Assembly: GCA_947038745.1 (NCBI GenBank)
Contig: CAMQXE010000114.1
Location: 1-5,092 of the forward strand
Length of the DNA: 5,092 nt
Source: an uncultured Propionibacteriaceae bacterium
GTDB taxonomy: Bacteria > Actinomycetota > Actinomycetes > Propionibacteriales > Propionibacteriaceae
Direction: 5' to 3'
Of this stretch, positions 1-5,092 are shown in pieces; the first letter of the stretch is position 1; every line of letters begins with the position of its first letter. The position numbers and the translations under genes were made by a program. Under the pieces are notes generated by a model. The model was not told the origin of the DNA. It searched no databases and saw only the letters and a list, made by a program, of their open reading frames with translations.

Positions 1-529
1 GGGCCAGATACCAGGTGGTGACGGCGCAGAAAGCGAATAGCGCTTCAGAGTAAGGGGCGAAGAGAAAGATGGCATACGGGCCGATGAACCACAAGGCGGC
101 AAGCTGAGTCAGATCGGTATCGGTAATTAACGGTGCGGCGCGTAAAAGCATGACTCCAGCAGCCCAACACGCAAGCCAGGTCACCAAAGTTGCGCAACAA
201 ACGATCAAGGTGCGGGAAGGCTCTTGCCCGGGTAGCAGCCAGGCAACGCCTCTCGCTAGGCCTGGGAATCCAGGGAAGAAAGCGACGTCGAAATAGTCCT
301 CACCAGCGCTGAGCGGACGATAGCCCTGATGCGCAATCCGAATGAAATGCCCTGAGTCGTAGCGGTCTAAGATCGTCAGAGGCCAGAAACTGCCAGCTAA
401 ATCGGCATGCCACAGCACTCGTCGCGTAGCAATGAGTAGACCGGTATATGCAAGCCAGAGGATACGGGAGATGACAAACCACTGTGTTGCTAGGCGCAGC
501 GGTATTCGCCAAGAACGAGTTGGGGTCAC
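1..529 (-). CDS. PIG-V-like membrane mannosyltransferase (GT-C fold), N-terminal part only
   Basis: Partial gene that runs off the left edge; 176 codons are visible from a GTG at 529-527. The protein is very hydrophobic and carries landmarks of the PIG-V / Mannosyl_trans2 family. A luminal-loop motif RYDSGHFIRIAHQGY spans residues 56-70, with Asp58 as the likely conserved acid. FFPGFPGL lies at 84-91 and FAPYSEALF at 157-165, matching the family's FFP-L-P and SP-SYSE-F blocks. Membrane segments are likely near 17-35, 108-128 and 143-160. Known family members add mannose from a polyprenyl-phosphate donor at the membrane; in actinobacteria they are linked to glycolipid or protein mannosylation. 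The acceptor cannot be inferred here. The start is chosen because it is the last in-frame GTG before the hydrophobic N-terminus. No good Shine-Dalgarno site precedes it, so the start is uncertain. It is divergent from corA, with 50 bases between the starts. Confidence 0.8.
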   Translation of the reverse strand, partial: MTPTRSWRIPLRLATQWFVISRILWLAYTGLLIATRRVLWHADLAGSFWPLTILDRYDSGHFIRIAHQGYRPLSAGEDYFDVAFFPGFPGLARGVAWLLPGQEPSRTLIVCCATLVTWLACWAAGVMLLRAAPLITDTDLTQLAALWFIGPYAIFLFAPYSEALFAFCAVTTWYLA

Positions 530-564
530 TGAGCCATTGTTGCAGTTCTTTGCCAGATATCCGT

Positions 565-569
565 GGAAG
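565..569 (+). promoter_or_regulatory. Ribosome binding site of corA
   Basis: GGAAG lies ten bases before the GTG at 580. It supports the start at 580 over the in-frame GTG at 484, which would extend the protein by 32 residues unlike the family and overlap the divergent mannosyltransferase gene. Confidence 0.5.
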
Positions 570-579
570 AATCGGTAAC

Positions 580-1584
580 GTGAATGCTCAACATGCGCTG
601 GTATGGCGCGACGGCGCTGTTCTGGCTAAAGATTTCACCCTTGACGTCTTGGATCAGTACCTGGCTGATCCAGAAAATCTCGTCTGGTTTGATCTATGCG
701 ATCCAAAACCTGCGACGTTGGCAAAACTCGCTGAGGAACTACAGCTTGATCAGAATGCCGTTGAAAACGTCATAACCCCTGGTGAGCGCCCCAAAGCTAC
801 GCGCTATGCCTCCCATATCTTCGTCACGATGTATGCCACTGAGCATGTCACTCCAGCAGAAGGGGCGGCTGACTCAGTGCAGTCTCGGATCGAAAAGACT
901 CGGGTGTCTGCCTTTGTGCTGCCGCATGGCTTAATCACGGTTCGCGCAGATCCGAACTTCGATATGGCTCCAGTAGTGGCGCAGTGGTTAGCTGAGCCGG
1001 ATCTACTCAATACCGGTTCGGCGGCGTTGCTCCACGGTTTGCTTGACGCGGTAGTGGATGGGCATTTTGTCACGATCCAAGAGATGGATGACGCTCTGGA
1101 GGCAGTTGAAGACCAGCTTTTTGATGAGCAACTTGCACCCCGGCAGCTCCAGCAGACGGTCTATCGTATCCGCAAAGAATTAGTAGATATGCGTCGCGTG
1201 GTGCTGCCTATGCGGGAGGTAGTCAATACGGTTTTGCGGCACCGTTTTGAGTTCACTTCCACCCCGGCGTTGGTCAGCTCCTATGAAGATCTCAACGACC
1301 ATGTCTTGCGTGCATCGGAGTGGACTGAATCCCTTCGCGACTTAGTCTCATCGATCTTTGAAGCTAACTTGTCCTTACAAGACGCCAGACTCAATAACGT
1401 CATGAAAAAGCTAGCGTCATGGGCGGCAATTATCGCTTTGCCAACGCTGGTTACTGGCTGGTTTGGGCAAAATGTGCCGTACCCAGGGTTCTCGGCAGTC
1501 TGGGGCTTCTGGCTTTCAGCGCTGCTGTGTGTTGGTGGTGCAGGCTTCCTCTACGTCGTATTTAAGCGGCTTGACTGGCTCTAG
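580..1584 (+). CDS. corA: CorA-family divalent metal (Mg2+/Co2+) channel with GQN signature
   Basis: A 334-residue protein from GTG 580, near the usual CorA length. Residues 1-270 form the cytoplasmic domain, including a long helical stretch (about 165-275) typical of the CorA stalk. Two membrane segments close the protein, about 278-297 and 308-327, followed by a short basic tail ending in KRLDWL. The loop after the first membrane helix reads FGQNVPYPG (295-303), where classical CorA proteins have YGMN. I recall GQN as common in actinobacterial homologues. CorA proteins are homopentameric inner-membrane channels that import Mg2+ and sometimes Co2+ or Ni2+; ion choice cannot be read from this sequence. 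The gene stands alone on the plus strand, divergent from the mannosyltransferase. Its last 69 bases overlap the convergent SDR gene. No terminator is visible at its end. Confidence 0.88.
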   Translation: MNAQHALVWRDGAVLAKDFTLDVLDQYLADPENLVWFDLCDPKPATLAKLAEELQLDQNAVENVITPGERPKATRYASHIFVTMYATEHVTPAEGAADSVQSRIEKTRVSAFVLPHGLITVRADPNFDMAPVVAQWLAEPDLLNTGSAALLHGLLDAVVDGHFVTIQEMDDALEAVEDQLFDEQLAPRQLQQTVYRIRKELVDMRRVVLPMREVVNTVLRHRFEFTSTPALVSSYEDLNDHVLRASEWTESLRDLVSSIFEANLSLQDARLNNVMKKLASWAAIIALPTLVTGWFGQNVPYPGFSAVWGFWLSALLCVGGAGFLYVVFKRLDWL

Positions 1585-2271
1585 CGTTACGGGCATCGCT
1601 GGACGGATACTGAGCATGTCGATATTTGCGGTGGGGCTGAGATCGACAGCGAGCTTTACAGTAGCTGCCACATCAGTAGGGTTGAGATGGTCGTCGGCAT
1701 GGTAATTGCAGCCTCGGTCTTGCCACATCCGTCGTTGCATGTCAGTATCGACCCGCCCTGGGTGGATTGAGGTAACTCGAACGAGCCCGCGCTCTTCTTC
1801 CCGTAGCGCATCGGTAAAGGCCTTGAGCGCATGCTTGCTCGCGGCATACAGTCCATCTCCAGTGCCTGCGGCAAAACCCGCACCAGAGTTCAAGGTGATG
1901 ACCTGCCCCTGAGCGGCGCGTAGCAGAGGCAAACACAGGCGAGTGAGTTCTGCTACAGCAATCACATTGACGTCGAAGATCTCACGCCAATCACTGTGGG
2001 TAGAGTTCTCGACCCGAGCAAATGTCGCGATACCGGCGTTGTGGATGAGAACGTCGAGTCGGTCAAGTTGAGCGACCTTAGTCGATAGCAGAGCGCTATC
2101 GCGCAGATCAGCGATGAAGGGGATCGAGTCCTCATAGAGTGAGCAGGCCGCAGCAACCCGGTCAGGCTGAGTTCCGCCAAGTACGAGCTGGTGAGTGGGG
2201 GACAGAGCCTGGGCAATAGCAGCACCGATACCTCGGGTAGCTCCGGTGATGAGCGCGACAGGGCGAGTCAT
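1516..2271 (-). CDS. Short-chain dehydrogenase/reductase (classical SDR)
   Basis: A 251-residue soluble NAD(P)-dependent oxidoreductase with all classical SDR landmarks in order. The cofactor motif TGATRGIG is at 9-16, where the Arg before the second Gly hints at NADP(H). Others are DLRD at 55-58, HNAG at 77-80, Asn102 in DVNV, catalytic Ser129, the YAASK pair Tyr142 and Lys146, and HPGRVDTDM at 170-178. The substrate is unknown; homologues of this kind are usually annotated only as SDR family proteins. The ATG overlaps the stop codon of the upstream maf gene in an ATGA arrangement, so the two are probably co-transcribed and translationally coupled. The conserved fold ends near IRPAMP (222-227). 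The remaining residues, through 251, are encoded almost wholly in the overlap with corA and look like a run-on tail. Confidence 0.9.
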   Translation of the reverse strand: MTRPVALITGATRGIGAAIAQALSPTHQLVLGGTQPDRVAAACSLYEDSIPFIADLRDSALLSTKVAQLDRLDVLIHNAGIATFARVENSTHSDWREIFDVNVIAVAELTRLCLPLLRAAQGQVITLNSGAGFAAGTGDGLYAASKHALKAFTDALREEERGLVRVTSIHPGRVDTDMQRRMWQDRGCNYHADDHLNPTDVAATVKLAVDLSPTANIDMLSIRPAMPVTLEPVKPLKYDVEEACTTNTQQR

Positions 2272-2891
2272 CGTCGTGGCTCTTGCGTGCTATGCCACAG
2301 TTGGGTCCAGCTCAGGCCAAGATCGGCACACATGGTGCGAATTAGCGGCAAAGAGATCCCTACAACATTGTGATAGTCACCCTCAATATGAGTAACGAAA
2401 GCGCCGCCAAGGCCATCGACGGTGAAAGCTCCAGCAACTCGAAGTGGTTCACCAGTTGCGACATAGGCGTCGATTTCGGCATCGGTAAGGTCAGCAAAAT
2501 GGACAGTGGTGGACGCTAATCGGGTAGTACTTGTGACCTCACTACCGCGGATACGGGCAAGGTAGTGCCCGGTATGGAGCACTCCTTCACCGCCACGCAT
2601 TAACTGCCAGCGAGCGCGAGCGTCGGCAGCATCGACAGGTTTGCCGTAGGGCTGGCCTTCGACATCAAGCATAGAATCGCAGGCAATCACGACGGTGTCG
2701 AGCTGGGGTGGGAGATCACGCAGTACAGATGCTGCTTTTAGCTCAGCAAGTTTGCAGACTAGATCTGCGGTGGTTGGTGCGGTCAGCGAGCCCTCATCGG
2801 CGCCAGAGACAATGGTCTCTGGCTGTAGCCCCGCCTGAATAAGCGTATTTAGTCGGGCTGGAGAAGCAGAAGCAAGGATTACGTGTGGCAC
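2268..2891 (-). CDS. maf: Maf-like nucleoside triphosphate pyrophosphatase
   Basis: A 207-residue Maf/HAM1-fold protein of normal length. It shows the N-terminal LASASPARL motif (6-14, with Ser8, Ser10 and Arg13), DE at 32-33, the AELKA helix at 49-53, and ACDSM with likely catalytic Asp72. GKP follows at 83-85, the HTGH segment at 106-109, and a conserved block from EIDAYV to GDYHNVVGISLPL (139-183). Family members hydrolyse non-canonical or excess NTPs to NMP plus pyrophosphate and have been linked to house-cleaning and division arrest. The subgroup (dTTP/UTP versus m7GTP) is not settled here. The start is GTG: an in-frame TAG lies nine bases upstream, so no longer form is possible. No Shine-Dalgarno site is seen, and a promoter-like pair sits right before the GTG, suggesting leaderless expression. 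First gene of a two-gene unit with the SDR. Confidence 0.92.
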   Translation of the reverse strand: MPHVILASASPARLNTLIQAGLQPETIVSGADEGSLTAPTTADLVCKLAELKAASVLRDLPPQLDTVVIACDSMLDVEGQPYGKPVDAADARARWQLMRGGEGVLHTGHYLARIRGSEVTSTTRLASTTVHFADLTDAEIDAYVATGEPLRVAGAFTVDGLGGAFVTHIEGDYHNVVGISLPLIRTMCADLGLSWTQLWHSTQEPRR

Positions 2892-2897
2892 ATGTTG

Positions 2898-2926
2898 AGA
2901 CTAGCCCAAGCACATGCGTCAGCCAA
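2898..2926 (-). promoter_or_regulatory. Candidate maf promoter giving a leaderless mRNA
   Basis: On the minus strand TTGGCT (2926-2921) is followed after exactly 17 bases by TAGTCT (2903-2898). Six bases later comes the GTG start of maf. The -35 matches TTGACA at four of six positions and the -10 fits the actinobacterial TANNNT pattern. With normal -10 to start-site spacing, transcription would begin at or next to the GTG. The absence of a Shine-Dalgarno site agrees. Inferred from pattern only. Confidence 0.45.
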
Positions 2927-2933
2927 TGGGCTA
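2902..2933. repeat. Seven-base inverted repeat over the maf promoter
   Basis: TAGCCCA at 2902-2908 is the exact reverse complement of TGGGCTA at 2927-2933, with an 18-base spacer. The left arm touches the candidate -10 element and the right arm abuts the candidate -35. It could be an operator or chance; the arms are short. Confidence 0.3.
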
Positions 2934-2965
2934 TGGGGAACTTCACAGTCTTTGATTAGTGAAAA

Positions 2966-2999
2966 CAGTGGCCTGGCTCCACTCGGAGCCAGGCCACTG
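2966..2999 (-). terminator. Rho-independent terminator of the DUF937 gene
   Basis: A perfect 15-base stem (2966-2980 pairs with 2985-2999) with a four-base loop lies just after the DUF937 stop codon. On the minus strand the stem is followed by TTTTC, a short T-run, so it fits termination of leftward transcription. It insulates maf-SDR from DUF937 expression. Confidence 0.85.
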
Positions 3000-3010
3000 G
3001 ATAAGTAGAA

Positions 3011-3661
3011 TTACTTGCCGGTGAGGATGTCCTTGAGCGTGCCCAAGATGCCGCCGGAGGACTGCTCAACCTGGAGATCAGACTGATCTGGGAACTGCAT
3101 CTGCGGGGTGCCATCGCCAGCAGACTGAGTCTGTGGGAAGGCCTGCGTTGCAGCGCCGCCGCCGAGGATGCCACCAAGCAAATCAGACAAAATTGTTCCT
3201 CCCGACTGCTGAGTCTGCTGCTTCTGTCCGCCGCCAAGGACGCCGTTAAGGAGCGGGCCGAGGATATTGCTGAACTGGCCCTGACCGATCTGCTTTGCCA
3301 AGTAACCCATGACGATCGGGGCGAGGTAAGGCAGGAGCTTCTTCAGCAACGGTGAGGCAAGACCAGCTACCGGAGCAATAGCCTGCTCGGCCTGCTGCGT
3401 CGAGCCGAACATGTGGGCAAGCATCTTTTCGCCATCGCTTGGATCAACCGAATCAATGGTCAGATCGTCATTTTCGTGGTCAGCAAGTGCAGTTGCGAGA
3501 GCCTTAGCGCCCTTGATATCAGTTGCATTGTGCGTAAGTTTTTCCAACAGAACCGGGACGATATTGGCCACGGACTCCTGGATCTGTTCTGGGCTAGCGC
3601 CGATCTGGGCAGCGATCTGCTTGATCGGGAGGTCAGTCAGAATCTGGTCGAGAGCAGACAT
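3011..3661 (-). CDS. DUF937 domain protein (YidB-like), function unknown
   Basis: A 216-residue protein matching the DUF937 pattern. It has an N-terminal helical segment with IAAQIGAS (16-23), VPVLLEKLTHNATDIKGAKAL (35-55, in outline), a charged stretch, DGEKMLAHMFG (76-86), then LLKKLLPYLAPIVMGYLAKQ (105-124). After about residue 135 the sequence turns into Gly/Gln-rich low complexity with LLGGILGGG (161-169), then a Gln/Pro/Ser-rich linker, and ends in a short GGILGTLKDIL helix (203-213). There is no signal peptide or clear membrane helix, although the Gly/Leu stretches are hydrophobic. The family's role is not established. The ATG at 3661 has a good ribosome binding site. The gene is monocistronic: a terminator follows and birA diverges upstream. 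Confidence 0.85.
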   Translation of the reverse strand: MSALDQILTDLPIKQIAAQIGASPEQIQESVANIVPVLLEKLTHNATDIKGAKALATALADHENDDLTIDSVDPSDGEKMLAHMFGSTQQAEQAIAPVAGLASPLLKKLLPYLAPIVMGYLAKQIGQGQFSNILGPLLNGVLGGGQKQQTQQSGGTILSDLLGGILGGGAATQAFPQTQSAGDGTPQMQFPDQSDLQVEQSSGGILGTLKDILTGK

Positions 3662-3671
3662 GGATGAGTGT

Positions 3672-3677
3672 TCCTTT
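3672..3677 (-). promoter_or_regulatory. Ribosome binding site of the DUF937 gene
   Basis: AAAGGA on the minus strand ends ten bases before the ATG at 3661, a slightly long but usable spacing. It supports the chosen start and contrasts with maf, birA and purK, which lack such a site. Confidence 0.6.
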
Positions 3678-3743
3678 CAGGGCCGCACTGAATCGCGAAC
3701 CGCATACTCACCACAGTAAGGCCACAGGTGTCAGATTGGCGGG

Positions 3744-3749
3744 TATTTT
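3744..3749 (+). promoter_or_regulatory. Candidate -10 element upstream of birA
   Basis: TATTTT fits TANNNT and would place a transcript start near 3756, ahead of the AAGGAG at 3773. No convincing -35 is visible at 16-18 bases upstream. Weak call. Confidence 0.25.
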
Positions 3750-3765
3750 GGCTAACTTTTAGCAA
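3748..3765. repeat. Small palindrome in the DUF937-birA divergent region
   Basis: GCTAA (3751-3755) and TTAGC (3759-3763) form an inverted repeat around CTT. The arms extend by TT/AA if G3750 is skipped. Its place between two divergent genes, beside a candidate -10, makes an operator possible. Confidence 0.3.
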
Positions 3766-3772
3766 GCGCAGC

Positions 3773-3778
3773 AAGGAG
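3773..3778 (+). promoter_or_regulatory. Strong Shine-Dalgarno serving an ATG out of frame with birA
   Basis: AAGGAG sits six bases before the ATG at 3785, ideal spacing, but that ATG is not in the birA frame. Distance to the birA ATG at 3814 is 35 bases, too far for direct use. Confidence 0.5.
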
Positions 3779-3784
3779 CACACG

Positions 3785-3958
3785 ATGATAAGCAAACTCG
3801 CTAGCCTTAAGCCATGCCACGATGTGAACCTGTTAGCGCTGATCGTCTCCAACCACTCATTGGCCGATTATGGCGCGACATTCACTGTATCGAGGAAACT
3901 GGGTCGACGAATGCTGATGTCATGGCACAAGCACATGCTGGAGCGGCAAGCGGGCTAG
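3785..3958 (+). CDS. Possible short upstream ORF overlapping birA (57 aa)
   Basis: The ORF opens at ATG 3785 behind an optimal AAGGAG and ends at TAG 3956-3958, deep inside birA in another frame. The product resembles nothing I recognise; beyond the first ten codons it is a shifted reading of birA. If translated, it could limit or couple birA translation, or the ribosome binding site could be a relic of an older birA start. Reported because of the strong initiation signal, not because the peptide looks functional. Confidence 0.25.
   Translation: MISKLASLKPCHDVNLLALIVSNHSLADYGATFTVSRKLGRRMLMSWHKHMLERQAG
3802..3807 (+). promoter_or_regulatory. Candidate -10 for a leaderless birA transcript
   Basis: TAGCCT fits TANNNT and lies exactly six bases before the birA ATG, the same geometry as at maf. 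No clear -35 is found 16-18 bases upstream, so it is weaker than the maf case. Confidence 0.25.
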
Positions 3959-4620
3959 TTCTCATCGCTGAGCATCAAACTGCAGGGCGGGGTCGGTTCT
4001 CGCGGCAGTGGGAAGATGCTGCTGGATCATCAATCGCCTTTTCAGTGCTGGTACGTCCACCAGCAGCTCAGCTAACTCAACTGGGGTGGTTGCCGCTATT
4101 AGCCGGGCTTGCAGTGCGAAAAGGAATAACGTCAGTAACCGGTGTTGATTTGGGGCTGAAATGGCCTAATGACATTTTGGTGACGAGCGGTCCGCGTCCA
4201 GGCAAGCTAGTCGGGATTCTCGCGGAACTCGCTGCCCGTCCAGAAGGGCCAGCCTGCGTCATTGGTGCAGGAATTAACGTTGCAATGAGTGAGGCTGAGC
4301 TGCCCGTAGCAACGGCAACATCTTTGTCGCTGTCCAACGCTAAGTGTCTGGATAAGACAGCAATCATGGCAGCAGTTTTACGCTCCTGGGAGGATTACTA
4401 CCTACGTTGGGTAGCAGGTGAAGACTTGCTTGCTGACTATCGCGCTCACTGCATCTCATTAGGGCAGCGAGTCCGCGTTCAGCTCGATGAGCAGAGTAAC
4501 CGAGGAGAGGTCGCCGAGGGAATCGCGACAGGTATTACCCCAGCCGGTGAGTTGATCGTGATGCTGGACTCAGGTGAGAGAGCCATTCTGGCGGCAGGAG
4601 ACGTCGTCCATTTACGTTAG
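3814..4620 (+). CDS. birA: Biotin-[acetyl-CoA-carboxylase] ligase, monofunctional type
   Basis: A 268-residue biotin-protein ligase that joins biotin to the carrier domain of acyl-CoA carboxylases through biotinyl-5'-AMP. Motifs in order: TGSTN at 29-33, AEHQTAGRGRFSRQW at 52-66 (the GRGRxxRxW biotin-AMP loop), KWPND at 116-120, KLVGILAEL at 131-139 with the likely catalytic Lys131, and GAGINV at 151-156. A C-terminal SH3-like domain spans about 215-268. There is no N-terminal helix-turn-helix, so unlike E. coli BirA it should not act as a biotin repressor. The ATG at 3814 is preceded directly by an in-frame TAA (3808-3810), so the protein cannot begin further upstream. No ribosome binding site is well placed. 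purK follows on the same strand after 54 bases. The catalytic motifs look intact. Confidence 0.95.
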   Translation: MPRCEPVSADRLQPLIGRLWRDIHCIEETGSTNADVMAQAHAGAASGLVLIAEHQTAGRGRFSRQWEDAAGSSIAFSVLVRPPAAQLTQLGWLPLLAGLAVRKGITSVTGVDLGLKWPNDILVTSGPRPGKLVGILAELAARPEGPACVIGAGINVAMSEAELPVATATSLSLSNAKCLDKTAIMAAVLRSWEDYYLRWVAGEDLLADYRAHCISLGQRVRVQLDEQSNRGEVAEGIATGITPAGELIVMLDSGERAILAAGDVVHLR

Positions 4621-4667
4621 TCATGCGGATCGACGGAGTCCTTGTCTTGCGATCTTTGCGCTTCCCC

Positions 4668-4673
4668 TAATGT
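4668..4673 (+). promoter_or_regulatory. Candidate -10 just before purK
   Basis: TAATGT fits TANNNT and lies seven bases before the GTG at 4681 (and one base before the ATG at 4675). A possible -35, TTGCGA at 4647-4652, is only 15 bases away. If used, GTG 4681 would be a leaderless start. Alternatively purK is read through from birA. Confidence 0.25.
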
Positions 4674-4674
4674 T

Positions 4675-5092
4675 ATGGGGGTGAGCATCCAACCCACGAT
4701 CGGCATCATCGGCGGTGGGCAGCTTGCCCAGATGATGGTGCAAGAAGCGATAGCGCTAGGGCTGCCGAGAATGATGACGTCAGTGCAGCGAAAGTAACTC
4801 CCCGCTATGTAGTGGGGGATTACACCGACCGCGACACAGTGCTGGCATTTGCGAGGGATTGTGCCGCAATCACCTTTGACCATGAGCAGGTGCCACCGGA
4901 ACTGCTCCGCGAGATCGAAGCTCTTGGTGTCACGGTGCATCCAAGCCCAGAAGCATTGATCTATGCCCAAGACAAAGCGCAGATGCGGCAGCGTCTTAGC
5001 GAAATGAAGATCCCCGCACCGCAATGGCGTTGCTGTGCCACTCCTGAAGAATTAGCCGCTTTCGGGCATGAATTGGGATTCCCGATCATCGC
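4675..5092 (+). pseudogene. purK: purK (N5-carboxyaminoimidazole ribonucleotide synthase), frameshifted by an internal deletion; 3' end outside window
   Basis: PurK is the ATP-grasp enzyme that makes N5-CAIR from AIR, bicarbonate and ATP in purine synthesis. The first frame, from ATG 4675 (or GTG 4681), gives the expected N-terminus with IGIIGGGQLAQMM and IALGLP to about residue 31. It then reads nine unrelated residues to a TAA at 4795-4797, a 40-residue product. PurK similarity resumes in a different frame at 4767 and stays open to the window end, with ENDDVSAAKVTP, VVGDYTD, ITFDHEQVP, VHPSPEAL and QDKAQMRQRL. The segment normally between ALG-LP and ENDD (about LRVLA/V-like, five or six residues) is missing. 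The frame change needs a loss of 3n+1 bases. No ATG, GTG or similar start in the second frame lies near the break that would restore the glycine-rich N-terminus. Assembly error remains possible. Location after birA fits a housekeeping cluster. Confidence 0.82.

Follow-up and report, generated by a model that had tools for sequence, protein, structure and literature searches.

Does the purK gene at the end of this contig still encode a working N5-carboxyaminoimidazole ribonucleotide synthase (PurK), and if it does not, is the break a property of the organism or of the contig? In the window (the whole stretch of 5,092 nucleotides that was analysed), purK is the next gene after birA on the plus strand and is cut by the contig end; since the contig stops 412 bases into purK, purE or a second copy of purK would be out of view. 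The window contains the following features, the relative P0121 being the closest PurK among the matches listed:

2-529, minus strand: piece of a PIG-V-like mannosyltransferase gene (NCBIfam/Pfam profiles)
corA, plus strand: CorA (NCBIfam/Pfam profiles)
1516-2271, minus strand: SDR oxidoreductase (best family model NF006073/PRK08219, residues 2-226 of 251)
maf, minus strand: Maf (NCBIfam/Pfam profiles)
3011-3661, minus strand: DUF937 protein of unknown function, between maf and birA (PF06078, 2.3e-24)
3814..4620, plus strand: birA, biotin--[acetyl-CoA-carboxylase] ligase, intact, upstream of purK (TIGR00121, 5.6e-43)
4681..4767, plus strand: first part of purK, in frame 1, running from the start codon GTG to the final residue matched by P0121 (25/27 identical)
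4762..4767, plus strand: junction of the deletion, about 16 bases shorter than in intact PurKs (from spacing, and from the gap between P0121 residues 27 and 32)
4764..5090, plus strand: remaining visible purK, in frame 3, with no stop before the contig end (92/109 identical to P0121)
4795..4797, plus strand: premature TAA ending frame 1 (direct reading), nine codons past the last matching codon

The original prediction, made from the letters of the window, was that purK is disrupted by an internal deletion with a change of frame, frame 1 carrying the start of PurK up to a stop at 4795 and frame 3 the rest, and family profiles, the matches to P0121 and the constant spacing in relatives all agree with it. 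Read directly, frame 1 runs from GTG at 4681 to the TAA at 4795-4797 (38 codons), with the PurK family matches confined to its first 33 residues; the best NCBIfam PurK model gives 5.2e-07 and Pfam PF22660 gives 4.5e-08 over profile positions 3-29 of 98. The frame-3 piece (4764-5090) matches NF004680 (6e-37, 127.3 bits) and covers PF22660 positions 34-98, so the preATP-grasp domain is present, split between the two frames. Against TIGR01161 the pieces score 26.6 and 66 bits, the second being shortened by the contig end as well, whereas the cut-off is 318.4; with frame 1 stopping at 4795, we found no single continuous PurK frame over the curated cut-off. Counting from 4681, there are 5 stop codons in frame 1, 11 in frame 2 and none in frame 3. 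When 4764-5092 was shuffled, frame 3 still stayed open in 232 of 20000 trials, and homology argues more strongly against chance, since the two pieces match a single PurK in the expected order, which rules out a chance open reading frame. The codon-position G+C of the frame-3 part (0.67/0.44/0.55) lies within the range of the contig's other genes. Judged from its letters, the frame as written cannot be expected to make PurK.

P0121, named as coming from a Propionibacteriaceae MAG, is intact and complete (377 aa), and relative to this close relative with a whole gene the window carries a disabling mutation. The frame-1 piece is identical to P0121 residues 1-27 at 25 of 27 positions and the frame-3 piece to residues 32-140 at 92 of 109 (84%), which leaves four P0121 residues between them. 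Searching solved structures with P0121 gave 36 matches, mostly PurK and other ATP-grasp enzymes. The size of the deletion follows from spacing: an A-A pair stands at a constant offset from the GGGQL motif in 44/44 PurKs from genome loci (a set that excludes L114, missed by the motif filter, and counts two genomes twice, as L007/L081 and L010/L082). Among 120 listed proteins (P0121-P0240), 91 have the pair at the same offset, 22 lack the letters GGGQL and so fall outside the spacing measurement, and 7 have other letters there (in 4, the pair comes one position sooner); when the same proteins are aligned, 0/120 show a gap across residues 24-40. The interval is 21 bases long in the relatives and 5 in the window, so 16 bases are missing. 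An estimate of 16-19 bases and about five residues, putatively a beta-strand, had been made beforehand, together with the coordinates 4756..4797 for the break; both sizes and the location hold.

In our view the best explanation, with a probability of roughly 0.7, is that a Propionibacteriaceae-like bacterium has recently undergone a genuine deletion in purK that abolishes the gene's function. About 16 bases are absent around codon 29, and nine codons further on frame 1 meets its stop. The product would be a peptide of 38 residues that lacks the ATP-grasp domain, so that PurK's step from AIR to N5-CAIR, which depends on ATP and bicarbonate, would be lost. Replication slippage may have produced the deletion, as the same bases at the junction can be assigned to either frame. 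A search for a direct repeat at the junction found none, the one direct 6-base pair lying away from the break; of eight short inverted pairs near it, three (I1, I4 and I6) touch the junction, and we do not read them as the cause. If viable, the cell would have to salvage purines, use another purK, or combine PurE with non-enzymatically formed N5-CAIR where CO2 suffices; a putative capnophilic or purine-scavenging lifestyle is possible. Such a loss-of-function allele of a housekeeping purine gene is an ordinary kind of event.

How long ago the break arose was approached through the sites at which the window and P0121 differ, scored against 119 other listed PurKs, with the intact birA as the control gene (scored against 118). 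The frame-3 part has 17 differences in 109 residues, the commoner residue being in P0121 at 9 and in the window at 8, with a mean log2 ratio that disfavours the window by 0.49; residues present in no relative number 2 in the window and 1 in P0121. In the N-terminal part 2 of 27 residues differ, each time to the disadvantage of the window, and one of the two is at the start position (mean log2 2.56). In BirA, 28 of 268 residues differ (13 to 14, with 1 tie), with a mean log2 ratio of 0.05 and residues seen in no relative at 1 site in the window versus 6 in its counterpart. Two window PurK residues are odd: a Q where 118/119 relatives have H, and a K where 104/119 have G and none has K. The lean towards decay is slight and too weak to use, and until recently, if not still, purK was under nearly normal constraint. 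The 9 to 8 split, beside 13 to 14 for BirA, fits a young break; being even, it means that the break is either recent or an artefact of this contig, and the constraint data do not separate the two.

The second of these, an assembly or amplification artefact, with a whole purK in the organism and a 16-base error or a chimeric join in the contig, is the strongest competitor, which we nevertheless consider unlikely. It is consistent with the intact state of the closest relative and with the missing signs of clear decay, an otherwise constrained gene being what an intact gene plus an assembly error would give. The break is moreover seen in a single contig: the cluster of the window BirA, P0002, holds 1 contig and 2 member sequences, and as its longest contig has 5092 bases, the length of the window, the window is probably one entire contig. 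A search with BirA for a genome of the same species gave a best match of 45% among 80 of 581 relatives; in 391 genomes of the order of G001, BirA was matched in 388, at best with 53% among the matches listed. The window PurK piece was matched in 175 of 198 genomes of the family of G330 (best 61%), a search for short PurK pieces of the same species gave none, its 3 matches reaching only 52-53%, and the junction did not turn up a second time in viral contigs (searched with the junction letters) or short proteins. The window BirA is 90% identical to P0001, its closest match, also named as from a Propionibacteriaceae MAG, and the window itself is probably metagenomic; P0001 and P0121 seem to come from the same relative, probably from one shared contig, both contigs having 9090 bases. 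Against an artefact, both sides of the break match this one PurK in the expected order and nothing else is displaced, and an internal loss of 16 bases is unlike a homopolymer error and probably not a common assembly error. A real loss of purK is further favoured by the family, in which PurK has seemingly been lost elsewhere with PurE kept. The break is thus most likely real and recent, and possibly an artefact of a single contig.

That family evidence comes from the 198 genomes of the family of G330, in which PurK scores over cut-off in 146 and PurE in 177. By our reading of the tables by eye, 34/198 genomes combine a strong PurE with the lack of any PurK over cut-off, a count in which single PurK absences may be gaps, the completeness of the 198 genomes not being stated. 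A genome was counted if its PurE match was below 1e-50, PurK stayed under the cut-off, and a match to the window PurK was absent or no better than about 1e-6; G209, G292 and G310 are included, taken as genomes without a match to the window PurK piece, while G393, G342, G243, G245 and G410 (which carry PurK) and G237 and G268 (PurE about 3e-25) are excluded. PurT is over cut-off in 12 of the 34, and where PurK scores are intermediate (14 genomes), PurT is always matched at 1e-118 or better, so that these scores are probably due to PurT. PurH has a match in 28 of the 34 and is over cut-off in 19. In six of the 34 (L143-L148), tblastn at an E-value of 0.01 found no PurK remnant between birA and purE; their PurE proteins, which by their motifs are probably class I, align closely with those of two PurK-bearing relatives (alignment of 8). 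PurE without PurK thus seems to occur in the family. According to PMC3261824, E. coli PurE turns AIR into CAIR without PurK at high bicarbonate, over-expression of PurE complements an E. coli purK deletion (a rescue repeated in PMC10912719), and several archaea have PurE and lack PurK. Taken together, the E. coli PurE activity at high bicarbonate and the 34 genomes make life without PurK plausible.

A real deletion that is older or fixed, in a lineage becoming independent of PurK like the PurK-less members of the family, is improbable; it is a sub-case of a real deletion, and its odds overlap with those of the main reading. It is in line with the 34 genomes, with the odd Q and K, with the mean log2 values that stand further against the window in both purK parts than in BirA, with the excess of residues found in no relative (2 to 1 in purK, 1 to 6 in BirA), and with PurK being 84% but BirA 90% identical to what seems to be the same relative. 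Yet the site split is even, frame 3 has acquired no further stop, and the six PurK-less loci hold no remnant, which makes those losses ones of another age or kind. Still more doubtful is the view of the deletion as a fixed, early stage in a repeated loss of PurK in Propionibacteriaceae, with a class I-like PurE acting alone in CO2-rich habitats. Among the matches listed from the 198 family genomes, none has an internal stop in PurK.

Recoding, by which ribosomal frameshifting or an internal restart would yield a working PurK, is very improbable even with frame 3 open throughout and possible starts such as GTG at 4812, since a restart product would be without the conserved N-terminal GGGQL region and frameshifting could not restore the about five absent residues, held at constant spacing in the relatives measured; programmed frameshifting was rejected because residues are missing as well as the frame.

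Returning to the recent, real deletion as the preferred reading, the window can be placed among known systems. With PurK (TIGR01161/NF004680, P0121) it shares the sequence and order of both pieces and PF22660; it differs in being about 16 bases short and broken in frame, and everything beyond residue 140 is past the contig end. With organisms that have PurE without PurK (the archaea in PMC3261824 and the 34/198 family genomes) it has in common that no working PurK can be read. The six PurK-less loci differ in having no purK remnant, whereas the purK of the window is present and broken, with PurE outside the view. A broken purK in Propionibacteriaceae was not found in the titles and abstracts searched, which is not proof of its absence in print. 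One broken housekeeping gene in one contig has little meaning alone; it raises the side question of how purines are made, and AIR carboxylated, in the part of the family that has PurE and lacks PurK.

Two observations concern the gene order. In L143-L148, birA is followed on the same strand by open reading frames of about 170-178 and 139-155 residues; the window, by contrast, has purK directly after birA. The SDR open reading frame of the window ends about 25 residues beyond the end of the NF006073/PRK08219 model and overlaps the 3' end of corA in antisense, an overrun that perhaps reflects a lost stop codon.
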